Below, piece after piece: positions 1-64,000 of a DNA stretch of 64,000 nt (position 1 is its first letter; the number at the start of each line of letters is the position of its first letter). A program made the translations under genes and the position numbers. The notes beneath the pieces are model-generated. The model saw nothing but the letters and a program-made list of their open reading frames with translations, did not search any database and was not told the origin of the DNA. The stretch is from contig NZ_CP104067.1 of assembly GCF_026651875.1 (NCBI RefSeq), positions 2,542,001 to 2,606,000 on the forward strand, read 5' to 3'. The DNA comes from Alicyclobacillus fastidiosus. Its GTDB lineage: Bacteria > Bacillota > Bacilli > Alicyclobacillales > Alicyclobacillaceae.

Positions 1-993
1 GACCGTGTGATGAGCGAGGGCTCATTATATGCCCCGGATCTCGCTGCGATTGCCCTAAAACAGGCTGAGGGAGACACACTGGAAGCATCATTCTTATTGC
101 GAGCGTTTCGTTCGACGCTCCCTAGAAACTTGTACTCGCTGCCGGTCGATACGACCCAGATTCGCATGATTCGGCGGGTTTCAGCGACGTTTAAAGACAT
201 CCCTGGCGGACAGTTTCTCGGCCCAACGCGCGACTATACAAAGCGTCTAATCGAGTTTTCCTTGAGCGAGGAAAGCGAGGACGACGTGAAGGACTTTTTG
301 GACTTGTACGTGGGCAGAGACAACGTACCAGATACTTTGCCGGAATTCCCGAGAGTTGTGGATTTACTACGAGCGGAGGGACTGTTGGAGAATCGCGGTT
401 TGAACAAATCCGAACGGGTAGTGACGGACCCTGCTGCTGCCCCCGGACCTTCGGACGTCGGCGACATCACTCGCCAACCGATTCGCTTCCCAGCTTCCCG
501 TGCCGTGCGTATGCAATCGTTAAGCCGGGGTGAGCAAGGGGCACTTCTCGCTTTGGCTTACTCCAGTGCACGTGGATATGGGTTTATTCACCCAACGTTG
601 GGTGAACTTCGCGTCGGCTATGTGCCGGTAGAAGTGCCTCATCCGATTTATGAAAAGGAGACCATCACGGTTGGCTGGATTCTCGTGACAGAAGCTGAGA
701 TCATCGCGCGAATGGAAGAACGGACGGAGGAGACTCGTGCTCAGTTTTCTTTGGGATATGGATTCTGCTTCGGACACAACGATGTGAAGGCGATGTCCAT
801 GGCCACCTTGGATCGCGCGATGGTCTCAGAGGGCGCCGTGGCTCCAGCGGAAGATGAGGAATTTGTTCTCTATCACATTGATGGAATTGAATCGTCAGGA
901 TTCGTGTCACATTGGAAGTTACCTCATTATGTCGATTTTCAAGCTGAAATGAACCGTGTGCAATCAATTCAAGAGAGGAGGGGAACGGAGTGA
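1..993 (+). CDS. phnI: C-P lyase core subunit PhnI (5' end outside window)
   Basis: PhnI is a core subunit of the carbon-phosphorus lyase complex. With PhnG, PhnH and PhnL it attaches phosphonate to the ribose of ATP with release of adenine. The reading frame is open from the first base (D-R-V-M-S-E-G-S-L-Y), which matches an internal part of the family, so roughly the first 45 residues lie upstream of the window. Family-typical stretches seen are RRVSATFKDIPGGQ, LGPTRDYT and LGYGFCFGHNDVKAMSMA. The stop overlaps the phnJ start by four bases, so translation is probably coupled. phnG and phnH are expected just upstream. The identification is firm; only the true start cannot be seen. Confidence 0.95.
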   Translation, partial: DRVMSEGSLYAPDLAAIALKQAEGDTLEASFLLRAFRSTLPRNLYSLPVDTTQIRMIRRVSATFKDIPGGQFLGPTRDYTKRLIEFSLSEESEDDVKDFLDLYVGRDNVPDTLPEFPRVVDLLRAEGLLENRGLNKSERVVTDPAAAPGPSDVGDITRQPIRFPASRAVRMQSLSRGEQGALLALAYSSARGYGFIHPTLGELRVGYVPVEVPHPIYEKETITVGWILVTEAEIIARMEERTEETRAQFSLGYGFCFGHNDVKAMSMATLDRAMVSEGAVAPAEDEEFVLYHIDGIESSGFVSHWKLPHYVDFQAEMNRVQSIQERRGTE

Positions 994-1865
994 ACAGTAA
1001 CTATAACTTCGCTTTTCTGGATGAAGGTACGAAACGAGAAATCAGACGCAAGTTACTGAAGGCTGTTGCAATACCAGGCTACCAGGTACCGTTCGGATCT
1101 AGGGAATTGCCCATAGCGAGAGGATGGGGAACTGGTGGACTACAGATCACGTTTTCGGTTGTAGGCCAATCGGACGTCGTCAAGGTGATTGACCAAGGAG
1201 CGGATGACAGCGTCAACGCGTGTAATTTGCGCGACCTGATTGAGGTGACCACCGGCTGTTCTACAACCTCTGACACACTCGACGCTTCGATTGTACAAAC
1301 GCGCCATCGGATCCCGGAGGAACGTATGACGTCGGATCAAATTCTCGTGTTTCAAGTGCCGTATCCGGAGTCGCTACGCTTTGTGGAACCGAGCGAACGG
1401 GAGACGAGACGGATGCATGCGGAGGCGGATTACAGCAAACTTTGGGTATTTCTTTACGAAGACATTGTGCGCTGGGGTGAAATAACGCTGTCCCATCGGT
1501 ATCCGGTGATGGTAAACCATCGCTATATTATGGACCCGTCCCCAATTCCACGGTTTGACGTACCGAAGCTGCATCAAGCAGACACGCTCTTCTTGTTCGG
1601 CGCCGGTCGTGAAAAACGAATTTACGCTATACCCCCATACACGGATGTCCAACCGTTGCAGTTTCAGGATTATCCGTTTCATGTCGAGGACTTTCACGGC
1701 GCTAGCTGTGCAGAGTGTGGAAGCACGGACTCTTATCTCACCGAAGTTTATAATCGTACGAATGGGATTAAGCAGTATGTTTGTTCGGATACGAGCTATT
1801 GCATGAAACGGCAGGAGCAGCAAGCAGGCTCGGACGTCATTATCGGGAGGCACTGGCATGAATGA
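990..1865 (+). CDS. phnJ: C-P lyase PhnJ, radical SAM ribosyl-phosphonate lyase
   Basis: PhnJ cleaves the carbon-phosphorus bond of ribose 1-phosphonate 5-phosphate, using a 4Fe-4S cluster and S-adenosylmethionine, to give ribose cyclic phosphate and an alkane (methane from methylphosphonate). The unusual PhnJ cysteine pattern C-x2-C-x21-C-x5-C is intact near the C-terminus. The glycine that carries the radical in the E. coli enzyme (Gly32) corresponds to Gly30 here, in PGYQVPFG. Length (291 residues) is normal. GTG start inside the end of phnI, preceded by GAGAGGAGGGGA. The gene overlaps phnK by eight bases. Intact and almost certainly functional. Confidence 0.97.
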   Translation: MNSNYNFAFLDEGTKREIRRKLLKAVAIPGYQVPFGSRELPIARGWGTGGLQITFSVVGQSDVVKVIDQGADDSVNACNLRDLIEVTTGCSTTSDTLDASIVQTRHRIPEERMTSDQILVFQVPYPESLRFVEPSERETRRMHAEADYSKLWVFLYEDIVRWGEITLSHRYPVMVNHRYIMDPSPIPRFDVPKLHQADTLFLFGAGREKRIYAIPPYTDVQPLQFQDYPFHVEDFHGASCAECGSTDSYLTEVYNRTNGIKQYVCSDTSYCMKRQEQQAGSDVIIGRHWHE

Positions 1866-2730
1866 ATCGATGAAGCGAGGAGAGGTCTCCATAGTGGAAC
1901 AGCCCATGTTGGAGGTTCAAGGGCTTACGAAAATTCACGGCCCGGGTTGCCCGCATTGTATCAAGCTTACTGGTCCGGAGATGGGCGGTAATCGCTGTCC
2001 ACAGTGTGGTTCGATTGTTGCTTGTGCGGACGTCGACCTTACTGTCTATCCGGGAGAAATTGTTGGCATTATCGGCGAAAGCGGATCGGGAAAAAGCACA
2101 CTGATGAAGTGCTTGCACTTTGATGAATCCGCAACTGCCGGAAACGTATATTTGAGCAAAATGGGAGATGGACAAGTCAATCTGTTTGATTTGAGTCTGC
2201 AAAAAAAACGGTGGATTTGCAACCACTTGATTGGGATTGTCTATCAAAATCCAATCATGGGTTTGCGGCTCGATTTCAGTAGCGGCGGCAACATTGCTGA
2301 AAAGCTCATCGCGGCAGATTGGCACAATGTTGGAGACATCCGTCAGCGGGCCGGGTACTTGCTGAAACGAACAGAGATCCCTCTTACGCGCATGGATGAT
2401 TTACCAAGGAACTTCAGCGGAGGCATGCAACAACGCGTGCAGATTGCCAAAGCACTGGCGAACGATCCACCGCTTTTGTTGCTAGATGAAATTACGACGG
2501 GACTCGATGTGTCCGTACAGGCACAGATTCTCGACCTGATTCGCCAACTGAAGCGCACACTCGGGATCACGATGGTGGTTGTATCCCATGACTTCGGCGT
2601 GATTCGAATGTTAACCGAGCGAACGCTCGTAATGAAAGACGGCCGCGTGGTCGAGCAGGGACTCACAGACCAAATTCTTGAAGATCCGCAACACCCATAT
2701 ACCCAATTGCTTGTCAACTCCATGCTATAG
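1858..2730 (+). CDS. phnK: C-P lyase ABC-type ATPase PhnK with Cys-rich insertion
   Basis: PhnK is an ABC-type ATPase that docks on the PhnJ face of the C-P lyase core; it is not a classical transporter subunit. Walker A GESGSGKST is at residues 73-81, the signature FSGGMQQR follows, and Walker B is LLLLDE. The length of 290 exceeds the E. coli protein (about 250). The excess is at the N-terminus, where C31-x2-C34 and C47-x2-C50 form a zinc-ribbon-like pair (GCPHC and RCPQC), with a further cysteine at 56. That insertion is absent from E. coli PhnK as I recall it. Thirteen bases separate it from phnL. The possible ATG at 1858 and a second ATG four codons later are both plausible starts. Confidence 0.93.
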   Translation: MNESMKRGEVSIVEQPMLEVQGLTKIHGPGCPHCIKLTGPEMGGNRCPQCGSIVACADVDLTVYPGEIVGIIGESGSGKSTLMKCLHFDESATAGNVYLSKMGDGQVNLFDLSLQKKRWICNHLIGIVYQNPIMGLRLDFSSGGNIAEKLIAADWHNVGDIRQRAGYLLKRTEIPLTRMDDLPRNFSGGMQQRVQIAKALANDPPLLLLDEITTGLDVSVQAQILDLIRQLKRTLGITMVVVSHDFGVIRMLTERTLVMKDGRVVEQGLTDQILEDPQHPYTQLLVNSML

Positions 2731-2743
2731 GCGGTGATGAATT

Positions 2744-3454
2744 ATGAGCAAAGTCTTGGAAGTAACGGATTTACAAAAGTCATTTACCCTTCACGAATTC
2801 AACGGCAAACGAATCCTTGGATGTGAAAGTGTGAGCTTCTCTGTTCATCCTGGTGAGTTTGTTGGGATCACGGGCAAGAGTGGCTCAGGAAAATCGACTA
2901 TGCTCAAGTGCCTGTATCGCACCTACCTCCCGACTTCAGGGGAAATATGGTTTGCATCCGAGCTGTTTGGCCGGATTAACTTAGCTTCCACAACGGAACG
3001 ACAAATCTCGACTATACGGCGGAGAGAGATAGGATACGTTTCACAGTTTTTGAACGTGTTGCCAAGGGTGACTGCACAGGACGTTGTCGCTAATTCGCTT
3101 GTCGAAACTGGAATCGACGAAGAGACATCACATCAAAGGGCAGCTTCTATCTTGTCACATTTTCAAATTTCTAAGAATTTATGGGACGCTTATCCACAAA
3201 ATTTCAGTGGCGGAGAGAAACTGCGATTGAACCTAGCGAAAGAAATGGTAAAACAACCGCGTCTACTTCTGCTTGACGAACCGACTGCGTCCCTAGACAA
3301 CGCATCAAAGGAGTTGGTGAAAGAAATTCTGAACGAATTAAAACAGTCCGGTACGAGTATGGTTGGTATTTTTCATGACCTTGATTTTATGGAGCAGACA
3401 GTCGACACGCATTACAAGATGAATCAGGGTGTGCTGGGTGGTGTGACAGTTTGA
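2744..3454 (+). CDS. phnL: C-P lyase ABC-type ATPase PhnL
   Basis: PhnL is the second ABC-type ATPase of the C-P lyase pathway, acting in the cytoplasm with PhnG, H and I. Visible motifs are Walker A GKSGSGKST (residues 44-52), signature FSGGEKLRLNLAKEM and Walker B LLLLDEPTASLD. Length 236 residues is standard. The ATG is preceded by GGCGGTGATGAATT, a usable ribosome binding site. The stop codon overlaps the first base of the downstream phnM ATG (TGATG), so the two are translationally coupled. Confidence 0.95.
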   Translation: MSKVLEVTDLQKSFTLHEFNGKRILGCESVSFSVHPGEFVGITGKSGSGKSTMLKCLYRTYLPTSGEIWFASELFGRINLASTTERQISTIRRREIGYVSQFLNVLPRVTAQDVVANSLVETGIDEETSHQRAASILSHFQISKNLWDAYPQNFSGGEKLRLNLAKEMVKQPRLLLLDEPTASLDNASKELVKEILNELKQSGTSMVGIFHDLDFMEQTVDTHYKMNQGVLGGVTV

Positions 3455-4677
3455 TGATTGGTGGCGTGGAGCGGTGGGCGGTTAGAAACGTGAATGTGGT
3501 GACTCCGAGCGAAGTTGTTCGAGGTGGGTACGTCGTGATTCGTGGCGGGATCATTGAACACGTGGGAACCACACCGGGACGAGCAGAGGAGATGCTACCG
3601 TCCGTTGATGGTCAGGGATGCTGGCTGTTGCCAGGCTTTATCGATCTGCACAACGACGCCATCGAGAAGGAAATTGAACCGAGACCGAAGGCATTCATTC
3701 CTGTGGAAATCGCGTTCCTTGCACTCGAACATCGCCTAGTCAGCCATGGTGTTACATCTATTTATCACTCACTGTCGTTTGCGAGCAATGAGTTTGGTAT
3801 TCGTTCTCTAGATCGCGTCGAAGCCATTGTTCGTGAACTTCGGTCGTTAGGTAGTACAGGGCGTATCCGACACATGGTACATGGTCGTTACGAGATCACA
3901 GACGAAAGAGCCTGCGATGTGTTAGCACCGCTGATTGATGAAGGATACGTTCATCTGTTATCGCTTATGGATCATACGCCAGGGCAAGGACAGTTTCGGC
4001 AATTGGAGGACTACGCCAACTTCATGAGTGCAACCTACCAACGGGACTATGAAGAAATTGCAAAGTTCGTCCAGGTAAAACAGGCCACGCGAGAAGTGGC
4101 CGCGGTGGAATACATGAATCGCTTGACCCGCAAGGCGAAGGATGCTGGTATTTCAATCGCTTCCCATGACGACGATACAGTACGCAAAGTACAAGTGATG
4201 AATGAACGAGGAGTTACATTGAGTGAGTTTCCAGTGACTATGGAGGCCGCTCGTGCGGCAACTGAGTGCGGAATGGGCGTTATGGTAGGGGCGCCAAACG
4301 TTGTTCGCGGAGGATCCACGTCGAACAATCTGAAAGCTACGGACGCCATACTGGCTCATTCTGCGCAGATTCTGTGCTCTGATTACATGCCGTCGTCCAT
4401 TCTGCATGCCGTGTTTACATTACATTTCAAACATGGCATGCGTCTCAATGAGGCAGTGAACTTGGCCTCACTCAATCCAGCACGAGTACTAGGGCTAGAA
4501 TTGACATCTGGATCGATCACTCCCGGTAAAATCGCGGACTTTAGCTTAGTTCGCCTTCGCCAGAGAACACCAATTGTGGAACGTGCGTTCGTAAATGGAA
4601 GCCAGGTACTACATGTCGGGGGCAGTGAACACCCGAGATCGATCAGTTTAACCCAGCAAGGAGTGGCACACATATGA
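3454..4677 (+). CDS. phnM: PhnM, ribosyl-phosphonate triphosphate diphosphatase (copy 1)
   Basis: PhnM is an amidohydrolase-fold enzyme that removes pyrophosphate from 5-triphosphoribosyl 1-phosphonate, producing the substrate of PhnJ. Metal-binding signatures are in place: PGFIDLHNDAIEKE, MDHTPGQGQF, SHDDDT and GAPNVVRGGS, ending in CSDYMPSS. The ATG at 3454 shares a base with the phnL stop; a TTG three bases earlier is a less likely start. The stop overlaps the next gene's ATG (ATGA). About 407 residues, slightly longer than E. coli PhnM. A second, clearly homologous phnM follows at once, so this operon carries two. Confidence 0.93.
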   Translation: MIGGVERWAVRNVNVVTPSEVVRGGYVVIRGGIIEHVGTTPGRAEEMLPSVDGQGCWLLPGFIDLHNDAIEKEIEPRPKAFIPVEIAFLALEHRLVSHGVTSIYHSLSFASNEFGIRSLDRVEAIVRELRSLGSTGRIRHMVHGRYEITDERACDVLAPLIDEGYVHLLSLMDHTPGQGQFRQLEDYANFMSATYQRDYEEIAKFVQVKQATREVAAVEYMNRLTRKAKDAGISIASHDDDTVRKVQVMNERGVTLSEFPVTMEAARAATECGMGVMVGAPNVVRGGSTSNNLKATDAILAHSAQILCSDYMPSSILHAVFTLHFKHGMRLNEAVNLASLNPARVLGLELTSGSITPGKIADFSLVRLRQRTPIVERAFVNGSQVLHVGGSEHPRSISLTQQGVAHI

Positions 4678-5885
4678 CAACAACGTGGATTACCGGAGGA
4701 ACAGTCGTATTAGAAAATCAGACGGTGTCGGCTGATCTTGAGATTGTTGACGGGATACTCAGGAGTATCCATTTCGATGGCAGACCTGAGAATGAAGCTG
4801 GATCTGACGCGACATACATCGATGCAACTGGGCTGTACGTTCTCCCTGGAATGATTGATTTGCACACGGATGCCATCGAAAAAGAAGTCCAACCACGTCC
4901 TGGTGCCGAGTTCCCACTGGATGTTGCATTTCGTGAACTCGAGCGACGGATGGTGAGTAATGGGATCACGATGGCTTATCATTCCCTGTCCATGAGTGGT
5001 GGTAAGGGAATCCGTGGAAACCGTTTGATTGAGAAGGTTATTCGGAGGCTCTGTGACCTTCGCGAAACACGCACAATGATGCGCCATAGGGTACATTTGC
5101 GTTATGAGTTGTCAAATGAAGCTGGGCGTCCACTAGCCGAAGCATTGATTCGCGAAGGCATGGTCCATCTATTGTCCTATATGGATCATTCACCAGGTCA
5201 AGGGCAGTTTAAGAACACAGGTAACTATGCTAACTATTTGCTAAAAACATATGGAGCGGAAGGCATACTGGCTCAGTCGAAGGTACAAGAAATGGAGCGC
5301 TTACGAGCACAGAGGACATGGGGCGAACTTGCACCACTTACCAAGCACGCAATTGATGCTAATATTCGAATCGCTTCACACGACGATGACTCGTTGGAAA
5401 AAGTCGATATGATGCAAGACTTAGGTGTCACCATCAGCGAGTTTCCGATTAACCTTCACACCGCACATTATGCAAAGTCAAGACAACTGTACGTTTCGGT
5501 CGGCGCACCCAATGTTGTGAGGGGCGGATCTCATAGTCAGAACCTGAACGCTCGTGAGGCCATTCAAAGTGGTGCTGCAAATATAGTCTGTTCCGATTAT
5601 CACCCATCTTCTATGCTGACCGCTGTTTTTCAGCTGATGCAGGAGGGTATGAGTCTGTCAGAGGCGGTAAAACTGGTTTCTATTCACCCTGCACGGGCTG
5701 TAGGTATAGATTCGCAATATGGCTCTATTCAAGTTGGGAAACGAGCCGATCTTATTCTGGTGGAACGAATTGAAGGCCAACCCGTGGTTAGAAACACCAT
5801 GATTGATGGACGAGTTGTGTATGAAACTCACTACGATTTGCTGAACGTTGAGGTGCATCAGACAATGAGTGTCGGGAACACATGA
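4674..5885 (+). CDS. phnM: PhnM paralogue (copy 2)
   Basis: Second PhnM-family amidohydrolase, 403 residues, overlapping copy 1 by four bases (ATGA). All the signatures recur: PGMIDLHTDAIEKE, MDHSPGQGQF, SHDDDS, GAPNVVRGGS and CSDYHPSS. By eye the copies are related along their whole length but differ at many positions, which fits an old duplication and not a recent repeat. Copy 2 has His-Thr-Asp in the first metal motif, as I recall for E. coli PhnM, while copy 1 has His-Asn-Asp. Both look catalytically competent. Whether they split substrates or form a heteromer cannot be told from sequence. Last gene of the phn operon. Confidence 0.92.
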   Translation: MTTTWITGGTVVLENQTVSADLEIVDGILRSIHFDGRPENEAGSDATYIDATGLYVLPGMIDLHTDAIEKEVQPRPGAEFPLDVAFRELERRMVSNGITMAYHSLSMSGGKGIRGNRLIEKVIRRLCDLRETRTMMRHRVHLRYELSNEAGRPLAEALIREGMVHLLSYMDHSPGQGQFKNTGNYANYLLKTYGAEGILAQSKVQEMERLRAQRTWGELAPLTKHAIDANIRIASHDDDSLEKVDMMQDLGVTISEFPINLHTAHYAKSRQLYVSVGAPNVVRGGSHSQNLNAREAIQSGAANIVCSDYHPSSMLTAVFQLMQEGMSLSEAVKLVSIHPARAVGIDSQYGSIQVGKRADLILVERIEGQPVVRNTMIDGRVVYETHYDLLNVEVHQTMSVGNT

Positions 5886-5888
5886 ACC

Positions 5889-6453
5889 GACGAGACGCTT
5901 CATCTGTGAACAAGTACGACCTTAGTTCTCCATACCATCTTATTAGGTCCATCTGATCTGAACTGGTCAAGAATCTCACATGATCGCTCTACAGAGTAGA
6001 CTTAAAATTGACATTGCTAAAGGACTTTAGATGGCGAGAACTGAGTACTTAAGCGCACTGATCTATGCATGACTATTCAGTGATTGAAAACAAATCACTG
6101 GTGTCGGTATGCTAATGCGCTTACATCCTTAAAAAGCCGTTGAACTCTAACCTAAGACGATAATTGATAGCTTAAAAAAGCAGGACAAGACTGAAACCAA
6201 TTAAGTCTTGTCCTGCTTTTTTGTTGATACTTGGACTCCTCTTTGTTCATGCTCAACGTATATAGAAACACCTTAGGACTTATGACCTATCCTGTTGTCC
6301 TTTTTCCAAGGATTCAAGATTTTTAAAAAAGTTGATTTCAAAAATTTATTTTCCGTAAACGGTGTATTCTTCAATGATAAAATGGACGCAGATTTAGCCA
6401 CGAGAGATTGCTCGTTTCGCGTGACGCGTGATCCGACGATGGAGTATCATTAC
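5889..6453. other. Gene-free stretch between convergent genes
   Basis: About 565 bases without a supportable gene between the phn operon and the convergent DUF4037 gene. It holds the strong bidirectional terminator at 6174-6222 and a small dyad around 6082-6105 (CAGTGATT and AATCACTG). The long distance from the last phn stop to the terminator leaves room for a decayed gene or a 3' UTR, but no reading frame stands out. Confidence 0.6.
6174..6222. terminator. Bidirectional rho-independent terminator, 19-bp perfect stem
   Basis: A perfect inverted repeat: A6-GCAGGACAAGACT on the left and its exact complement ending in T6 on the right, with a loop of about 11 bases. Because the stem starts with six A and ends with six T, it can stop transcription from either side. 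It fits as the end of both the phn operon and the opposing sugar importer operon. Confidence 0.9.
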
Positions 6454-7527
6454 TTATTCTGATAAGGAATTTTCCAGGTGATGTTGATACAACTGGTTAA
6501 AATGATGCGGCCAAGATGTGAAATTAATCAGTACATCATCTGCATGTGTGAGCTGATCAATCGATCCGACTGTTTGTAGCCGTCGAATCTTCTCGTCTTT
6601 GATTGAATGTATACATGCATTCGCAAAATCACCAGCATTCAGTACGCGATATGGGCGTACCGCATTGTTGATCCCTACCTGGAAGTTATCTACCATTGGA
6701 GTAACAACACGTGTCAACTCCAGAGAATTATGTCTTTCAGCCATCAACAGGAGGGCACTGTTAATTTCATTTTCCCTCGTTTCTTGATCGCCGGATTGCA
6801 AAATTGCATCGAGTTTCGGTGCCAGAATCGGAGCAATGTTGAGTTTGGAAAATGCCGTGCCGAACCACTTGAGATAAGGCCAGTATCGTCGTTCCTGGAG
6901 AAAACTCAGTTCCATAATTAGGTGAACAAGGCGAAAAGAGATCAGAGAAGATCCTCTTACATCCGACGCCTCCGCGGTGCGCCCGATAAAATGTTGAATA
7001 TTTCCAATTAAATGCCACTGGGACGCCATCATCCATAACCAAACGTCAATAGGGTACCAAGAAAGTTGATTTCTCATTTCTTGCAGTTCACCAATATCAT
7101 CCCGAAAGACAGCGCCTGATATAAATTGCAATAAATGCTGTTGTGGCATAGCAAGCCATTTGGCAGGTGTGAGTTCCGATACATGGCTGAACCGAAGTTG
7201 GGACATTAGCCAATTATCGAGAGTAGTGATTTCAACATGATGTTTAACTCTTTCATCTTGCCATGAATAGAACTGTACCGGATAGCCTTTATATTCCTTA
7301 GGTAAACCACGTTCAACAGCGTTTGATATCGTGTCTATTTCTGTAGAATGAACAAAAATCTGCATACGTGGCCCGAAAGCATGATCCATGGAACGGGGTT
7401 GGTCATAACCCAGTACTTCCGAACCTTCCCCCAACAATGCAGCCGCATGTGGCGAATCGATTAAGTTTTGAACAATGTCAAAGTAAAAACCTCGAGCGAG
7501 TTCTATCCCTGAAATATAGGAAACCAT
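6454..7527 (-). CDS. DUF4037 protein, nucleotidyltransferase-like
   Basis: Predicted soluble protein of 357 residues resembling the DUF4037 group, which is related to nucleotidyltransferase folds; its function is not established. Supporting segments are the early GSEVLGYDQPRSMDHAFGPR, typical of the group, and a central Trp-rich helical region. The ATG is preceded by GAGAGGTG six bases away. It is the last gene of a minus-strand run that begins with two sugar permeases, only 13 bases after the DUF624 gene, so it is probably co-transcribed with the importer. The family call rests on remembered motifs. The role, perhaps substrate modification, is unknown. Confidence 0.7.
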   Translation of the reverse strand: MVSYISGIELARGFYFDIVQNLIDSPHAAALLGEGSEVLGYDQPRSMDHAFGPRMQIFVHSTEIDTISNAVERGLPKEYKGYPVQFYSWQDERVKHHVEITTLDNWLMSQLRFSHVSELTPAKWLAMPQQHLLQFISGAVFRDDIGELQEMRNQLSWYPIDVWLWMMASQWHLIGNIQHFIGRTAEASDVRGSSLISFRLVHLIMELSFLQERRYWPYLKWFGTAFSKLNIAPILAPKLDAILQSGDQETRENEINSALLLMAERHNSLELTRVVTPMVDNFQVGINNAVRPYRVLNAGDFANACIHSIKDEKIRRLQTVGSIDQLTHADDVLINFTSWPHHFNQLYQHHLENSLSE

Positions 7528-7540
7528 GTGTCACACCTCT

Positions 7541-8170
7541 CTACGAGCGGAGTTCATAAATTTTACCGAAGTTTGGATTTTTATAGTACGTAATGAGAAT
7601 TACAACAAAGGCAATGATAGACACAAAGAAAATCGATACAAGACCACCTATAGTCACAGTAGCAATAATCAATATCATAATGGCTCCTAACAGTGATAGA
7701 GAGCGAAGCGGACTGGTTATACACAATACAAAGGAATATCTGATACCTGCTAAGGGGCCAAGATTAAAATGGGCAAGTATTGGAAACATGAGCGAGAACA
7801 TGATTACGTAAATACCAGACACGATAGTGAGCCAGCCAATAGCTATAGATGTTACGGCGTTGTGATGCATGACAAGAAAATGCATATTTAACGCAAGGAC
7901 TGCACCTATGACGGTCATGGAGTACCCCGCAATGTTAGACGTTAGGAAATCCCTCTTGTATGCCGAACAGAACTCTTTAAACAAGGCGATGTCAGGATCG
8001 AGTAGAATCCACTTTCTCATGACGCAAAACATTGCAGCGCTGGCGGGGAATATTCCCACCACACCAACGCCAACGATGACGAACATCCACCACAAGATTG
8101 TTACGTATGCTAGTCGATATACCCATGTGAAGAGCCCATTAAGGTGTTGGAAGAAGGCACTTGATGTCAT
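7541..8170 (-). CDS. DUF624 (YesL-type) membrane protein
   Basis: Integral membrane protein of 209 residues with about five hydrophobic segments and the pattern of the DUF624/YesL family. That family is regularly encoded beside sugar ABC importers in Bacilli (yesLMNOPQ in B. subtilis is an example I recall). The exact role is not known; an accessory or sensory function for the importer is often supposed. A good ribosome binding site (AGAGGGGAA) precedes the ATG. It sits between the solute-binding protein gene and the DUF4037 gene on the same strand with short gaps. Confidence 0.8.
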   Translation of the reverse strand: MTSSAFFQHLNGLFTWVYRLAYVTILWWMFVIVGVGVVGIFPASAAMFCVMRKWILLDPDIALFKEFCSAYKRDFLTSNIAGYSMTVIGAVLALNMHFLVMHHNAVTSIAIGWLTIVSGIYVIMFSLMFPILAHFNLGPLAGIRYSFVLCITSPLRSLSLLGAIMILIIATVTIGGLVSIFFVSIIAFVVILITYYKNPNFGKIYELRS

Positions 8171-8211
8171 AGTTCATTCCCCTCTTATTCCTACGTCCGT
8201 CTTTTCTAGCC

Positions 8212-9504
8212 TTAAGCGAGTTCTCGGGCCAACTGCTGGTTTGCTTGGTGGACCGCATTGTTCCAAGCCGATTTAGGATTCTCATTACTCAACGCAACCA
8301 AAGATAGAGCTTGTGAAAAAATTGTATCCACCGTGCTGTCATAGGGGCTGTCGAAACCCACCTTGATGTCCTTTGCAGACGCTGATAGGTATGTGTTGAT
8401 GTCCTCTCCACCAAAATATGCAGACGGCTGATTCATAATAGGTGATTTATAGGAGCTTGGTGTCGACGGATATAATCCGAGAGACGGATAGGTTTCGGTC
8501 TGATTCTTAGGATTCATTAGCCACAGGGCGATTTGTGCTGCTAACTCAGGATGTTTGGAATCCTTGGTAACCCCTAAGAACGAGCCACCCTGATCTGATG
8601 GACCGCCAGGAGCTGCCGCAATTTTCCATACGCCTTGTCGAGTATCCGATTGTTCTAGTTGAGGTACCATCCAACTTGCACCAATAAACGAGGCAAAGCC
8701 ATCATGTGCTGCGGCGGCACTCCATGCTGTAGTCCATTGCGAAACATTTTCAACAAGCCCATCTTGGTGAATTTCTACAGCAAGGTTCCATGCGTTTTTG
8801 ACGACCGGGTTGGTGGCATAAATAGGCTTCATCATCGAGTTAAAGTAATATTGATTTCCTTGGTCCAATGCTGCCTCGTAGACTGTATAAACATTATCAA
8901 ACATCGGAACATTGATTTTTTCTTTCATTTGTTTGGCAGCAGCAAGGTAGTCGGACCACGTCTTTAATTTTGCCGATACCTGAGCAGGACTCGTGGGCAA
9001 GCCTGCTTCCTTAAATAATTTGGTATTGTAGTATAGGACAGTCGGTCCTGTATCAATAGGAATTCCGACTTGATACTTATGATCGGGTGTTGAAGCGAGA
9101 TTCCATTTCCATGGTAAGTAAAGTTTCTCAGCAGCACGGACTTCTGGGTATTGTAATAGATTAACAAATTGGTCGTGATCTTGTACCATAGTCGCAACGA
9201 AATTATCAGAGTTAATCGCAGTGATGTCTGGAGCATCGTCTGCATACATAGCAGAGATAAGCTTCTCTTCAAAGTTTCCGCCTATTTCTTCAGCCTTAAG
9301 TTCTACATTGGGGAATTGTTTACTGACTGCGTTCAACTCCTGCGGACTTAATGAATCAGACCAGTACCACAGTGTGATCACAGTTTTTTTGCCACTGGAA
9401 GTGCTCGAGGATTGACCGCACCCGGTGACGGCAAAGCTTAGTCCCAACATGGAGGCAATAAAAGCAAGACGTAGCTGTTTTAATGACAAGTGCAACCTAC
9501 GCAT
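8212..9504 (-). CDS. Sugar ABC transporter solute-binding lipoprotein
   Basis: Extracellular solute-binding protein of family 1 (maltose and oligosaccharide type), 430 residues. The N-terminus is a lipoprotein signal: two positive stretches, a hydrophobic core and the lipobox VTGC, followed by a Ser-rich linker. A GGAGGGG site precedes the ATG. It delivers a sugar to the two permeases encoded just upstream. No ATPase gene is present, so a shared MsmX/MsiK-type ATPase elsewhere in the genome probably energises it. The ligand cannot be read from the sequence. Confidence 0.92.
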   Translation of the reverse strand: MRRLHLSLKQLRLAFIASMLGLSFAVTGCGQSSSTSSGKKTVITLWYWSDSLSPQELNAVSKQFPNVELKAEEIGGNFEEKLISAMYADDAPDITAINSDNFVATMVQDHDQFVNLLQYPEVRAAEKLYLPWKWNLASTPDHKYQVGIPIDTGPTVLYYNTKLFKEAGLPTSPAQVSAKLKTWSDYLAAAKQMKEKINVPMFDNVYTVYEAALDQGNQYYFNSMMKPIYATNPVVKNAWNLAVEIHQDGLVENVSQWTTAWSAAAAHDGFASFIGASWMVPQLEQSDTRQGVWKIAAAPGGPSDQGGSFLGVTKDSKHPELAAQIALWLMNPKNQTETYPSLGLYPSTPSSYKSPIMNQPSAYFGGEDINTYLSASAKDIKVGFDSPYDSTVDTIFSQALSLVALSNENPKSAWNNAVHQANQQLARELA

Positions 9505-9550
9505 TTAAACCCCTCCAATCTCTAATAATTGCTTTTTCATGGAATTCAAA

Positions 9551-10396
9551 TCAACTCTTAATTGCACCGATAGTTACTGCACCCATCAGTTTTCGACTAA
9601 ATATAAAGAACAAGATAATCAGAGGAATGGTTGCAAATAATGTCCCCACCATGACCATGCCATAATTTTTAAAATAAATTCCATTTAGTGTAGACAACAT
9701 TACTTGCAGCGTGTATCTGTTTGGGTCGTTGAGGATGACCAGTGGCCACATGTAATCGTTCCAGGCAGCCATAAAGTTGAAGATACCCAAAGCTGCCAAA
9801 GCGGGCCGCAGTGTTGGTAGTGCTACATGATAATAGAGTCGGAAATTTCCACAACCGTCTATGCGTCCGGCGTGCAACAAATCATCGGGAAGAGACGATT
9901 CGCATGACTGCCTTATCCAAAAAATACCGAATGCACTTGCTGCGCTTGGGACGATCAGTGCGGTTAGTGTATTTACCCAATGAAGTGATTTCATAACAAC
10001 GAATAAGGGGACCATATTCAGCTGTGCGGGAATCATCATTGTACCTAACATGATTAGGAACAGTACTTTCTTTCCTGGGAAGTTAAACTTGGCAAATGAG
10101 AACCCTGCCAATGAACAGAAGAAGAGACTCAATCCAGTAGATAACACAGCGACGTATAGGCTATTCCACATCGATTTAAGAAATGGGATTGCTAAAAACA
10201 GCTGATGAGCGTTGCTCAGAAATTGATTACCAAATGTTAGATGTGGTGGATACGCGAAGATGGAGGAGGTGTCGCGTGTCGCTGATACAATCAACCAATA
10301 AAATGGGAAAATGGAAAATATGAGCCATATAGCTAAGCACACGTAGAGAAACAGTTTCGCTATCGAGGCTCTCTTACTATCATTAACCCGTAGCAT
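9551..10396 (-). CDS. Sugar ABC transporter permease, MalG type
   Basis: Inner-membrane permease of 281 residues with six expected membrane segments. The conserved cytoplasmic EAA loop, which contacts the ATPase, is recognisable but starts with H instead of EA (LLHAGRIDGCGNF, then LPTLRPALA). In binding-protein importers the MalG-type partner is normally the shorter subunit encoded second, as here. AAGGAG site before the ATG. Probably co-transcribed with the upstream MalF-type permease and the downstream binding protein. Confidence 0.93.
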   Translation of the reverse strand: MLRVNDSKRASIAKLFLYVCLAIWLIFSIFPFYWLIVSATRDTSSIFAYPPHLTFGNQFLSNAHQLFLAIPFLKSMWNSLYVAVLSTGLSLFFCSLAGFSFAKFNFPGKKVLFLIMLGTMMIPAQLNMVPLFVVMKSLHWVNTLTALIVPSAASAFGIFWIRQSCESSLPDDLLHAGRIDGCGNFRLYYHVALPTLRPALAALGIFNFMAAWNDYMWPLVILNDPNRYTLQVMLSTLNGIYFKNYGMVMVGTLFATIPLIILFFIFSRKLMGAVTIGAIKS

Positions 10397-10477
10397 TCTC
10401 TACCACTCCTTAAAACTGTGTTTGGAATAATAACTTGTAAAAAACATTTACTAACCAAAAATAGTTAATAACAATTA

Positions 10478-11407
10478 TTACTGCTTGGCTATTTTATTTA
10501 TTACGAGTGAGTTTAGTAGAGAGAATGCGAGAATAATAATAAATAGTGCCCAGCCAATGGCGGAGCCGTATCCGAACAAATGATTCGTAAAAGCTTGGTT
10601 ATAAAGATATAGAACCATGGTATTACCGCCAAGACCTGGCCCACCTGTTCCATTCGTAAGAATCTGTGGTTCGGTGAAAATTTGCATTCCACCGATGGTA
10701 GACATGATCACAGTGAAGAAAATGATAGGGCGAAGTAGTGGAATTGTAATCCGGAAGAATATCTGTACAGTGGATGCACCGTCAATACGTGCTGCTTCGT
10801 AGAGGTCCGTCGGAATGGCTTGCAGCCCAGCTAAATAAATTATCGCGTTATACCCTGTCCAACGCCAAATAACCAGTATAGCAATAGCCAATTGCAACCA
10901 TCCGTTTACATCGAGCCAATCGATAGCGTGCATACCAAACTTTCCTAATATAAAGTTGAATATTCCGAATTTTGTATTGAAAAATACACTAAACAATACT
11001 GCTTCTGCGACGATGGATGTAATATTCGGGAGAAAAAATGTAAATCTCCAAAATCCCTTCAGTCGAACAAATGCACTGTTTAAAAAGAAGGCGATAACCA
11101 ATGCAAAGAACAGCATTGGAATGGTCGATTCCAACCAGATAATGAATGTATTTTTTACTGAATCCCAAAACTCAGTATCTGTTAGTAGAAGTTGAAAATT
11201 TTTAAAGCCGATGAATCTCATTGGAGATAGACCGTCCCATGCGTGAAATGACAAGTACAGAGAAAAGATGATGGGAAATAAGCCAAAGACAAAGAACAGA
11301 ATAAAAAATGGTGAAATAAAAAGGTAAATTGATCTGTGTTTCTTGATTTGATTCCAAGTATCCGCTCTCTTTGATCCCACTTCCGACTTAAGAGATACAA
11401 TCGACAT
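10478..11407 (-). CDS. Sugar ABC transporter permease, MalF/UgpA type
   Basis: Permease subunit of 309 residues, first gene of the minus-strand importer operon. It has an N-terminal cytoplasmic segment, about six membrane helices and the EAA loop LYEAARIDGASTVQIF. The ATG follows AAGGAGG. It pairs with the MalG-type permease encoded next. The promoter must lie in the 368-base space shared with the divergent oxidoreductase gene. Confidence 0.93.
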   Translation of the reverse strand: MSIVSLKSEVGSKRADTWNQIKKHRSIYLFISPFFILFFVFGLFPIIFSLYLSFHAWDGLSPMRFIGFKNFQLLLTDTEFWDSVKNTFIIWLESTIPMLFFALVIAFFLNSAFVRLKGFWRFTFFLPNITSIVAEAVLFSVFFNTKFGIFNFILGKFGMHAIDWLDVNGWLQLAIAILVIWRWTGYNAIIYLAGLQAIPTDLYEAARIDGASTVQIFFRITIPLLRPIIFFTVIMSTIGGMQIFTEPQILTNGTGGPGLGGNTMVLYLYNQAFTNHLFGYGSAIGWALFIIILAFSLLNSLVINKIAKQ

Positions 11408-11775
11408 AGACTTTCGCCTCCTTATATCACACGCTATGATCAGTGTTTAATATGTGTGAATATACTTTTTTAATTGGAAACCGAGGATCCTCTACACTTT
11501 ATGTAATCGCTCTCAAATAGATGTCATCCATGTAGCTACTTTTTTTACTTTTGGTGTACACTTCTTTCAAGGAACCATTTACAATATAATCGGTAATTTC
11601 GCAAGTATATTTGTACTGCCAGGAAGCTGTCTGCTGTAAAATGATCATCTCATAATGTTTTTATTTTCGCAATAATGTATTAATGTACTACTCAGCGAAA
11701 TAGCAGTTAGATATTTGGTCAGAAGTTTAATTACCAATTTACAGACACACATTTATGAAGACTGGACTGATTAGC
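11408..11775. promoter_or_regulatory. Divergent promoter region, sugar importer and oxidoreductase
   Basis: AT-rich intergenic space of about 370 bases that must hold promoters for the minus-strand importer operon and the plus-strand Gfo/Idh/MocA gene. No regulator gene is adjacent. I see no clear operator palindrome and could not settle on -35/-10 pairs. Confidence 0.5.
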
Positions 11776-12773
11776 ATGAGTGATAGAAAGCTTCGTTGGG
11801 GCGTCCTAGGTTGCGCAAGAATTGCGACTCAAGCTGTGATCCCCGGCATTCAAGAGTCTGAAACAGGTGAGGTTGTCGCCATCGCTAGTCGCGATTCATC
11901 CAAGGCGAAAGAGACGGCGGCCAAGCTGGGTATACCGATTGTTTACGATAGTTATGATGCCCTTTTGGCGTCCAACGACGTGGACGCCGTTTATATTCCG
12001 CTACCCAATCATTTGCATAAAGATTGGGCAATAATGACTGCCGAGGCTGGAAAACACGTATTGTGCGAAAAGCCCATTGCACTTAATGCTCATGAAGCAA
12101 AGGAGATGGTTGACGCCTGTGAGCGAGCACAGGTGAAACTAGCTGAGGCATTCATGTATAGGCATCACCCACGATATGAGCGAATGAAAACAATCATTGA
12201 CTCTGGAGAAATTGGAGATATACGTGGTATACACGGGACATTCACATTCAATAATGCCCAAGACACTAATAATGTACGTTACAAACGATTTATGGGTGGA
12301 GGAGGACTGTATGATGTAGGGTGTTATCCTATCAGTGCCGCTCGCTTAATCTTAGGTAGGGAACCAGAAGCTGCCACCGTTCAAGCGTTTCATTCTCCTG
12401 AGCACGATAACGTCGATATGATGGCATCAGGTCTGATTGAGTTTCCAGGGGCTGTGGGTTTGACATTTGACTGCGGGATGTGGGCTGATTTTCGAAACAC
12501 ATTGGAGATTTTGGGAACGGATGGACGAATTGTAGTACCGAATGCTTTTGTTGGTGATCCAAACTTTTTGTATTTGCAAATGGTGAACGTCGAGAAGAGG
12601 CGTTTGCTACATTTAATCAATATGCATTGCAAGCGGATAACTTCGGTCGGAGTATTTTATTTGACGAGCCACTACGGTTTGATTCGGTAGATGCGATACA
12701 CAATATGCGAGTACTTGACGCTTGCTTAAGGTCAGCACAGGAACGCACTCGAATTTCAATTGTACCTTGCTGA
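11776..12773 (+). pseudogene. Gfo/Idh/MocA-family oxidoreductase, one-base frameshift
   Basis: NAD(P)-dependent sugar or cyclitol oxidoreductase. The N-terminal Rossmann motif is GVLGCARIA, and the conserved Glu-Lys-Pro (EKPIALN) marks the active site. The frame is normal to about 12564. It then reads on in the wrong frame to a stop at 12690, while the missing C-terminus (ANGERREEAFATF, then LQADNFGRSILFDEPLRF) is present in the +1 frame to 12773. Adding one T to the T5 run at 12565-12569 restores a protein of about 332 residues, the usual length. It is either a sequencing error or a fresh mutation. The ATG at 11755 would add seven residues. Divergent from the sugar importer, so probably part of the same catabolic route. 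Confidence 0.85.
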
Positions 12774-12787
12774 AAGGAGAACTGATC

Positions 12788-13717
12788 ATGAAATCAATTC
12801 AGATTCAAGGGGCAAAAAAACCGGTCTCACAATTGATTATGGGCTCTGACTATTTTCATCCAGACAAGATGGATACCGTAAGTGAGATTCTCGATTCTTA
12901 TCTAGAAATTGGTGGAAATACGATAGATACGGCTTATATTTACGTCGGCGGCAACAGTGAGAAGGCTATAGGTCTCTGGTTACAATCTCGTAACAACCGA
13001 GAAAAAATGAACATTTTGACCAAGGGGGCCCACCACAATGCTCAAGGCCCTCGAGTAAATAGAGAAGCAATTTATGAAGAACTGATGATTAGCTTGGAAC
13101 GTCTTCAGACAGAATATGTAGATCTTTACGCGCTCCATCGAGATGACCCATCAGTTGAAGTAGGCAGAATTTTGGAAGCCCTCAATGAACACGTGGATGC
13201 AGGGAGGATTCACGCATTTGGTGCTTCAAATTGGACGTGGAAACGTTTGGAAGATGCTGATAAATATGCTAGTACACATGGACTTAGGGGATTTTCCTTC
13301 AGTAGCCCAAACCTTAGTTTAGCAAAAGCTATAGAACCGTACTGGGCAGGTTGCGTGTCGGCGGACCGGGAAACCATTGACTGGCATGAACGTACTGGAC
13401 TACCAGTGCTCTCATGGTCGTCCCAAGCACGCGGTTTCTTTACGGGAAGGTATTCACCGGAAGATCGAAGCAACAGCGATTTGGTACGCGTTTTCTATAA
13501 TGATGACAATTGGGAACGTTATCGAAGAGCAACAGTGCTTGCTCAGAAAAAGCAAGTCACGACCATTCAAATTGCACTTGCTTACGTTTTGAATCAGTCA
13601 TTCCCAACCTGCGCAATCATTGGGCCCCAGAATCAAGATGAGATGATATCGTGCCAACAGGGCGCAGATATATCTCTCAATACAGACGAAATTGCATGGC
13701 TAGATTTACAAATATAA
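12788..13717 (+). CDS. Aldo/keto reductase
   Basis: NADPH-dependent aldo/keto reductase of 309 residues. Family features: a DTAYIY segment holding the catalytic Tyr, followed by GGNSEKAIG; the LTKGAHH strand; YALHRDDP with the catalytic His; and GASNW. The start is ATG at 12788 behind AAAGGAG; an upstream TTG in the same frame has no such site. It begins 15 bases after the reconstructed end of the Gfo/Idh/MocA gene and probably shares its transcript. Together they suggest an oxidation-reduction pathway for the sugar imported by the divergent operon. Confidence 0.9.
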   Translation: MKSIQIQGAKKPVSQLIMGSDYFHPDKMDTVSEILDSYLEIGGNTIDTAYIYVGGNSEKAIGLWLQSRNNREKMNILTKGAHHNAQGPRVNREAIYEELMISLERLQTEYVDLYALHRDDPSVEVGRILEALNEHVDAGRIHAFGASNWTWKRLEDADKYASTHGLRGFSFSSPNLSLAKAIEPYWAGCVSADRETIDWHERTGLPVLSWSSQARGFFTGRYSPEDRSNSDLVRVFYNDDNWERYRRATVLAQKKQVTTIQIALAYVLNQSFPTCAIIGPQNQDEMISCQQGADISLNTDEIAWLDLQI

Positions 13718-13849
13718 GTGTATAACAATGTAGAAGTGGCCTTTGGTATTCGTGAATTGAACCCCTAAGTGAGGACAAAAAACACCTAGATTGCCTGTCG
13801 TTGATAATAAATTAGCGACAGGTAATATAATGCCTTTTTCTTTGGTTGT

Positions 13850-14030
13850 TCCAATGCGGGATTGCACTGAAGAAGATAGATGCTCTCGCCATGGAAATTG
13901 AAGAATATAAGATTATCCAATCTATCCCTGGTATTGGCGGAAAAATCGCGGCAACGATTATTTCCGAACACGGAGAGATAGATCGGTTTAGCTGGGTTAG
14001 TTCAATAGTGCGCCTAGCTAAGCTAGGTAC
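13850..14030 (+). pseudogene. IS110-family transposase fragment
   Basis: A short reading frame encodes IIQSIPGIGGKIAATIISEH and then DRFSW, the hallmark of the C-terminal Transposase_20 domain (IS110/IS116/IS902 family). Both the N-terminal DEDD catalytic domain and the rest of the C-terminus are missing, so only about 60 codons remain. No element ends were identified. It overlaps the tail of the convergent VOC-protein gene region. A molecular scar and not an active element. Confidence 0.75.
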
Positions 14031-14050
14031 AACTTGGGGAAAGAAACCTA

Positions 14051-14431
14051 TCACGAGGTACAAGCTAATGGCGTCCAAATACGCCACACGTGACCTTCCG
14101 GGTCTAAAAATCCGGAAATTAGAAAATGTTCACCTTCGTGTACACGTATAGGTTCGGTTTCGATTCCCTGAGCCGATAGCGCCGCTATTGTTGTTTCAAG
14201 GTTTTCAACCTGTACAACTATGTGAACTGAATGATTGGGCTCTGCACATATAGAACTGTCCGTACACTGGTACAATGCACATCCCGTGTCCGAACCAGGG
14301 ATTGTAAATAAACACCATTTTCTCACATTATCCATATAGGAAACTTGAAGCCCCAACGTTTCTCGGTAGAACGGAATGGCACTTTCAAGGTTTTTGACCG
14401 GTAATTCGACAAATGTAAAGCCTTTTATCAT
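14051..14431 (-). CDS. VOC-family (glyoxalase-fold) protein
   Basis: Small protein of 126 residues with the beta-alpha-beta-beta-beta pattern of the vicinal oxygen chelate superfamily: FVELPVKNLESAIPFYRETLGL at the start (the usual first module) and FLDPEGHVWRIWTP at the end. A candidate metal ligand is His in the HIVVQVENLE strand. It is 24 bases downstream of the IPP isomerase gene on the same strand and may be the last cistron of the bsd operon. Substrate unknown. Confidence 0.85.
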   Translation of the reverse strand: MIKGFTFVELPVKNLESAIPFYRETLGLQVSYMDNVRKWCLFTIPGSDTGCALYQCTDSSICAEPNHSVHIVVQVENLETTIAALSAQGIETEPIRVHEGEHFLISGFLDPEGHVWRIWTPLACTS

Positions 14432-14454
14432 ACAAACTTCACCTCACGGGTGTA

Positions 14455-15487
14455 TTAATATATCGAAATCAGGCGTTCTTTTCGCAGACATTCAATATTG
14501 TTACTTCCTGTGCAAAACATAGTGATACGCAATTGCTGTTCAAATACACGTATAACCTTTTCGACCTCTTGCGCTGATTCAATTGCGGCCTTCAGAAAAT
14601 GTGAGGCCATGCCAGCGATTGTAGCTCCAAGGACTAAACACTTTGCAGCGTCAATCCCATTGCGTATACCTCCACTTGCTACAATTGGGATATTTGGAAC
14701 ACTATTATGTGCGTGTATGAGTGCATCCACGGTTGGAATTCCCCAGTTGGAAAACGCAGAGGCTATCGCAGACTGTTCGGGTTTACTACGGTGACGTTCA
14801 ACCTCACTCCATGATGTCCCTCCAGCACCAGCAACATCTACTGCAGCAACACCAGCTTGATAAAGAGACTTTACTACCTCGGCGGATAGTCCCCAACCAA
14901 CCTCTTTGACCATAACTGGCACCGAAAGTGTGGCGCAGACTTCAGAGACCCGATCGATTAATTTTTCAAAATGTGTATTTCCTTCAGGTTGTACTGCTTC
15001 TTGAAGGGGATTGAGATGTAGGATCAGCCCATCTGCTTCCATTAATTCCACCAGTTCCGCACATTGTTTTGCCGTACATCCATAATTTAATTGGACTGCA
15101 CCCAAATTGGCAAATAATAATACGTCTGGTGCTTCTTTGCGTACATAAAATGTCTTTACGGTTGCTGGATTACTAAGGGCAACTCTACCCGAGCCAAGCG
15201 CTAAAGCGATATCAAAGTTTTGTGCCGCGATTGCAAGATGTCGATTGATCTGTTCTCCTTGAATCGTTCCCACCTGTCATAGAAGAAATCAAGAGTGGCA
15301 ACCGAAGTACATGCCCCAAAAATTTCACCTTGGTATCGACATCTTCTAGATTCATATTGGGCAATGCATTGTGATCGAAACGGTATCTGTCTAAGCCTGA
15401 AGTAATACCTTTACTCGAAACGTCATATTCCAAGTTAATTTGAATATGATCATTTTTTCGTTTTTCAATCTGGTTAGAGTCCTCCAC
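14455..15487 (-). pseudogene. fni: Type 2 isopentenyl-diphosphate isomerase, one-base frameshift
   Basis: FMN-dependent isomerase that interconverts IPP and DMAPP. The N-terminal part (KRKNDHIQINLEYDV to LISSMTGG) and the C-terminal part (INRHLAIAAQ, LALGSGR, the metal/FMN motif LQEAVQPEG, VASGGIRNG) are in different frames. They join if one G is removed from the GGG at 15271-15269 (CCC on the plus strand), giving about 343 residues, normal for the family. Start is GTG at 15487 behind GGAGGG. It follows ubiX on the same strand after a hairpin. Prenyl-FMN synthesis needs a dimethylallyl donor, so its position is suggestive. Frameshift may be an error in the read data. Confidence 0.85.
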
Positions 15488-15518
15488 GTGTCGTCCCTCC
15501 GTCCCTCTATAATATAAA

Positions 15519-15555
15519 GTCATCCGGGTGAAGGGATATCCCTCATCCGGATGAC
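15519..15555. terminator. Long hairpin between ubiX and fni
   Basis: Inverted repeat GTCATCCGG ... CCGGATGAC continues inward as a nearly complete stem of about 17 pairs with one bulged base and a very short loop. On the minus strand it is followed by TTTATATTATAG, only moderately T-rich. It could be a partial terminator or an RNA-processing stem that lowers expression of the isomerase gene relative to the decarboxylase genes. Confidence 0.6.
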
Positions 15556-15559
15556 ATTG

Positions 15560-16129
15560 CTATTGATGAGAAAGCCATCTTTTGGCTAAGTTATGTTCAA
15601 TTCCGAATTGATCCATCGTACGAGCCACTACATGGTTAATGACATCATCTAGTGTTGACGGTTTGTTATAGAACGTAAGCATCGGTGGTAAAATGACAGC
15701 GCCAGCATTGGAAAGCCCGAGCATGTTTTCAATGTGTATGCTACTTATTGGTAACTCCCGGGGGAGAAGCACCAATTTTTTTCGTTCCTTTAAGATGACA
15801 TCAGCTGCCCTCGGAATCAAACTATCGGCAAAACCGACACGGATTGCCGCGAGCGTCTTCATGCTACAGGGAGCAATCACCATCCCATCGACACGAAACG
15901 AGCCACTTGAAATGAGAGATGCTTGATTGTCTGGCGCGTACACATGGGACGCAAGTTTTTTTACATCGTCCGGGTGGTAGGACGTCTCGATTCGCATTGT
16001 TTTCTCGGCCCACTCGGACATCACGAGATGCGTCTCGATGCCACAATCCTTAAGCGCCTCCAACAACCTAATTCCTAGGATGCTTCCCGTTGCGCCTGTC
16101 ATTGCTACGATAATTTTCACGTCTGTCAC
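15560..16129 (-). CDS. bsdB: UbiX-type flavin prenyltransferase (BsdB)
   Basis: Makes prenylated FMN, the cofactor of UbiD decarboxylases, by joining a dimethylallyl group to FMN. Family features in the 189-residue protein: N-terminal MTGATGSILGIRLLEAL (flavin-binding loop), PCSMKTLAAIRVG, and LLPRELPISSIHIENM near the C-terminus. It lies third in the order bsdC-bsdD-bsdB on the minus strand, the same gene set as the B. subtilis phenolic acid decarboxylase locus. Catalytic residues look intact. Confidence 0.95.
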   Translation of the reverse strand: MTDVKIIVAMTGATGSILGIRLLEALKDCGIETHLVMSEWAEKTMRIETSYHPDDVKKLASHVYAPDNQASLISSGSFRVDGMVIAPCSMKTLAAIRVGFADSLIPRAADVILKERKKLVLLPRELPISSIHIENMLGLSNAGAVILPPMLTFYNKPSTLDDVINHVVARTMDQFGIEHNLAKRWLSHQ

Positions 16130-16142
16130 CTTCTCAGGAGCT

Positions 16143-16370
16143 CTAACTTCTTCTTAGAGCAATTGCGGGATGGATTTGGTACTTGCTCATATCCGACGGA
16201 TTCACCTTAAATCGTGGGTTATATAATTCTGGATTCGTGATCGATTCTGGCTCCGTCGATCTCCATGTAAATGTACAAACTGGACAGACGTACATGATCC
16301 AACATCCTTTTACAGGTGATTCACAGAGAATCTTTGTCTCGTTTGAATCACAACGAGGGCAAGTATTCAT
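16143..16370 (-). CDS. bsdD: Hydroxyarylic acid decarboxylase small subunit BsdD
   Basis: Protein of 75 residues, the same length I recall for B. subtilis BsdD. It starts with MNTCPRCDS and has a second zinc-ribbon pair CPVC, so four cysteines probably bind zinc. FTWRSTEPESITNPELYNP is a clear family stretch. The start is ATG at 16370 with AAAGGAG eight bases upstream; a longer frame exists but begins inside the bsdC end. Required with BsdB and BsdC for non-oxidative decarboxylation of vanillate or 4-hydroxybenzoate in related systems. Confidence 0.93.
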   Translation of the reverse strand: MNTCPRCDSNETKILCESPVKGCWIMYVCPVCTFTWRSTEPESITNPELYNPRFKVNPSDMSKYQIHPAIALRRS

Positions 16371-16384
16371 GCTAATCCGCTCCT

Positions 16385-17806
16385 TTACTTGTTCATCAAT
16401 TGTTTTAAGATTGTCTCCCATTTCGCCGTGTCCCGAGGTGGCTCTACTGTTGGAGCAAATGTTTCTCCTCGAGTCTCTGGTGCCTTTGGTGTAGTGGCAT
16501 CGATAATTAGTTTGTGTGTGATACCCGGGGGGTCAGAACTCGGGTCTAGCGACAACACAGATGCATTTGGAATGACCACCAAATCTTTATCTGGGGCAAC
16601 TCGGGTGGACAATGCCCACATAACTTGGGGTAAGTTAAACGGATCGACAAAGTCGTCGACAACAATTACCAGCTTGCAATAACCCAATCCGTGAGGTGTC
16701 GTCATAGCGCGCATGCCAACGGCTTTGGCAAAACCCCCAAATCGGGTTTTTGTAGAGATAATGGCCGCTAATCCTTGCACAAAGTTGGCATTGACGGCCT
16801 GAACTTCAGGGAATGCCTCTTTCAATTGGTGATAAAGGGGGACGCATGTGTTTATGCTGGTTATAAAATCCATTTCAGTCGGTGACATTCCTAAATACAA
16901 ATGTTCAAATATGGGATTATCTCGGAAGTAAATTGCCTTGATTTGAATGATTGGTTGATGTCGAGCATCTGAATAGCTACCCGTAAACTCTCCAAACGGA
17001 CCTTCAAATTCCCGATAACCTCCAATTAGCTCGCCTTCGAGTACAACCTCTGCACCCCAGGGAATATCCAAGTTGGAATGCTTGGAACGGACAATTCTGT
17101 ATGGTTCACCTTGAATCGCACCTGCCATTTCGTATTCTGACTGCTCATAAGTAAGAGGTGAACCTGCAATGGTAGTAATCACAGGCTCATTTCCAATGGC
17201 TATGGTTACCGGTAAGTTTTCCCCGCGCTCCTCGGCTTTTCTCAGATGAATACCAATGTCGTGTGTAGGAATGGGTTGAATGCCGAGTCGATCTTTACCT
17301 TTTACCTGGATTCTATATATTCCTACATTTTGTTTTCCAAAATTATCAGGGTCGTCAGGGTCTCTACTGATGACACAAGCCTTGTCAATGAAACAAGCAG
17401 AGTCCTCACGATTCAAACGGAACAGAGGGAGTATATCAAAAAGGTTTATGTTTTCCGTTATCTCGTTGGCGTGAAACGGCGCTGTGTCAACCCTTTCGAC
17501 CGGAATAGGAAAATTACTCCAACGACGTGCGAATTCCAAAAACTGCTCTTTGACTGGGGTATCCTTCGGCAGTCCCATCATCAGTGCATGATTTACCCAT
17601 GAACCATGCACGTTGAGTGCAACGCGTCCATTATTGTAGCCGAGAATATTGTTGAAAAGCAGTGCAGGAGCCTGGTCACCAAGGTTGTTGACAGCACGGG
17701 CAGCCGAGCCTAGATCTGGCTCGGGATTGACTTGTTGTGTAACACGCAAAAGCTGCCCTTCCGCATCGAGCTTTTCCAGAAAGGAACGTAAATCTCTGTA
17801 AGCCAT
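16385..17806 (-). CDS. bsdC: UbiD-type hydroxyarylic acid decarboxylase BsdC
   Basis: Prenyl-FMN-dependent non-oxidative decarboxylase of 473 residues, the length I recall for B. subtilis BsdC. The catalytic glutamate pair spaced five residues apart appears in EGPFGEFTG. The start is ATG at 17806 (AYRDLRSFLEKLD) with AAGGAG upstream; the longer open frame lacks a site. Probable substrates are vanillate, 4-hydroxybenzoate or related phenolic acids, inferred from the bsdCDB set and not from a specific residue. First gene of the operon and divergent from a LysR regulator, as in B. subtilis. Confidence 0.94.
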   Translation of the reverse strand: MAYRDLRSFLEKLDAEGQLLRVTQQVNPEPDLGSAARAVNNLGDQAPALLFNNILGYNNGRVALNVHGSWVNHALMMGLPKDTPVKEQFLEFARRWSNFPIPVERVDTAPFHANEITENINLFDILPLFRLNREDSACFIDKACVISRDPDDPDNFGKQNVGIYRIQVKGKDRLGIQPIPTHDIGIHLRKAEERGENLPVTIAIGNEPVITTIAGSPLTYEQSEYEMAGAIQGEPYRIVRSKHSNLDIPWGAEVVLEGELIGGYREFEGPFGEFTGSYSDARHQPIIQIKAIYFRDNPIFEHLYLGMSPTEMDFITSINTCVPLYHQLKEAFPEVQAVNANFVQGLAAIISTKTRFGGFAKAVGMRAMTTPHGLGYCKLVIVVDDFVDPFNLPQVMWALSTRVAPDKDLVVIPNASVLSLDPSSDPPGITHKLIIDATTPKAPETRGETFAPTVEPPRDTAKWETILKQLMNK

Positions 17807-17953
17807 GCACGACATCTCCTTTGTGAATAAGTTCAACTGGACGACTCGGACAAGTTCGCTTGACCCAATTGAATCCAAGCCATCATGTTGTTGGTACGCC
17901 AATTACGCTATCACTTGCTCAACCATACGTAAAATATATATAATCAATGTTGT

Positions 17954-17972
17954 TCATAAATTTTATTAATGA
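17954..17972. promoter_or_regulatory. Candidate LysR box, TCAT-N11-ATGA
   Basis: TCAT followed by 11 bases and ATGA fits the T-N11-A rule for LysR-type operators with four matched bases on each arm. It lies 15 bases before the LysR start codon in the space shared with bsdC, so it would fit autorepression better than direct activation of bsdC. A second site nearer bsdC was not found. Confidence 0.4.
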
Positions 17973-17987
17973 TAGAGGGCGAACGAT

Positions 17988-18869
17988 TTGGACTTAAAAA
18001 AGTTTCTCTACTTTGTAACAATCGTGGAGGAAGGTCAAATCACACGCGCTGCAAATAAGCTGCACATGGCACAACCGGCGTTAAGCCTGCAACTGAAAGC
18101 AATCGAAGAGGAACTCGGTGTAACATTAATCGAGCGCAACAACAAGAGCATTGAGCTCACGCAGGCTGGAGCGACTTTCTATTACAGGGCGAACGAAATA
18201 TTAAACTCTGTAGACGGAATGCTCTCCGAAGTAAAGGAGCAAGGTATCGGCATTCGTGGAAAACTTTCGATAGGTACAGTGATGTCATGTGTGTCTTATT
18301 TACCGAAAGCAATTAAGATTTTTCAACAGCAATATCCTGCCGTAACTTTTCGATTGTGGGAAGGGGATTCTCACAGGGTGGAAGAATTGCTGCAAGCTAA
18401 AACCATTGATTTGGGGATAACGAGACTGCCCTTAGAGTCCGACAATTTAAACATAATTCGTTTAAATGCTGAACCCTTAGTGGCTGTACAGCCGAATGGT
18501 TGGCATGTTTTTGCAACACCTACAATTTGTATAAAGGAACTGGAAAAGTATCCTCTCATGGTTTTGCACGGCCAAGGGGGGAAAGGCATATTTGAAATGT
18601 TTGTTGAGACGTGCCAGGCTTTTGATTTCAACCCTAAAATTATTTGTGAAAGTCCAGATGTTGCAACATTGCTAACGTTAGTAGACTCAGGTATAGGGAT
18701 AGCTATTGTTCCGAAATTAGCAATACAGTTGAGACCCACGGGAACGTTAAAATACGCCGAAATTACACCTTTGTTAAAATCGGATACGGCGCTTATATGG
18801 CTGAAAAACCGGCGCCTTTCTAAAGCAGCCGAACATTTTAAGGATATACTCCAAAGTTCGGTTAGGTAA
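17988..18869 (+). CDS. LysR-family regulator, BsdA-like
   Basis: LysR-type activator of 293 residues. The N-terminal helix-turn-helix reads FVTIVEEGQITRAANKLHMA then QPALSLQLKAIEEELG; the rest is the two-lobed ligand-binding domain. TTG start behind AGAGGG. It is divergent from bsdC, the arrangement of bsdA and bsdBCD in B. subtilis, so it probably activates the decarboxylase operon when phenolic acids are present. That regulatory role is inferred from position only. Confidence 0.9.
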   Translation: MDLKKFLYFVTIVEEGQITRAANKLHMAQPALSLQLKAIEEELGVTLIERNNKSIELTQAGATFYYRANEILNSVDGMLSEVKEQGIGIRGKLSIGTVMSCVSYLPKAIKIFQQQYPAVTFRLWEGDSHRVEELLQAKTIDLGITRLPLESDNLNIIRLNAEPLVAVQPNGWHVFATPTICIKELEKYPLMVLHGQGGKGIFEMFVETCQAFDFNPKIICESPDVATLLTLVDSGIGIAIVPKLAIQLRPTGTLKYAEITPLLKSDTALIWLKNRRLSKAAEHFKDILQSSVR

Positions 18870-19453
18870 CGGGTTAAATTATTCATATAAAGTCATACGA
18901 ACTCCAGCAGGCATGTCCAGTAGTCAGTTAGACTCTTGTGCAAGAAATGTGGAAAGTTCGACTGCAGTAAAAGTGGGAATTGGACTTATATCGTCAATAA
19001 TTCAACCGTTCGTTCCAATGGCAATAAGCACTTCGTCAGCCGGCTTAGGGTATGGGACTGCAGTTACCGTTGATTTCCCATTCCTTGATACAGTGTAGCG
19101 TTCGTTGCGAGGTAAATCGCTCATGGCAACAGCTTCTATTTGTTTGTAATTGTAAATGGCAATGTTGGAATATGTACGTTCAGGCCCTTTCTCTCCTTAC
19201 TCCTTTAACGTCCATTTATTTGGGCGTTATGTTGGTAGAATCCGAGCATTTCAGGAGTATAGAAGGAGGTCATTTTAAGGAAGCTGCGGCGAGCTGTGTC
19301 TTTGTGTCGGGATGGGAAGGAAGCAACATCACTCAAAGTCTCGCCGCCGTCCTTATATGCTAACAATACTCGAGGTTTCGATACTTCGCCTCTTTGTCAT
19401 CGTGGGTTTCCTGCGTGCACCCAGCCTTGTGAACAATGAATCTATGCTGAGCG
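18870..19453. other. Non-coding or decayed stretch
   Basis: No intact gene. On the minus strand at about 19090-18900 a frame broken by stops reads KSTVTAVPYPKPADEVLIAI, which resembles the N-terminus of a medium-chain zinc dehydrogenase, so a decayed gene is possible. The plus-strand frames here look like shadows. I see no repeat or terminator that I would defend. Confidence 0.4.
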
Positions 19454-19978
19454 TCAGACCTGATACTGAGGTTCATTTTGCAAAATCCATTGCCACAGCT
19501 GACCAAAAATTCCGTCAAGGTAGGAGGCGTACTCTGGCCAGTCCGAAATTGATACACTGTTTATCTGTTTGAACGCGGAGGGGGAGTAATTCAAACTGCC
19601 ATCTTCAACATAGCGATCATCAATCCACGTTGATTTAAGGTGGACAATCTGTCCAGACTCAGGACTTGTCCCGATGACAAAGTCAGTACCATCTATCCAA
19701 CCTTCTTTTAAAAGTTGCTGAATATGTGGGTTTTCATACGCACCTTGAGATTGACTGTGATCAAAGATAATCTTCACGTCGATCCCACGTGATTTTGCAG
19801 CGATGACATCGTCGTAATAAATCGCTAAGGTATCCGAATAAATGATTGTTCGCATTTTACGGGTAGCAGACCCGAGGAATGCGGACATTGCTTTCACACC
19901 ATCAACGTAAGGTGTGATTAGGCGTGTTTGATCCGGATTACCCTTAATGACACCAAGTGCCCCCAAGACGTTATCCAC
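19454..19978 (-). CDS. Single-domain phospholipase D-like protein
   Basis: Protein of about 174 residues with one PLD-type active-site motif: His-Leu-Lys followed four residues later by Asp (HLKSTWIDD), then an Asn/Ser-containing segment GSLNYSPSA. This resembles the small Nuc-type PLD nucleases, which dimerise to build an active site, and not the two-motif cardiolipin synthases. No signal peptide is evident. Start chosen at GTG 19978 because GGAGGTG lies eight bases before it; the GTG three codons earlier overlaps that site. Isolated gene, function open. Confidence 0.75.
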   Translation of the reverse strand: MDNVLGALGVIKGNPDQTRLITPYVDGVKAMSAFLGSATRKMRTIIYSDTLAIYYDDVIAAKSRGIDVKIIFDHSQSQGAYENPHIQQLLKEGWIDGTDFVIGTSPESGQIVHLKSTWIDDRYVEDGSLNYSPSAFKQINSVSISDWPEYASYLDGIFGQLWQWILQNEPQYQV

Positions 19979-20532
19979 CGAGTACACCTCCGAAGGATTC
20001 CCGTTTTACCCAATCGGTGCAAGTCAAAAGTCACTCACGGCCTTCAATCAATTAGTTCTCCGTGTCCGTTTAATAATCCTGCTAATGGATTGTTAAGATA
20101 ATGAAACATGGAAAAATCAGACAAATTGTAGGGGCCTTGCTTAGATGGTCTAAGTAATGGTAGAGTACGACATTACATTACGCAAGAATTGCGCACGACG
20201 CGATGCAATGTTCCTAGTCGTCAAGAGGGCTTGCTCCATTGACGCAAGGCTTATCAGTCGTACGTTTTAATTATCTTGGTCGATACGCTTTTCCGAGAGA
20301 CGAACACCGTTCTTTACGAACAGTGTTCGTTTTGCTGTAAATGAGTTGTTGCTAAAGTCCATGACTATTCCCGCCACTAGAACATGTCGTCTTTCCGGAT
20401 TACGGTTACGATCACATACCTTTCTCACCGGATTAATCGCGTTACCGGAACATTAATCTGTTCAGCAATTGGGCTACGCATTTGGTTATACAGAAGTCGG
20501 TGTTTTGACAATCACCTAAGGAGTTGAACGGG
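19979..20532. other. Intergenic region upstream of monooxygenase remnant
   Basis: About 550 bases without a gene. Its notable content is the pair of CGAAC-N3-GTTC palindromes at 20301-20329. Nothing else coding or structural could be supported. Confidence 0.5.
20301..20329. promoter_or_regulatory. Two adjacent CGAAC-N3-GTTC operator-like palindromes
   Basis: CGAAC-ACC-GTTC at 20301-20312 and CGAAC-AGT-GTTCG at 20317-20329, starting 16 bases apart. The same motif occurs once more at 21380-21392 in front of the TetR gene. The pair can also fold as one hairpin followed by TTTT, so a terminator is an alternative reading. Recurrence next to the regulator favours an operator. Confidence 0.55.
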
Positions 20533-21377
20533 ATGAAGAACACATCTACGAAACAACGCCGTATTGCGATTATCGGAGCAGGGCCAGGTGGACTGACGTT
20601 GGCCCTGATTCTGCAGCGTCACGGAATTCAACCTGTTGTGTACGAGCGAGAGCCACATGACAAAAGCAGCGAAAGAGGAGGATCTCTAGATATTCACGAA
20701 GAATCCGGGCAACGAGCTATTAAGGAGGCGGGGCTATATGATAAGTTTCAGGAGCTTGTGCGCTACGAAGGTGAGGATTTTCGTATCCTAGATAAAACCG
20801 GAAAAATCTATATCGATGAAGTTACTGAACCGGTTGAAAAAGGGGAGCGGCCTGAAATTGACCGAGGTACGCTCTGCGATCTGCTGTTGAGCGGCCCTTG
20901 ACTCCGACTGCATCAAATATGGATATAAACTGGACCGGGCGATTTCTCTCGAGAATGGTATGACTGAGCTTCATTTCGAGAACGGGGTTACCGATACCGT
21001 GCATTTTCTTGTCGGAGCCGACGGAGCATTCTCTCGTGTTCGTACCCTACTCTCGGATACCGACGTCGAATACACAGGTCTTACCATGGTAGAGCTCAAT
21101 GTTTTGAATGTGGCCGAGAATCACCCGGATTTAGCCGAATTCAACAGGCGTTGCAGGAGAAGGTGTAAACCTGGCTATGTTGGATGCTTTGGAGCTGGGG
21201 CGGTCCATCATCGAGTTCGATGATTTAACTAAAGCAATTGAGGCGTACGAGGAAAGGATGTACGAGTATTCGTCCAAGAAGGCGCGGGAGTCATATGATA
21301 ACCTGAAATTGTGTTTCTCTGACGACGCGGCGGTTAAACTGACCAATTTGATGAACAGTTATCGCCAACCAGACTGA
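20533..21377 (+). pseudogene. TetX-like FAD monooxygenase, decayed
   Basis: Remnant of a class A flavoprotein monooxygenase. The N-terminal GxGxxG motif (IAIIGAGPGGLTLAL) and the start behind AAGGAG are intact. The frame breaks near 20895 and resumes as DTVHFLVGADGAFSRVRTLL in another frame. At about 21145 it jumps directly to AGEGVNLAMLDALELG, which belongs near the C-terminus, so roughly 120-130 codons are missing, including the second FAD motif. At least one frameshift and one internal deletion are present. It lies just before a TetR regulator and near its probable operators, suggesting a former drug or aromatic oxidation unit. Confidence 0.85.
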
Positions 21378-21379
21378 GA

Positions 21380-21392
21380 CGAACTATGTTCG
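21380..21392. promoter_or_regulatory. CGAAC-N3-GTTCG operator-like palindrome before tetR gene
   Basis: CGAAC-TAT-GTTCG, a perfect 13-base palindrome with a three-base centre, 47 bases before the TetR start. A TATAAA-like -10 lies at about 21426-21431, so the site would sit near -45. It matches the two copies at 20301-20329. Confidence 0.55.
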
Positions 21393-21438
21393 AAGCAGAA
21401 CATTTTCTGTAACTTTCTACGCGTGGTATAAAGGACAT

Positions 21439-22119
21439 ATGATGAATCCAACTCGAGGTATTAAAAGTCGGAGAACTCGACCAGCCAAGGATCCTCTAAG
21501 CCGCGAAATTATCGTGCAGACGGCCTACGAGCTGCTTAAGAAACAAGGCATACAGGGGATAAGTATGCGTAGGGTAGCAAAGGAGCTAGACACGGGCCCC
21601 TCTTCCCTGTATGTCTACGTTAAGAATTTTCAAGAGCTGTGTGCCTTTGTATTGGATTACGGTCTTGGTCAGTTAGTGTTGCCTACTTCAGCAGAGGGCT
21701 CTTGGAAAGAGAGGCTGTTTGATGCGCTTGATGCGTATCTCATGTTGTTATTCGAACAACCAGGACTCGCAGAGTTGTCACTCACCACGATTCCGATGGG
21801 AACGAACTCACTTCGCTTGATCGAATTTATTCTCTCCGCGTTGTATGAGGGAGGAGTTTCGTCGAAGGCTGCGGCGTGGGGTGCAGATTTGTTTCTGTTT
21901 TACGTCTCTTCTACAGCATTTGAACACGTATCTTGGAAGCAAGATGGAAATGACCACATGTCAGTCATAAAGCAATCGTTCCAGATGGTCAATCCGGTAC
22001 ATTATCCCCTCATCGCAAGTCTTAAAGAGGAACTGTTCTCTGGAGATACGGAAGCGAAAGAGCGCTTTCGCTGGGGACTAGAAGTAATTCTGCAGGGAAT
22101 TTTGAAGACACGACACTAG
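21439..22119 (+). CDS. TetR/AcrR-family repressor
   Basis: Regulator of 226 residues. The N-terminal helix-turn-helix is in ISMRRVAKELDTGPSSLYVY followed by VKNFQEL; the C-terminal half resembles TetR_C-type ligand domains. Two consecutive ATG codons (21439 and 21442) could start it. It probably regulates the adjacent FAD monooxygenase, now broken, and itself through the CGAAC-N3-GTTCG sites. The gene is intact although its apparent target is not. Confidence 0.9.
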   Translation: MMNPTRGIKSRRTRPAKDPLSREIIVQTAYELLKKQGIQGISMRRVAKELDTGPSSLYVYVKNFQELCAFVLDYGLGQLVLPTSAEGSWKERLFDALDAYLMLLFEQPGLAELSLTTIPMGTNSLRLIEFILSALYEGGVSSKAAAWGADLFLFYVSSTAFEHVSWKQDGNDHMSVIKQSFQMVNPVHYPLIASLKEELFSGDTEAKERFRWGLEVILQGILKTRH

Positions 22120-22327
22120 ACCTTCAGCACTTAGGGGAGGTTTAGCGCAATCGACTTCCGGGACGCCGTCAGTGAACAGCTGTTTCCCGAGTGTGGTACA
22201 TCCCGGATCGTTAACCGTTCCCTCCAATATACCAATAACTGCTCCGTAGCACGGCGCATAAACTGCACCAAGGGGCTGGCCCTAAGCTCATATACAATCA
22301 CTTTGAGACAGCCCCTCCTATCAACAC

Positions 22328-23191
22328 TTACTTCGATGCATTAATGACAATGCCTTTAATAAAATACTTCTGCGCCAAGAAGAACAGAATCAGAAGTGGA
22401 ATCACCGCGACAACGGATGCGGCCATCAACAGGTTCCACGGTGTAGCACCGAATGCTGCCGAGAAGTTTGCTAATCCGAGCGCGATCGGGAACTTATTTG
22501 TCGTGTTCAAATAAATTAGCGGTCCCATTAAGTCATTCCACCGCGCCATAAATTCTAAAATCCCTACCGTAGCCAAAGCAGGGGTTGACAACGGTAAAAT
22601 CACGCGGAAGAAAGTGGTGAAGTACCCACCACCGTCAACTTTGACAGCTTCGTCAAGTTCTCGAGGTATTCCCGCAAAAAACTGACGCAATAGAAAAATG
22701 TTAAAGGCACTTACCGCAAAAAATGCCGGAACGGTTAAAGGCAGATATGTGTTGATCCAGCCAAGCTTGACAAATTCCAAATACTGCGGAATCATCGTGA
22801 CCTGCGCCGGCACCATCATGGTCGCCAAGACGAGGCCAAAAATGATGTTCTTTCCTCGGGCCCTCAGCCTTGCGAAGCCAAACGCAACAAGTGCGCAAGA
22901 GATGGTCGATCCGACCACACACACAAGCGAGTAACAAACTGTATTTAAGAGATATCTTCCAACTGGTTCGACAGTAAAAATATCAATAAAATTGCGCCAA
23001 CGAAACGGATGCGGAATCCATTGCGGAGGCATGAGGCTGACAGCCCCTTGCGTTTTTAGAGATGTTGCGAGCATCCAAATAACCGGAAACAAGAAAAATG
23101 CGGATCCTATGATTAAAAGCGTATAAACGGTCACCTTGCCCGGCGTACTCAAATTACCAGGTGAATATTTTGCACTCATTTCTCTTGCCAT
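22328..23191 (-). CDS. Sugar ABC transporter permease, MalG type (second locus)
   Basis: Permease of about 287 residues, six membrane helices expected, with the EAA loop ELDEAVKVDGGGYFTTF. The ATG at 23191 has GGAGGG upstream; a longer frame overlaps the preceding gene and lacks a site. Last gene of a three-gene importer operon (binding protein, MalF type, MalG type). No ATPase, regulator or sugar enzyme accompanies it, so substrate is unknown and a shared ATPase is probably used. A loose dyad (AGGGGCTG and CAGCCCCT) lies just downstream at about 22271-22318. Confidence 0.92.
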   Translation of the reverse strand: MAREMSAKYSPGNLSTPGKVTVYTLLIIGSAFFLFPVIWMLATSLKTQGAVSLMPPQWIPHPFRWRNFIDIFTVEPVGRYLLNTVCYSLVCVVGSTISCALVAFGFARLRARGKNIIFGLVLATMMVPAQVTMIPQYLEFVKLGWINTYLPLTVPAFFAVSAFNIFLLRQFFAGIPRELDEAVKVDGGGYFTTFFRVILPLSTPALATVGILEFMARWNDLMGPLIYLNTTNKFPIALGLANFSAAFGATPWNLLMAASVVAVIPLLILFFLAQKYFIKGIVINASK

Positions 23192-23192
23192 C

Positions 23193-24149
23193 TTAATTCC
23201 CTCCGTGTGCTGAATCTCCGTAATACACGTATTTCTTTGAAACATGGAGCGACAAGAACGTCAGCAAAGCAACGATAATAAACAGTATCCATGCCTGTGC
23301 AGATGCATAGCCCATGCGGAATTGGTTGAATGCTGTATCGAACAAGTAGTAGACATAGAAATATGAATTGTAGTTCGGACCACCTTGTGTGATCACATAG
23401 GCTTGAGTGAATACCTGAAAAGAATTGATAATACCGATAATCACGTTGAAGAGTATGACAGGGGAAATGAGTGGAACAGTAATCTTGATAAACTGCTGAA
23501 ACTTACTTGCACCATCTAATGCCGCGGCCTCATAAACATCTGTTGGAAGGCTTTGCAAGCTTGCGAGGAAGATGATCATAGTGCCGCCTATTGACGTCAT
23601 CGTCATGAGTACAAACGAAGGGACAACGGTGCGGATACCGGAAAACCACAGGATACCGTGTATGCCAAGGAAGGACAGCAAGTAGTTTACAACGCCAAAC
23701 ACCGGATTAAGCAACCACGACCACAGGAACGAAATTGCCACGCCAGAAACAATGGAAGGCGCATAGAAAATCGTTCTGAAGAACGCCTGTCCTTTTACTT
23801 TTTGATTCAAAAGTACGGCCAACAGCAAGGCCAAAACGATGTCAAACGGTACGGACAGCACCGTGTAATACAGCGTCACGCCAAGCGACTTATAGAAAAT
23901 CGGATCCTGAAAGAGATCGATGAAGTTTTTCAAACCGACGAATACTGGGGCAGACATCACGTTATATTTTGTGAAACTCAGAAACAGGGAAGCGATGATG
24001 GGGCCGCCGGAAAATGCCAAAAACCCAATTACCCAAGGAGAAATAAAAACCCAAAACATTCGCTCTTCCTGACGCTCAGATAGGCCGCGTTTGGGCCGGG
24101 GTTTCTTTACCTTTGTGATGACTGGCTCTTTTGTAACCTGGGTGATCAT
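23193..24149 (-). CDS. Sugar ABC transporter permease, MalF/UgpA type (second locus)
   Basis: Permease of 318 residues with a basic N-terminal cytoplasmic tail (KKPRPKRG), about six membrane helices and the EAA loop VYEAAALDGASKFQQF. AGAGAGG precedes the ATG. It ends one base before the start of the MalG-type permease. Belongs with the upstream binding protein. This importer is distinct in sequence from the one at 8-11 kb. Confidence 0.92.
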   Translation of the reverse strand: MITQVTKEPVITKVKKPRPKRGLSERQEERMFWVFISPWVIGFLAFSGGPIIASLFLSFTKYNVMSAPVFVGLKNFIDLFQDPIFYKSLGVTLYYTVLSVPFDIVLALLLAVLLNQKVKGQAFFRTIFYAPSIVSGVAISFLWSWLLNPVFGVVNYLLSFLGIHGILWFSGIRTVVPSFVLMTMTSIGGTMIIFLASLQSLPTDVYEAAALDGASKFQQFIKITVPLISPVILFNVIIGIINSFQVFTQAYVITQGGPNYNSYFYVYYLFDTAFNQFRMGYASAQAWILFIIVALLTFLSLHVSKKYVYYGDSAHGGN

Positions 24150-24219
24150 ACGTATACGCCTCTCTTTCTGACCAAATTTCTCTGTTCACTTTGCTCAGGC
24201 ACAACTCGTTTGTATGCGC

Positions 24220-25530
24220 TTACTCAAACGGCTTTAATCCAGATTTAATTTGCGCAATCGCACTGTCGATACTCAGTGTGCCTGAATAAACAGAGTTGCC
24301 TGCTTGATTGAGCACATTTAAGATGGCGTTGTAGTACGCAACCATATGGTTTGGGGACTCTTCCCCGCGGGCGGTGGCACCATCCTGCACTTGCTCCAGC
24401 TGTTGCACTGGAATCCCCGTTTCCTTAGACGTCCGTTGATACCACTCGTTGAGCAAATCCTTTTGAGGCGGTGTTGCATCCGTCATTTCCATGTACCATT
24501 TTAAACCAGTATTCGGGTTGACAATCGTCTGCAATAACTCCCAGGCTGCCTGTTGATGTTTGCTCTTCTTTGCAATCCCCATGCAGTCGGTGTATAGAAA
24601 ATCGCGTTCTCCAGGACCTGTATACGGCAGGGCTGCTACACCCCAATGAAACGGTGCAGGTTGATACGTCCATAGCCCCCAACCACCGGTAAGCTCCATG
24701 GCCACTTTGCCGGTCAAGAACGGATCACCAAGGGCGTTGAGTGCGTTGGTTTCGGAAGCGTTGGGAGAGACCTTGCTTTGAAATACCAGATCATAATGCG
24801 CCTGCATGGCCTTCTTATTTAGAGGATTGTTTAACGCTGGGTGCACAACACCCGTTTGATACGTCTGTTGTGTAAAGAAATCTCCTCCCCACAACCAAGA
24901 GTCCTCGTTCGGATCAAAGGAATCGAGAACCCCGTACTGTTCGTTTCCGGCACTGCCCTTGGTCAACGCCTTGGCGTCCTCGACCATCTTCGCCCAAGTC
25001 CATGACTTGTCATTCCAATTTGTCGGCGGATCCGGCAATCCAGCCTTTTTAAACATGTCCTTGTTATAAAATAGAAAAGATCCTAACTGGTTCATCGGAA
25101 TAGCAAGCAATTGCCCATTTACGGTATAAGTGGCCACTGCTTTCGAGTTAAAACCTGCAAGCAGCTTCGGATCCTTTTTAAGGAAGGGTGTCAAATTCAA
25201 CAAATCCTGTTGGTACGTCCGAAATCCAGCGTTGACCCAGTTCGGCGCAAATACATCTGGCGGATCCCCAGCAGCAAACATTGTTTGGAGTTTTTGATCG
25301 ATTTCGGATTGGGGAATGACGATAAGCTGCACCTGAATATTCGGATGTTGTTTCTCAAAATAGTTGATAACCTTTTGTTCCCACTGATTTTCAGCAGGCG
25401 TACCTCGAACCATCCAAGTAATAGTCGTCTTGTTTCCAGAAGAGCTTGAACCGCTGCCACATCCGGCAACCGTGCTGGTTAAAAATCCTACTACGCCTAA
25501 GGATACAGCTATCTTCTGTAAGCGCTTCAT
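24220..25530 (-). CDS. Sugar ABC transporter solute-binding lipoprotein (second locus)
   Basis: Extracellular family 1 solute-binding protein of 436 residues. A lipoprotein signal with lipobox VAGC and a Ser/Gly linker is followed by the typical ITWMVRGTPAE and YFEKQHPNIQVQ start. It is the first gene of the operon; a GGGGGAAC site precedes the ATG. Ligand specificity cannot be inferred. Confidence 0.92.
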   Translation of the reverse strand: MKRLQKIAVSLGVVGFLTSTVAGCGSGSSSSGNKTTITWMVRGTPAENQWEQKVINYFEKQHPNIQVQLIVIPQSEIDQKLQTMFAAGDPPDVFAPNWVNAGFRTYQQDLLNLTPFLKKDPKLLAGFNSKAVATYTVNGQLLAIPMNQLGSFLFYNKDMFKKAGLPDPPTNWNDKSWTWAKMVEDAKALTKGSAGNEQYGVLDSFDPNEDSWLWGGDFFTQQTYQTGVVHPALNNPLNKKAMQAHYDLVFQSKVSPNASETNALNALGDPFLTGKVAMELTGGWGLWTYQPAPFHWGVAALPYTGPGERDFLYTDCMGIAKKSKHQQAAWELLQTIVNPNTGLKWYMEMTDATPPQKDLLNEWYQRTSKETGIPVQQLEQVQDGATARGEESPNHMVAYYNAILNVLNQAGNSVYSGTLSIDSAIAQIKSGLKPFE

Positions 25531-25911
25531 CGAGTTCCCCCATTTATCAAGTTCAATATAATGAGTGTGTTAACCGCTGTATAGAATAGTATTCGCATCT
25601 TTGTCTCTATTTCCTGTATGTTGAATGAATATTGAAAATATTACCGTTCTATTCCTAACGTGATGAACTAGTCAAAAAGACGGTTGTAATACCCTCTGAC
25701 TACAATCACCATCATCGAAGGTTTATTTCTTCAACGTCAGCAGTGGCGGGAGTTAGACATGGTTATCAGTGCCTAAACCGTGGGCGAAAACTGAATCTTC
25801 CGACCTTGGCTTGTGCATGAGTATTCATTTTAACCATTCGTGCTTTAATGTCACATATGGGTAGGTTGGTTTAAGAAAAACGAGGATTTTTTGAGTGATG
25901 GAGGTGAGTCA

Positions 25912-26028
25912 GTGAGGAATATTGTTGACCACTCGAAAGATCAAGGCATTAGAGCTACGGGTCTAAGACCATTTTATCATGACGATAGGCTATATTTTCA
26001 TCACACGTATCTGAAGATTATTTGTTAA
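25912..26028 (+). CDS. Possible 38-residue peptide
   Basis: Short frame with GTG start, preceded five bases away by a very good ribosome binding site (GGAGGTGA). The peptide begins MRNIVDHSKDQGIRATGLRP and ends in KIIC; it has no recognisable family. It might be the 5' stub of a decayed gene, since the surrounding stretch is full of gene remnants. Real translation is uncertain. Confidence 0.3.
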   Translation: MRNIVDHSKDQGIRATGLRPFYHDDRLYFHHTYLKIIC

Positions 26029-26069
26029 GTGACATCGTTGTATCCGCTTAACGTGATCTCCTTGGCACT

Positions 26070-26115
26070 CTAACATGTATAGAGTATATATCAAATAAAA
26101 ATCTATACATGTTAG
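26070..26115. promoter_or_regulatory. Long inverted repeat upstream of quinone oxidoreductase remnant
   Basis: CTAACATGTATAG at 26070-26082 and its exact complement CTATACATGTTAG at 26103-26115, separated by 20 A/T-rich bases. There is no T-run after it and it lies 37 bases before the next start codon, so a regulator operator (two inverted sites or one extended site) is more plausible than a terminator. The cognate regulator is not in the immediate vicinity. Confidence 0.5.
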
Positions 26116-26151
26116 TTATGAGCGTTTAGTCGTGACGAGGAGGTAAGGAGT

Positions 26152-26750
26152 ATGAAGGCGGCCGTATTGCATAAATTCGGGGAAATCCCGCGATACGAAG
26201 ATTTTCCAGACCCAATCCACGTTTCCCTCAATCGTTGGATTCAACGGTATCGGAGCACTTAAAGACGGCAAGTTGGTTGGCTTTGGCGGAGTGAAGGCGC
26301 CCTATGGAGCTATGGCTGAAAGAACTGTCGTGCCTAAAGAATATACCGTCTCGATTCCAGAAGGAGTCGACGCCATCACAGCGGGCTGAAAAGGGATGGG
26401 ACGTCATTCTTGATTTCTTGTGGGGACATGCCACCGAGACGTTAATTCGTTCTCTGGTGCCACAGGAATTGGGCTTTGCAAAAAGGAGAACACGCCTTGT
26501 TCAGATTGGCGAAAAATCAGGATCAACCATTTCACTTTCTGCTGATTCACTGCGAACAACAGGGATCGAGATCATGGGAGCAAGCGCAGGTATCACACCC
26601 GAACTGCTCCAAGAAGGCACCAATCAGGTGTGGGTTTGGATACAAAATGGAAAGTTTCGCATGGATATTGAAAAAGTCGCTCTTCAAGACATTGAAGCCG
26701 CATGGAAACGTGATGATTTTCGAGGTAAGAGAGTAGTCATTGTCATTTAG
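26152..26750 (+). pseudogene. Zinc-type quinone oxidoreductase, internally deleted
   Basis: Medium-chain dehydrogenase remnant. A good start (AAGGAG, then ATG) leads to MKAAVLHKFGEIPRYEDFP, the normal N-terminus. After that, part of the GroES-like domain is missing. The middle (VGFNGIGALKDGKLVGFGG then APYGAMAERTVVP) is in another frame. The Rossmann core is lost and the tail (WDVILDFLWG ... GASAGITPELLQEG) returns out of frame to the natural stop. At least two deletions, so non-functional. An inverted-repeat operator precedes it. Confidence 0.85.
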
Positions 26751-26768
26751 GAAAGGGGGTGAATTTGT

Positions 26769-27032
26769 ATGCTGAATTACATTCAACGCTGGCATCGAAA
26801 AACCGTTCGTAAGATCGCTGCCACATTTGGACTTCCAGAAGACTTGAGCCACCATGATCGGGCACACGTTCCGCAGCGACACGTAAAAAAACCGCACGCC
26901 TTTCATCATCGCCATAACCAACGTGTCGCGGACTGGCACGCACAACATGCCGCTGAAGTCATGGAAGGGACGACTCGGTTACGTCGATGGGAAAGATTCG
27001 TTTATAAGCAGATAAGTCGCGTTGCCAGGTAG
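26769..27032 (+). CDS. Histidine-rich small protein
   Basis: Unrecognised basic protein of 87 residues with 11 histidines, most between residues 27 and 60 (SHHDRAH, then HAFHHRHNQRVADWHAQH). A strong site (AAAGGGGGTGA) six bases before the ATG and a terminator just downstream support a real single gene. No signal peptide or membrane segment is seen. The His clusters could bind transition metals; that is speculation. Starts 18 bases after the oxidoreductase remnant ends. Confidence 0.6.
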   Translation: MLNYIQRWHRKTVRKIAATFGLPEDLSHHDRAHVPQRHVKKPHAFHHRHNQRVADWHAQHAAEVMEGTTRLRRWERFVYKQISRVAR

Positions 27033-27051
27033 CAAAGGGAGACCTCATTTT

Positions 27052-27087
27052 AGACTGTTCCTGATGATGGGAGCAGTCTTTGCTTTT
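27052..27087 (+). terminator. Rho-independent terminator after His-rich gene
   Basis: AGACTGTTCC and GGGAGCAGTCT pair with one mismatch or bulge around a seven-base loop, followed by TTTGCTTTT. Positioned 20 bases after the stop of the His-rich gene. Confidence 0.7.
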
Positions 27088-27229
27088 CGAGTACAAGCAT
27101 CAGCTCGCCTCGTCGAATATTCAGTAGCAACTTATTGCACCCAAGGGGTCATTCAATAGCGACACGATTTCTTATTGGGTTAATCGCCTACACCTTCACC
27201 CGCGAATCGTTATGATCCACACTTCATCT

Positions 27230-27721
27230 TTACACAAATCCTTTCCTTTTAAACACGTGATACAGTGCAAGCCAACAGCTTTGAACCAGTAAATAAATGG
27301 GGAATGAATAAGCGAGCTTATATCCGTGCTGATAGTGAAAGACCCCAAGAATCACAGCAATCCACTCAACTCCAATCGAAGCCAGAGACCAAACTAATAT
27401 ATAAATTGGGATGCGTGAGGGCCTTAGTTTAAGCCAGTCATAGATGTAGAAGAAGAAATAACTGAACGGAGCGTACATCAAGTATGACAAAAGGTCCATA
27501 AACTGATACTCGGATACATCATTTACATCATAAAAGCTAACCGGTTCAACGCTCAATGAATGATCGAAGAAGAATCCGCTGTATACGCCGCACATCGAAA
27601 AAACAGCTACTGTCTGTCTCGAAAATCGTTTCGGGGAGAGCACCATGCAAGCTATTCCAATGCATAATGACACAATGATAAACCACTCATTTGCGTTGAA
27701 GTGGTTGTCGTAGATAATCAC
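27230..27721 (-). CDS. Integral membrane protein, CBO0543-like
   Basis: Hydrophobic protein of 163 residues with about five membrane segments. The layout resembles the uncharacterised CBO0543-type membrane proteins found in spore-forming Firmicutes; this match is from memory and weak. It overlaps the preceding gene by four bases, so the two membrane proteins are translated as a pair. No catalytic motif is visible. Confidence 0.6.
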   Translation of the reverse strand: MIIYDNHFNANEWFIIVSLCIGIACMVLSPKRFSRQTVAVFSMCGVYSGFFFDHSLSVEPVSFYDVNDVSEYQFMDLLSYLMYAPFSYFFFYIYDWLKLRPSRIPIYILVWSLASIGVEWIAVILGVFHYQHGYKLAYSFPIYLLVQSCWLALYHVFKRKGFV

Positions 27722-28230
27722 GTGACCTTACCTTCCGTCTTCTTTATGTAAATGATAAACCACGTCATCAGTCTCGCGAATGTAATATAGCCGCAAAACA
27801 TAAAAGCGGTATAACCTACATTCCAGTGAGGAGTGGTCAAGATCCCCAACCATACTAACGACTTTTGTAACATGACACCCGATAGCACGACAACGGCTAC
27901 CAGACACCATTTTAAGAGCCTTGATGAATAGAGCAGGAAATTCGACGTAATGACGAGCACGACAGGAACACAAATCAAGCGCATCACCAGATCTGCAAGT
28001 GCCTTCTCCACACTCTTGCTTACATCCATCCAGTGAAGATTTAAATGAAACAAAGTAAACGCACTGAGTTCAAAAATAGTACATACAAAGAACAGGAATA
28101 CCATTTCAAGTGCCGTTAGTTTCTTGGGAATAAGCGCAAGGATTAGGATTACACACCATGTGATGAAGACACAAACCGCAAGTGACACCGTGATTGTCCT
28201 CCATTCAAATCCACCGTCCCGAATTTGCAT
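27718..28230 (-). CDS. Integral membrane protein, partner of 27230-27721
   Basis: Unrecognised protein of 170 residues with about five hydrophobic segments and a charged C-terminal tail (KKTEGK). It overlaps its downstream partner by four bases (ATGA), which suggests a two-subunit membrane complex. No signal or enzyme motif is visible. Standing alone between decayed genes, it gives no clue to function. Confidence 0.6.
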   Translation of the reverse strand: MQIRDGGFEWRTITVSLAVCVFITWCVILILALIPKKLTALEMVFLFFVCTIFELSAFTLFHLNLHWMDVSKSVEKALADLVMRLICVPVVLVITSNFLLYSSRLLKWCLVAVVVLSGVMLQKSLVWLGILTTPHWNVGYTAFMFCGYITFARLMTWFIIYIKKTEGKVT

Positions 28231-28511
28231 AAAGCACGACGTAGGTCAGAAGCCCCCGTAAACTCCGTCAATGCGACTTCATTCCAGTGTTTTCTATCTG
28301 ATTACATTTTATGTAAATTAGAGAATTATTTGAAGAGGAGTGGACGACTAAACAGCTTCTCTACAAACTCTATACAAAAAATTGAGTTTAGTGCGCATAA
28401 GAGGACGAGAACTGAAATCGAATTTCGTTCCATAGAGGAAGATGTTTGAAGATGGATAATGAGTGTAGGGATAACTGTGTTTGTGATCTGTTCGAAGACG
28501 TGAAAAACCGC

Positions 28512-29012
28512 CTAGAAAATCCTTCCCCAATACCAATACTGCACAATGAATCCGCCGACGACTGGTCCTACAATGCTGGATAGGGCGAAGATGGACCAAA
28601 ACAAACCTTGGAACTTTCCTCGCTTTTCACGAGGATAAATATCAGCGACGATGGTAAACGCTACCGGCATCTGGCTACCTGCTCCAAGGCCTTGTACACC
28701 TCTAAAGATGACCAATAAAAGCATGTTCTTTGCCAGCCCGCATAAGACAGAGCCCGCGAGAAAAATGAACAAGCCGGTCAAGAAAAGCTTTTTTCGCCCG
28801 AACAAGTCACATAATTTTCCGTAGATCGGCATGGTTGTCGTAGTGGTGAGCATGTAAATGGAGAACACCCAACCATACAGTGAAAGTCCGCCAAGGTCTC
28901 TGGCGATTGTTGGCATCGCGGTTGATACCACGGTTTGATCCAGCGAGGACAAGATCAGCGCCATCAATAGCCCTGATGTGATCAATTTGGTTCTGTGATT
29001 CTTGTGCTCCAT
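28512..29012 (-). pseudogene. EmrB/QacA-type (DHA2) drug exporter, truncated
   Basis: Only the first third of a 14-helix major facilitator exporter remains: about 166 of an expected 450-500 residues. Diagnostic segments are LSSLDQTVVSTAMPTIARDL (motif D1 of the DHA2 family) and GKLCDLFGRKKLFLTGLFIF (motif A), with GGFIVQ (motif C region) near the end. The frame stops just after a W-G-R-I-F version of the usual W-R-W-I-F. TAGGAGGA lies upstream of the ATG. Probably non-functional. Confidence 0.8.
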
Positions 29013-29218
29013 TTCGCAGAGTTTCCTCCTATGTCCTTGGTGCTCCACAAGAGGCCGGCCCTGTGTCACGCTAATACAAAAACACAGAAAAAAATAGACT
29101 TTTTCCTTTTCCTGAGCTATCATCTTGATTAGGTTATGCCCATAATGATTCTCAATAATTTCCTCTTCGATTTACATCATCTCAGCTCGTTTCAACCCGA
29201 TGCGTTCTCAAAAAAACT

Positions 29219-29485
29219 CTATGTTATCACTGCAAACTCATCCCGTTTACCTGACTTCAGAGCGTCAAAATATTTGTGATACGCCTTCACTTGTACTTCC
29301 CCAAGTCCGTTGTGCGGCAACGCTTTGGAGTAGCTTCCAATTTTGTTTGAAAAACGAAATTCATCTCCGTTACATGGGTGAAGCACCAAAGGAAGTTGTC
29401 TGTAGAATTTAGCGACCTTTGCGCGAACCTTAAAAGCTTTTTCACGACGCATTGACGGTGATAAGGGACCTGCCGGGAGTCTCAT
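29219..29485 (-). pseudogene. Vanadium-dependent haloperoxidase fragment
   Basis: An 88-codon frame reads REKAFKVRAKVAKFYRQLPL, then CNGDEFRF, NKIGSYSKALPHN and LGEVQVKAYHKYFDALKSG. The NGDE, N-x-IG-x-YSK-x-LPHN and LGEV segments are those I associate with the N-terminal region of bacterial vanadium-dependent haloperoxidases. The catalytic PAP2-like C-terminal domain, several hundred residues, is absent. A decayed fragment; the family assignment is from remembered motifs. Confidence 0.65.
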
Positions 29486-29583
29486 TCAAGACGTTTCTAA
29501 ATTGCCGCTCCGGTTATCGTCATCGTCGTTTCTATTTTGGAATATGAGATTCTTCGTACCTACCATCTCAGCGTCGGGAAGTT

Positions 29584-30015
29584 ATGTGTTCCCGGGCGGT
29601 TCCAATTGTTGTCCCAGGGCGAGTGCTCATGTCGGTGGATGTGCGAGACGTAGATCGGCATCGGCGCGCCTTTGCGCTAGAGAAATTGCGTGTTCGTGGG
29701 CACGAAATTGCAAAACAGCGAGGGTTTGAGATTCAGTTTTTCGAGCGCCTGACCGTCGCTCGCGTCGCGTGCCACCCTGAAGTCGTGTCCGTGATGGTTG
29801 AAGAGGGACGCAACATGCAGCTCAAGTGTCCAATGATGATCAGTGGCGCAGGGCACGACGCACAACTGATGGCCGCCATCACCGACGTGGGCATGGTCTT
29901 GATTCGCTGCAAGGACGGGATTAGTCACAATCCCAAGGAATTCGCAGAAGTGGGAGACATCGCGCTAGGAACCGAACTCCTATCACGTGTGGCCTACCGT
30001 TATGCGATGAAGTAG
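29584..30015 (+). pseudogene. M20-family N-carbamoyl amino acid hydrolase, C-terminal fragment
   Basis: Matches the C-terminal third of hydantoinase/carbamoylase-type M20 metallopeptidases (allantoate amidohydrolase, N-carbamoyl-L-amino acid hydrolase). VVPGRVLMSVDVRD is the lid-domain strand, MISGAGHDAQLMAA holds the metal-binding His, and DGISHNPKEF is the C-terminal signature. About 250-280 N-terminal residues are missing and no proper start precedes it. The fragment reaches the natural stop. Confidence 0.8.
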
Positions 30016-30121
30016 AATCCATCCCTTGGTTTCCAGTGCATCCTGACTACCTGAGAGAAATTTTGCAACTCTCGCACTCAGGCCACCCAAATGAATCGCG
30101 TATCAGCGGAGAAAATAACCG

Positions 30122-30165
30122 ATAAAGTCACTCCGCGGTCGGTAAACTCAGCGGGGTGACTTTAT
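30122..30165. terminator. Bidirectional terminator
   Basis: ATAAAGTCACTCCGC and GCGGGGTGACTTTAT form a 15-pair stem with one G-T pair and a 14-base loop. It lies between the M20 remnant and the end of the convergent spore coat operon and can serve both. Confidence 0.8.
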
Positions 30166-30232
30166 TGATTAGAGTAAAGCCATGATCAACGATGCTGATG
30201 CTCTTGCGTACGACGGGCGTAAGTGACGCAGA

Positions 30233-30526
30233 TTATTGGATGTTCAATGCGGTTTGGGCGTTTTGAAGGTCTAATGATATTTGCTCTTGTGGGTTGTAGG
30301 CGTGATACCATCCCTGGTCCATCATGTATTTCGACACCTTCTCGTGGGTGTCGATGGCGTCTTCGAGGTGTTTACGAAGCACCGTACGAATCTCAGCCGA
30401 GGCTGTTTCTGTAATGGCAACTGAGTAGTTCCACACGCCAGTTTTGGCTGTTATGAGTAGATCGGTAGCGACGACCTGGTCTGTCATATCAGCAGTTCCA
30501 GTGATATTCTCGATAATCGGGTTCAC
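30233..30526 (-). CDS. CotF-family spore coat protein (YraD-like)
   Basis: Protein of 97 residues of the CotF/Coat_F helical-bundle family: NYSVAITETASAEIRTVLRK then DAIDTHEKVSKYMMDQGW and a C-terminal YNPQEQISLDL. GTG start at 30526 overlaps the stop of the preceding small gene (GTGA). Last gene of a five-gene operon that matches, in order and sizes as I recall them, B. subtilis yraG-yraF-adhB-yraE-yraD. Presumably a mother-cell-expressed coat component. Confidence 0.85.
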   Translation of the reverse strand: MNPIIENITGTADMTDQVVATDLLITAKTGVWNYSVAITETASAEIRTVLRKHLEDAIDTHEKVSKYMMDQGWYHAYNPQEQISLDLQNAQTALNIQ

Positions 30527-30756
30527 TGTTGTACCACTCCCTGATGCTCCGTCATGATGCTCGCACCTGACAATAGGCCTTGTAGCTCCTGAATGTGCTG
30601 CCTGTCCGTTGCGGCACATGTTTCAAGCAGACTGTTGAGATGCCCGTCACTGACCAGTGCACGCATCGTACTGGATTTTGTCATGCACACGTTCTTAAAC
30701 GTGAGCAGCTCATGAAGTTCCATCGTTTCATGAAGTGCGAATGCCTTTTCAGCCAT
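30523..30756 (-). CDS. Small CotF-related coat protein (YraE-like)
   Basis: Protein of 77 residues with HETMELHELLTFKNVCMTK, the short helical module that accompanies CotF proteins. ATG at 30756 behind GGAGGAGA; it overlaps the next gene by four bases. It is a paralogue of the 69-residue product at 32387-32596, which has MMEVHELLNFKTICTAK at the same place, so the operon holds two copies of a small-plus-large coat pair. Confidence 0.8.
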   Translation of the reverse strand: MAEKAFALHETMELHELLTFKNVCMTKSSTMRALVSDGHLNSLLETCAATDRQHIQELQGLLSGASIMTEHQGVVQQ

Positions 30757-30818
30757 GTCTATCTCCTCCATCGTCAGTGGGATGGCCTGTGGTGCCGTTG
30801 GTCGACAACTTCACGTGC

Positions 30819-31955
30819 TTAGGGCTTGAGAATGACTTTAATGCACCCGTCGGATCGCGAGTCAAACAGTTCGTACCCGTGTGTGGCTTGGTCCAATGGA
30901 AGCACGTGTGTGATCACGTCACCTGGGTCTACTTTTCCCGTGCTCACTAACTCGTACATGTACGGCATGTAGTGAACGACCGGAGCCTGGCCCGTTCGAA
31001 TGTTAATGTTTCGATTCATCAGGTGTCCTAGAGGGAAGCCGTTATACCGAGCGCCATAGACGCCGGTGATTTGGATGGTTCCGCCTCTACGCACCGCCTC
31101 CGTTGCGATTTCAATGGCCCCTAACGTGCCGCCTTGAAGCTTCAAGGCCGTTTCAATCACCTCGATCGGCGTCATCTTTCCGTCCATACCTACGCAATCG
31201 ATGACCACGTCCGCGCCGCCTTTGGTGAGCTCGTTTAAGTACACCCCGGTGTCTTCCTGTTTCTCAAAATTGACCGTTTCGACATTGTTTGTTCGCTTTG
31301 CATGTTCCAACCGGTATTCGAGATAATCCACGGCGATGACACGCTTCGCACCTTTCAGCCAAGCGAACTTCTGGGTGAGCAGCCCAACCGGGCCACAGCC
31401 TAAAACCACGACTGTATCGCCCTCTTTAATACCCGCATTATCTGCAGTCCAGAACGCCGTAGACATGGCATCTGCAATCAAAGCGAGTCGTTCATCTTCC
31501 ACCTCACAGTCATCTGGAAGGCGAAACGATGAAAAATTGGCAAAGGGCACGCGTAGATATTCGGCTTGGCCGCCAGCATATCCGCCGGTGGTGTGGGAAT
31601 AGCCAAAAAAGCCGCCGGTGTCCTCGTACGGGTTGGCGCGCTCACACTGACTTTCTAACTGATGAGTACAATAAAAGCATTCACCACACGCTATATTGAA
31701 CGGGATGATGACACGGTCTCCTTTTTTGAGTTTTGTGACTTCTGGACCTACCTCTTCTACGATCCCCATCGGTTCGTGCCCAATTACATAATCCGTCGGA
31801 AGGCCTGGAATCATCCCGTGAATGAGGTGTAAATCCGATCCGCAGATGGCCGAGCTGGTGATTTTTACGATCATGTCATCTGGCTTTTCGATCTTGGGAT
31901 CTGGAACATCTTTGACCACCACATTTTTGACACCTTGATACGTGACTGCTCTCAC
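30819..31955 (-). CDS. adhB: Zinc-dependent alcohol dehydrogenase (AdhB-like)
   Basis: Medium-chain zinc dehydrogenase of 378 residues, the length I recall for B. subtilis AdhB. Catalytic zinc ligands are in CGSDLHLIHG and GHEPMGIVEEVG; the structural zinc cysteines are in CGECFYCTHQLESQC; the cofactor loop is VVLGCGPVG. It resembles glutathione-independent formaldehyde dehydrogenase-type enzymes. It sits between two CotF-type pairs and is separated from each by short gaps, so it is probably made in the mother cell during sporulation and may become coat-associated. Substrate unknown. Confidence 0.92.
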   Translation of the reverse strand: MRAVTYQGVKNVVVKDVPDPKIEKPDDMIVKITSSAICGSDLHLIHGMIPGLPTDYVIGHEPMGIVEEVGPEVTKLKKGDRVIIPFNIACGECFYCTHQLESQCERANPYEDTGGFFGYSHTTGGYAGGQAEYLRVPFANFSSFRLPDDCEVEDERLALIADAMSTAFWTADNAGIKEGDTVVVLGCGPVGLLTQKFAWLKGAKRVIAVDYLEYRLEHAKRTNNVETVNFEKQEDTGVYLNELTKGGADVVIDCVGMDGKMTPIEVIETALKLQGGTLGAIEIATEAVRRGGTIQITGVYGARYNGFPLGHLMNRNINIRTGQAPVVHYMPYMYELVSTGKVDPGDVITHVLPLDQATHGYELFDSRSDGCIKVILKP

Positions 31956-31968
31956 GTGATATCACCCC

Positions 31969-32367
31969 TTAATTTGGCTTTTGTGGCGTGTCGAAAGTTT
32001 CCAGTACCTTGATGCGGTCCTTAAACAACGGCATTTGTGCGAGTCTGGCGGTCATTTGCGCCGACTTTACGTCAAGTTGAAACTGTTCTCCAGGATTATA
32101 CGGATGCAGCCAACCTTTCTTGATCATCAGTTGGGACAGTTTCTCGTGCATGTCCAAAGCCTGTCGTAACTGATTGCGTACTTCCGTACGCACCTCAGGG
32201 GTCGCACACTCGGTTAAGGACATGGCGGTGTTTCTAATCCCACTTTTCACCGTAAGTAAAAATTCGAGCGCTGCAGATGCATTCGCAAATCCAATCATGT
32301 CTGTAAAATCCTCTATATCCAATGGGTGGCCCATGTTGGGATTTTCTGCACTGTTTTGGTCTGTCAC
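31969..32367 (-). CDS. CotF-family spore coat protein (YraF-like)
   Basis: Protein of 132 residues with the Coat_F module: FLLTVKSGIRNTAMSLTEC, then MHEKLSQLMIKKGWLHPYNP. Compared with its paralogue at 30233 it carries an N-terminal extension and a charged C-terminal tail (FKDRIKVLETFD). Thirteen bases separate it from adhB downstream and 19 from the small coat gene upstream. Confidence 0.85.
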   Translation of the reverse strand: MTDQNSAENPNMGHPLDIEDFTDMIGFANASAALEFLLTVKSGIRNTAMSLTECATPEVRTEVRNQLRQALDMHEKLSQLMIKKGWLHPYNPGEQFQLDVKSAQMTARLAQMPLFKDRIKVLETFDTPQKPN

Positions 32368-32386
32368 TCCGTACCCACCTCCTCAA

Positions 32387-32596
32387 TCACTGTGCTTGTG
32401 CCCGTGTTAATAGTGCCTGTAAGTTGTTTAGCGCCTGCAGGGACTGCTGTAGGTCTAACTGCATTAACTCTTTAAGCTCCCTGTCTGTCACTAAACCATC
32501 CATCGCTTTCGCTTTCGCTGTACAGATGGTTTTGAAATTCAGCAATTCATGGACTTCCATCATTTCATGTGCTGCAAGATGATTTGGTTGCTGCAA
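32387..32596 (-). CDS. Small CotF-related coat protein (YraG-like)
   Basis: Protein of 69 residues: HEMMEVHELLNFKTICTAK followed by a Leu/Gln-rich helix. TTG start with GGAGGTG eight bases upstream. First gene of the five-gene coat operon; a candidate sigma-K promoter lies about 65 bases ahead of it. Confidence 0.8.
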   Translation of the reverse strand: MQQPNHLAAHEMMEVHELLNFKTICTAKAKAMDGLVTDRELKELMQLDLQQSLQALNNLQALLTRAQAQ

Positions 32597-32658
32597 CTAC
32601 GTACACCTCCTCCGCGGAATGTGACCGCGTAATTACAGTGCTCCAGTTGCGCCATGAA

Positions 32659-32687
32659 TAGACTATCCGGATGTGTAAATTTTTTGT
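32659..32687 (-). promoter_or_regulatory. Candidate sigma-K promoter for coat operon
   Basis: On the minus strand ACA (-35) is followed after 17 bases by GATAGTCTA, one base off the sigma-K -10 consensus CATA-N3-TA. Position and the late-sporulation nature of the genes fit. With so short a consensus, chance matches are common. Confidence 0.4.
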
Positions 32688-32765
32688 AATGCAAGTGTCG
32701 AACATTGTCGATTGCTAAAGGAAGACTTGGAGTAAATCGTGTTGTGCGGGGCAAGGGAGGTAAGT

Positions 32766-33026
32766 ATGAATCACACTGATGAGAATGCTCCGCTGAACAA
32801 GGCGAGGTCATGTCAAATTGCCAGACATGAAGTGAATTCCATCGCCGAGGCCGATTTTCAGGTCGATCCTACGAGTGGCTCCTACATCGCACCGTTTCTA
32901 CGGTTCTTAGATGAAGCGCACGTCGGTATGGTTCGAGTCAATCTCGAGACGGCTGGAGTGGAATACTTGAGAAGGGTGTCCCGTCACAGGCACGAAAAAT
33001 GCCTTGAGGGACACCCTCGTGTTTGA
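32766..33026 (+). CDS. Small hypothetical protein ending in a hairpin
   Basis: Unrecognised frame of 86 codons with a strong site (GGGAGGTAAG) directly before the ATG at 32766. No family, signal or membrane segment is seen. The last 18 codons run through a hairpin (GGGTGTCCC 32974-32982 with GGGACACCC 33008-33016, enclosing AGGCA/TGCCT), so the C-terminus coincides with what may be its own terminator. It may be a real short gene or the start of a truncated one. Confidence 0.4.
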   Translation: MNHTDENAPLNKARSCQIARHEVNSIAEADFQVDPTSGSYIAPFLRFLDEAHVGMVRVNLETAGVEYLRRVSRHRHEKCLEGHPRV

Positions 33027-33080
33027 GTGACCGGGATTCTTATTACGACATGCGGGATGGACCAGATTTACACGATTTTG

Positions 33081-34682
33081 TCAGGTGGAAATCGGCATGT
33101 CATTTGTCGGCGCTTCACTTGCTCTCAACGTGGAAACCTGTTTCGCTTGTATCCCGCTGTGGATGGACCAGTAATAGAAGACGAGGGATACGGCAGCTAC
33201 CACCAGAATGTCGAGTGGATACGGGATGATTGGGTGTGGTGCGCCAAAGTTTTTCGATCCGACGTAGGTCAGCAGTAATAGTACGACGAGATAGAGGACG
33301 AGCCAAATGCCTGCTTTGATGTGCTTCCAGCCATATGGCGCTGTGTTCTCTGGAAAACTGGATGCGCCGTAGGCGTACATGATCGCTCCGAACAGCACAG
33401 CCAGCAGTAAGATGGAGTCAGTTGCCCAGCCTGACCAATAGATGATCAAGGTGGCTGCGATAAACGCGAGCGGCCCGACCACCTTGAGGCCGGGGAGTCG
33501 GAATGGACGCTCCAAATCGCTCGACGTTCGACGCAACGTCGCCGTGCACACAGGTCCAATGATGTAAATCAACGCTGTAGCTGACGATACGATGCCAACG
33601 AGTGCAGACCAAGACGGAAACGGCAGTAAGAAGACGTAACCGACGATGAGCGTCATCAGCATGGCCCACACTGGAACGCCGGTCTTTGGGTGAACCCACA
33701 AAAGTACCTTTGGAAAATAGCGGTTCTTTGCCATCGCGTACATGATCCGAGACGTCGAGACCATATAGACGTTGCCTGTACCCGATGGAGACCAGATGGC
33801 ATCGGCAAATAGTACGGTGGCCCACCAGCCGAGCCCAAGCGTTCCTGCAAGGTTGACGAAAGGTGAACTAAACGTGATTCCGGCCCAACCGTGTGCCAAG
33901 TCCGATTTCGGCATCGAGACCACCCAGGTTATCTGCAGCAAGACGTATACGATGATGGCGATGAATACGGACCAGATCACCGCGCGCGGAACATCCCGCT
34001 GGGGGTGCTTCGCCTCACCTGCCATGTCCATGGCTTGTTCGAACCCAAGGTAGGCATAAAGGATGCCGCCGAGCGGTACTGCAGCAAAGATCGCCGATGA
34101 GCCATAAGGGGTAAACCCGCCGGCGGTAAAGTTCCCTGGGTGAAACGCAGTGAGAAGCAGCAGGGCGATGGTGACAACTGGTACGATAATTTTAATGGCC
34201 GTCCATACGGTGTTCGTCTTTGCAAAAACGATGACACCGAAAAAGTTCAAGAAGAAGAAAACTAACATCAGCAGTGCGGCCACGAGGAGCCCGACGCCCG
34301 TAAGACTGCCGTGTGCGTAAAGTCCTGGGATGTAATAGTTGGCGAACTGTACTGCTGACTCGGCCTCAATCGGAGGTGTCGAGGCAAATCCTAAGATCAT
34401 CGCCCAGCCGAGTAGAAAGCTGACAAAAGTGCCATGGGAATACTGAGGATAACGGACAAGCGCGCCCGCCTCCGGGAAAATGCCACTGAGTTCCGCAAAG
34501 GTAAGGCCGATCAAAATGACTGCGATGCCGCCAATCAGCCAGGAGAAAATGGAGGCCGGACCTGCGAGCGAAGCTCCTCGCCAAGACCCGAATAGCCATC
34601 CTGATCCGATCACGCCACCCATGGAGACCATGACGAGATCCCAAAAATTAAGATTTCGTTTTAACTTCGGCTCAATGCTCAT
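33081..34682 (-). CDS. APC-family amino acid permease, YveA-like
   Basis: Amino acid/polyamine permease of 533 residues with about 12-14 membrane segments. The first helix carries MGGVIGSGWLFGSW, the unwound substrate-binding GxG region, and AGEAKHPQRDVPRA is the usual loop after helix 6. The length and the SGWLFGSW sequence recall the aspartate-proton symporter YveA of B. subtilis; that specificity is a guess from memory. ATG at 34682, with AAAGGGG upstream. Monocistronic. Confidence 0.88.
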   Translation of the reverse strand: MSIEPKLKRNLNFWDLVMVSMGGVIGSGWLFGSWRGASLAGPASIFSWLIGGIAVILIGLTFAELSGIFPEAGALVRYPQYSHGTFVSFLLGWAMILGFASTPPIEAESAVQFANYYIPGLYAHGSLTGVGLLVAALLMLVFFFLNFFGVIVFAKTNTVWTAIKIIVPVVTIALLLLTAFHPGNFTAGGFTPYGSSAIFAAVPLGGILYAYLGFEQAMDMAGEAKHPQRDVPRAVIWSVFIAIIVYVLLQITWVVSMPKSDLAHGWAGITFSSPFVNLAGTLGLGWWATVLFADAIWSPSGTGNVYMVSTSRIMYAMAKNRYFPKVLLWVHPKTGVPVWAMLMTLIVGYVFLLPFPSWSALVGIVSSATALIYIIGPVCTATLRRTSSDLERPFRLPGLKVVGPLAFIAATLIIYWSGWATDSILLLAVLFGAIMYAYGASSFPENTAPYGWKHIKAGIWLVLYLVVLLLLTYVGSKNFGAPHPIIPYPLDILVVAAVSLVFYYWSIHSGIQAKQVSTLRASEAPTNDMPIST

Positions 34683-35231
34683 CAAACTACCCCTTTAATT
34701 TCGAATATACAGATAATGCGGAAGTGGGTGGAGATGTGGTTCACTCATCAGGACCGAGAACCTAGCGTTGAGACTATGAGAGATCTGAGATGCAAACGCT
34801 AAATTTCCTATCGGATGTTAGGGATGATCACCACCTGGTGAATGAATTTTCTACATCATCTAACAAATCCATTGAATTGATCAAGATAAAATGTGAGGTT
34901 AGCTAACGCGTTGGTGAATGTACGAGCATGTCGTGACGGAGAAGCGACTATCCACCGTCCCTCCATGGGAGTTTTTCGTTCAGTAATTCCAGTGAAGGGG
35001 CGCAAAATTCCTTGTTGACAATCAGGAGAGTTGAATAGTAGCATAATTACAAAATTACTGATATTGTACATGGTTTTTGTAGGATTAAATATTCGACCGG
35101 ACGACCGGAGACATGACAAGGCAACCGACAGGTGCCTTTGTACTGTCTCCTTTTTTGCGTCCAAAACGTCGTTTGACGTGCAGCGTGCAGCGAATGGGTA
35201 AAGCCGAGTATTTCGAAAGGGAGTTCGTCGC
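34683..35231. other. Divergent intergenic region with leader terminator
   Basis: About 550 bases between the minus-strand permease and ssuD. A TTGACA at about 35014-35019 is followed, after 18 bases, by TAGCAT, a possible promoter for ssuD. Downstream lies the strong terminator-like stem at 35107-35156. I recognise no S-box, T-box or other riboswitch core. Confidence 0.45.
35107..35156 (+). terminator. Terminator-like stem in the ssuD leader
   Basis: GGAGACA pairs with TGTCTCC and AAGGCA with TGCCTT inside it, with T6 directly after: a textbook intrinsic terminator. It ends 75 bases before the ssuD start, with no gene upstream on this strand, so it may act as an attenuator for ssuD or end a small leader RNA. 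Confidence 0.75.
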
Positions 35232-36365
35232 ATGGAGGTATTCTGGTTTATTCCGACACATGGAGATGGACGTTACTTAGGAACGGGACGAGGTGCCAGG
35301 GCGGTCAATTACGCGTACTGCAGGCAGATTGCTGAGGCTGTGGACGAGTTGGGCTACAGCGGTGTGCTTCTGCCGACCGGAAAATCGTGTGAAGACGCGT
35401 GGATTGTGGCATCGACTCTGGTCCCTACGACGAAACGTCTAAAATTCCTCGTCGCCGTACGGCCGGGGCTGGTTTCCCCGACGTTGGCAGCTCGGATGAC
35501 CGCCACGTTGGACAGATTTTCGGAAGGCCGCTTATTGATCAATGTCGTGACGGGCGGCGACCCGGTCGAGAACGCTGGCGATGGGTTGTTTCTACCACAC
35601 GATGCGCGGTATGCGTTGACGGATGAATTTTTGTCGATTTGGCGCAATCTTCTGAGCCGAGGCGAGAGAGTCGAATTCAAGGGTGAACACCTGCACATCG
35701 AAGGTGGAGAAGTCCTATACAACACCTTGCAGAAGCCGTATCCGCCTTTGTATTTCGGTGGATCGTCATCGGCTGCGATGCAGGTGGCTGCCGACCACGT
35801 CGACGTGTATCTCACGTGGGGGGAACCACCAGCGCAGGTGGAAGAAAAGATCTCTTCTATGCGCAAGTTGGCTAAGGCGAAGGGACGAGAACTGAAGTTT
35901 GGCATTCGCATGCACGTCGTCGTCCGTGAGACTTCAGAAGAGGCTTGGCAAGCGGCAGATGAACTCATTCAGTTCGTGGATGACGACACCATCGCTTCAG
36001 CCCAAAAGGTGTTCGCCCGCATGGATTCGGTTGGGCAACAGCGGATGAGCGAGCTTCACAAAGGTGACAGATCCAGCTTGGAAATCAATCCAAATCTGTG
36101 GGCAGGCGTCGGGCTCGTCCGAGGCGGCGCGGGAACCGCACTGGTAGGCGACGCGAAAACGGTGGCCGCCAGGATGAAAGAATACGCGGACCTCGGCATT
36201 GAAACGTTCATTCTCTCTGGTTATCCCCATTTGGAGGAGGCTTACCGGACTGCTGAACTGCTGTTTCCCCTGCTGCCTGTGGAATTGAACCGCAAGGCAG
36301 ATGAGCGTTCGTACATCAGCCCGTTTGGCGAGATGATTGCGAATGACCGGATTCCGGCGAAGTGA
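35232..36365 (+). CDS. ssuD: FMNH2-dependent alkanesulfonate monooxygenase SsuD
   Basis: Releases sulfite from alkanesulfonates, using reduced FMN supplied by a separate reductase. The 377-residue protein follows E. coli SsuD closely from memory: [16 protein letters not shown] at the start, [32 protein letters not shown] and [12 protein letters not shown] near the end. ATG with AAGGGAG upstream. Heads a plus-strand run of oxygenase genes. Neither ssuE (flavin reductase) nor the ssuABC importer is in the window. Confidence 0.95.
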
Positions 36366-36431
36366 TTTGTTCTAGAGAACGTATCAGCGATGCGGGATAG
36401 GATCGTGAACCAACTACGTGGAGGAACCGAT

Positions 36432-37862
36432 ATGACAAACCACCGAGGTCAGCGTTTTAGACAAAGTTTAAACGATGGGAGATCCGTCTGGTTGAATGGC
36501 GAGTTGGTCGACAATGTAGCCGAGCACCCTGCGTTTAGCGGAACACTCGAAACGATATCGAACCTATTCGCAGGCTTAGATGATGCCAGCATTCAACAAC
36601 AGATTGGCTTTCTCAGCCCGAAGACCGGAACGTATGTGCACAACGCATTTTTGATTCCTCGAACAAAAGATGATTTGGCCAGACGCACGGCAGCGTTTAC
36701 TCACTGGGCGGAGCAGACAAACGGCGTCATGAGTCGCCTTTCCGATTACGCCCGGTCGATGATCACTGGTTGGTACGCCGTTCGCGAGGCATTTCAACCG
36801 TTTGACAGGCACTTTGCGGAGAAAGTCACTCGCTACTATGAACGCGCCCGCGACAACGATCTGTTTTTGACCACCGCCCTCTTAGATCCGCAAATCAATC
36901 GAGCCAAGCGGATCGACGAACAAAATCCCGATGCGGTGCTGCGCGTTGTGGACGAGAACGAGGAAGGTGTCGTGGTTCGGGGGGCAAAGATGATTGCCAC
37001 GGCAGCGCCTTATTCGCACGATTTTCTCGTCTTTCCATTTCATCACGTGGAACAAAACCAAGCCGAATACGCGCATGCGCTGATTGTGCCAGCGAATTTG
37101 AGTGGACTGCACATTATCTGCCGAGATTCCTTCGCATCGGACGATACGAGAAACTACCCGCTCAGCAGCCAATACGACGAAATGGACGCGGTATTGGTGT
37201 TTGACGATGTCCTCGTCCCCTGGGAACGCGTGTTGTTGAGCGGCAATCCGGAAGCGGTCTGGCGGTTGCGAATGAATACTTCAGCTAATGCGCTGGCTTA
37301 CCATCAGACGGCCGTGCGGGTGTCTGTGAAGTTGAAGTTCGTGACCGGCGTGGCGTTCGCCATCGCACAGGCCATCGGCGCAGATGGATTTCTGCACGTT
37401 CAAGAGAAGTTGGGGGAATTGCTGACGCAGGTAGAGACTTTGCACGCACTCGTCATCGCGTCAGAGGCGAATGCAAAGCCGGACGAATTTAGCAACCTGG
37501 TCCCTGCGATGCCGTTCATTGAGACCGCGAGAAACCTAAACAGCCGCTATTATCCGCGGGCAATCGAGATCTTGCAACAAATTGGTGCGGGCGGATTCAT
37601 GCAAGTGCCGTCGCAGCCCGAGGCGTTCCGTGGTTCTATCTCGTCGCTCATCGACAAATATTTTGCGGGTGCAACTGTCGCAGCGGACGACAAAATCAAG
37701 TTGTTTAAGCTCGCGTGGGACCTCGTCGGCAGTCAACTCGGGTCGCGGCACGAATTGTACGAGCGTTTTTACGCAGGCGATCCCGTTCGGACCTTCGCTA
37801 GCCAGTACGTAAATGCGGACAAAGCATCGTATACGAAACAGGTCTGGGACCTGATTCGTTAG
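36432..37862 (+). CDS. HpaB-family flavin-dependent hydroxylase
   Basis: Large component of a two-component, FADH2-dependent hydroxylase of the 4-hydroxyphenylacetate 3-monooxygenase family, 476 residues. Alignment with E. coli HpaB from memory is evident: SLNDGRSVWLNGE, VVRGAKMIATAAPYSH, YPLSSQYDEMDAVLVFDDVLVPWERVLL, KLFKLAWDLVGSQLGSRHELYE. ATG at 36432, behind GTGGAGG. It needs a flavin reductase (HpaC type), which is not encoded nearby. A phenolic or heteroaromatic substrate is likely; the true one is unknown. Confidence 0.9.
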   Translation: MTNHRGQRFRQSLNDGRSVWLNGELVDNVAEHPAFSGTLETISNLFAGLDDASIQQQIGFLSPKTGTYVHNAFLIPRTKDDLARRTAAFTHWAEQTNGVMSRLSDYARSMITGWYAVREAFQPFDRHFAEKVTRYYERARDNDLFLTTALLDPQINRAKRIDEQNPDAVLRVVDENEEGVVVRGAKMIATAAPYSHDFLVFPFHHVEQNQAEYAHALIVPANLSGLHIICRDSFASDDTRNYPLSSQYDEMDAVLVFDDVLVPWERVLLSGNPEAVWRLRMNTSANALAYHQTAVRVSVKLKFVTGVAFAIAQAIGADGFLHVQEKLGELLTQVETLHALVIASEANAKPDEFSNLVPAMPFIETARNLNSRYYPRAIEILQQIGAGGFMQVPSQPEAFRGSISSLIDKYFAGATVAADDKIKLFKLAWDLVGSQLGSRHELYERFYAGDPVRTFASQYVNADKASYTKQVWDLIR

Positions 37863-37885
37863 CTTTCCGACGAGGAGGAGAGGTC

Positions 37886-39283
37886 GTGCGGCACCACCGA
37901 ATTTATCTCAATGCGTTCGAGATGAATTGCGTCGGCCATCAGTCGCCTGGACTCTGGACGCATCCGGACGACGAAGCACACCGGTACACCGATATCGACT
38001 ATTGGGCGGACTTGGCCTGCACGCTCGAGCGGGGGCGGTTTGACGCCGTCTTTCTCGCCGATGTGCTCGGTATATACGATGTCTACCAAGGCACGAGAGA
38101 TGCTGCAGTGCGAGACGCGGTGCAGGTCCCTGTGAATGATCCGATGTTTGTCGTGCCCGTGATGGCACAGGTGACGAAGCATCTGGGGTTCGGCGTTACA
38201 GCTTCCGTGAGCTACGAACACCCCTATATCTTTGCGCGCCGCATGTCCACACTGGACCATTTGACCAAAGGGCGCGTCGGCTGGAACATTGTCACTTCGT
38301 ATTTAGACAGCGCCGCACGTAACATCGGACTGAGTCGGCAAGTGAGTCATGACGAACGATACGAAATCGCCGAGGAGTTTCTCGAAGTGTGCTACAAGCT
38401 TTGGGAGGCGAGTTGGGAAGACGGAGCGGTGGTTCGAGACAAGGACAGAAGGACCTACACAGATCCGTCGAAGGTTCACGACATTCAACATCGAGGCACG
38501 TATTACACTGTCCCTGGCGCGCATTTGTGTGAACCCTCATTGCAGAGGACGCCAGTCTTGTTCCAAGCAGGGGCCTCCGCGCGCGGCCGCGCGTTTGCGG
38601 CGCGTCACGCCGAGTGCGTGTTCATCAGTTCGCCGACGATTCCGGCGACCCGAGCGTACGTCGACGGCCTTCGAAAGGAAGCTGCGAAGATTGGCAGAGA
38701 TCCAAACGAAATACGCGTATTCTCCCTGTTTACGCCAATTGTTGGGCGGACGCAGGCAGAGGCCGAGCAGAAGTCTCTCGACTATGCCCGCCATGTGAGC
38801 TACGACGGGGCACTCGCCCTTTACGGCGGTTGGAGTGGCGTCGATTTTTCCAAGTATGCCGCGGACGAGAACTTGCGCTACGTGCAAAATGACGCCATTC
38901 ATTCGGCGACAGAGGTGTTTACCAAGATGGATCCAAATCGTTCGTGGACGGTGGAGCAAGTCGCCAAGTTCGCGGGTATCGGTGGTAGAGGTCCCGTCGT
39001 CGTGGGGACGCCAGGCGTCATCGCAGACACCATGGAAAAGTGGGTTAACGAGGCGGACGTAGACGGATTCAACATCGGCTACGCCGTGACGCCGGGAACG
39101 TTTGTCGATTTTGTCGATCTCGTCGTCCCAGAGCTCCAGCATCGCGGCCTCGTGTGGACCGAGTACGCATCCGACACGCTTCGGGGAAATCTGTTCGGCG
39201 GGAGCAGTCGATTGCAACCGCATCATCCGGGCAGACAGTATCATCTACATGACGATGCGACACGCCTGCACGAGGCGACCTGA
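37886..39283 (+). CDS. NtaA/DszA/SnaA-type FMN-dependent monooxygenase
   Basis: Luciferase-like monooxygenase of 465 residues in the subgroup with nitrilotriacetate monooxygenase A, dibenzothiophene-sulfone monooxygenase DszA and pristinamycin synthase SnaA. Typical segments: LNAFEMNCVGHQSPGLW, GRVGWNIVTSYLDSAARN, and VLFQAGASARGRAFAARHAE. GTG start with GAGGAGGAGAGG upstream. Twenty-three bases follow the HpaB-type gene. Needs FMNH2 from a reductase. Substrates in this subgroup range from sulfones to aminopolycarboxylates and cannot be chosen from sequence. Confidence 0.92.
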   Translation: MRHHRIYLNAFEMNCVGHQSPGLWTHPDDEAHRYTDIDYWADLACTLERGRFDAVFLADVLGIYDVYQGTRDAAVRDAVQVPVNDPMFVVPVMAQVTKHLGFGVTASVSYEHPYIFARRMSTLDHLTKGRVGWNIVTSYLDSAARNIGLSRQVSHDERYEIAEEFLEVCYKLWEASWEDGAVVRDKDRRTYTDPSKVHDIQHRGTYYTVPGAHLCEPSLQRTPVLFQAGASARGRAFAARHAECVFISSPTIPATRAYVDGLRKEAAKIGRDPNEIRVFSLFTPIVGRTQAEAEQKSLDYARHVSYDGALALYGGWSGVDFSKYAADENLRYVQNDAIHSATEVFTKMDPNRSWTVEQVAKFAGIGGRGPVVVGTPGVIADTMEKWVNEADVDGFNIGYAVTPGTFVDFVDLVVPELQHRGLVWTEYASDTLRGNLFGGSSRLQPHHPGRQYHLHDDATRLHEAT

Positions 39284-39317
39284 CTCAATTCACCTTCATA
39301 CGACCGACTCGACAACG

Positions 39318-39358
39318 AGAGGCGGATTGGCACATTTCTGTCCATCCGCCTCTTTCCA
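39318..39358 (+). terminator. Terminator between monooxygenase and transporter genes
   Basis: AGAGGCGGAT and ATCCGCCTCT form a perfect 10-pair stem with a 16-base loop, then TT. Short T-run, so possibly a partial terminator that lowers transporter expression. Confidence 0.6.
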
Positions 39359-39377
39359 TTCACAGGGAGTGACGACT

Positions 39378-40748
39378 GTGTCTCAAGAAATTGGGTTGCC
39401 AAGCAGCACAGATTCGCCGATGGCCGGAAACAATTTGTTGCAAAGAGTCACGAACTTCTTTGCGGCGGCGATGGAGCGGTATCTGCCTGACCCGTTTGTA
39501 CTTGTGATCGGGTTGACGTTCGTGATGGTCATTTTGGGACTGACGGTCGCCCATCAGACACTTCCTGACATGATCCATGACTGGTCTGACAGTTTGTGGG
39601 GGTTCTTGGAGTTTTCGATGCAGGTGGCCTTGGTGGTTGTAACGGGTTATGCCCTGGCTGTGTCCCGGCCGGTTGCAGGCTTACTCCACCGGATTGCTTC
39701 CATCGTTCACGGCCCTCGCACAGCGATCCTGTGTGTCACCGCTGTCGCAGGGATCACCTCTTATATCAGCTGGGGATTCGGGTTGATCGCCGGGACGCTC
39801 ATGGCACAGCAATTGGCGAAACGGGTTCGCGGCGTGCACTATCCACTCTTGATTGCGAGCGCATATTCCGGATGGGCTATCTACGGTTTGGGCATCTCCG
39901 CCACGATTCCCATCACCGTCGCGACGCCAGGCAATCCGTTTGCAGCCTCCATCGGCGGGCTGATTGCCCTATCGCATACGATTTTTCGCCCTGCGGTCGT
40001 CTTGGACGCTGTGGTCTTGTTGATCACACTGCCCATTTTGAATGCCCTCATGCACCCAGGGCCCGCACAGGTCATCGATGTGAATCCGTCTGCCTGGGAG
40101 CGCGCACAATCGGAGGAAACGAAGGCCAGGACGCCTGCGGAGAGGCTCGAGCGGACGTGGATTTTCAACGTTCTCATCGCACTGATGGGTGCTACCTATC
40201 TGGTCGATCATTTTCTGGGTGGCGGCTCCCTCGACATCAACACGTTGAATGCCATCTTTCTCTTTCTGGGTCTGCTGTTTCACGGAAGCCCGATTGCGTA
40301 CGTGCGCGCCGTGTCCGAGGGCGTAAAGAGCGTCGGTGGCATTATTCTGCAGTTCCCGTTCTACGCGGGCATGATGGGAATGATGAAGTCGGCGGGGTTG
40401 GCCGTCGTTATCTCCCGGTGGATGGTCGGCATTTCCTCATCGCACACGTTGCCTTTCTGGGGGTTTCTCAGTTCGTTCGTCATTAACTTTTTCGCCCCAT
40501 CCTCTGGGGGGCATTGGGCGATACAGGGGCCGTTCATGATTGCGTCGGCCAAAAGTCTCGGTGCGGATCTCGGAAAGACCAGTATGGCCGTACAAATGGG
40601 CTGTTCGTGGAACGACTTGGTTCAACCGTTCTGGCTGATACCCGTTCTCGCGCTCGCTCGCCTCGACGTTCGAAAGATTATGGGTTATACCGTGATCCCG
40701 TTTCTTTGGGTCGGAATCGTCTACATGGTTACGATTCTCATTTGGTAA
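39378..40748 (+). CDS. Short-chain fatty acid transporter, AtoE family
   Basis: Integral membrane carrier of 456 residues of the AtoE/SCFA_trans family (E. coli AtoE is about 440), expected to import short-chain carboxylates with protons. About a dozen hydrophobic segments; conserved stretches include PDPFVLVIGLTF near the start, ISWGFGLIAGTLMA and FFAPSSGGHWAIQGPF. GTG start behind AGGGAGTGA; the much longer upstream frame overlaps the monooxygenase gene and is rejected. Its place in an oxygenase cluster suggests uptake of the carboxylate these enzymes attack. Confidence 0.9.
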   Translation: MSQEIGLPSSTDSPMAGNNLLQRVTNFFAAAMERYLPDPFVLVIGLTFVMVILGLTVAHQTLPDMIHDWSDSLWGFLEFSMQVALVVVTGYALAVSRPVAGLLHRIASIVHGPRTAILCVTAVAGITSYISWGFGLIAGTLMAQQLAKRVRGVHYPLLIASAYSGWAIYGLGISATIPITVATPGNPFAASIGGLIALSHTIFRPAVVLDAVVLLITLPILNALMHPGPAQVIDVNPSAWERAQSEETKARTPAERLERTWIFNVLIALMGATYLVDHFLGGGSLDINTLNAIFLFLGLLFHGSPIAYVRAVSEGVKSVGGIILQFPFYAGMMGMMKSAGLAVVISRWMVGISSSHTLPFWGFLSSFVINFFAPSSGGHWAIQGPFMIASAKSLGADLGKTSMAVQMGCSWNDLVQPFWLIPVLALARLDVRKIMGYTVIPFLWVGIVYMVTILIW

Positions 40749-41379
40749 CGAGGTTTGGGCCCGGTACGGCTGGTTCCCCAGGCGCTGACATGCTTCTCAT
40801 TTCCTTTGTGGACAGCGAGACGGGCATTGCTCACAAGGGGATTGTACCCACAGCGAGGAACGGTGTTGCGGTTCACCACGATCGGGATGCTATCGGTCAG
40901 CGCCAGACCGGAAGCGGAACGGTGTCGTTTCACGACGTCGCGCTGAAAGACAGCGAGATATTGGAGAATCCGTGCGATGCGAAGACCGCGTTCTCCACCA
41001 TCACGCCGATTCTATCGCAGAGTATTTTAACGAACGTCTTTGTCGGCACCGCACTGGGGGCGTTGGAAGAAGCTAAGCGATACACCACGACACAGTCGCG
41101 TGCGTGGTATCGTTCTGGCGTCGCGAGCGCCTCCGAGGAGCCTTCCACGCTTAGCCGATATGGGGAGATGTGGATAGAATACGAGGCCGCTTTAAGCCTC
41201 GTCGAAAAGGCAGCGGAACGTGTGGATCACCTGTGGCTGCGAGACGTCGCACTCACCGACGTAGAGCGTGGCGAAATGTGCGCACGCATACGTTGCACAA
41301 CCCGGCGGAGTTCAAGCTGCGAACCGTCGGCAACTGGTTTCTCAACGATGCACTGCCCGAGCCGGGATACTATTCGTGA
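40749..41379 (+). pseudogene. DszC/SfnB-type monooxygenase, truncated and deleted
   Basis: Remnant of an acyl-CoA dehydrogenase-fold flavin monooxygenase of the DszC/SfnB group. It begins without a start codon in mid-protein (GTAGSPGADMLLISFV), keeps DAIGQRQTGSGTVSFHDV and RAWYRSGVASASEEP, then breaks at about 41262-41280. The C-terminus reads RAWRNVRTHTLHNPAEFKL to a natural end in the next frame. About 150 N-terminal residues and a stretch of perhaps 60 internal residues are missing. The transporter gene ends immediately upstream, so the N-terminal loss may date from that rearrangement. Confidence 0.8.
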
Positions 41380-41397
41380 TGATTGCACTCTCTCCCC

Positions 41398-42162
41398 TCA
41401 TTCCAAATCTTCTAGCTGCTCCGTGATCAACCGGCTGTACACGCGCATGACGTGTAGATACTCCTGTATCTTGTATTCTACGAATTGCTCTTTCGAACCC
41501 GTGATGCTCAATGCCGCGACCACGCGACGAAGGTGGTCGTAAACCGGGATTGCCAAGGAGCAGACGTTGTTGGTCGACTCCTCTGAGGTGACCGCGTAAT
41601 TGACCTCGCGAATGCGCTGGAGCTGTTTGCGAAGTTCGCCGGCATCGGTGATGGTGAGTTTCGTGATCGCTTTCATCGGCCGGCTGAGGACGCGGTCGAT
41701 CTCGTTGGCACCTTGATAGGCGAGTAATAGTTTGCCCACGGCTGTGCTGTGACACGGCACCCGCTTGCCACTGCTGCTAAACATGCGCGTGTCCTTGTCC
41801 TCCGGCAACTTGCACAAATAGACGGCCGCGCCTGAATCATAGATGGCCAAGCGCACAATTCGCCTGATCTGCGTCATCAGGTCGACGAGGATGGGGAAGG
41901 ACTTCGCGCGGATCTCTGTACTGCGGAACGCCACGGAACCGATGACGAAGATGCCGATACCTAATCGGTACTTGTGCGAGGAGTCCTTGTCTATCAGTCC
42001 GGCCTCGCTGAGCGTGTTCAATAGCCGATAGACGGTACTTTTCGCTAGCTGGAGCCGGTTGCTTAGCTCGCTGATCCCCATGACGGGGCTATCGTCGGAA
42101 AACTCATGAAGTATACGGATTGCATTATGAACAGAAGACAAGTGCTCTTGTTGTTTCGCCAC
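41398..42162 (-). CDS. IclR-family regulator
   Basis: Regulator of 254 residues: N-terminal winged helix-turn-helix (MGISELSNRLQLAKSTVYRL followed by LNTLSEAGLI) and a C-terminal effector domain with CHSTAVGKLLLAY, the usual IclR stretch. GTG at 42162 is chosen because AAGGAGGA lies six bases upstream; a longer frame starts 66 bases earlier without such a site. It is divergent from the Rieske oxygenase gene, so it most likely controls that operon in response to an aromatic effector. The operator was not identified. Confidence 0.9.
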   Translation of the reverse strand: MAKQQEHLSSVHNAIRILHEFSDDSPVMGISELSNRLQLAKSTVYRLLNTLSEAGLIDKDSSHKYRLGIGIFVIGSVAFRSTEIRAKSFPILVDLMTQIRRIVRLAIYDSGAAVYLCKLPEDKDTRMFSSSGKRVPCHSTAVGKLLLAYQGANEIDRVLSRPMKAITKLTITDAGELRKQLQRIREVNYAVTSEESTNNVCSLAIPVYDHLRRVVAALSITGSKEQFVEYKIQEYLHVMRVYSRLITEQLEDLE

Positions 42163-42545
42163 CGTCCATCCTCCTTGGTACCGGACGAATACCAGGTACG
42201 CCAAACGAAGTTGCAGAGCATTCGCCATGTGTCACGCCGATGCGCTCGTCGAAGTAGGGATGCGCTTGAACACTGCACGAGAGTCGATAGGCAATCAAAT
42301 GTGACAGGAAAGTGTTTACTCTATGATAGGGCAATCTACCGATGCCCGCAATATTCCGTAATCGGCACCCAGCGTCGCGCGCACTGGAGATCATCCAACA
42401 GGCGCGCCGACGCCCCGCGGGGGCCTTAATAAAATTGTCACGCGTGTTCTACATAGCGGAAACGGTGAAATTATAATCCTTTTTCTGCTTTTACAATGAA
42501 CCATAGAAAGAACGTATTCATGCGTGAAAGGAGATGTACTGTCAC
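42163..42545. promoter_or_regulatory. Divergent control region, IclR and Rieske genes
   Basis: About 380 bases. A TATAAT at 42472-42477 could be the -10 of the Rieske operon; no good -35 stands in front of it, as expected of an activated promoter. No clear IclR palindrome was found. Confidence 0.4.
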
Positions 42546-43817
42546 GTGCTCAAGGCAGACCTGAATGAACGAATTACCAGGACGGATGTGGGTACGCCCA
42601 TGGGGGAGGTATTTCGACGATACTGGATCCCCGCCGTTTTGTCCGAGGAATTGCCAAATCCGGATTGTCCACCGATTCGCGTTCGTTTACTCGGCGAAGA
42701 TTTGGTGGTTTTCCGAGACAGCAATGGCGACGTTGGGATTTTGGATGCCTACTGCCCGCATCGCCAGGCTCATCTATTTTGGGGGCGCAACGAGGAATGC
42801 GGTTTGCGATGTGTCTACCACGGATGGAAATTTGACATCACGGGCCAGTGTGTCGACATGCCAAATGAACCGCCGGAGAGCAACTTTAAGCACAAGGTTA
42901 AGATCACGTCGTATCCGTGCTGGGAGGCGGGCGGTATCGTGTGGACTTACATGGGGCCACCGCAAGCTCAGCCGCCATGTCCTGACTACGAGTGGCTTCG
43001 GGCACCAGAGTCGCACCGCTACGTATCCAAAACGTATGAGGACTGCAACTACCTCCAGGCGCTCGAAGGCGGAATTGACACTTCCCACTCCTCGTTCGCG
43101 CACAACAACAACCTGCAGGACAAAAACGCTTTGCGAACGCGCGCGACGGCTCCAAAGCTGGAAGTGCATAAGGAAGATCACGGGTTTACCTACGTGGGGA
43201 TTCGAGACCTCGGTGACGATGGAGTGTACGTCCGGGCTTATCAGTTTGTCATGCCGGCACAGCAAATGCGCGGATCGATGACCAACTGGAGTACGGGCGA
43301 ATCGGAGGAGCACCCCACCATCAACGGTCACATCTGGGTTCCTGTCGACGACGAGCACTGCGTCGTCTACAACTGGATGTATTCCGCAGACCCGAATCAC
43401 CCGCTGCCAAGGGACTATTGCATCAAACATGAGACGCTGTTTGGCCGCGGCCCTGCGAACACGCTTCCCGGCTACCGCCTCGCGAGAAACAAGTCAAATG
43501 ACTACATGATCGACCGGGAGAACCAAAGAACCAAGACGTTTACTGGAATTCAAGGAGTTAACACGCAGGACTTCGCGCTTCAGGAGACGATGCGACCTAT
43601 CGTCGACCGCTCGAAGGAACACCTGGGGTCTGCTGACGCGGCCATCATCGTGGCGCGACAACTTCTCCTCGAAGCCACGCGCGACGTCGAGGCTGGCGAG
43701 GCGCCGAGAGGGGTGCATCCGGAAAGTCATCGAGACATCCGCGGCTGTGATCACATCTTACCTCGAGATGTTTCGTGGCAGGAGGGACTGGCTGGCGAGC
43801 TGGTCGCTCGCTTCTAG
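42546..43817 (+). CDS. Rieske aromatic ring oxygenase, phthalate dioxygenase-like
   Basis: Alpha-type subunit of 423 residues. The Rieske motif is Cys-x-His-x16-Cys-x2-His (CPH ... CVYH, starting near residue 70), and the mononuclear iron site is in GGIDTSHSSFAH. The RRYWIPAVLSEELP start and CPHRQAHLFWG resemble phthalate 4,5-dioxygenase-type and related Rieske demethylases. GTG at 42546 gives better spacing from AAAGGAGA than the ATG at 42534, which touches that site. No beta subunit follows, in keeping with this homomeric subgroup. No Rieske-specific reductase is nearby. Confidence 0.92.
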   Translation: MLKADLNERITRTDVGTPMGEVFRRYWIPAVLSEELPNPDCPPIRVRLLGEDLVVFRDSNGDVGILDAYCPHRQAHLFWGRNEECGLRCVYHGWKFDITGQCVDMPNEPPESNFKHKVKITSYPCWEAGGIVWTYMGPPQAQPPCPDYEWLRAPESHRYVSKTYEDCNYLQALEGGIDTSHSSFAHNNNLQDKNALRTRATAPKLEVHKEDHGFTYVGIRDLGDDGVYVRAYQFVMPAQQMRGSMTNWSTGESEEHPTINGHIWVPVDDEHCVVYNWMYSADPNHPLPRDYCIKHETLFGRGPANTLPGYRLARNKSNDYMIDRENQRTKTFTGIQGVNTQDFALQETMRPIVDRSKEHLGSADAAIIVARQLLLEATRDVEAGEAPRGVHPESHRDIRGCDHILPRDVSWQEGLAGELVARF

Positions 43818-43882
43818 TGTTCGCCGACGTTCACGTGTCAGGTGACCTGGGGTTTCGATGCATCGATGGGAGTGGACGGAAC

Positions 43883-44980
43883 TTGAGACATGCGCCAAAA
43901 AGTATCGCCGCGGTGGCAGTCCGAAACAACGAGACGCGGATTCAGGAACTAGCCCTACCCGAAATCTCGGCCGACGATGGTTTGCTCAGGGTTGAAATGG
44001 TCGGGATGTGTGGTACGGATGTGGGCAATTACAATCACATTACGCGACCGACCATCCTCGGCCATCACGTCGTTGGACACGTGGAGAAGATTGGTGAGCA
44101 CGCTTCGCAGTGGTGGGGGGTCAAAGAGGGAGATCGGGTTGCAATGGAAGAGTACCTCCCCTGTGGGACGTGCGAACATTGCCGCGAGGGTCTCTTCCGC
44201 TCCTGTAAGTCCACCGACTCCCGCCGGGGTGGTATGCGGTACGGGAATACGTCGATTGACATCAAGCCCGGGTTGTGGGGTGGCTTCAGTCAGTACATGT
44301 ACCTCCATCCCAATGCGGTGGTTCACAAGATGCCGCCCCATGTCCCCGCAGCGGAGGCAGTATTTACGCTGCCTCTCGCCAATGGCTTTGAATGGATGTG
44401 CCTTGAGGCGCGTGTCGGCATCGGGAAAACCGTCGTCGTGTTGGGGCCAGGACAGCAAGGTATGGCCTGCGTGTTGGCGGCCAAAGCCGCAGGGGCACAG
44501 GTTATCGTAGTAGGCAGGCAGAGCAGCGTGCACCGACTCGCGCTCTGTAAGCAACTTGGTGCGGACGATATCGTGAATACGACAATCGAAGATCCGATAG
44601 AGCGAATTACACAGATCACTGGCGGGAAGATGGCCGATGTGGTCGTCGATGTCACATCCGGGGGGCCGGAGCTCATCACGCAGTCGTTCGCGATGGTAAA
44701 GAGTCGAGGACTCGTGGTGTTAGCTGCGTACAAATACGCAAAAGTCACGGAGTGGGATTCGGATTTGGTGCTCGCGAAGTCCCTCACGGTCAAAGGGTTG
44801 CGCGGTCATAGTTACGGTGCTGTCGAGATGGCCATCCAATGTATCTCGTCAGGTAGGTTTCCAATCTCGATTCTCCAATCTCACAATTTCGGGTTACTGG
44901 ATGTGGATAGAGCGCTGCGAACTGCTGCTGGAGCGGGGGAGCCAAATCCACTTCTGGTGTCGGTCACCCCTTGGCAATGA
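43883..44980 (+). CDS. Medium-chain zinc dehydrogenase
   Basis: Alcohol or threonine-type dehydrogenase of about 365 residues. Catalytic zinc region MVGMCGTDVGNY and GHHVVGHVEKIG; structural zinc cysteines in CGTCEHCREGLFRSC; cofactor loop VVVLGPGQQG. TTG at 43883 with GGGAG ten bases ahead is the preferred start; the upstream open frame overlaps the Rieske gene. It may oxidise a diol or alcohol from the Rieske reaction. Cofactor and substrate are not determined by what I can see. Confidence 0.88.
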   Translation: MRHAPKSIAAVAVRNNETRIQELALPEISADDGLLRVEMVGMCGTDVGNYNHITRPTILGHHVVGHVEKIGEHASQWWGVKEGDRVAMEEYLPCGTCEHCREGLFRSCKSTDSRRGGMRYGNTSIDIKPGLWGGFSQYMYLHPNAVVHKMPPHVPAAEAVFTLPLANGFEWMCLEARVGIGKTVVVLGPGQQGMACVLAAKAAGAQVIVVGRQSSVHRLALCKQLGADDIVNTTIEDPIERITQITGGKMADVVVDVTSGGPELITQSFAMVKSRGLVVLAAYKYAKVTEWDSDLVLAKSLTVKGLRGHSYGAVEMAIQCISSGRFPISILQSHNFGLLDVDRALRTAAGAGEPNPLLVSVTPWQ

Positions 44981-45059
44981 CACCGCATAAAACGTTTATC
45001 AATCGATGTAGCGCCTTGTGTAGATGGAACGCGACATCGTAGTCATCGGAGGGATATTG

Positions 45060-45302
45060 ATGGCATTTGTAATTACCTCCCCGTGTCTGGGTGAAAAGTC
45101 AGGCGACTGTACGGACGCTTGCCCGGTCGATGCCATCCATGAGGGAGACGACCAATATTATATCGATCCGGACTTGTGTATCGACTGTGGAGCATGCGAA
45201 GCGGTGTGTCCGGTTGCCGCCATTTTTGCGGAAGACTCCGTACCTGAACACGAGCAGGAATTCATTGTGAAGAATCGTTTATTTTTTCGCACCCCGGCTT
45301 AA
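45060..45302 (+). CDS. Seven-iron (3Fe-4S/4Fe-4S) ferredoxin
   Basis: Protein of 80 residues. Cysteines at 9, 17, 21, 40, 43, 46 and 50 match the Azotobacter FdI/FdxA arrangement: C9, C17 and C50 for a 3Fe-4S cluster; C21, C40, C43 and C46 for a 4Fe-4S cluster. The free cysteine of FdI (position 24 there) is Ala here. ATG behind GGAGGG; an upstream frame is rejected. About 80 bases follow the dehydrogenase gene, so it may donate electrons to the Rieske oxygenase, although such ferredoxins are also general carriers. Confidence 0.9.
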   Translation: MAFVITSPCLGEKSGDCTDACPVDAIHEGDDQYYIDPDLCIDCGACEAVCPVAAIFAEDSVPEHEQEFIVKNRLFFRTPA

Positions 45303-45339
45303 AACGGGATCAGCGACATACCATTGCTGTTTACGACGA

Positions 45340-45380
45340 GGCTGTCCTAAAAGCAGAACACAGCTGCTCAAGGGACAGCC
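45340..45380 (+). terminator. Terminator-like hairpin after ferredoxin gene
   Basis: GGCTGTCC and GGACAGCC enclose a smaller AGCAG/CTGCT stem. There is no T-run, so it is a weak terminator at best; placed 38 bases after the ferredoxin stop. Confidence 0.45.
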
Positions 45381-45515
45381 CTTGTCAGTTGGCGACGGGG
45401 GGCTGTGGCGGGGATGGGTGACGCTCAACAATTCGATGCACACGCCTTATGGAAGAGGAATAATTATCCCTAAGTCTGGAAGTCTATCCCTATATCGCGT
45501 AGGGAGCGATCACAT

Positions 45516-47090
45516 GTGAAGTCCCGGAAGCCAAGACTCCTGAAGGCGATAAAGGAACTAGAGAACACGAGCACAGCCCCCAGTTCGAACGATGTTTTGG
45601 TCGCCGATTTAGCCGTCAATGAACAGGTGCTGCGAGGCGTGTTTGAAAGTTGTTCAGACGTCGTGTTCCGGTCTGTCATGGTTCCTGGGTTCTCCAAAAT
45701 GCTTCTCGTGTTCGTCGACGGGCTCGTTGACGCCGCAACGCTTGACAAAGTGCTGTTGAAGCCGATGCTAAGTCGTGAAATGCCGGATGCGGCAGATGGA
45801 GCAGCCAGCAGAATCATTCAGGAACAGCTCGTCGCCATCGCCAAAGTAGAAACCGTACATCGGGTGAAAGATGTCGTCGACGGCATCTTAAAATCGAACG
45901 TCGGCGTGCTGGTGGAAGGGGACAGCGATGCTTTAATCGCGGAACTCAAGGGTTTCGAAAAACGTGCCGTTGAGGAGCCTGCCGCGGAAATTACCGTTCG
46001 TGGGCCGAGGGATGGGTTCACGGAGACGTTACGCGTGAACACGGCCTTGCTTCGACGACGCATCCGAAGCCCGAGACTCAAACTGGAGAGCCTGTCACTC
46101 GGAGATCTGTCGCAGACAGATGTCGTCATCGCATATATTACGGGCGTTGTGCAGGAGACGGTATTACAGGAAGTTCGAAAGCGAATCAACCGGATCGAGA
46201 TTGACGGTGTCCTGGAATCCGCCTATGTTGAGGAATTCATTCAGGACCGAGCATTGACCCCGTTCCCGCAGGTACAGAACACGGAACGACCGGATGTAGT
46301 CTGCGCCAGTCTACTTGAGGGCAGAATTGCGATTTTCGTCGACACGACGCCTTTTGTCCTCATCGTTCCAATGACGTTTTGGACCGGATTGCAGGCGGCG
46401 GAGGATTATTACGAGCGGACGCTGTACACGTCATTCATCCGTTGGATTCGATTCATTTTATTCAATGTGGCGCTCTTTCTTCCGTCCCTCTACGTGGCCA
46501 TTACCACGTACCACCCGCAACTTATCCCGACGAACTTGCTCATTAGCATTGCAGCAGCCCGTGAAGGGGTACCGTTTCCGACAGTAATTGAAGCATTCAT
46601 GATGGAGTTGATGTTCGAGGGACTGCGCGAGGCAGGCGTCCGATTGCCCAAGGCAGTCGGTTCGGCAGTGAGTATCGTCGGGGCGCTGGTGATCGGACAG
46701 GCCGCCGTACAGGCGGGGATCATCTCCGCGCCAATGGTCATCGTGGTGTCTGCGACCGGCATCGCGTCGTTTGCGATTCCTCGCTACAATCTCGGTATCG
46801 CGTACCGGATTCTCCGGTTCCCCGTCCTGCTCTTGGCGGGGACACTCGGGCTGTTCGGTGTGGGGCTCGGCGCGCTCGCCATCCTGGCACATTTGGTCAA
46901 TCTTCGCTCGTTCGGCGTTCCGTATCTAGTTCCCGTCGCACCACAAGTTCCCTCGAACTTAAAGGACGTCTTCCTTCGAGCCCCACTCTGGAGCACGCCT
47001 CACCGACCTCGGTTGATATCGGGAGCGGATAAACAGCGCTTACCACACGGCAAAAGACCGAAGATCGGCCAGGGAAATCAGCCGACATGA
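45516..47090 (+). CDS. Spore germination receptor subunit A (GerAA family)
   Basis: Germinant receptor A subunit, 524 residues. It has a large N-terminal soluble domain followed by about five membrane helices from roughly residue 290, then a proline-rich basic tail. Family stretches: VAYITGVVQETVLQEV-like VVIAYITGVVQE, RPDVVCASLLEGRIAIFVDTTPF cut short as EGRIAIFVDTTPF, and MELMFEGLREAGVRLP. GTG start. Forms a complex with B and C subunits in the inner spore membrane and senses an amino acid or sugar. Overlaps the C-subunit gene by four bases. Confidence 0.94.
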   Translation: MKSRKPRLLKAIKELENTSTAPSSNDVLVADLAVNEQVLRGVFESCSDVVFRSVMVPGFSKMLLVFVDGLVDAATLDKVLLKPMLSREMPDAADGAASRIIQEQLVAIAKVETVHRVKDVVDGILKSNVGVLVEGDSDALIAELKGFEKRAVEEPAAEITVRGPRDGFTETLRVNTALLRRRIRSPRLKLESLSLGDLSQTDVVIAYITGVVQETVLQEVRKRINRIEIDGVLESAYVEEFIQDRALTPFPQVQNTERPDVVCASLLEGRIAIFVDTTPFVLIVPMTFWTGLQAAEDYYERTLYTSFIRWIRFILFNVALFLPSLYVAITTYHPQLIPTNLLISIAAAREGVPFPTVIEAFMMELMFEGLREAGVRLPKAVGSAVSIVGALVIGQAAVQAGIISAPMVIVVSATGIASFAIPRYNLGIAYRILRFPVLLLAGTLGLFGVGLGALAILAHLVNLRSFGVPYLVPVAPQVPSNLKDVFLRAPLWSTPHRPRLISGADKQRLPHGKRPKIGQGNQPT

Positions 47091-48301
47091 AGCGGGCTAG
47101 GAGCATCGGCTTGATTGTTCTCGTGTCCTTGCTGTTCGCGACGGGGTGCTGGGACCGTGCGGAGTTGGATGATCTCGCCCTGATCCTCGGCTGGGGAATG
47201 GATCAGTCGGAGGATAAGACATATGTCGCAAGCGCCCAAATTGCCATCCCGTCGAAACTCAGTACCACCGTTCAGAGCGGGGGTGGGGCAGGGCAAGGTT
47301 TTTTTGTCCTAACTGGCACTGGTAAGAGTTCCTTGGACGCGACAAAGAACATTCAGAGAAAATCATCTCGAAAGATCTATGCGGGCCACCGCCGCGTCAT
47401 CTGTATCGGAGAAACGCTTGCCAAAAACGGTCTGTCCAGTGCGCTCGACGAATACACCCGGAACCCAGACGTCCGGTTGCGCACGGATGTCTTCATCGTG
47501 AAGGGGAACAGCGCACTGGAAGTCTTGCAAAATCCATACCCGTTAGAGAACCTTCCCGCGTTGGCAGCGTTGCGCGAGCACAAAGCGGTCGGTGGGATTG
47601 GGGACACGACGTTGAGAAATTATTTGATGGACGAATCGAAGGGGCATAGTACGACGTTACCCGTGATTCAGTTGTCCACCTTGGCTTCGTCACAAGCGAA
47701 TCAGTCGCAAGACGACGGTCAGAGCTCGGGGGGCCAGGAGGGATTGGAGTTCGTGGGGCGAGCGATCATAGACTCACATTCGAGGCTCGTCGGTTTCCTA
47801 GATTATGACGAAGCGCAGAATGCGGTTTGGGTGAAAGGAATCTTACAGCACGTGATATTGACGACGCGCGTTCCTAAGGAAAAGGGATACGTCAACTTCG
47901 ACGTGTCCAACACCCGAAGCAAGATTACGCCCACATTACAGGATGGGAAAGTGCACATCGCGGTTCGGTTAACCGGTTTTGGCATCGTTCGCGAAAACAA
48001 TACGCCATTGGACCTGTCGCAAGCCGCGAATCTGCAGCGGGTGCAGGATGCATTTGATACCTCCACCGCGCAGGCGGCAAAGGACGTGATTCTCAAGGTT
48101 CAAAAACAATATGGCTTGGACATTTTTGGGTTCGGCGAGGCCATTCATCGAAAATACCCGCGCCAATCGAGGGCGATGAAGAACGACTGGGAGAAGCAAT
48201 TTGCGAGTGCAGAGGTAACGGTGAGCGCCCACTTGAACGTTCGGCGCGTAGGTCTGACCGGTCCACCGTTACAGTTGCCGCGAAGCGAGATCAAAGAATG
48301 A
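47087..48301 (+). CDS. Spore germination receptor subunit C (GerAC lipoprotein)
   Basis: Ger(x)C lipoprotein of 404 residues: a signal sequence ending in the lipobox ATGC, then WDRAELDDLALILGWGMDQ, the almost invariant start of mature GerC proteins. It is lipidated and faces outside the inner spore membrane as part of the receptor. ATG overlaps the end of the A-subunit gene. Operon order here is A-C-B, a known variant of A-B-C. Confidence 0.95.
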   Translation: MKRARSIGLIVLVSLLFATGCWDRAELDDLALILGWGMDQSEDKTYVASAQIAIPSKLSTTVQSGGGAGQGFFVLTGTGKSSLDATKNIQRKSSRKIYAGHRRVICIGETLAKNGLSSALDEYTRNPDVRLRTDVFIVKGNSALEVLQNPYPLENLPALAALREHKAVGGIGDTTLRNYLMDESKGHSTTLPVIQLSTLASSQANQSQDDGQSSGGQEGLEFVGRAIIDSHSRLVGFLDYDEAQNAVWVKGILQHVILTTRVPKEKGYVNFDVSNTRSKITPTLQDGKVHIAVRLTGFGIVRENNTPLDLSQAANLQRVQDAFDTSTAQAAKDVILKVQKQYGLDIFGFGEAIHRKYPRQSRAMKNDWEKQFASAEVTVSAHLNVRRVGLTGPPLQLPRSEIKE

Positions 48302-48317
48302 AACCTGGAGTCGGGCG

Positions 48318-49441
48318 GTGCACGGCGTTGTGAAGAACTCTATGAACATTTCTGGCGGGCAGATTTATTGGATGCTGTTTGCCTTCGAGGTCGGAAATAC
48401 GTTGCTGTTAACCATGACCTCCGCCATGCACGAGGCGAAGCAAGACGCTTGGATGGCGATGGGCGTGGCAGGCGGGACGGGGGTTTTGATCACGTTTATC
48501 GCGACAAGGCTCAGCATGATGTACCCAAATCAGACGTTCGTAGAATACAGTCGAACCATTTTGGGCACGTGGCTCGGCAAGCTCATCGTGATACCGCTTT
48601 TGCTACAGTGTTATGTGGATATCGGCATCATCATGCGAGACTTTGGCGATTTCATCATCACAGCGTTGTTTCGCGACACGCCGATATGGGTGGTCGTCCT
48701 ACTCACGTTACTTGTTGTCCTGTATCTGGTGATTCAGGGAGGGCTTGAGGGGATTGGACGGTGCAGTGAAGTTATCGGGCCCGTCATTTTAGTGATGATC
48801 GTCGTACTGATTGGTCTCGATTTCGGCAATATACAATGGGGGGAACTCTATCCTGTGTACGTCGATTCCGGTTGGCGTGCGATTGTGCAAGGCTCCATGA
48901 TGCCGATATCCTTTTTTGGCGAGTCGGTGATGATGCTCGTGTTGACTGCGTTTCTTAAAAACCCCCAAACCAAGGCATGAAGGCAGTGTGGGGTGTCGCT
49001 ACTGCTGCAGTGTTAGCGTTTCTCGCCACCCTGGCTGTCATCCTCACGTTTGGGCCCGAGCTCGCATCGAGGATGTGGTATCCGTTTTTCAGCATGACCA
49101 GATTTATCTCCATCATGGAGTTCATTCAGAACGTGGATTCCATCTTCGTAATTGTTTGGTTTACGAGTATGTTCATCAAACTGTCTGTCTACGTGTTTGT
49201 CGCGAGTTACGGCACGGCGCAGTGGCTCAGTATCACAAACTGGCGTAAAGTTTTGTGGGTTGTCGCGCCCGTCGGGTTCATCACCGCAATCGCCATTAAG
49301 AACGTTCAAGTCGACGTTTCGGAGTACTACATGAAGATGTTTTGGATACCTTTTGTGCTTCCCATCAACATGATTGGAATCCCCGTGTTGCTTCTCATCA
49401 TTGGCGTGTTGAGGAACAGATTCAATCCATTGCGGCGATGA
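48318..49441 (+). pseudogene. Spore germination receptor subunit B (GerAB), split frame
   Basis: APC-fold receptor subunit, about 374 residues if read continuously, normal for GerAB. The first frame (48318-48980, GTG start, GGAG seven bases upstream) gives 220 residues to FLKNPQTKA and a stop. The rest begins at ATG 48977 in the next frame with MKAVWGVATAAV and continues the same protein to 49441. Stop and start overlap as ATGA. One missing base near 48976 would explain it, but the overlap would also allow coupled translation of two half-proteins. Listed as pseudogene with that reservation. Confidence 0.75.
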
Positions 49442-49964
49442 ATGACGGATTTCAACTTGAAATTGATTCGTAGCTCATCATCCGTTGCGTACAGGTGGAC
49501 AGCGCCCCACTGGCTCTTTTCGGTCTGTGCAGTTGTGGCTAGATGGTGATTCTCTCCCTCCTAGATATCCACACAATTTCCATACTCTTTCTATCGCCGT
49601 TTCACATTGCATCGCTATAATCGACCTCTGACCGATGGGAGCATAGGGCTCCATCGGGGTACTTCGTGGAATTCGATGATAGCCACAGGGGTTTTGGGAG
49701 AGTCGCCGGGTCGTTTACGATATTTGACTGGGGTGTGTCTGAGGGGATTCCATCGCACCTTTGTTTGGACTGTCCCACTGATTGCGCTGGAGGAATGTCC
49801 ACCATCGCCACAATTTCTCCAAATGCCCTCCAAGTGGTCATCACATTTTCCTTCTATAATGGCAGGTATACAATAGGGGTTAGGTTGGTATAGGAGTGAA
49901 TCCGCGCGATTGATTATCCCCGATGTGGACAAAATAAATCCAGGCAAAGATTAGGTGGTAATCC
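49442..49964. other. Intergenic region before two-component operon
   Basis: About 520 bases without a supportable gene. A TATAAT at about 49855-49860, roughly 105 bases before the response regulator start, is a possible -10 with a poor -35. Nothing else stands out. Confidence 0.45.
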
Positions 49965-50651
49965 ATGAATCAGAGTGTACTTGTGGTTGACGATGAACCG
50001 AAGGTAATCGACGTGATTAAGCCGTTTCTCGAGCGAGAGGGCTTTGACGTCTATACGGCAACAGATGGGAATTTGGCCATTCAAATGGTGGACAAGTGCC
50101 GCCCAGACCTCATTCTTTTAGATTGGATGATACCGGGTACCAGTGGGATTGACGTGTGTCGTCAACTGCGCCTCACGTCGAGTATTCCGATTATCATGGT
50201 GACTGCCAGAACGGAGGAACTCGACCGCGTGTTGGGGCTTGAAATCGGCGCTGACGACTATATCGTGAAACCGTTTAGCCTTCGGGAGATGGTCGCGCGG
50301 ATTCGGTCGGTATTGCGGCGTGCTCAGGACCAACCGGGTGCTCAATCTACGTATGTGCGGGGCCCGTTAAAAATCGACGAGTCGAAGTTTAAGGTTTGGA
50401 AAGATCAGCAGGAGATCATCTTGACCCCTGCGGAATTCCAGATTCTCACCACACTTGCGGCAAAGCCGGGCGTCGTTTACAGCCGGTTACAGTTGTTACA
50501 GGCGGTAATGGGTGACGCGTATATGAACTACGAGCGCACAGTGGACAGCCATATTAGTCACCTTCGAAAAAAATTGGAGGATAACCCTGCGGAACCGAGG
50601 TTTATCCAAACGGTTCATGGCATGGGCTACCGATTTGGTGATGACTTGTGA
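49965..50651 (+). CDS. OmpR-family response regulator
   Basis: Response regulator of 228 residues. Receiver domain with the acidic pair DDE at 9-11, phosphoacceptor Asp53 (LILLDWMIPG) and the conserved Lys in DDYIVKPF; then an OmpR/PhoB winged helix with TVDSHISHLRKKLED. It overlaps the histidine kinase gene by four bases. Followed by a BcrC-type phosphatase and a DedA gene, so it may control undecaprenyl carrier recycling or cell-wall antibiotic defence; target promoters are not known. Confidence 0.93.
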   Translation: MNQSVLVVDDEPKVIDVIKPFLEREGFDVYTATDGNLAIQMVDKCRPDLILLDWMIPGTSGIDVCRQLRLTSSIPIIMVTARTEELDRVLGLEIGADDYIVKPFSLREMVARIRSVLRRAQDQPGAQSTYVRGPLKIDESKFKVWKDQQEIILTPAEFQILTTLAAKPGVVYSRLQLLQAVMGDAYMNYERTVDSHISHLRKKLEDNPAEPRFIQTVHGMGYRFGDDL

Positions 50652-52003
50652 GGATTACCATTACACGAAAACTGTTTGCCATCATCGCGGCCCTGATTAC
50701 CTTTATGTCTGGGGCCCTCTTCATGTTGGCGCACAACGAACTAGAAGGCTTGTTTCAATCGTACGCATCGGAAGCGATGCAGAGAAATGCGGTCCAGTGG
50801 GCGGATTTAGTCAGCTATTTTTACGATACGGACGGTCACTCGTGGTCGAAGGTCGGGATGGACATCAATCACGTCATGTCGCACACGAGCTCGCGCAGTG
50901 ATCTGCCTCAACAGTTGGTCGTTGTGGACAACCAGAATCACGTCGAGTTTGAAGTCGGTACGAAATCTGGAAGTCCGAATAAACGTATGGACAACTCAGT
51001 CCCCGTCTTAAACCATGGCCAGAAAATCGCGACCATGCTGATATACGGTGAAGGACTCGAACGACTGTACGACATCGAGGAAGCTGTCCTTCACACGATG
51101 ACGCTCGCCCTCATGTGGGGAGTGATTATCGCAGCGGCGCTCGCCCTGTTGTCAGGCGCATTTATGGCACGTCGGATGACTCGGCCATTGAAGCACATTT
51201 TGAAGGCCATTCGAAGCATCATCCACGGGGATTTGAAAACACAGATTCCGGTGACCTCTACCGATGAATTCGGTCAAGTGGCCCTGGCCTTCAATCAGAT
51301 GACGGCAAAACTCGCCGCCACGGAAGAGGCGCGAAGACACCTTGTCGCAGACGTCGCCCACGAGTTGCGAATTCCACTCACCATCATGCAGGGGCAATTA
51401 GAGCTGATTCAACAGGGCGTAAAGACAGCTCGACCACAGGATCTGTTACCCATTCACGACGAGGTCATTCGCTTGACTCGGCTCGTTCAAGATCTGCACC
51501 AGCTATCCCTTGCGGAAGTAGGGAAACTGCAGCTGCGCAAACGGCCTACGGACATGGTTCAGTTTCTGCGGCGAATTGTCGACAACTTTGAAGTGGAGGC
51601 CTTTGATCACAATATCGCTCTGACGTTGAGTGTGAGTGACGATATGAATGCCACGATTCATGTCGATCCCGACAGAATGACCCAAGTGTTCGTCAATTTG
51701 TTAGGCAATGCGTTGCGATACACGCCAGCGGGCGGGACGGTTCATGTAGAGATCTCGCGCGAGTCGCAGGCGCTCGTGGTGGCCCTTTCCGATACGGGTC
51801 CGGGTATCGAGGCGGATCACTTGCCCTTTGTGTTTGACCGGTTTTATCGCGGTGAAGAGGATAGGTCGCGGGACACGGGAGGTACAGGCCTTGGACTCGC
51901 CATCGCGAAGGAGTTTGTGGAGGCACACAACGGAACCATTCGCGTCGCTAGTGTCAAAGGGGTTGGCACGACATTTGTCGTAAGGCTGCCGCTATCGGTT
52001 TAG
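50648..52003 (+). CDS. HAMP-domain sensor histidine kinase
   Basis: Membrane sensor kinase of 451 residues: first membrane helix near residues 9-28, extracytoplasmic domain of about 120 residues, second helix near 152-174, HAMP linker, HisKA box VADVAHELRIPLT with His238, and ATPase boxes N (FVNLLGNALRYTP), G1 (DTGPGIE), F and G2 (GGTGLGLAIAK). GTG start overlapping the response regulator. The long sensor domain is not of the short BceS type, so it may sense a ligand directly. Confidence 0.93.
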   Translation: MRITITRKLFAIIAALITFMSGALFMLAHNELEGLFQSYASEAMQRNAVQWADLVSYFYDTDGHSWSKVGMDINHVMSHTSSRSDLPQQLVVVDNQNHVEFEVGTKSGSPNKRMDNSVPVLNHGQKIATMLIYGEGLERLYDIEEAVLHTMTLALMWGVIIAAALALLSGAFMARRMTRPLKHILKAIRSIIHGDLKTQIPVTSTDEFGQVALAFNQMTAKLAATEEARRHLVADVAHELRIPLTIMQGQLELIQQGVKTARPQDLLPIHDEVIRLTRLVQDLHQLSLAEVGKLQLRKRPTDMVQFLRRIVDNFEVEAFDHNIALTLSVSDDMNATIHVDPDRMTQVFVNLLGNALRYTPAGGTVHVEISRESQALVVALSDTGPGIEADHLPFVFDRFYRGEEDRSRDTGGTGLGLAIAKEFVEAHNGTIRVASVKGVGTTFVVRLPLSV

Positions 52004-52158
52004 TGGAGCACCGGATGCACGGATGTTCGGCGATTCAAAATGGCGCTGTGGACCACACCTTCTCCATAAATCCTCCACCATCCACAAAAGACTTCACCCT
52101 ATAATTCACACCGTGCACTTCATTGCGTGCACGAAACCGAGACGGAGGAAGAGGCGTT

Positions 52159-52737
52159 GTGGATAAGTTTGATGTCACTGTTTTTCGGGCGTTGAACCAA
52201 CATGCTGGACACATTCCGGTGTTGGACGCAGTCCTATCTTTTTTTGCCCAGTACGCGCTCGAGATCTACGCCGTGCTGTTTGTGGTCGCTTGGTTTGCTT
52301 TGCCTAGAAGGGACGAAAACAAGCGCCATGCGTTGATCGTAGCGGTCGCAGGTGGAGTGCTGGCGCTCCTCGTCAACGTCGTCATCGGCGCCATGTGGTA
52401 CAGACCGCGGCCGTTCGCGGTTCCCGGCTTTGGGGCGAATAAACTCATCCCGCACTCTGCCGATACCTCGTTTCCCAGCGACCACACCGCGGGCGGTTTT
52501 GGGATTTCCAGCGCATTGTGGGGAAAGGGCCCCACTTGGCTGAGTTGGACCTTCACCATCTGCAGTGCCATCGTCATGGTTGCCCGCGTCTATGTCGGCG
52601 TGCACTGGCCAACGGACGTCATCGCCGGAATGGTCATCGGCATCATCTGCGGACGAGTTTCGCTGTTGTTCTCCAGACCGTTGCGCGTTGTCACGAATAT
52701 TGGTCTACGCATCTTTCGGATGGGGCACTACGCGTGA
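52159..52737 (+). CDS. Undecaprenyl-diphosphatase, BcrC/PAP2 type
   Basis: PAP2-superfamily membrane phosphatase of 192 residues. The three phosphatase motifs are present: WYRPRPF, PSDHTAG and RVYVGVHWPTDV. BcrC-type enzymes dephosphorylate undecaprenyl diphosphate on the outer face of the membrane, recycling the wall-lipid carrier and giving bacitracin resistance. GTG at 52159 behind GGAGGAAGAGG is the likely start. It lies 155 bases after the sensor kinase gene on the same strand. Confidence 0.9.
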   Translation: MDKFDVTVFRALNQHAGHIPVLDAVLSFFAQYALEIYAVLFVVAWFALPRRDENKRHALIVAVAGGVLALLVNVVIGAMWYRPRPFAVPGFGANKLIPHSADTSFPSDHTAGGFGISSALWGKGPTWLSWTFTICSAIVMVARVYVGVHWPTDVIAGMVIGIICGRVSLLFSRPLRVVTNIGLRIFRMGHYA

Positions 52738-52802
52738 CATGCCACGGGCGTAACCGCCTGGTGATGTTTTGAACTGAATACGTCAAATAGGGTGATCTGA
52801 CT

Positions 52803-53402
52803 TTGTCACACAGTGTAATGATGCTCGTACAATCGTCCGGGTATTTGGGTATTTTTATCGCAATGGTCCTGGAGAGCGCGTGTATACCCTTACCCAGCGA
52901 GGTGGTTATGCCGTTTGGAGGCTACCTCGTTTCCACTGGACACTTACAGTTCACTTTGGTGGTTCTTGTCGGCGTTTTGGGAAACGTCACCGGGTCGACG
53001 ATTGCCTACGCAGTGGGCAGGTATGGCGGGAGAAGGTTCATCTCCAGATACGGTCGGCTCGTGCTCCTGTCTCAGCGACATCTTCAACAAGCAGACCGGT
53101 TTTTCGCCCGCAGGGGAGAAGTGACGGTTTTGGTGTGTCGTTTGTTGCCGGCGTTGCGGACCTTTATCTCACTTCCCGCAGGCATCGCAAAAATGAAATT
53201 TGGTCGATTCTTGACCTATTCCGTAATTGGCACGATACCGTGGGTGCTTATCCTCACGTACGTCGGGCTCAAACTCAGCCAAAATTGGGGACGTATTGAA
53301 CAAGACCTGCGTCCACTTACCATGATCTCAGCGGTCGTGTTAGTTGTCGTCGTGGTCGGCTTTTGGATTTTTGCGAATCGCAAACGCGACTCCCGAGAGT
53401 AA
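52803..53402 (+). CDS. DedA-family protein, YngC/UptA-like
   Basis: DedA membrane protein of 199 residues. ESACIPLPSEVVMPFGGYL and the stretch SLPAGIAKMKFGRFLTYSVIG then PW match, from memory, B. subtilis YngC (UptA), reported to return undecaprenyl phosphate to the inner leaflet. The conserved Glu and Arg residues of the re-entrant loops are present (ESACIPLPSE, CRLLPALR). TTG start with GGGTGAT upstream. It follows the BcrC-type gene by 65 bases, so the operon would pair dephosphorylation of the carrier with its flipping. Confidence 0.88.
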   Translation: MSHSVMMLVQSSGYLGIFIAMVLESACIPLPSEVVMPFGGYLVSTGHLQFTLVVLVGVLGNVTGSTIAYAVGRYGGRRFISRYGRLVLLSQRHLQQADRFFARRGEVTVLVCRLLPALRTFISLPAGIAKMKFGRFLTYSVIGTIPWVLILTYVGLKLSQNWGRIEQDLRPLTMISAVVLVVVVVGFWIFANRKRDSRE

Positions 53403-53480
53403 CGGATGTGGTGAGAGTGTGAACTCTAACCGTACGATATCGAGTGGCTGCAAGGCATGAAAGATGCATGGTAGAAAGAT

Positions 53481-53513
53481 GCCCGACAGAGAGCGGTTTC
53501 TGTCGGGCTATTT
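53481..53513 (+). terminator. Terminator of two-component/DedA operon
   Basis: GCCCGACAGA and TCTGTCGGGC form a perfect 10-pair stem with an eight-base loop, followed by TATTT; 78 bases after the DedA stop. Confidence 0.8.
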
Positions 53514-53551
53514 GACGTGCGGTTTACCGGGGAATTGCGGCTTTTCAAGCA

Positions 53552-53587
53552 GCGAGGATACGCCTTACACGTCCGGCGTATCCTCGC
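53552..53587. terminator. Perfect 13-bp hairpin at end of second DedA gene
   Basis: GCGAGGATACGCC and GGCGTATCCTCGC around a ten-base loop. The stem includes the last codons and stop region of the minus-strand DedA gene. No clear T-run in either direction, so it may be an mRNA 3' stabiliser or a weak terminator. Confidence 0.6.
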
Positions 53588-54188
53588 GCTTGACACCGAG
53601 CTGTCGCATCTTCTTGTGAATCATTCGATATGCGATTGCCGCTGCGACAACGACGAGCACTGCTGGGATAATATCGGTGCGCCAGTGATTGCGCACAATT
53701 GCTCCAAGCTTGCCGATAAATCCGCCGGCACCGATAAACGTGGCCGTCCAAAGAAACGAGGATATCAGCGTAATGGGGATGAATCGAACGAGCGGAACCC
53801 GGTTGATTCCAGCGATGTACGGGACGATGTCGCGAACGACGGCGATGTATTTGGAGATGAGGAGCGTGAGTATGGTGTGACGGTGAAACAGGGTCTCGCT
53901 TTGCTCGAGGCGTTTTTCCGTCAAGAACACGTATTTTCCATACTTGTAAATGACGGGGCGCCCAAACAATCGCCCGATTGTGTACGCAAACAGCGCACCA
54001 GTAGACGTTCCCAGTGCGGAGATAAGCACTAAGGTCAGGAAGTGAAAGTGGTACACATTCGTGCGCGACAAGATGCCGACTGTCGTCAAAGTGGTTTCGC
54101 CAGGGACGACGAGAATGACGTACTCGAGGGCGAGCATCACAAATAGTCCGAAGTATCCATACGTTCCGATGAGGTGCGCCAAATTCAT
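53565..54188 (-). CDS. DedA-family membrane protein (second copy)
   Basis: DedA/SNARE-associated-type membrane protein of 207 residues with the loop LEYVILVVPGETTL and the second loop KYIAVVRDIVPYIAGINRV. It differs clearly from the DedA gene it converges with, having the more common PGE and not PSE. GGAGGAA lies seven bases before the ATG. Members transport polyprenyl phosphates or phospholipids or affect proton motive force; its specific substrate is unknown. Confidence 0.88.
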   Translation of the reverse strand: MNLAHLIGTYGYFGLFVMLALEYVILVVPGETTLTTVGILSRTNVYHFHFLTLVLISALGTSTGALFAYTIGRLFGRPVIYKYGKYVFLTEKRLEQSETLFHRHTILTLLISKYIAVVRDIVPYIAGINRVPLVRFIPITLISSFLWTATFIGAGGFIGKLGAIVRNHWRTDIIPAVLVVVAAAIAYRMIHKKMRQLGVKREDTPDV

Positions 54189-54241
54189 CTATCGATTCCT
54201 CCGAATCACGTCTCGTGAAGACAGCCTGACGAACCACTAAG

Positions 54242-54270
54242 AAAAAGGGACAGCCACGAGCCAGCTGTCC
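54242..54270 (-). terminator. Terminator of gene at 54313
   Basis: On the minus strand GGACAGC and GCTGTCC pair around a nine-base loop, followed by CTTTTTC. It lies about 40 bases beyond the stop of the membrane-protein gene. Confidence 0.75.
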
Positions 54271-54312
54271 AAAGTGGGTTTGTTTGACCAAGTCAAATTA
54301 TAGTGGGCCAGT

Positions 54313-54792
54313 TCATGATTTATATGGAGATGGTTTGGAGATTTTGTGAAGTGCGTGTAAGCATACGCGCAGGAGCACTCCGAGGAATAGACCAATGCCG
54401 GCAGACAGCATCGGAAGCCATACAGGGCCGAGAAGACGGCCGTTCCACCTCAGAAGTGGCGAGTAGATAACCCCCACCGTGCCGAAGAAGGCAGTCAGGA
54501 CAAACGGAAGGTAAGCGAACGGCGCGGTGCCTCCCGCATCCTTGTACGCATCCCAAATACCGAACATATATACGCACGGATAAAACATCAACCACTGATA
54601 ATTCGTGGTAGCAATGGCTTGCGGGATACGACCTTGAAAGCTGAGTAGGATAATTTGATTCAAGTGTGAACCGCTGTTGATGAGCAATTCTAGTAGAATC
54701 AACGTGATGCCCTTCAAGTACTTGTGGTTGAGAAATTGTCCGAATCCTGGAATGGCCATGCTCCAGAGGATTCTCTCCGCCTGCTGATTCAT
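54313..54792 (-). CDS. Small multi-pass membrane protein
   Basis: Protein of 159 residues with about four hydrophobic segments. The opening WSMAIPGFGQFLNHKYLKG recalls the PGxGQ-x-hydrophilic turn seen in TM2-type and similar small membrane proteins of Bacilli, but I cannot name a family with confidence. It is followed by its own terminator. Upstream lies the spoVB-like gene on the same strand. Confidence 0.65.
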   Translation of the reverse strand: MNQQAERILWSMAIPGFGQFLNHKYLKGITLILLELLINSGSHLNQIILLSFQGRIPQAIATTNYQWLMFYPCVYMFGIWDAYKDAGGTAPFAYLPFVLTAFFGTVGVIYSPLLRWNGRLLGPVWLPMLSAGIGLFLGVLLRVCLHALHKISKPSPYKS

Positions 54793-54907
54793 ATCCGCTC
54801 TACCCTCTACCCGTCAGACTGTGCTGTCTATCCAGCGCTTTGGTACATAGCTCGAAAAATATGCGGATATCTAGCATGACCCGATTTAACGATCCCATTC
54901 CTGAAAA

Positions 54908-56488
54908 TCAGGAGACAAACGGCATATGCAGCAGAAGTCTCGCAATCGTCGGGCCCACCCAGGGAATGCTGTGGATCGTCCGGATGGGGAGCACCCTCAG
55001 GTAGAGAATCGCCAACAGGTAGACGACCGAGCCGAGGACCAAACTCGCCGTCACTTGCAGGAGTGGACTCACCGCCGCGAAGGCACTCTGAATCTCGTGG
55101 ATCGGGACAGCGGCCAGGCCTGTCGCGATCACCAGTTTGGCGAGCCCCAAGAAATTGATGGACATGGACACTAGCTCGCGCAGGAAGTACAGACTTAAGA
55201 ACGTGGCGACAATGCCACTGATGGCGATAGAGGTCGCGACGCCGAAAATCCCCTGACCTGCCTGACCGACGAAGTAATAGATGCAAAGCATCCGAATACA
55301 ACTCGTGAACATGGTCACGACGGTCGACAATAGCGCTTTGTTGAGCCCTTGCAGAATGGCGGAAAGCGGATCGAGAATGTAGATAAACACGCACGTCGGT
55401 GCAAGGTAGGCGAGCAGGGAGCCAGCAAGGTGGTCCTTGTACAGGGAATGGGCGAGATCGTGTCCGGAAAGGATGAAGAATACGGTCGACGGCAAGGCAA
55501 TCATGAATGTGGCCTGAATTACTTGGTTAAGACGTCGACTGACGAGTCGCTCATTTTGCATGGCAGCCGCCTCGGACACGGCTGGAATGACCACCGACGA
55601 AATGGACGACGACAGCACCGTTGGTAAAAACAACAGCTCTGCAGCCATCCCAAACGACCCATAGAGGGCGGTCGCCTGCGTTCGGGCGATGCCCACGTGT
55701 GCGAAGGCGATATAGATGATCACGGGCTCTGCCGCGTATGCGACGATGCCGCACAGGTTGGTGATGGTGGTTGGCAGGGCGACTTCGACGAGATCGCGAA
55801 TCGTTCCACTGGCCCGTGCGATTACGCCCGACACTGGTGTGACTTGTATGAGAAGTCGTTTATCTCGCGTGAGATACCGCCACAGCATGTACAGATAACC
55901 GGCCGATTCGCCGATGCCGGCACCGATCATCACCGCTAGCGCACCGTACCCTATTCCATGGGGATTTAGTGCCAAAATGAGCGGGATGGTCACGATGGTG
56001 CGCACGGCTGTCTCGATGATCCAGGCGGCGGCCGGGGGGCCCTGATTCTGCGTGCCCATGTAATACCCGCTCATGATGGAAGACAAACAGACTACAGGGA
56101 TGCGCAGAATCGCCCCGACAAGAGGGAGGAATCCTCTGGGATCGAGCCATCTGTTGCTGATCTCTGGAGCGAATGCAATGGCACCGAGACATACGGTCAA
56201 CGACAAAACAACGACGGTAATATGCGCCACCCACAAGGCTCGCCGAACTTTGGCTGCGTTGCCGAGCGCCAAATTCTCGGCGATCACCTTCGAGAGAGCC
56301 GCTGGCAGGGCAAGCGTGGATATCGTCAGCAGCATAAAAAAGATTGGATTAATCGTTTGGAACAGGCCAAAACCTTGTGCGCCGAGCTCCCGAGCGATGA
56401 CGACTTGAATCATCATCCCCATCATTTTGGTCGTACCACCGGCGGCCGCCAGAACGATAGCTCCGTGCATGAACGATTGTTTTGCCAT
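54908..56488 (-). CDS. SpoVB/MurJ-type polysaccharide flippase
   Basis: MOP-superfamily flippase of 526 residues with about 14 membrane helices. MHGAIVLAAAGGTTKMMGM at the N-terminus, RELGAQGFGLFQ, and SVVIPAVSEA are family-typical, close to stage V sporulation protein B, which is needed for spore cortex synthesis; YkvU- or MurJ-like roles in moving lipid-linked wall precursors are alternatives. ATG at 56488 with AAGGAG upstream; the longer frame adds an unlikely 11 residues. Confidence 0.88.
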   Translation of the reverse strand: MAKQSFMHGAIVLAAAGGTTKMMGMMIQVVIARELGAQGFGLFQTINPIFFMLLTISTLALPAALSKVIAENLALGNAAKVRRALWVAHITVVVLSLTVCLGAIAFAPEISNRWLDPRGFLPLVGAILRIPVVCLSSIMSGYYMGTQNQGPPAAAWIIETAVRTIVTIPLILALNPHGIGYGALAVMIGAGIGESAGYLYMLWRYLTRDKRLLIQVTPVSGVIARASGTIRDLVEVALPTTITNLCGIVAYAAEPVIIYIAFAHVGIARTQATALYGSFGMAAELLFLPTVLSSSISSVVIPAVSEAAAMQNERLVSRRLNQVIQATFMIALPSTVFFILSGHDLAHSLYKDHLAGSLLAYLAPTCVFIYILDPLSAILQGLNKALLSTVVTMFTSCIRMLCIYYFVGQAGQGIFGVATSIAISGIVATFLSLYFLRELVSMSINFLGLAKLVIATGLAAVPIHEIQSAFAAVSPLLQVTASLVLGSVVYLLAILYLRVLPIRTIHSIPWVGPTIARLLLHMPFVS

Positions 56489-56707
56489 AGTGGACTCCTT
56501 GCTTCGGTAAGGACTTGACATCTATAGGTATGTCTATTTGGCCAAGCACATGCGCTGTTTGGCAAATGAAGCTCACAACGGCACTCGGGGAACCAATTCT
56601 TGCACGGGGGAGACGAGGACGTCATCGGCGGAAGGCGAGAGGTAACATGGCAAAGGCCTAGGTTTTGGAAGGATAGAAGGGATGAGTAGATTCATCCCTC
56701 CGGTGGG

Positions 56708-56992
56708 TCAGTCAACGGCGTCGGTTGACACGAAGTCCTGCAATTCGTTTTCGACGGCCGAGATGAACGTGCGGTCCATGATCAGCGTCTGGTTTTCCTC
56801 ATCCCACGTCATGTTTCTCGCAATAGAGATGAGGTCGTCCATCACGGCCGCGAGGGCGTCGTCTGGTACCTGTGCACCCTGGTAGATCTCGGAGAGTGCG
56901 GCTTTCGTAGCCTTGCGAAAATGGTCGTGATCGGTTTGGCCGGCTAGAAAAATGTAGGCGGAGTTCAACATGAATAGGATGCGTTCGTCCAC
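56708..56992 (-). CDS. Hypothetical soluble protein
   Basis: Unrecognised acidic protein of 94 residues (DERILFMLNSAYIFLAG ... FISAVENELQDF). GTG at 56992 behind AAAGG is the preferred start; a longer frame reaches 57049. No signal or membrane segment. A small hairpin (AGGGATGA/TCATCCCT, about 56682-56699) follows its stop. Divergent from the cardiolipin synthase gene. Confidence 0.55.
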   Translation of the reverse strand: MDERILFMLNSAYIFLAGQTDHDHFRKATKAALSEIYQGAQVPDDALAAVMDDLISIARNMTWDEENQTLIMDRTFISAVENELQDFVSTDAVD

Positions 56993-57204
56993 AGGATCAA
57001 CCTTTCTGGTGTAGGAGTGATGTGTAGTATGGTTAACGCCACGCCGCATCTATTCGTGCACGCGGAATGTCGCTTGTGAATGCGGGCCATCGTCGTGTAA
57101 TGTATCTCAGGGAAGGGGGCGGGATCTTTCCGTGCCAAGAAGTGGTTCCCTGTGCGTCGTCAGGTCGAGAACCTGGAACTTGTTGTCTTGAGGACGTGAG
57201 TGAA

Positions 57205-58650
57205 ATGGTTGTCATTCATCTAATCTACTATCTGATCTTCGCCGTCGATGTCCTCACGGCCATCGCAATTATCTTTCTCGAGCGACAGAGCGCGGCGGTT
57301 ACGTGGGCATGGCTAATGGTGCTCTTATTTATCCCAATCCTCGGTTTTTTCATGTATTTGCTGCTTGGCCCTCACTTTGGTCGCATTCGCATGTACCGAG
57401 TGCAACGGCGCAATCGACTCGCGATTGAGGGGTTACGAGAATATCAGAAAGGGCGTCTGGAAGCAGGGCAAATGGTCTACACAGATCCGGATGCGCGCAA
57501 CTATCAAGGCTTAATCTACATGAATTTAGTAAGTAGTTACGGGTTTTTTACGCAAGACAACGAGGTGGAAATATTTACGGAGGGGCATCAAAAATTTGAA
57601 TCCCTCTTGCGGGCGATTGAGGCGGCGAAGGATCACATTCACCTAGAGTACTACATCCTTCGGAATGATCGCTTGGGCCAACGGCTGTTGCAAGCCCTGG
57701 TGGCCAAAGCGAGATCCGGCGTCACCGTGCGCCTTCTGTACGACGCCGTGGGCAGCACGTGGACGAAACCGTCGTTTTTCCAGCCGCTCATTCGCGCCGG
57801 CGGACATGTCGCCGCGTTTTTCCCATCCAAAATTCCGTATATGAATTTTCGTATGAACCATCGCAACCATCGAAAGTTGGCCATTATCGATGGGGTCTAT
57901 GGATATATCGGTGGGTTTAACATCGGCGATGAATATCTCGGGCTCGACGAACGTTTCGGCGAGTGGCGGGACACCCATTTGCGGGTCGTCGGAAGTTGTG
58001 TTCTCGAAATGCAGGCGATGTTCTATTTGGATTGGAACTTTGCTTCGAAGGCAAAAATGCCGGTGAGTTCCCGCTATTTTCAAATCCGAGACCACGAGGG
58101 CGACGTCGGCATGCAAATCGTGTCGAGCGGCCCAAATAGCGACGCCGAGCAGATTCGCAACGCCTATATTAAAATGATTCACGCCGGCAAGGACCGGATT
58201 TACATCCAATCACCGTACTTTGTGCCCGACGAGAGCCTGCTGACGGCGTTAAAGACGGCGGCGTTGTCTGGGGTGGACGTGCGCATTATGCTGCCGTCCA
58301 AGCCGGATCACCGCGTCGTGTATTGGGCATCAAGGTTTTACCTAGGGGAGTTGTTGTCGGTGGGTGTAAAGTGCTATTTGTACGAAAAAGGCTTCTTGCA
58401 CGCCAAAACCATCGTGGTGGATGGGAAGATTGCCTCCGTGGGGACGGCCAACATCGACATTCGCAGCTTTAAGTTGAATTTCGAAGTCAACGCGATGATT
58501 TACAATACGAAAATGGCGTCGCGATTGATGGACATCTTCGAACAGGATTTGCAGCACTGCGAAGAGCTCACGATGGAGCAGTATCGGGCCCGACCTCGAC
58601 TCAGCAAAATAGCAGAGTCTTGCGCAAGGCTGTTGTCGCCTATCCTCTGA
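57205..58650 (+). CDS. cls: Cardiolipin synthase, two-HKD type
   Basis: Joins two phosphatidylglycerols into cardiolipin at the membrane. Two N-terminal hydrophobic segments (VIHLIYYLIFAVDV and LMVLLFIPILGFFMYLLLG), then two PLD motifs: HRKLAIIDGVYGYIGG and HAKTIVVDGKIASVGT, each with His-x-Lys-x4-Asp. About 481 residues, normal for the Bacillus ClsA type. Start placed at ATG 57205; an in-frame GTG nine bases earlier and a much longer upstream frame are less likely. Confidence 0.93.
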   Translation: MVVIHLIYYLIFAVDVLTAIAIIFLERQSAAVTWAWLMVLLFIPILGFFMYLLLGPHFGRIRMYRVQRRNRLAIEGLREYQKGRLEAGQMVYTDPDARNYQGLIYMNLVSSYGFFTQDNEVEIFTEGHQKFESLLRAIEAAKDHIHLEYYILRNDRLGQRLLQALVAKARSGVTVRLLYDAVGSTWTKPSFFQPLIRAGGHVAAFFPSKIPYMNFRMNHRNHRKLAIIDGVYGYIGGFNIGDEYLGLDERFGEWRDTHLRVVGSCVLEMQAMFYLDWNFASKAKMPVSSRYFQIRDHEGDVGMQIVSSGPNSDAEQIRNAYIKMIHAGKDRIYIQSPYFVPDESLLTALKTAALSGVDVRIMLPSKPDHRVVYWASRFYLGELLSVGVKCYLYEKGFLHAKTIVVDGKIASVGTANIDIRSFKLNFEVNAMIYNTKMASRLMDIFEQDLQHCEELTMEQYRARPRLSKIAESCARLLSPIL

Positions 58651-58689
58651 CGGGTGACTGCCTCGTCTAAAGGATAGGCGCTCGGCCGT

Positions 58690-59280
58690 CTATTGGAACG
58701 TAAACGCGATTTGGTCGCCTCCGCCAATCATCGGCGTGAAGCGGCTGACGCCTGGCTTTAACGCAAACGTAAAGGTCAAGTTGTGAGCGTTGCGGGTGAT
58801 CTGGTAGCTCGTGGCCCAATTCGATTCAATCGACTGGGTCTGGTTGAGTGGGTAATGACCCTGCTCAACGTTCTGCAGGGTGACGATGAATTGCTTTTTG
58901 TCCGCCGAGATATGCGGGTCTACATATGTATTCTGCATGTCCCCATGCGTCAAAATGAAGACCACTTGATTGTCGGCAACTTGGATTTGCTCAAGTGTCA
59001 ACAGCGATTGGTTGGACGGGGGGACAGAAGTCGTCGAGCCGGTTGTGGTATTGTTGTTAGAGGAGTTCTCAGATCCCGTACGATCACCTGTACTGCGATG
59101 GGGCGTCGAGTTTTGCGATCCGGCGCCGTTCGAAGTCTGTGATCCGGTGGTGTTGTTTGACGCCGTCGACGGGGGAGACGAGGCATTGTGACTGACGGTG
59201 CTGTGCGTACCACAGCCGGAGACGGTTGCAATGGACAACCCCATTGCGCATACAAGCGACCATAGCGATGTGCGGTTCAT
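58690..59280 (-). CDS. Ser/Thr-rich secreted lipoprotein
   Basis: Protein of 196 residues with a lipoprotein signal (lipobox VSGC), a low-complexity Ser/Thr/Asn linker of about 70 residues, and a C-terminal beta-rich domain of about 100 residues (LTLEQIQVADNQVVFILTHG ... IAFTFQ). I do not recognise the domain; its size and pattern are AMIN-like, which is only an impression. ATG at 59280 behind TAGGAGG. Convergent with cls and divergent from rpiA. Confidence 0.75.
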   Translation of the reverse strand: MNRTSLWSLVCAMGLSIATVSGCGTHSTVSHNASSPPSTASNNTTGSQTSNGAGSQNSTPHRSTGDRTGSENSSNNNTTTGSTTSVPPSNQSLLTLEQIQVADNQVVFILTHGDMQNTYVDPHISADKKQFIVTLQNVEQGHYPLNQTQSIESNWATSYQITRNAHNLTFTFALKPGVSRFTPMIGGGDQIAFTFQ

Positions 59281-59391
59281 GTTCAACCTCCTAATCCATG
59301 ACTGCAGCGACGGTGGAATGAGAGTTCGTACCAAATTAGGATGGATTGCAACACTGTAAATGATAACATCCAAACATAAGGGGGACTACAT

Positions 59392-60063
59392 ATGGCAAGT
59401 GAGCACAAACGTGCAGCTGGCGAGCGTGCGCTCGATTACGTAAAGGACGGGATGGTGCTTGGTTTAGGGACGGGCTCTACGGTGTACTACACCCTCCAGA
59501 AACTTGGCCGCTTGGTTCAGGAAGGTTTGAAAATCCAAGGGATTCCGACCTCGAAGGCGACCGAGGAAATGGCGCGGGAGCTCAACATTCCTTTGACCGA
59601 TTTTGTACGTCATCCAGTACTCGACCTCACCATCGATGGCGCGGATGCGGTCACGCCGAAACTGGAGCTGATCAAGGGCGGCGGCGGCGCACTGCTGCGT
59701 GAGAAGCTCGTAGCCAGTGCGTCGAAGCGCATGATTGTGATCATCGACGAAAGCAAACAAGTCGACTCCTTTGACAACCTCGAAATCCCTGTAGAGGTTA
59801 TACCGTTCGCCGTGGAAACTACGGTGGAACGCATTCGTGCGCTCGGAGGAACGCCTGTCCTTCGGGAAAGAGGACAGTCCTTGTTCGTGACGGACAACGG
59901 TCACTACATCGTAGATGTGAAGTTCCCGTCTGTCACCGACGTGTCGAACCTCCACGACACCCTAAAGCGATTGACGGGCGTCGTGGAGACTGGTTTGTTT
60001 CCAGACTTGGCAAGTCACGTCATCGTGGGAACAGAGCAAGGCGTGCGGGAATTGGGACGCTAG
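59392..60063 (+). CDS. rpiA: Ribose-5-phosphate isomerase A
   Basis: Interconverts ribose 5-phosphate and ribulose 5-phosphate in the pentose phosphate pathway. Diagnostic stretches in the 223-residue protein: GLGTGSTVYY, DLTIDGADAV, KGGGGALLREK (with catalytic Glu) and DVKFPSVTDV. ATG start with AAGGGGG upstream. Complete. Downstream are sugar-related genes, but a 335-base gap separates them. Confidence 0.97.
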   Translation: MASEHKRAAGERALDYVKDGMVLGLGTGSTVYYTLQKLGRLVQEGLKIQGIPTSKATEEMARELNIPLTDFVRHPVLDLTIDGADAVTPKLELIKGGGGALLREKLVASASKRMIVIIDESKQVDSFDNLEIPVEVIPFAVETTVERIRALGGTPVLRERGQSLFVTDNGHYIVDVKFPSVTDVSNLHDTLKRLTGVVETGLFPDLASHVIVGTEQGVRELGR

Positions 60064-60398
60064 GTACATCGTGCGACGTGTGGGCTTGGTGCCGTTCGAT
60101 TGTGGAACGGCACCAAATCTGTTAACGAACTTGGATGACCATCTTCCCCTTGGCGTGGTTCGTCACTGAGTCTGTAGGACGTGAGCGTGACCGTTTTCCT
60201 CGACTGCTTTCATCCATCATTTCCCCTACGCACGGCCTTTGCATCTGCATATCGACTGTGTCACCAACCAGTACATGACCCAGTTTGTATTACTTACCAA
60301 AATTTATCTACCCCTATATGAGGGGTGAAGGAATTTCCACTGCCCACGTTCCTTGTATTACACTGAACACGACATGCCACAAAGAACGAGGTGTTGTT

Positions 60399-61341
60399 GT
60401 GAAAGTCGGAATGATTGGATTGGGAGACATCGCGCGCAAGGCGTACCTCCCGGTGGTCGGTTGTAGACCAGATATCGACCTGTCCATCTGTACACGCAAT
60501 CCCGCTCGACTTGAGGAGATTGGGAACGCATTTCGAATTCCACCTGAACAGCGGTTTCGGACGGTTCAGGACATGGCCGAGGCGGGTGTGGAGGCCGTTT
60601 TTGTACATACTGCGACAGAGGCGCACGTCGAGATGGTGACCTATTTACTGGAGCGCGGGATTCACGTGTATGTGGACAAGCCGATCGACAGTACATTCGC
60701 CCGCAGCGAGCAAATCGTTCAACTCGCAAATCGCCAAGGACTCGTTCTCATGGTGGGATTTAACCGCCGCTTCGCCCCCCCTCTATCGGGCCATCCACGA
60801 CCGAGGGAAACCAGACTTGGCCATCCTGCAAAAGAATCGGGTGAACCTTCCGGGCTCGGTCAGAAGCGTCATCTTTGACGACTTTATCCACGTGGTTGAC
60901 ACCCTGCTCTTTCTCCTCGGATGCGAGTCGTGTGAGGTGCAGGTGCAGGTGCAGGTGCGGCATCGGCGATCCAACGGCCAATTGTCGATGGTTGTGGTCA
61001 CCCTCACGAGCCTCCATCGCACGGCCATCGGCGTGATGAATCGGGATGGCGGTATCACGGAAGAGATCCTCGAGGTGATGCTGAGGCAGGACAAGTTCCG
61101 GGTCGCGGATCTTCGCGAGACGACCCATTATTCACGGGGTCAACAACACACGCAGCGCATCGGCGATTGGACGAGCGTTGGCGTGGCACGAGGATTTGAA
61201 TCGATGGTGAATGCGTTTCTCGGGCGGGTCAGCGCGAGCAGAGACGGGCAAGACGCTGGCAACCATCCATTGGATCTCATGACACACAGAGTCTGCGAGG
61301 ACATCGTTTCACAGATTGAAGCAGGCGGGACGGAGGAATAA
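60399..61341 (+). pseudogene. Gfo/Idh/MocA-family oxidoreductase (second), one-base frameshift
   Basis: NAD(P)-dependent sugar dehydrogenase family. GTG start behind GAGGTG gives KVGMIGLGDIARKAYLP, the Rossmann loop, and DKPIDSTF, where Asp-Lys-Pro replaces the usual Glu-Lys-Pro. At NRRFAP the frame is broken by a run of seven C at 60775-60781; with six C it continues as LYRAIHDRGKPDLAILQKN and runs to the stop at 61341, about 314 residues. The rest of the gene is intact, so this is either a base-calling error, a phase-variable tract or a recent mutation. The aldose epimerase gene starts three bases after the stop. Confidence 0.85.
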
Positions 61342-61344
61342 GAC

Positions 61345-62205
61345 ATGTACACAGCACGGTCTTATCAGGACGCATTTGAGATGTACGAGGTACGCGATAG
61401 CGAAACAGGGTGTTGGTTTAAAATTGCGCCGGAACGCGGTGCGATTGTCACGTCGCTCGGCTTGGCGGGCAAAGAACTCCTTTATTTAGACGAAGTGACG
61501 TTTCGCGACAAGCATGCGAACGTGCGCGGCGGGATTCCGATTCTGTTCCCGATTGCTGGGCAGCTCGAGGGCGGGAAATATACACTCGACGGGCAGTCGC
61601 TGACGATGGCCAACCACGGTGTGGCCCGCACGAGTGCTTGGACGGTTCGCGGCGTTTCTGAAGAAGCGTCTCGCGGGGCCATCACGCTCCAACTCGAGAG
61701 CAGTCCGGTGACGCGGCAATCGTACCCGTTCGACTTTGAGCTCCTGTTTGATTTTGTCCTCGAGAATGAGACGTTTACGATTGACCAGCGCTATCGAAAT
61801 CGCTCGGATCAACCGATGCCAATGTATGCGGGATTTCATCCCTACTTCCGCTCGGCGCAGAAGAAACTTCATTACATAACCGACGCGTCTAAATACCTCG
61901 ATTACAACGACATGAACGTATATGAGTTCGACGGCGTCGTCGACATGGAGAGGCGGGTCGAGTCGATTGTGTTTTTGGACGCGACAAAACCGCGCATCGC
62001 GTTTGAGGTGCCAGAGGCTTCGATTGAACTCAGTTACGGCAGTGAATTCAAATACGTCGTCCTGTGGAGCGTAGCTGGGCGGGATTTCATCTGCGTCGAA
62101 CCGTGGATGGCAAAGAATCAGGCGTTCAATACCGGGGAAGGTTTGGTCTACGTCGAGCCTGGCGCAGAGTTGCGCACACACGTGTCTATCCGTCGACAAT
62201 CTTGA
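61345..62205 (+). CDS. Aldose 1-epimerase family protein
   Basis: Galactose mutarotase-like protein of 286 residues, YihR/YeaD-type in size. Recognised by GIPILFPIAGQLEGGKY, ANHGVARTSAW (with a catalytic-type His) and GFHPYFRSA. It probably equilibrates alpha and beta anomers of a hexose or hexose phosphate. Begins three bases after the Gfo/Idh/MocA stop, so co-transcribed with it; both probably act on the same sugar. Confidence 0.9.
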   Translation: MYTARSYQDAFEMYEVRDSETGCWFKIAPERGAIVTSLGLAGKELLYLDEVTFRDKHANVRGGIPILFPIAGQLEGGKYTLDGQSLTMANHGVARTSAWTVRGVSEEASRGAITLQLESSPVTRQSYPFDFELLFDFVLENETFTIDQRYRNRSDQPMPMYAGFHPYFRSAQKKLHYITDASKYLDYNDMNVYEFDGVVDMERRVESIVFLDATKPRIAFEVPEASIELSYGSEFKYVVLWSVAGRDFICVEPWMAKNQAFNTGEGLVYVEPGAELRTHVSIRRQS

Positions 62206-62245
62206 GCGTTCCGGCGCCACCAACGGACGTCGCCGCCGTCGGCGG

Positions 62246-62290
62246 CTGGTCGCATGCGCGGCGAAGAGCTTCAGCCGCGCATGCGACCGG
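62246..62290. terminator. GC-rich perfect hairpin after epimerase gene
   Basis: GGTCGCATGCGCGGC (62248-62262) and GCCGCGCATGCGACC (62274-62288), 15 perfect pairs extended by two more, with an 11-base loop. No T-run follows in either direction. Could be a terminator of weak type or a repeat/protein-binding element; 43 bases after the epimerase stop. Confidence 0.5.
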
Positions 62291-62412
62291 CGAAAGAGCC
62301 AAGGCCAAAAGACCCGCGGTGACTACCTCTGTCCGGCAGAGTGGACGACTCAAAAGATGACACAGTCATAGGCCACGCGTTGGCGTGAATAGGGTGTTAG
62401 CAACGCTGTGCG

Positions 62413-62691
62413 CTACAGGAATGAGTGGCCCCGATACTGTTGGACGATGGAGCGGACCTCTGCGATGGCTTCTCGGGGAAGACGTTTGACCTGCTCGGCA
62501 AGTTGTACCGCTTCCGCCAATTCCTCAGACGTCATTTGACCTGCCAGCAGGTTCATCTGTCGTCGCCGGTTGTGGACTGTGTTGCTGGAAACTCCGAACA
62601 TCTGCGCGATTTCGGCGTCCGACTTGCCAAGGTCGGCCACGAGGTGACGCAACTGTTCGCGAGATAACAACTGAAAATCTGTTTGGAACAT
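62413..62691 (-). CDS. Small helix-turn-helix protein
   Basis: Protein of 92 residues. Residues about 12-47 form a homeodomain-like helix-turn-helix (LRHLVADLGKSDAEIAQMFG, then VSSNTVHNRRRQMNL), followed by a charged amphipathic helix (LAEAVQLAEQVKRLPREAI). AAAGGGGG upstream of the ATG. Probably DNA binding, perhaps a small regulator of a neighbouring gene; I do not recognise a named family. Confidence 0.65.
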   Translation of the reverse strand: MFQTDFQLLSREQLRHLVADLGKSDAEIAQMFGVSSNTVHNRRRQMNLLAGQMTSEELAEAVQLAEQVKRLPREAIAEVRSIVQQYRGHSFL

Positions 62692-62829
62692 CGACTGCGA
62701 CCCCCTTTTCTATGTACATGTCCAAATTCACCAAATTTTATGCCCCGGCGACCCATTCGCCGTGATCGAGAGGACACATACCGATGGCTGCAGCGGGGTA
62801 CGTTAGACCTACGGATTGGGGGGATTCGT

Positions 62830-63024
62830 GTGCAGGAACAAACACACCGTAAGCCTGGTCATCCATTGCGCAAATTTGACATCGAACAAGTGAGCGAAAG
62901 AGACAAGGAGAATGTTTCCAAGTTTGGCGTGCAGACGACCGTGGAAAACACCTCGCGCAAGCCGACGCCGGAGGACGGTTTGCGCATGGTGACTGCGCCA
63001 AAACGGACGACGCCGATCGATTGA
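62830..63024 (+). CDS. Small charged hypothetical protein
   Basis: Frame of 64 codons: KPGHPLRKFDIEQVSERDKE, then VQTTVENTSRKPTPEDGLR. GTG start with GGGGGGA seven bases upstream. Very hydrophilic and probably disordered. A palindrome (GCGGATGCATTGCATCCGC, 63035-63053) follows the stop and may be its terminator. No family recognised. Confidence 0.5.
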   Translation: MQEQTHRKPGHPLRKFDIEQVSERDKENVSKFGVQTTVENTSRKPTPEDGLRMVTAPKRTTPID

Positions 63025-63191
63025 CAGGACGGGCGGATGCATTGCATCCGCCGTTCTCCAAAAGAAAACGAAGAAGACTCGCACCGCTATGTATTCCACC
63101 GCCAGAGCGACGAAGGATACGGTTTGAAGCTTTCTTCGCAGTCTGATAGTGTGAATACGGTAGAGTGCGTATAGGGCGAGGAGATTAGAGG

Positions 63192-63863
63192 GTGGCCTCT
63201 CAAATCAGGCGGTTTCTAACGGACTGGCGCACCATGTCCATGATCGTCATTGGCGTCGCGATGGTCGGCACGGTACTATACCTAGACAGACACCACAAAG
63301 TGTCCCAACTGATTAGGTCGTGGGGCGCTTTCGGCATAATCATCGCTATCGTTCTCATGTTGATCTGGTGTTTGACCCCGATTCCCTCAGAAGGGCTGTT
63401 GGTGATCTTCCTTCGGGTGTATGGCGTGGGTTGGGGGACCGCCTATGCGTATCTCGGCTCGACGCTCAGCGCTCTCATTATATTCTTTATTGCGCGCCAC
63501 TTCACGAAAATCTGGTTGTCCAGAGCGACATCTCATGAACGGTTTGAACAAGTGAATCGTTGGGTAAAAGATTGGGGGAGTCTAGGGTTATTGGTCGCCC
63601 GCTTGCTCCCGGTCCCTGCGTTCGTCGTCAACTACGTGGCAGGGATGGTGCCGGCAGTCAATTTGTGGAATTATTTATGGACGGCCGTGGTGGCGATTTT
63701 TCCCTATTACCTCGGTGTCGCGTTGGTGTTTCAGGGCGTGTCTGGCAACTGGATCTACATCCTCATCGGAGTGATTCCGCTGGCCGTGGTCGGCTTCGTC
63801 GGACTGTTGATTCGACGGCGCGCGCAGCGCAATGTCGAGATGCATCGCAGGTTTTCCAGATGA
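63192..63863 (+). CDS. TVP38/TMEM64 (VTT-domain) membrane protein
   Basis: Membrane protein of 223 residues of the DedA-related TVP38/TMEM64 group. Five or six hydrophobic segments; the VTT domain shows IPSEGLLVIFLRVYG near residues 72-86, YLGSTLSALIIFFIARHF and ARLLPVPAFVVNYVAGMVP. GTG start. With the two DedA genes at 52.8 and 53.6 kb it is the third protein of this fold here. Probably a lipid carrier or scramblase; substrate unknown. Confidence 0.85.
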   Translation: MASQIRRFLTDWRTMSMIVIGVAMVGTVLYLDRHHKVSQLIRSWGAFGIIIAIVLMLIWCLTPIPSEGLLVIFLRVYGVGWGTAYAYLGSTLSALIIFFIARHFTKIWLSRATSHERFEQVNRWVKDWGSLGLLVARLLPVPAFVVNYVAGMVPAVNLWNYLWTAVVAIFPYYLGVALVFQGVSGNWIYILIGVIPLAVVGFVGLLIRRRAQRNVEMHRRFSR

Positions 63864-63937
63864 CACGTGTGGCTCGGGGTAGTCTTGAAAAACCGCAATC
63901 GTTACAATATAGAAAGCAAATCCCGAGGTGATGCAGT

Positions 63938-64000
63938 TTGAACGAGCCAGAAAACATCGACCAGGTGCGGAAACTGGACAATATTCTAGAACGGCTGTTT
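63938..64000 (+). CDS. Partial CDS at window end
   Basis: TTG start with GAGGTGAT about five bases upstream; 21 codons (NEPENIDQVRKLDNILERLF) are visible before the window ends. An ATG at 63931 in another frame directly abuts the ribosome binding site and is less likely. Too short to identify. Confidence 0.45.
   Translation, partial: MNEPENIDQVRKLDNILERLF

Follow-up and report, generated by a model that had tools for sequence, protein, structure and literature searches.

We propose that a rare variant of the vdc operon recruited a type 2 IPP isomerase (Fni) and that, in a relative in which its gene is intact, this enzyme feeds DMAPP to the adjoining VdcB/UbiX; we consider the chances of this proposal to be about even. 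The DNA analysed, hereafter the window, is a 64,000-nucleotide stretch of genome G000 (G000:C1:2542001-2606000). The neighbourhood of vdc genes and fni that an initial annotation had pointed out is real and the idea drawn from it was sensible, the interesting part being the existence of two apparently separate unions of vdc genes with fni.

A predicted hydroxyarylic-acid decarboxylase operon

The locus comprises, in this order, a divergently oriented gene for a LysR-type regulator, vdcC/bsdC, vdcD/bsdD, vdcB/ubiX, a hairpin, fni and a VOC-family gene (Table 1). VdcC and VdcD scored above the cut-offs of their NCBIfam models (772 bits against 650 for NF041204 and 95.9 bits against 30 for NF041205, respectively), and the best PDB match of VdcC was a phenolic acid decarboxylase (7ae4). 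VdcB passed the general UbiX model TIGR00421 (ubiX_pad; 269 bits, cut-off 108.9) and fell just under the cut-off of the stricter NF041206 (276 bits against 290). Profile searches thus returned VdcC and VdcD above their NCBIfam cut-offs together with a UbiX-family partner, that is, the gene set of a vdcBCD/bsdBCD operon, and the locus is predicted from this gene content to be a hydroxyarylic-acid decarboxylase operon. Beside it, the weak match of an IS110-family transposase remnant to PF02371 reached 24.2 bits (cut-off 21.3) over 36 residues only, and a short FAD-binding ORF lies at 20524-20901.

Table 1 Features in and around the operon (positions in the window)
Feature	Position	Strand	Basis and remarks
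LysR-type regulator	17988..18869	+	Divergent from operon; Pfam HTH_1 and LysR_substrate
vdcC/bsdC, UbiD-family decarboxylase, 473 aa	16385..17806	-	NF041204 VdcC, UbiD Pfam domains, PDB 7ae4
vdcD/bsdD, small subunit, 76 aa	16143..16373	-	NF041205
vdcB/bsdB, UbiX-family flavin prenyltransferase, 189 aa	15560..16129	-	TIGR00421, PDB 1sbz
Hairpin between vdcB and fni, then UUUAUAUUAU	15519..15555	-	Folding
fni, N-terminal piece, one frame	15212..15487	-	TIGR02151 positions 1-68; GTG start 15487 inferred
fni, C-terminal piece, another frame	14455..15273	-	TIGR02151 positions 65-335
VOC/glyoxalase-superfamily protein, gene after fni	14051..14431	-	PF00903
IS110-family transposase remnant beside operon, weak	13846..14151	+	PF02371

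The isomerase gene is split between two frames

In the window, fni consists of two ORFs in different frames that overlap at 15212-15273. The N-terminal piece (ORF 15523-15212; motif RK..H, by eye) scored 68 bits against TIGR02151 and departs from the register of the family at about position 15273, while the C-terminal piece, carrying the motifs HLNPLQE, VKEVG and GGTSW, reached 331 bits and alone passes the equivalog cut-off of 281.3. A full-length match to this model in one open frame was found not in the window but in its ortholog in G004, a genome of the same genus (409.6 bits), and in a DNA alignment with this intact gene the lengths differed by a net one base at the junction, fni being otherwise free of gaps. 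The same alignment gave the GTG at 15487 as the putative start, which would place fni 72 bases from the vdcB stop; the ORF listing opens the N-terminal piece earlier, at 15523. Owing to the frameshift, the operon as assembled encodes no whole isomerase. The initial annotation had described fni as following bsdC-bsdD-bsdB on the same strand and had the operon co-producing an enzyme that raises the DMAPP pool. Profile matches bear out order and strand, but fni is not one gene here; co-production accordingly fails for the frameshifted copy of the window, whereas local DMAPP supply is plausible where fni is intact, as in G004, and given the DMAPP-using relative of VdcB described below.

Both pieces show purifying divergence from the G004 operon copy, to whose protein the C-terminal piece is 84-85% identical. 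Estimates of dN/dS between window and G004 were 0.10 for the C-terminal and 0.20 for the N-terminal piece by NG86 (0.14 and 0.36 by YN00), next to NG86 values of 0.027 for vdcC, 0.038 for vdcB and 0.17 for the VOC gene. These low ratios suggest that selection preserved the protein encoded by fni until recent times, so that the break is either recent or an error of the assembly. Were it a sequencing or assembly error, the living organism would have an intact operon fni like that of G004, in line with the single net base difference, with the absence of any other lesion seen in fni, with the low dN/dS and with the open frames of the neighbouring vdcC, vdcD, vdcB, VOC and LysR genes. Yet the site is, by eye, not a long homopolymer, and the transposase remnant and short FAD-binding ORF nearby suggest that real gene decay occurs in this region; we regard an error as unlikely. 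Programmed frameshifting at the junction could also yield Fni from two frames that overlap and are both conserved. However, G004 has one open frame and a slippery run of the kind found at known sites is, by eye, absent, making such recoding a very improbable explanation.

fni adjoins vdc genes in three of 34 loci

VdcD was detected in 9 of 151 relatives (own genome included), in 8 of 41 genomes of the family and, in partly overlapping additions to these relative sets, in 7 genomes of a 398-genome sample from the phylum and 15 of a 398-genome sample from the class. Our comparison of neighbourhoods covered 34 vdcD loci, the window included, from 24 genomes; 33 of these loci lay above the model cut-off and one below (G479); the set contains G017, cut by a contig end at most 0.6 kb from vdcD, and G821, with flanks of 1.5 kb only, and leaves out a match of 20.7 bits in G665. 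Neighbouring genes were identified by running a predefined panel of query proteins through tblastn, an approach that detects only genes like those queries.

As next gene on the same strand, fni was present in three of these loci, namely the window (broken), G004 (intact) and G705, a member of another family (intact), and an adjacent fni was absent from the remaining 31, among them that of G021, which belongs to the same family as the window's genome. VdcD was found in 2 of 34 genomes of the family of G705. A genome survey for fni adjoining ubiX/ubiD, suggested by the initial annotation, therefore did reveal co-occurrence, once within the genus and once in another family, and the accompanying remark that the classical bsdBCD locus lacks fni describes 31 of the 34 loci but not these three. 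Within the 151 relatives, a set that excludes G705, both fni and ubiX were strong among the listed matches in 49 genomes and lay 200 bp or less apart in G000 and G004 only. Housekeeping-type fni genes 11-18 kb from ubiX (ten loci), as well as fni 5.8 kb from the vdcBCD operon in G007 and G012, were rejected as operon links, the distance being too great. Neither vdc genes nor ubiX/ubiD were found beside related Chloroflexota-type Fni in the best 80 loci listed (flanks of up to 6 kb, often shorter), and when plasmids were searched, every match to Fni (170 records) or VdcC (412 records) was below 60% identity. In the open-access literature, we found no report of fni placed with vdcBCD/ubiX.

Two apparently separate unions of fni with vdc genes

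The arrangement in G004, LysR / vdcC-vdcD-vdcB-fni-VOC, is the same as in the window, with an intact fni (G004:C1:1029838-1030869), a divergent LysR gene adjoining the operon (81% identical to that of the window) and a 72% identical VOC gene after fni. Reverse-transcriptase-like ORFs, identified by eye, lie 1.0-1.3 kb to either side of this LysR-to-VOC block. G021 has LysR / vdcC-vdcD-vdcB-VOC, its VdcC being 95%, its LysR 86% and its VOC protein 64% identical to their window counterparts; vdcB and the VOC gene are ~200 bases apart, without an fni match in that gap, and a 62% identical Fni is encoded on a contig other than that of the vdc operon. In G705, the order is LysR / vdcB-vdcC-vdcD-fni-PPOX and fni is intact (G705:C33:79790-80872). 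In 11 of the 33 loci other than that of G705, the first gene identified beyond vdcD, at a distance of up to ~160 bases, is PPOX-like, a designation based on a sub-threshold Pfam match, and the fni of G705 thus sits between two common neighbours. So does that of the window lineage, since the vdcB of G021 is followed by the VOC gene with no intervening fni match.

In a tree of 66 Fni rows, which took in 20 of the best 80 loci from the contig search, the C-terminal piece of the window joined the Fni proteins of G004 (100/100) and G021 (100/99), all three inside a clade of 40 rows that contains Chloroflexota and other same-class sequences and is distinct from the housekeeping Fni of the genus. When G705 was added (67 rows, quick method), it fell into the opposite, 27-row clade (SH-aLRT 100) and not with the window; its Fni is 34% identical to that of the G004 operon and 38% to the housekeeping Fni of the window's genome. 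Judging by this other Fni clade, the gene order B-C-D and the position of fni between vdcD and its frequent follower, the union in G705 looks separate from that of the window lineage. A rough, post hoc chance model, run with 33-36 loci rather than the final 34 and an assumed 3500-4000 genes, put the probability of two unions of this kind at ~3e-5 to 2e-4.

Hairpins ahead of fni and isoprenoid genes elsewhere

The hairpin preceding fni in the window has a minimum free energy of -25.5 kcal/mol (z -3.22 for a 69-base stretch) and, with the downstream UUUAUAUUAU, is absent from the output of the terminator scan. A similar hairpin occupies the same place in G004 and is weaker relative to shuffled sequences (z -1.37), with 25 of 200 shuffles folding equally well. 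Terminator and promoter scans of the vdcB-fni interval, a weak test, listed no terminator-like and no promoter-like site. In G705, a terminator-like hairpin of 12 pairs, with a U-run, lies between vdcD and fni, and fni may consequently be transcribed apart.

Elsewhere on the contig of the operon, the window's genome carries a second, intact fni (C1:896706-897689; 335.6 bits), whose product is ~31% identical to the operon type. We rejected the operon Fni as the housekeeping isomerase of this genome in view of this identity, its placement in another clade and the presence of the other intact copy. A single ispH also lies on this contig, and IspH produces DMAPP as well as IPP. With ispH and the distant intact fni on the same contig, the genome does not depend on the operon fni. 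Two further UbiX genes, a partial vdcD match (C1:881346) and a second vdcC-vdcD-vdcB copy (L064), with no fni match within the 14 kb taken around it, are also present.

Alternatively, nothing in particular might link Fni with UbiX: mobile-element shuffling would have brought the gene of a spare or sole isomerase next to the vdc genes, and the enzyme would serve general isoprenoid or quinone synthesis. The association is indeed rare and dispensable, and mobile-element genes flank the loci (the IS110 remnant in the window, the reverse-transcriptase-like ORFs in G004); G021 keeps its related Fni away from its vdc operon, and the G705 gene, of which a search with E up to 1e-20 returned no further copy in that 99% complete draft genome and which lies behind a terminator-like hairpin, may be a housekeeping gene. 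Such an origin would nonetheless have to account for two unions in which the Fni proteins belong to different clades and fni lies each time on the operon strand, flanked by the last vdc gene on one side and an accessory gene on the other, and for purifying selection on the extra fni of the window lineage despite a housekeeping fni. We deem it a possible, if somewhat unlikely, account.

VdcB and the use of DMAPP

The closest PDB sequence to VdcB is E. coli O157 UbiX (1sbz), with 60% identity (109/182). According to one study, that enzyme accepts either DMAP or DMAPP for the synthesis of prenyl-FMN, the yield being higher with DMAPP, and His or Gln instead of Phe at the position of PaUbiX F181 is not the sole determinant of DMAPP use (PMC6541611). 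VdcB carries His166 at the place of 1sbz His164 and so has one of the two alternatives to Phe at the F181 position. Given the identity to a DMAPP-using UbiX and the retained histidine, VdcB could make direct use of DMAPP supplied by an intact Fni. Of 11 positions queried as conserved FMN/substrate residues, the G004 Fni is identical to the 2zru sequence at 10; the exception is V99, for which we know of no role.

We infer that Fni may serve DMAPP supply and be expressed jointly with the vdc genes. Under the proposed recruitment of a type 2 IPP isomerase into a rare operon variant, Fni of G004 would most likely convert IPP to DMAPP upon operon expression, the adjoining VdcB/UbiX would prenylate FMN with that DMAPP, and prenyl-FMN would pass to the decarboxylase VdcC. 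In the window's genome, if the sequence is right, the broken frame implies that the operon would rely for DMAPP on IspH of the MEP pathway and on the distant housekeeping isomerase. Counting against a supply role are the broken window copy, the many vdcD loci without fni, the presence of IspH, the hairpins before fni and the sole copy in G705.

A bolder version of the supply role holds that hydroxyarylic-acid decarboxylase operons recruited Fni at least twice as a dedicated DMAPP supplier, that DMAPP becomes limiting on induction and that the hairpin sets the dose of fni; this we advance only tentatively. For AroY, another prenyl-FMN enzyme, expression of UbiX in E. coli reportedly gave no rise of product, possibly because the UbiX of the host was enough (PMC8044207), which cautions against assuming that the cofactor is limiting. 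If a recruited isomerase does feed UbiX, prenyl-FMN enzymes would have a natural bottleneck in the supply of prenyl groups, and co-expression of Fni would be a simple measure to try for the loading of UbiD-type decarboxylases.

Comparison with known systems

With the bsdBCD/vdcBCD operon (NF041204, NF041205, NF041206), the window shares all three genes and a LysR neighbour; it differs in the order C-D-B instead of B-C-D, in a VOC rather than a PPOX-like neighbour and in the broken fni between vdcB and the VOC gene. Relative to known Fni/IDI-2 enzymes (TIGR02151; PDB 1vcf, 2zru, 1p0k), the C-terminal piece lies above the family cut-off and the G004 copy shares the 2zru positions given above, whereas the window gene departs from them in its split frame and in a clade apart from the housekeeping Fni of the genus. 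The likeness of VdcB to E. coli O157 UbiX/VdcB (PDB 1sbz) lies in their overall identity and the kept equivalent of His164, and we know of no isomerase gene in the E. coli O157 UbiX locus. Finally, isopentenyl phosphate in the archaeal modified mevalonate pathway is reported to be the product of a decarboxylase that has a UbiX partner, which provides a functional tie between UbiX-dependent decarboxylation and isoprenoid units (PMC8184944). There, the decarboxylase makes an isoprenoid precursor, whereas in an operon of the window type the isomerase would feed UbiX.

Further UbiX/UbiD loci and genomic surroundings of fni

The third UbiX of the A. fastidiosus genome (67% to VdcB) neighbors a distantly related UbiD (30%) as well as a VOC gene (41%), representing a further UbiX-UbiD-VOC grouping without fni. 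In G705, the genome from another family, a second, distant UbiD-family gene lies immediately upstream of the vdcBCD-fni locus. The second C-D-B operon of the congener G004 contains two matching parts of vdcB ~2 kb apart, and its vdcB seems to be interrupted. Within the window, a short FAD-binding monooxygenase-like ORF, matching profile positions 4-65 only, is probably a truncated gene.

In four genomes of the genus, ~6-18 kb separate the housekeeping fni from either a vdc locus or a partial vdcD match. No such proximity was found for the housekeeping fni of G001, and in G005 the two reside on separate contigs.

Coordinates of the loci described
Feature	Genome or locus	Position
Second C-D-B operon	G004 (L070)	C1:4225258 onward
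Third UbiX	G000, A. fastidiosus (L074)	C1:4001830
Distant UbiD-family gene	G705 (L194)	1136-2617
FAD-binding ORF	window	20524-21223
Partial vdcD match; housekeeping fni	G000	C1:881346; C1:896706
Housekeeping fni and vdc locus/partial vdcD match	G004	C1:695914 and 714374
Same pair	G007	C42
Same pair	G012	C1

Among the 34 vdcD loci examined (24 genomes), the next identified gene after vdcD was PPOX-like, as assigned by a weak Pfam match, in 11 (L058, L059, L060, L063, L065, L189, L190, L193, L197, L198 and L217).
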